NCBI GenBank assembly: GCA_017462125.1 | Contig: JAFTRQ010000100.1 | Span: forward strand, 1 to 7,103 | From: Clostridia bacterium | GTDB lineage: Bacteria; Bacillota_A; Clostridia; Oscillospirales; CAG-272 | Direction of reading: 5' to 3' | Length of the DNA: 7,103 nt | Shown here: in pieces, positions 1 to 7,103 of the stretch | Numbering within the stretch: the stretch's first letter is position 1 | How the letters are laid out: each line of letters begins with the position of its first letter | Program-made: the position numbers and the translations under genes | The notes under the pieces: model-generated | The model's input: the letters and a program-made list of their open reading frames with translations, nothing else | The model's database searches: none | Told to the model about the DNA's origin: nothing

Positions 1-1
1 C

Positions 2-808
2 CGGCGACCTGCTTATCTTTTGCTCGAAAACGTCCCGGGGCTACTCAATCACGAAGGGGGGAAAACTTTCGGAACTATCCTTGCCGCGATACATGAGTTG
101 GGGTATTCTCTTGAATGGTGTGTGCTTAACAGCGCGAATTTCGGAGTCCCGCAGCAGCGAAGGCGGGTGTACATTGTCGGATATCTTGATAGCCGACTGT
201 CCGGAAAAATATTTCCTCTCACCCAGAGCGATGGAGCGCATCTTAGGCAAGTTATACCCGGAAGACAAGGACAGCGAGTCTACAGCCCCGAAGGAGCAAG
301 CACATGTCTGACTTCACAAGGCGGCGGCTGGGGCGCGAAGACCGGACTCTACGTTGTGGACATGAATCCGAATCCCGTTATAACGGATACCGCCCGATGT
401 ATCACCGCAAGGTATCTTGCGGCGCCAAGCAATCGGAGAGGCGAGCATTCAGGCGTGCTCATCTCAGACGTAAGAGCCGTGCTGACACCCGAAAGAGAAA
501 ACGTAAGACAGCAAGGCAGACGGATGAAAAGACCGGGTGAGCCGATGTTCACACTGACAGCCCAGGACAAACACGGAGTTGTATGCGGCGATTGGGTGAG
601 AAGACTGATGCCGCAGGAATGTTTCCGACTGCAAGGATACAGCGATGAGCAGTTTCAAAAGCTTGTGGAAGCAGGTATCCCCGAAGCACAGTTATACAAG
701 ATGGCAGGCAATTCCGTGACTACCAACGTGGTGACTGCTGTCGGTACAAAACTCATGGAAGAAATAATAAAATTGGAGGAATACGATAATGCCGAATCAT
801 GTAATTAA
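2..808 (+). CDS. DNA (cytosine-5-)-methyltransferase, 3' part (5' end outside window)
   Basis: C-terminal part of a C5-cytosine DNA methyltransferase, which transfers a methyl group from S-adenosylmethionine to cytosine in a specific DNA site. The frame is open from base 2, so the true start and the SAM-binding and PCQ catalytic motifs lie upstream. Counting from base 2, 268 residues are visible: motif VI ENV at 9-11, motif VIII QQRRR at 51-55, a target-recognition region at about 70-195, motif IX-like RRLMPQECFRLQGY at 200-213, and motif X AGNSV at 235-239. These are in canonical order and undamaged. The recognition region holds three short similar segments (near 97-106, 130-138, 179-188). 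The end overlaps the next gene by 20 bases, suggesting co-transcription. No restriction endonuclease gene is visible beside it, so it looks like an orphan (protective or regulatory) enzyme of a mobile element. Family call is firm; target site is unknown. Confidence 0.95.
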   Translation, partial: RRPAYLLLENVPGLLNHEGGKTFGTILAAIHELGYSLEWCVLNSANFGVPQQRRRVYIVGYLDSRLSGKIFPLTQSDGAHLRQVIPGRQGQRVYSPEGASTCLTSQGGGWGAKTGLYVVDMNPNPVITDTARCITARYLAAPSNRRGEHSGVLISDVRAVLTPERENVRQQGRRMKRPGEPMFTLTAQDKHGVVCGDWVRRLMPQECFRLQGYSDEQFQKLVEAGIPEAQLYKMAGNSVTTNVVTAVGTKLMEEIIKLEEYDNAESCN

Positions 809-1904
809 TCGACTTTCATTCGACTGCCCCGAGGAACGCCTCAAACAGATTCTCACCGAGATCTGCTACGATGATTCAGCAGAGGTCGAAACTACCGGCA
901 TAGGTACCATCGACTTCAACAAGATCACACCGATGCCCCCAAGTCTTGATATCGAGGACGGAAGCAATACCAATCATGGTATCAACCTTTATCTCACATC
1001 AATCAATCCGAATGTAAAATACTTCGGTGAGGAGAAGATGAATCCGCAGGAGTTCGAAGCTCTTGCTGAAAGGCTCAGCGGACACCGTCACTTCTTGCCG
1101 CATAAGACCATGCTTTCATCGGGTGAGATTGAAGAATGTACCAAGTACAGATCTGCCGATGAGCTGATCCGACTCGGTAAGACTGCGGTTGAAAATCTTA
1201 TGAACTACGGTGCTACCACTTGGTACGACTGGCGTACTCGCGGTGACACATGGAACACCAAGTGGAACTCCTACAGTCCTGCCGATTATAATGGCGGAAA
1301 CGAGATATGCTTTCAGACAGCATGGTCAGCACCGCATCCTATCGTGGAAAGATTGTCGGAGATGTACCCCGAAGTGTCAATCAGACATATGTGGGCAAAT
1401 GAAGACTTGTGGCAGGACTGCGGAAGCAGAACCTATCTCGGTGGCGAGATGATCGACTACGACGAACCCGATACCGATATGGAGCATCTCGAAGCAGCAG
1501 CTTCAATTTGGGGGTATGACCTCAAAGAAGACTATGGGCTTGTTATGAGCGCATCAAAAACATCGTATGTGAACATCGATAATGACACGTATGAGTTGGT
1601 CTCTGTGTGCGGACAGCCCGGTCTGTTCTCTAACGGAAGACTCACCGAAGATGATATTCCGCAAGGCCTTCACCTCTATCATTTGAGAAGCGGACATAAC
1701 GGCGAGCAATTCTGCGGTATCGAGAAGAAAGTGTCTGCCAACCACGGCGGCTCGATTGTTACAAACGAACCGCTTGATCTCGGAAATGGCGGCTTCTTGA
1801 TGTTTGACAAAAACAACGCTATGAATTTTATGGGCGAAGATATCACATTCAAGCAGTTCATGGAAGCCGACTTCGAAACAAAGGAAGGTGTCAAATTTGA
1901 GTGA
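789..1904 (+). CDS. Api92/YubB-like (DUF1281-type) protein with LPD28-like C-terminal region
   Basis: Predicted 371-residue soluble protein of a plasmid/ICE accessory family with no established biochemical role. The N-terminus (MPNHVINRLSF, then IDFNKITPMP at 41-50) and the Trp-rich centre (TTWYDWRTRG, 143-152; APHPIVERLSEMYP, 181-194) match what I recall of the YubB/Api92 ferredoxin-like fold family. The last ~110 residues (from about 266: YELVSVCGQPGLFSNGR, then NHGGSIVTNEPLDLG at 318-332) resemble a separate domain seen in clostridial mobile elements, which I believe is LPD28; that assignment is less certain. The start ATG has GGAGGA at 775-780 with eight bases of spacing. It overlaps the methyltransferase gene by 20 bases and the next gene by a few, so it is mid-operon. 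Function is unknown; the context suggests a role in element establishment or DNA handling (inference). Confidence 0.85.
   Translation: MPNHVINRLSFDCPEERLKQILTEICYDDSAEVETTGIGTIDFNKITPMPPSLDIEDGSNTNHGINLYLTSINPNVKYFGEEKMNPQEFEALAERLSGHRHFLPHKTMLSSGEIEECTKYRSADELIRLGKTAVENLMNYGATTWYDWRTRGDTWNTKWNSYSPADYNGGNEICFQTAWSAPHPIVERLSEMYPEVSIRHMWANEDLWQDCGSRTYLGGEMIDYDEPDTDMEHLEAAASIWGYDLKEDYGLVMSASKTSYVNIDNDTYELVSVCGQPGLFSNGRLTEDDIPQGLHLYHLRSGHNGEQFCGIEKKVSANHGGSIVTNEPLDLGNGGFLMFDKNNAMNFMGEDITFKQFMEADFETKEGVKFE
1881..1888 (+). promoter_or_regulatory. ribosome binding site that favours a TTG start at 1897
   Basis: AAGGAAGG lies eight bases upstream of TTG 1897, the ideal distance. The in-frame GTG at 1888 overlaps the last base of this site and could not use it. 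The TTG also overlaps the stop of the upstream gene, a typical translational-coupling arrangement. Confidence 0.6.
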
Positions 1905-2547
1905 AATAAGAATTGTAACTGCCGAGGACCTCCGCAATATGAAACGCAGTGAAGGTATCATCTTTCAAGGTTGCGGCGGAGAACTTCAGGAATGGGTGGA
2001 CGGTGTCAACGAGATGCTTACCGAGGAAGGTATCCTTCTGAATGATACAAAGTTCAGTAAGATCGATGCCTTCAAGCATGAGGGGCTTACAAATCTCCTC
2101 TTCCACTTCACCGATGATGTCAAGCTGAATATCGGAAAGCTCGCTATGTGGCGACTCAGGACACATGGTCAATTCGGAGGCACATGGCTTTCCGACTATG
2201 TCCCGAACAGGCTCGGCGGATTCAATCAGAGTGCGTTTGAAAAGCAAGTGGAACGGCTGTATACAAGTAATACAGAGGTCTCACCCGATTTCCAATGCGA
2301 TCAGACGCTTGGATTTCCCACTTCGCTGTGCTGGAACAGAGAAGAAGGAAAGGCATGGCTTGCGCTGAAGGAATCTATGATTACCGATGACCTTGATATG
2401 GCACAGTTCGATAAAGCCGCCGAGGAGTTTGGCATCAGAGATTGCTTCGACACCGACGATTTCAATAATCTTCTCAATGAACTCGGTGAAGATGCCTACC
2501 AGTCAGCTTATCTGCACAGCGATGATGAACCCTTCGACTTAGCATAA
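1897..2547 (+). CDS. conserved hypothetical protein of clostridial mobile elements
   Basis: Predicted 216-residue protein counted from TTG 1897 (219 from GTG 1888); I prefer TTG because of the ribosome binding site spacing. I do not recognise a domain of known function. It resembles unnamed proteins I associate with clostridial conjugative elements. A compact N-terminal domain contains IIFQGCGGELQEWVDG and, further on, GQFGGTWLSDYVPNRLGGF, the two most family-like stretches. The C-terminal ~55 residues are acidic (ITDDLDMAQFDKAAEEFG, then CFDTDDFNNLLNELGEDA). No signal peptide or membrane span is seen, so it is probably cytoplasmic. It overlaps the end of the Api92-like gene by eight bases and is the last gene before a strong terminator, so it closes a three-gene unit with the cytosine methyltransferase. 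Coding status is firm; function is unknown. Confidence 0.85.
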   Translation: MSEIRIVTAEDLRNMKRSEGIIFQGCGGELQEWVDGVNEMLTEEGILLNDTKFSKIDAFKHEGLTNLLFHFTDDVKLNIGKLAMWRLRTHGQFGGTWLSDYVPNRLGGFNQSAFEKQVERLYTSNTEVSPDFQCDQTLGFPTSLCWNREEGKAWLALKESMITDDLDMAQFDKAAEEFGIRDCFDTDDFNNLLNELGEDAYQSAYLHSDDEPFDLA

Positions 2548-2564
2548 CCTCACAATTTAATACA

Positions 2565-2634
2565 GAAAGATCATAGAAGCCCGTCTTGTGTTTTTCTCAC
2601 ACAAGGCGGGCTTTTTTTGTTTTTGTGATCTTTC
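2565..2634 (+). repeat. outer inverted repeat with GATC in each arm, flanking the terminator
   Basis: GAAAGATCA at 2565-2573 is the exact reverse complement of TGATCTTTC at 2626-2634. With wobble pairs the match continues inward (2574-2578 with 2621-2625), stacking outside the terminator stem and bulging out its T tract. The right arm abuts the ribosome binding site of the adenine methyltransferase gene. Whether it folds or binds protein is unknown. Confidence 0.6.
2579..2618 (+). terminator. intrinsic terminator after the first gene cluster
   Basis: A GC-rich stem of about 13 pairs (2579-2591 with 2599-2611, one G-T wobble), a seven-base loop, and a run of seven Ts at 2612-2618 followed by a further T-rich stretch. 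It sits 31 bases after the preceding stop codon and about 30 bases before the methyltransferase start. Confidence 0.92.
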
Positions 2635-2644
2635 GGAAAGGAAA
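2635..2644 (+). promoter_or_regulatory. ribosome binding site of the adenine methyltransferase gene
   Basis: GGAAAGGAAA lies just upstream of ATG 2650 (AGGA to ATG, seven bases) and directly after the right arm of the inverted repeat ending at 2634. This decides for ATG 2650 over the in-frame ATG at 2662. Extended pairing of the repeat could influence access to it (inference). Confidence 0.6.
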
Positions 2645-2649
2645 TTTGC

Positions 2650-3519
2650 ATGAACAGCTTCATGAGTTGGATCGGCGGCAAGAAGGCTCTCCGAGATGAA
2701 ATACTTGCCCGTTTCCCGCTCGACTATAAACGGTATATAGAAGTGTTCGGCGGAGGTGGCTGGGTACTCTTTCACAAGCCTGCAGGCAGAGATTTTGAAG
2801 TGTATAACGACTTCAACCCAAATCTTGCAAACCTGTACCGCTGTGTAAGAGATCATCCCAAGGAACTGATTGCCGAACTCACCTATGTACTAAATTCCCG
2901 CATCGATTTCGATTTTGTTCGCAAAACACTGCACACAAAAACCGAAATCCCCGATATCAAGCGAGCTGCATATTTCTATCAGCTCATCCGCCAAAGTTAT
3001 GCCTCCGGTCTCGATTCGTTTGGAGCACAGCCACACTCGATGTGGAACAACTTCCCACTAATAACACAGGCCTGCTCGAGACTCCAGAAGGTAGTCATCG
3101 AAAATAAAGATTTCGAGAAGCTCATCAAACAGTACGACCGACCGGAATCCTTCTTCTACTGCGATCCTCCGTACTACGAAACCGAGGATTACTACGAAGA
3201 TGTCGGATTCACCACAAAGGATCACGAACGGCTTGCGAATGCCCTCTGTTCGATACAGGGAAAGTTTCTGCTTTCATACAATGACTGCCCGGAGATCCGA
3301 GAGCTTTACTCTCGCCCGGGTATCGTTATTGAAGGAACCTCGAGACTTTCCAACATCGCACAGCGGTATGAGGCAGGAAAGCAATACGCAGAGCTTATCA
3401 TATCGAATTATGATACCGAAGAAAAAATCAATGCTATCCGCCAGCTGTCACTCTTTGACATTATGGAGGAAAGCAGACAGCTATTAAAAGAAAGGAAAAT
3501 TATATGGACTTCAGAATGA
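2650..3519 (+). CDS. D12-class (Dam-family) N6-adenine DNA methyltransferase
   Basis: Methylates adenine N6 in a specific DNA site using SAM; 289 residues, the usual length for the Dam/D12 class. Visible motifs in class-alpha order: WIGGK at 7-11, SAM-binding motif I EVFGGGG at 31-37, YNDFN at 52-56, catalytic CDPPYY (DPPY, 172-175), FLLSYND at 206-212, and ELIISNYD at 248-255. All key residues are present, so it should be active. It follows a terminator and an inverted repeat whose arms contain GATC. No restriction endonuclease gene is adjacent, which fits an orphan enzyme protecting or marking element DNA. Its stop lies within the next gene (16-base overlap). No convincing promoter is visible in the 102-base gap before it. 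GATC as its target is plausible for the family but not shown by the sequence. Confidence 0.95.
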   Translation: MNSFMSWIGGKKALRDEILARFPLDYKRYIEVFGGGGWVLFHKPAGRDFEVYNDFNPNLANLYRCVRDHPKELIAELTYVLNSRIDFDFVRKTLHTKTEIPDIKRAAYFYQLIRQSYASGLDSFGAQPHSMWNNFPLITQACSRLQKVVIENKDFEKLIKQYDRPESFFYCDPPYYETEDYYEDVGFTTKDHERLANALCSIQGKFLLSYNDCPEIRELYSRPGIVIEGTSRLSNIAQRYEAGKQYAELIISNYDTEEKINAIRQLSLFDIMEESRQLLKERKIIWTSE

Positions 3520-3902
3520 AAATCACACTGACTCTCCCCGAGGAGATGATCAAGACGATGGGTATCACGGAAGATACCCTTTTCATTACGAGTTACGAAA
3601 ACGGTCAGATTCACGTAGAACCTTACGATGAAGATGACCTCGCCGAAGATTTCCCCGATGAGGAAGAATTTGAGGAAGATTACGACGATGATGCAATGGA
3701 AGTGGACTTCTCTGCAGCATTGGCAAGCGCTTTTGAAAGAGGCACGCGTCAGGGGTATGAAGACGGTTATGTCAACGGCTTCGGTGATGCTCACAAGGGA
3801 TTGCCTTATAACTACTATTACCGCGGCCGAATCCTCAAGCTCCATGATCATCCTGCAGATATGCCTTGCAGTCCACATTGCAGATGTAAAAACAACCACT
3901 AA
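3504..3902 (+). CDS. AbrB-like small protein with hyperacidic centre and Cys/His-rich tail
   Basis: Predicted 132 residues. The N-terminus (KITLTLPEEMIKTMGITEDT, 6-25, then a short strand pair to about 38) looks like a diverged AbrB/SpoVT swapped-hairpin domain. Residues 39-68 are extremely acidic: 19 of 30 are Asp or Glu. Next comes a Gly/Tyr segment with a GYxxGYxxG-like pattern (84-92), then a tail with H114, H116, C122, H125, C126, C128 and H132 that could bind a metal. The start at 3504 is supported by AAAGGA at 3490-3495 with eight bases of spacing; the internal ATG at 3516, which overlaps the methyltransferase stop as ATGA, is too far from it. It is translationally coupled to the adenine methyltransferase and followed 34 bases later by a second AbrB-type gene. 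Role is unknown: regulator, partner of the neighbouring AbrB protein, or a DNA mimic (inference). Confidence 0.8.
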   Translation: MDFRMKITLTLPEEMIKTMGITEDTLFITSYENGQIHVEPYDEDDLAEDFPDEEEFEEDYDDDAMEVDFSAALASAFERGTRQGYEDGYVNGFGDAHKGLPYNYYYRGRILKLHDHPADMPCSPHCRCKNNH

Positions 3903-3936
3903 TCTATAACACCCATACACAGAAAGGATTTTACAC

Positions 3937-4245
3937 ATGAACAAAATTTTCAAGATTCTCGGCAAGCGCGGCCGTATTACGATCCCCTACGAACTCCGCA
4001 TGAAGCTCGGCTTCCGCTACAATGATGTGCTCTCTTTCGAGGAGCAGGATGATAACACCGTAGTCATCAAACGCGAGAAGGTATGCGATAACTGCGGCAA
4101 GACAACCGAAACGAAGAAAAAGCCCAAGGATCTGGAAACCCTTCTCGATTTCCTTGATGATCTCTCTGATGATGAAAAGAAGGTAGCCTTCTTCCATCTT
4201 TGCAACGAGTGGGATAAGATCAAAAGAAACATCGTAAAGGAATAA
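3937..4245 (+). CDS. AbrB/MazE/SpoVT-family DNA-binding protein with CxxC
   Basis: Predicted 102-residue transcription factor. Residues 1-46 carry the swapped-hairpin AbrB signature: KILGKRGRITIPYELRMKLG at 6-25, then the strand-turn-strand VLSFEEQDDNTVVIKR. AbrB domains bind DNA as dimers, usually as repressors. A linker with CDNC (C50, C53) is followed by a basic stretch (KTTETKKKPKD) and a helical C-terminus (DFLDDLSDDEKKVAFFHLCNEW) that supplies H87 and C89; these four could form a zinc site, which is inference. The start is supported by AGAAAGGA at 3921-3928, eight bases upstream. It is too long for a MazE antitoxin and no toxin gene is adjacent, so an element regulator is the more likely role. 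Its position between the acidic AbrB-like gene and the antirestriction gene suggests it controls this unit. Confidence 0.9.
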   Translation: MNKIFKILGKRGRITIPYELRMKLGFRYNDVLSFEEQDDNTVVIKREKVCDNCGKTTETKKKPKDLETLLDFLDDLSDDEKKVAFFHLCNEWDKIKRNIVKE

Positions 4246-4277
4246 CTCATTGAGAAATTAAGAAATGAGGTGAACGC

Positions 4278-5423
4278 ATGAATGTACTCATAAGCAAAAA
4301 CTGCAGGCGTACATGGTTAAAGCTCCCTTGCTCCGAACTCGAAATGCAGGAAGCATTGGAAGCAGTTCAGAGTATGTCTGCACTTGATACCAATGTCCTC
4401 GTTATCGAGGTAGACGATGCTGTCAAAGAACTGAATACTCTTGTCGGTCAGCATGTAGATCTCGATCACCTTAACCTCCTCGCCAGATGCATGGACGGTC
4501 TGTTCGGTGACGAATACAATCAGTTCCGAGCAGCTCTTCATATCCGAGGAGTATCGGATCTCAAAACTATGGTCAATCTGACGCAGGAGGTGTACAACTA
4601 CACCATTGCATCTCCCGATGCTTCGCTCACATCCATCGGTAAGGATCACTACATGAACCTTCACGGCGGATGCATGACGATGGAGGATGAATCCAAGATA
4701 GACTTTTCAGCTATCGGACGGGAGCTTATCGCTTCAGGGAAAGGCATCGAATCGCCCTACGGTCTTGTGTTCGTTAATGATCTCGATCCTTCGCTGTTCT
4801 TCAACGGAACGAATATGCCGTGCTATTATGATCGCAAGTTCGTCATCAGCTGCTTCCTCAAGAACGGCGACAGATCGGAGCATCTCTTCCTACCGTGTAA
4901 TGAAAATGCGATTGCAAAAGCGGTATACAGACTCGGTGCATCCGATGTCAGTGAATGTACTGTTGAGATCGACAACTACGAATATGGCGGAAAGTTCAGC
5001 GAGCTTGTAGACTCCCTTGAGGAATACGATCTGTACGAGATGAACCGCCTTACACATGAAGTGCAGGATTTTAGCCGAGATGACCTTGAAAAGCTGGCGG
5101 CACTCTACGAGTATACGCAGAACTTCATGGAACCCGAACCGATCTATGCACTGACCTGCCTTGCAGAGCATCTTGACAGCTTCACATTCGCGCCTACCAC
5201 AGACAACACCGAGGATCTCGGAATCTATCTGATTCAGGACTCGGGTGAATACACCTACGATCCCGAGCTTGATGACTATTACAGGTACGAGTTGCTCGGC
5301 GAAGACAGAGTCGAAAACGAAAGAGGAATCTTTCTCGACTCGGGATATGTCGGCATCAAGGATGACATCGAAATTACAGATATCATTGACGAATACGGTC
5401 CGAAGATGGGAGGTATCTCATGA
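4278..5423 (+). CDS. ArdA-like antirestriction protein with internal duplication
   Basis: Predicted 381 residues, about twice the length of a usual ArdA (~165-170). ArdA proteins are elongated acidic DNA mimics that inhibit type I restriction enzymes when mobile DNA enters a new cell. The last third (DNTEDLGIYLIQDSGEY at 309-325; YELLGEDRVENERGIFLDSGY at 337-357) matches the ArdA-type C-terminal pattern. The same layout occurs earlier: LKLPCSELEMQEALEAV (14-30) parallels LFLPCNENAIAKAVYRL (203-219), and IDFSAIGRELIASGKG (141-156) parallels the later YELLGEDRVENERG. So the protein looks like two diverged ArdA-like units in tandem, joined at about 167-200. Asp and Glu are abundant throughout. 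GAGGTGA at 4267-4273 supports the start. Its stop overlaps the next start as ATGA. ArdA relationship is moderately firm; activity on restriction enzymes is inferred. Confidence 0.75.
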   Translation: MNVLISKNCRRTWLKLPCSELEMQEALEAVQSMSALDTNVLVIEVDDAVKELNTLVGQHVDLDHLNLLARCMDGLFGDEYNQFRAALHIRGVSDLKTMVNLTQEVYNYTIASPDASLTSIGKDHYMNLHGGCMTMEDESKIDFSAIGRELIASGKGIESPYGLVFVNDLDPSLFFNGTNMPCYYDRKFVISCFLKNGDRSEHLFLPCNENAIAKAVYRLGASDVSECTVEIDNYEYGGKFSELVDSLEEYDLYEMNRLTHEVQDFSRDDLEKLAALYEYTQNFMEPEPIYALTCLAEHLDSFTFAPTTDNTEDLGIYLIQDSGEYTYDPELDDYYRYELLGEDRVENERGIFLDSGYVGIKDDIEITDIIDEYGPKMGGIS

Positions 5424-6097
5424 AAATCAAGGTATATCAGATCGACCGTGAACACGACGATAAAAATCTGATGTTCATGGGCTACGATTTCACTATGAAG
5501 CACGGCGGCGTTGATCCTTCAGATTACAAATGTGTATTTGACGGCAATGTCGACTGCAGTAATCTTGAAGAAATCTATACGCTGTGCAATACCGATCATC
5601 CCATCGGATACAACGGTCATTCACTCTCGGTCAGCGATATCGTTGACGTTGAAGGTGATGGCTGTTATTTCTGTGACCGAGTCGGCTTCAAGAAGCTGGA
5701 TGACTTTGATGCATCTTCAGTCGAACCTATTCATGGCAAGCGAATGCTGGTCATCGAACCGCACAAAGCACCGTATGAGATGATCATCCCCGACAAGCTG
5801 GAAGCACTTCAGCAGGCGGTGCGCGGAATGATCGAAACCACTTATCCCTTTGAGGATAACGCTTTCATTTTCTCAAACGAGGAATCCAAGCTTATCGGCA
5901 TGGAAGGCAACCGTCGATTGAACGGTGAAATCTACGCAGGTCCTATGCTGATCGCCGGCGATGACGGAGTTGGCGGCACGACCGATCTCACCGACGAGCA
6001 GATCGCAAAATACACGAAGATGTTCGAGCAGCCGGAGGACATCTCTCCCGAAGAAGTGGAATCTTCTGCGGGATTCGGTATATACGGCTTTTATTGA
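5420..6097 (+). CDS. YodL-domain and DUF3846-domain protein
   Basis: Predicted 225-residue soluble protein with two recognisable domains of unknown function. Residues 1-97 match the YodL family: KVYQIDREHDDKNLMFMGYD, then VDPSDYKCVFDG, GYNGHSLSVSDIVDV (63-77) and VGFKKLDDF. Residues about 108-200 match DUF3846: RMLVIEPHKAPYEMIIPD, LQQAVRGMIE, and a later LIGMEGNRRLNGE. Both domains are frequent in clostridial conjugative elements next to antirestriction and methyltransferase genes; no biochemical role is established. GGGAGG at 5408-5413 supports ATG 5420, and the ATGA overlap with the ArdA-like gene indicates coupling. The acidic tail ends just before a terminator, so this is the last gene of its unit. 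Domain calls are firm; function is open. Confidence 0.9.
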   Translation: MKIKVYQIDREHDDKNLMFMGYDFTMKHGGVDPSDYKCVFDGNVDCSNLEEIYTLCNTDHPIGYNGHSLSVSDIVDVEGDGCYFCDRVGFKKLDDFDASSVEPIHGKRMLVIEPHKAPYEMIIPDKLEALQQAVRGMIETTYPFEDNAFIFSNEESKLIGMEGNRRLNGEIYAGPMLIAGDDGVGGTTDLTDEQIAKYTKMFEQPEDISPEEVESSAGFGIYGFY

Positions 6098-6104
6098 TAT
6101 GAAG

Positions 6105-6141
6105 AAGCGGAGTTTTCGTTTACACGATGCTCCGCTTTTTT
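6105..6141 (+). terminator. intrinsic terminator after the YodL gene
   Basis: An eight-base perfect stem (AAGCGGAG 6105-6112 with CTCCGCTT 6130-6137), a 17-base loop that can form a small inner TCG/CGA helix, and a T run at 6136-6141. It begins eight bases after the stop codon. Confidence 0.82.
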
Positions 6142-6148
6142 ATATATA
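6119..6148 (+). promoter_or_regulatory. possible promoter for the spoVG-like gene, overlapping the terminator
   Basis: TTTACA at 6119-6124 matches the -35 consensus at five of six bases. TATATA can be read at 6141-6146 (spacer 16) or 6143-6148 (spacer 18) as the -10. A transcript would begin about 25 bases before the spoVG start. The -10 is low-complexity TA sequence following the T tract, so this may be chance. Confidence 0.3.
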
Positions 6149-6163
6149 ACCCCATCAAAACGG

Positions 6164-6171
6164 AAAGGAGG
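6164..6171 (+). promoter_or_regulatory. strong ribosome binding site of the spoVG-like gene
   Basis: AAAGGAGG is the closest match to the full Shine-Dalgarno sequence in the window and sits eight bases before ATG 6180. An out-of-frame ATG at 6175 (ATG CCA TGA) is only three bases from this site and reads into a stop that overlaps the real start. Confidence 0.7.
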
Positions 6172-6179
6172 AAAATGCC

Positions 6180-6482
6180 ATGAAGATCGAAGCAAAAGTG
6201 CAGAAGACCTTCGATACAGGCTCGGTGAAAGCCATCTGCGATGTCACCCTTGACGGAGCATTTGCCATTCACGGAGTAAAGCTTATTGAAGGCGAAAAAG
6301 GACGCTTTGTCTCAATGCCTGCCGACAAATGGAAGAACTCGCAGGGCGAAACACAGCACAGGGACATCGCACATCCGCTCAATGCTGAAATCCGCAAGGA
6401 ACTGTTCGCGGCTGTAGAAAAAGCCTACGACAGCCATGTTCAGGATGTCAGCGAAAATGACCTGCCCTTCGGAATGAAGTAA
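6180..6482 (+). CDS. spoVG: SpoVG-family nucleic-acid-binding regulator
   Basis: A 100-residue homologue of SpoVG, a small Firmicute protein that binds DNA and RNA and affects septation, sporulation and surface-factor expression. The family pattern is clear: VKAICDVTLDGAFAIHGVKL (16-35), GRFVSMP (41-47), RDIAHPLN (61-68), then a helix ELFAAVEKAY (74-83). Length is close to the usual 84-100 residues, with a slightly longer loop after FVSMP and a polar tail. It lies between a terminator and the membrane-protein array, separated by 82 and 70 bases, and may have its own promoter. No terminator is seen after it, so transcription could continue into the array. An element-encoded copy could act on element or host genes. 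The symbol refers to the family, not to the chromosomal housekeeping gene. Confidence 0.9.
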   Translation: MKIEAKVQKTFDTGSVKAICDVTLDGAFAIHGVKLIEGEKGRFVSMPADKWKNSQGETQHRDIAHPLNAEIRKELFAAVEKAYDSHVQDVSENDLPFGMK

Positions 6483-6527
6483 TCGCACATCCCCACGCAA
6501 AAACCACAACAAATCAAAACAAAGAAC

Positions 6528-6557
6528 AGAAAGAAAACGAGGTATTTATTTTATGAA
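6528..6557 (+). repeat. leader repeat, copy 1 (ribosome binding site to start codon)
   Basis: A 30-base leader with GAGGT at 6539-6543 followed by an AT-only stretch and ATG. It differs from copy 2 at two positions. The conserved spacing and sequence extend beyond what a ribosome binding site needs. Confidence 0.8.
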
Positions 6558-6783
6558 AAAGTTCTTTAATTCCATTTCCAACAAGCTCAACTCCATCGCA
6601 GTTTCCGCAAAGAGCGCAATTGCCAACACCCGCGGCGAAGGCTACGTGGATTCCGGCGTCAAGATCCTTATCGCCGTTGTAATCGGTGCACTCTTGCTCT
6701 CCGGTCTTTATGCACTCTTCAACACCACCATCATGCCCACTGTGACCTCCAAGATCACCGAGCTCTTCAACTTCGCGGGCTAA
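6553..6783 (+). CDS. small single-span membrane protein, DUF6133-like, tandem copy 1
   Basis: A 76-residue protein: a basic, amphipathic N-terminus (about 1-21), a short hydrophilic segment NTRGEGYVDSG (25-35), one strongly hydrophobic span VKILIAVVIGALLLSGLYAL (36-55), and a C-terminal amphipathic segment ending LFNFAG. It resembles the DUF6133 family of clostridial mobile elements (recalled, not searched). The RG-EGYVD sequence before the span resembles a class III (pilin-type) processing site, with Asp in the place usually held by Glu; that would release a pilin-like peptide. This is inference. The leader carries GAGGT at 6539-6543. It shares its last 55 residues exactly with the next gene. 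A role in a conjugation machine surface structure is plausible; a holin-like or other small membrane role is not excluded. Confidence 0.85.
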   Translation: MKKFFNSISNKLNSIAVSAKSAIANTRGEGYVDSGVKILIAVVIGALLLSGLYALFNTTIMPTVTSKITELFNFAG

Positions 6784-6786
6784 TCC
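6616..6786 (+). repeat. tandem gene repeat, unit in copy 1
   Basis: Fifty-five codons plus stop and three bases, matched by 6881-7051. The two units differ at 17 bases, all silent. Sixteen of these fall in the first 32 codons and only one in the last 75 bases (6712-6786 against 6977-7051). Confidence 0.92.
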
Positions 6787-6813
6787 CTCATTCACAACCA
6801 AATTTAAAAACAA

Positions 6814-6843
6814 AGAAAGATAACGAGGTATTTATTCTATGAA
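6814..6843 (+). repeat. leader repeat, copy 2
   Basis: A 30-base leader with GAGGT at 6825-6829 and ATG at 6839. It has one mismatch to copy 3 (6831 against 7091) and two to copy 1. Confidence 0.85.
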
Positions 6844-7048
6844 AAAGATCATCAACTCCATCGTAACCCGTACTCAGACCGCTATCGCCAACACCCGCGG
6901 CGAGGGCTATGTAGACTCTGGTGTCAAGATTCTTATCGCAGTCGTAATCGGTGCGCTTCTGCTCTCCGGTCTCTACGCACTCTTCAACACCACCATCATG
7001 CCCACCGTGACCTCCAAGATCACCGAGCTCTTCAACTTCGCGGGCTAA
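6839..7048 (+). CDS. small single-span membrane protein, DUF6133-like, tandem copy 2
   Basis: A 69-residue paralogue of the preceding gene. Its N-terminus is different and seven residues shorter (MKKIINSIVTRTQT), but residues 15-69 are identical to residues 22-76 of copy 1, including the RGEGYVD segment (20-26), the hydrophobic span (29-48) and the ending LFNFAG. The DNA of the shared part has 17 silent differences, so the protein sequence is under tight constraint and this is not a fresh duplication. It lies 55 bases after copy 1, with the same leader and no terminator between them, so the copies are probably co-transcribed. The variable N-terminus would be lost if the pilin-type site were cut, which would make the mature products identical (inference). 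Confidence 0.85.
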   Translation: MKKIINSIVTRTQTAIANTRGEGYVDSGVKILIAVVIGALLLSGLYALFNTTIMPTVTSKITELFNFAG

Positions 7049-7051
7049 TCC
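6881..7051 (+). repeat. tandem gene repeat, unit in copy 2
   Basis: Partner of 6616-6786. It encodes the same 55 residues with 17 silent base differences, clustered in the 5' part. Confidence 0.92.
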
Positions 7052-7073
7052 ACTATCCAACAAATAAAAACAC

Positions 7074-7103
7074 AGAAAGATAACGAGGTAATTATTCTAT
7101 GAA
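7074..7103 (+). repeat. leader repeat, copy 3, at window edge
   Basis: A 30-base leader with GAGGT at 7085-7089 and ATG at 7099, matching copy 2 at 29 of 30 bases. It predicts a third gene of the array beyond the window. Confidence 0.85.
7099..7103 (+). CDS. start of a third tandem membrane-protein gene (cut by window end)
   Basis: Only ATG GA.. followed by the edge (ATGAA, as in MKK of copies 1 and 2) is visible. The call rests on the conserved 30-base leader and on spacing: 260 bases from the start of copy 2, against 286 between copies 1 and 2. Its length and sequence are unknown. Confidence 0.6.

Follow-up and report, generated by a model that had tools for sequence, protein, structure and literature searches.

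A tandem array of DUF6133 genes probably encodes Flp-like prepilins of a Tad-type pilus borne by clostridial conjugative elements

The stretch of DNA analysed here (the window) spans 7,103 nucleotides of contig JAFTRQ010000100.1 from a Clostridia bacterium. Its positions 1–808 resembled, by inspection, the end of a C5 cytosine methyltransferase gene. The window genes listed next lie on the forward strand. Pfam matches to a D12 adenine methyltransferase (2650–3519), ArdA (4278–5423) and YodL/DUF3846 (5420–6097) indicated a mobile-element context, and two AbrB/MazE-like proteins were encoded at 3504–3902 (below the Pfam cut-off) and 3937–4245. A SpoVG-family gene (6180–6482; PF04026, E 3.3e-24) was followed by two small genes at 6553–6783 (copy 1, 76 aa) and 6839–7048 (copy 2, 69 aa). 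Both products belonged to DUF6133 (PF19629), with scores of 101.6 bits (E 2.6e-29) and 100.2 bits (E 7.2e-29) against a Pfam cut-off of 27 bits; the function of this family is given as unknown in the Pfam listing. The sequence GAGGT, which is Shine-Dalgarno-like and was named by inspection, was located 5′ of copy 1 (6539–6543) and of copy 2 (6825–6829), and no promoter or terminator patterns were found in a scan of positions 6000–7103. The GC3 values of the two copies were 0.72 and 0.75, compared with 0.51–0.64 in nine other window genes, which fits high expression.

The last 55 residues of copies 1 and 2, together with the stop codon, were identical. Of the 168 DNA positions concerned, 17 differed, in 17 codons (1 at codon position 1 and 16 at codon position 3), and all of the differences were synonymous, corresponding to an NG86 dN of 0 and dS of 0.56. 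Since about 43 of the 165 sites are synonymous, the probability that all 17 would be silent by chance is about 1e-10. An earlier note on this DNA had reported the 55 shared C-terminal residues and the 17 silent differences, and the recount gave the same figures. It had also described two complete genes and the start of a third, and the coordinates above bear this out, with the third gene being probable. The N-termini outside the shared stretch were 21 (copy 1) and 14 (copy 2) residues long, as it had stated, but its view that they vary freely held only in part, because an MKK start and NSI were common to both. The 35 bases ending at position 7103 matched the leader of copy 2 at 33 positions and that of copy 1 at 30, whereas the next best site in the window matched at 19 of 35 and the best of 30 shuffles at 21 of 35. 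This leader match made a third copy likely: a DUF6133 gene probably begins at 7099, preceded by GAGGT at 7085–7089, and five of its coding bases (ATGAA, 7099–7103) are visible before the window ends.

A scan of species genomes with patterns derived from the window protein yielded 138 relatives, and the analysis covered the best 80; by their titles these were mostly from Clostridia, and many were from animal gut or faeces. DUF6133 itself has thousands of members, with 5617 and at least 7991 matches in two overlapping searches. A SpoVG-family gene typically preceded the pilin genes, lying at most 1500 nt away in 50 of the 69 loci with room. After the array, the relatives encoded an A24 prepilin peptidase (TadV), CpaB, an ATPase at the TadZ position, CpaF, TadB, TadC and DUF4320 (TadE-like). 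In the locus L008, Pfam matches were obtained to Peptidase_A24 (E 3.4e-9), RcpC/CpaB (E 6.9e-8, with SAF), T2SSE (E 1.5e-33) and DUF4320 (E 2.7e-34); two membrane proteins lay between CpaF and DUF4320, at the TadB and TadC positions, and no T2SSF domain was seen in either of them by Pfam. The TadB and TadC assignments were based on gene position and on profile comparison with the Flp-type Tad loci of two genomes (G012 and G006), which was made without controls and gave 97% for TadB, 85% for TadC, and only 14% for TadV against one Flp-type TadV. The TadZ-position assignment was based on position and the P-loop, a P-loop ATPase being present between CpaB and CpaF in all 54 loci having both. The Tad components CpaF/TadA ATPase, TadB, TadC, TadV and TadZ-position ATPase were thus present in the relatives, with CpaF equally close to VirB11: by NCBIfam it scored 133.3 for VirB11 and 132.5 for TadA, both under the cut-off. 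CpaB scored 68.3, just under its cut-off of 71, and no NCBIfam names were obtained for TadB, TadC, DUF4320 or a TadF-like protein. DUF4320 (PF14208; e.g. L008:11766–12176) is probably a TadE-like pseudopilin.

With profiles built from these loci's own genes, TadV was found after the array in 63 of 66 loci with 1200 nt of room and, where the contig sufficed, CpaB in 57 of 60, CpaF in 44 of 51 and TadB in 31 of 40. TadV was missed despite room in L007, which still had CpaB and CpaF matches, and in L014 and L042, which by eye look like isolated remnants. Two Asp columns of the A24 peptidase were conserved (65/66 and 65/65) and presumably represent the catalytic pair. L023, L041, L066 and L080 most resembled the window in the order of their upstream genes; in all four, TadV followed the pilins and ArdA was not detected. 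Location in a tad locus was observed in the relatives only, the window ending before any Tad gene; presumably it continues into the same Tad cluster.

A prepilin-like site, (A/G)^EGYVD (the caret marks the predicted cut), with an acidic residue at +5, was common to DUF6133 and DUF4320. A permissive site pattern fitted 151 of 156 copies; in tallies that depend on the pattern used to locate the site, −1 was Ala or Gly in 151 of 151 and +5 was Asp in 149 of 151. Position +6 was Ser or Thr in 147 of 151 and was never Tyr. In a divergent copy (L070:5974–6222), Glu replaced Asp at +5 (ENGFVEEALKI), as in classical pilins. A start of the GEGY[IV] type was also present in DUF4320 and in the TadF-like protein of the same cluster, and the profile comparison of DUF6133 with DUF4320 gave 95.8%.

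In G012, a Flp-type Tad locus containing two flp genes in tandem (C9: L082, L109) coexisted with a DUF6133 locus on another contig (C2: L092). The two Flp pilins of this genome had the motif GQGMVEY, and a TadE-like protein after them, named by inspection, had GQSMVEF. Alignment of RG^EGYVD with EG^QGMVE placed the acidic residue at +5 in both. The same register was obtained unaided in a profile comparison of DUF6133 with Flp (score 26.3, probability 64.5%), for which motif filters had taken out 2 of the 120 Flp rows and 3 of the 148 DUF6133 frames; the best of 20 hydrophobic control windows reached 18.6 and 11.5%. The unfiltered comparison gave 21.6 and 24.4% with the register unchanged, and because of this drop the Flp profile line is supportive but weak.

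Cleavage at this site would yield leaders of 28 codons in copy 1 (6553–6636, ending NTRG) and 21 codons in copy 2 (6839–6901), which differ in length and sequence, and predicted mature pilins of 48 codons (6637–6780, EGYVD...NFAG, in copy 1; 6902–7045 in copy 2) that are identical in protein sequence. These boundaries were predicted by motif alignment to Flp and DUF4320, and the AF2 model of copy 1 (mean pLDDT 74.5, pTM 0.39) showed a helix at residues 2–26, a break at 27–29 and one long helix at 30–72. The identical stretch corresponded to the 48-residue predicted mature part plus 7 residues back into the predicted leader, and the window copies differed in the predicted leader only. The single mature protein claimed in the earlier note is thus close to what the prediction gives, although the identity extends beyond it. 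Searches with PF04964 (Flp_Fap) gave no match to the window proteins at E ≤ 0.1 and none at the DUF6133 places in 13 genomes at E ≤ 1; PDB searches gave chance-level matches by sequence (best E 0.24) and nothing better than E 3.1 by fold. Because of the missing PF04964 match, the missing Tyr at +6, the uninformative structure searches and the ambiguous CpaF, the proteins were named Flp-like and not Flp. Taken together, a Tad-type pilin is the most fitting interpretation of DUF6133, and cleavage at (A/G)^E followed by assembly presumably occurs. The earlier suggestion of a structural subunit fits well with a family that heads a Tad-type pilus gene set in relatives and carries a prepilin-like site; the pilus itself and the leader/mature boundary had not been part of it.

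The relatives also carried conjugation genes near the arrays. VirD4 was encoded on the same contig as the pilin array in 10 of 13 genomes, at a distance of 0.7–33 kb. The exceptions were G008 (VirD4 on another contig), G011 (a weak match on another contig) and G009 (none), which may be broken assemblies. A VirB4-like ATPase was found within 50 kb of the pilins in 12 of the 13 genomes, in 4 of them below the family cut-off; in G008 a 19.5-bit match in a 905-aa frame was not counted. The element in G002 contained genes for a MobL relaxase, TrbL_5, a VirB4-like ATPase, NlpC/P60 and VirD4, and that in G001 for a relaxase, VirD4, PrgI and a VirB4-like ATPase. In each of these two elements the Tad set shared a strand with the conjugation genes, which in G002 began within ∼2 kb after the Tad set and its large secreted protein. 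The pilin adjoined VirD4 in G005 and in part of G006. Shortly before TrbL_5 in G002 there was a small membrane protein, DUF3852 (PF12963; L099:8207–8542), that may serve as T4SS pilin of the element itself.

A plasmid search (PLSDB, E 1e-5) gave no match. Phage origin was considered and rejected: a pattern scan of viral contigs returned no relative, and the matching records, three unverified 'Bacteriophage sp.' entries from human faeces (L118, L119 and L120), contained a DUF6133 gene with Tad genes and, in two of them, ArdA, D12, YodL and SpoVG genes as well. With these same-cluster genes, they resemble conjugative-element fragments.

Just after the pseudopilin genes, eight of ten elements (G001, G002, G003, G004, G006, G007, G012 and G013) each encoded one large secreted-type protein of 576–1503 aa (e.g. 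L099:5883–7646 and L114:10504–12237) with the C-terminus (Y/W)DDW(Y/H/F); none was found in three Flp-type regions. In Pfam searches the L099 protein had no match and the L089 protein had a Listeria-Bacteroides repeat, and a structural model was unusable (mean pLDDT 36). This protein is possibly a tip adhesin.

Gene order, motif, conserved peptidase aspartates and linkage to conjugation genes were all observed in the relatives. We infer, with a probability of roughly 0.7, that the products of the tandem genes are Flp-like prepilins for a Tad-type (type IVc) pilus that a clostridial conjugative element encodes, most likely for mating. The element-encoded A24 peptidase (TadV) would cleave the prepilin at (A/G)^EGYVD, on the C-terminal side of the conserved Ala/Gly, to give a 48-residue helical subunit, and CpaF, TadB and TadC would polymerise the subunits. 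Both window copies would give rise to the same mature subunit from different discarded leaders, so that the array would add dose of one fibre protein. The most likely role of the pilus would be to hold donor and recipient together in conjugation. The presence of VirD4 on the array contig in most of the 13 genomes suggests a mating-pair pilus; this is the best-supported role, and surface adhesion is its main rival.

Tad pili are best known as adhesins. It is conceivable, though unlikely, that the Flp-like Tad pilus is cargo of the element, serving adhesion of the host to gut surfaces, fibre or mucus and taking no part in DNA transfer. Tad pili are described as adhesins in the available text of a report on Cutibacterium acnes linear plasmids, which carry a tad locus and conjugation-type genes (VirB4, TcpC-like) and for which the authors leave the link between pili and conjugation open (PMC5696575). 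These plasmids likewise combine a Tad locus with conjugation-type genes on one Gram-positive mobile element; they differ in being actinobacterial and linear and in having four TadE-like proteins as pilin candidates, and DUF6133 is not mentioned in the portions of the report available to us (PMC5696575). The large secreted-type protein found in eight of the ten elements, if it is an adhesin, would also suit cargo. However, the Tad and conjugation genes are co-stranded in G001 and G002, those for conjugation in G002 start within ∼2 kb after the Tad set with its secreted protein, and the linkage recurs across different hosts. Moreover, stabilisation of mating pairs, in broth and in the gut, has been described for the type IV pilus of a plasmid, the IncI2 plasmid TP114 (PMC9045228, available part). 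Like the pilus proposed here, it is a type IV pilus on a conjugative element, but it is a PilS/PilV pilus with a shufflon, in enterobacteria.

Copy number and selection in the family bear on what the array is for. At a 72-bit cut, with L053 (a cut copy) excluded and the divergent longer copies of L023 and L028 included, the 79 loci and the window comprised 28 sequences with one copy, 38 with two, 6 with three, 7 with four and 1 with six. Of 47 arrays flanked on both sides by a marker gene, 14 had one copy, 20 had two, 7 had three and 6 had four, so that two to four copies were present in 33, in agreement with the earlier note. Usable dS was obtained for 105 of 108 within-locus pairs; dN/dS was <1 in all of them (median 0.18, maximum 0.52), which upholds the strong purifying selection that had been claimed. 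For 70 adjacent pairs the median dN/dS was 0.14 and the median core identity 88%. Pairs with identical proteins numbered 4 of 108, namely that of the window and one each in L028, L080 and L065, the last being identical in DNA too and located at a contig end. Where paralogues differed, the changes lay mostly in the C-terminal half of the mature part. Identity between loci (78 sequences) was 22% over 20 leader positions, which were taken from stop-to-stop frames so that the outermost may lie before the true start, and 74% in the mature part, rising to 71% and 84%, respectively, within loci. Stronger constraint on the assembled part than on the leader would explain the copy identity in a simple way. 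With only three other identical pairs among 108, dosage suits the window better than the whole family: for the window it is a good reading, supported by the high GC3, and many other arrays may make mixed fibres. The high dosage proposed in the earlier note therefore stands for the window pair but is less general than it implied, given the core identity of adjacent pairs.

It seems rather improbable that the arrays hold variant pilins selected for difference, providing mixed or switching fibre surfaces, with the window pair identical only through gene conversion. Adjacent paralogues elsewhere do differ, as their median core identity indicates, and do so in the half that includes the outward-pointing end in Caulobacter, where the mature Tad pilin is reported to have 45 residues, following a 14-residue leader, with the N-end inside and the C-end outside (PMC11067988, available part). 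In the window pair, no differences fell in the last 13 of the 55 codons (post hoc P about 0.004), and the 3′ end held an identical 45-base block that took in the stop codon and three further bases, which makes patchy gene conversion possible. Nevertheless, conversion of the block fails to explain the protein identity, because all 17 silent changes precede the block and the protein is identical there too; the dN/dS values of the 105 usable pairs also speak against selection for difference. As for the earlier rejection of a recent duplication, the silent divergence agrees with it, but possible conversion at the 3′ end qualifies it.

VirB2-type T4SS pilins lie beside VirB3/VirB4-type genes and have a Sec signal and two membrane helices. 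That DUF6133 is such a subunit of the element's type IV secretion system, and not a type IV filament pilin, is very improbable: although it is a small membrane protein with high GC3, on a conjugative element in relatives and beside VirD4 in G005 and part of G006, none of these three features (position, Sec signal, two helices) was found in it, its neighbours being Tad genes and not TrbL/PrgI/VirB4, and one hydrophobic stretch without a Sec-type signal being seen by inspection and in the AF2 model, and G002 has the separate DUF3852 protein before TrbL_5. DUF6133 could also be a small membrane protein with no relation to the pilus (a toxin, holin or regulator) that precedes Tad genes by chance; this would accord with the unknown status of the family in Pfam and with its lack of a Flp profile match, but is scarcely credible given the motif common to two pseudopilin-like proteins of the same cluster, a Flp profile comparison that is weak but above 20 controls, and the TadV linkage in 63/66 loci.

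The reading of DUF6133 as Flp-like prepilins of a mating-pair pilus can be compared with known systems. As with Flp pilins (PF04964), DUF6133 proteins would be small one-helix prepilins with an acidic +5 residue and a leader expected to be cut by TadV; they are encoded with TadA/B/C/V/Z, RcpC and TadE-like genes and occur in tandem copies, as do the two flp genes in L082. Unlike Flp, they lack a PF04964 match and Tyr at +6 and have Asp in place of Glu at +5, and the predicted window leaders of 28 and 21 aa are longer than the 14 reported for Caulobacter (PMC11067988, available part). The accompanying Tad genes show no more than remote similarity to the Flp-type ones of G012 and G006: the DUF6133-locus CpaF profile scored 173 and 144 bits on the Flp-type CpaF of these genomes compared with 664–800 bits in nine of ten elements (the best in G006 itself being 349), the TadB profile scored 45–46 bits on Flp-type loci, and TadC and TadV were missed there. 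The G001 and G002 elements may be akin to Tn1549-like clostridial ICEs, with which they share relaxase, VirD4, PrgI, VirB4-like and NlpC/P60 genes, over the two elements, but they differ in carrying a Tad-type gene set. Conjugative elements of Gram-positive bacteria are generally regarded as lacking pili.

A literature search of open-access papers found none naming DUF6133 or DUF4320. In the available text of Imam et al. 2011, 'no Flp_2' tad loci are reported in Clostridia, and proteins without Tyr at +6 are termed Flp-like (PMC3244431). By the low scores of their profiles on Flp-type Tad genes, the DUF6133 loci fit the 'no Flp_2' description as given there, and the two are presumably the same group. 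More tentatively, and somewhat short of probable, DUF6133 may be the missing 'no Flp_2' pilin, and a large class of clostridial conjugative elements may build its own Tad mating-pair pilus, tipped or accompanied by the secreted protein ending in DDW(Y/H/F). If the main reading is right, a function would be assigned to the uncharacterised DUF6133 family with its thousands of members, a pilin would possibly be supplied for tad loci that in 2011 had none that could be recognised, and the way gut Clostridia form mating pairs could be tested directly through removal of one gene set.
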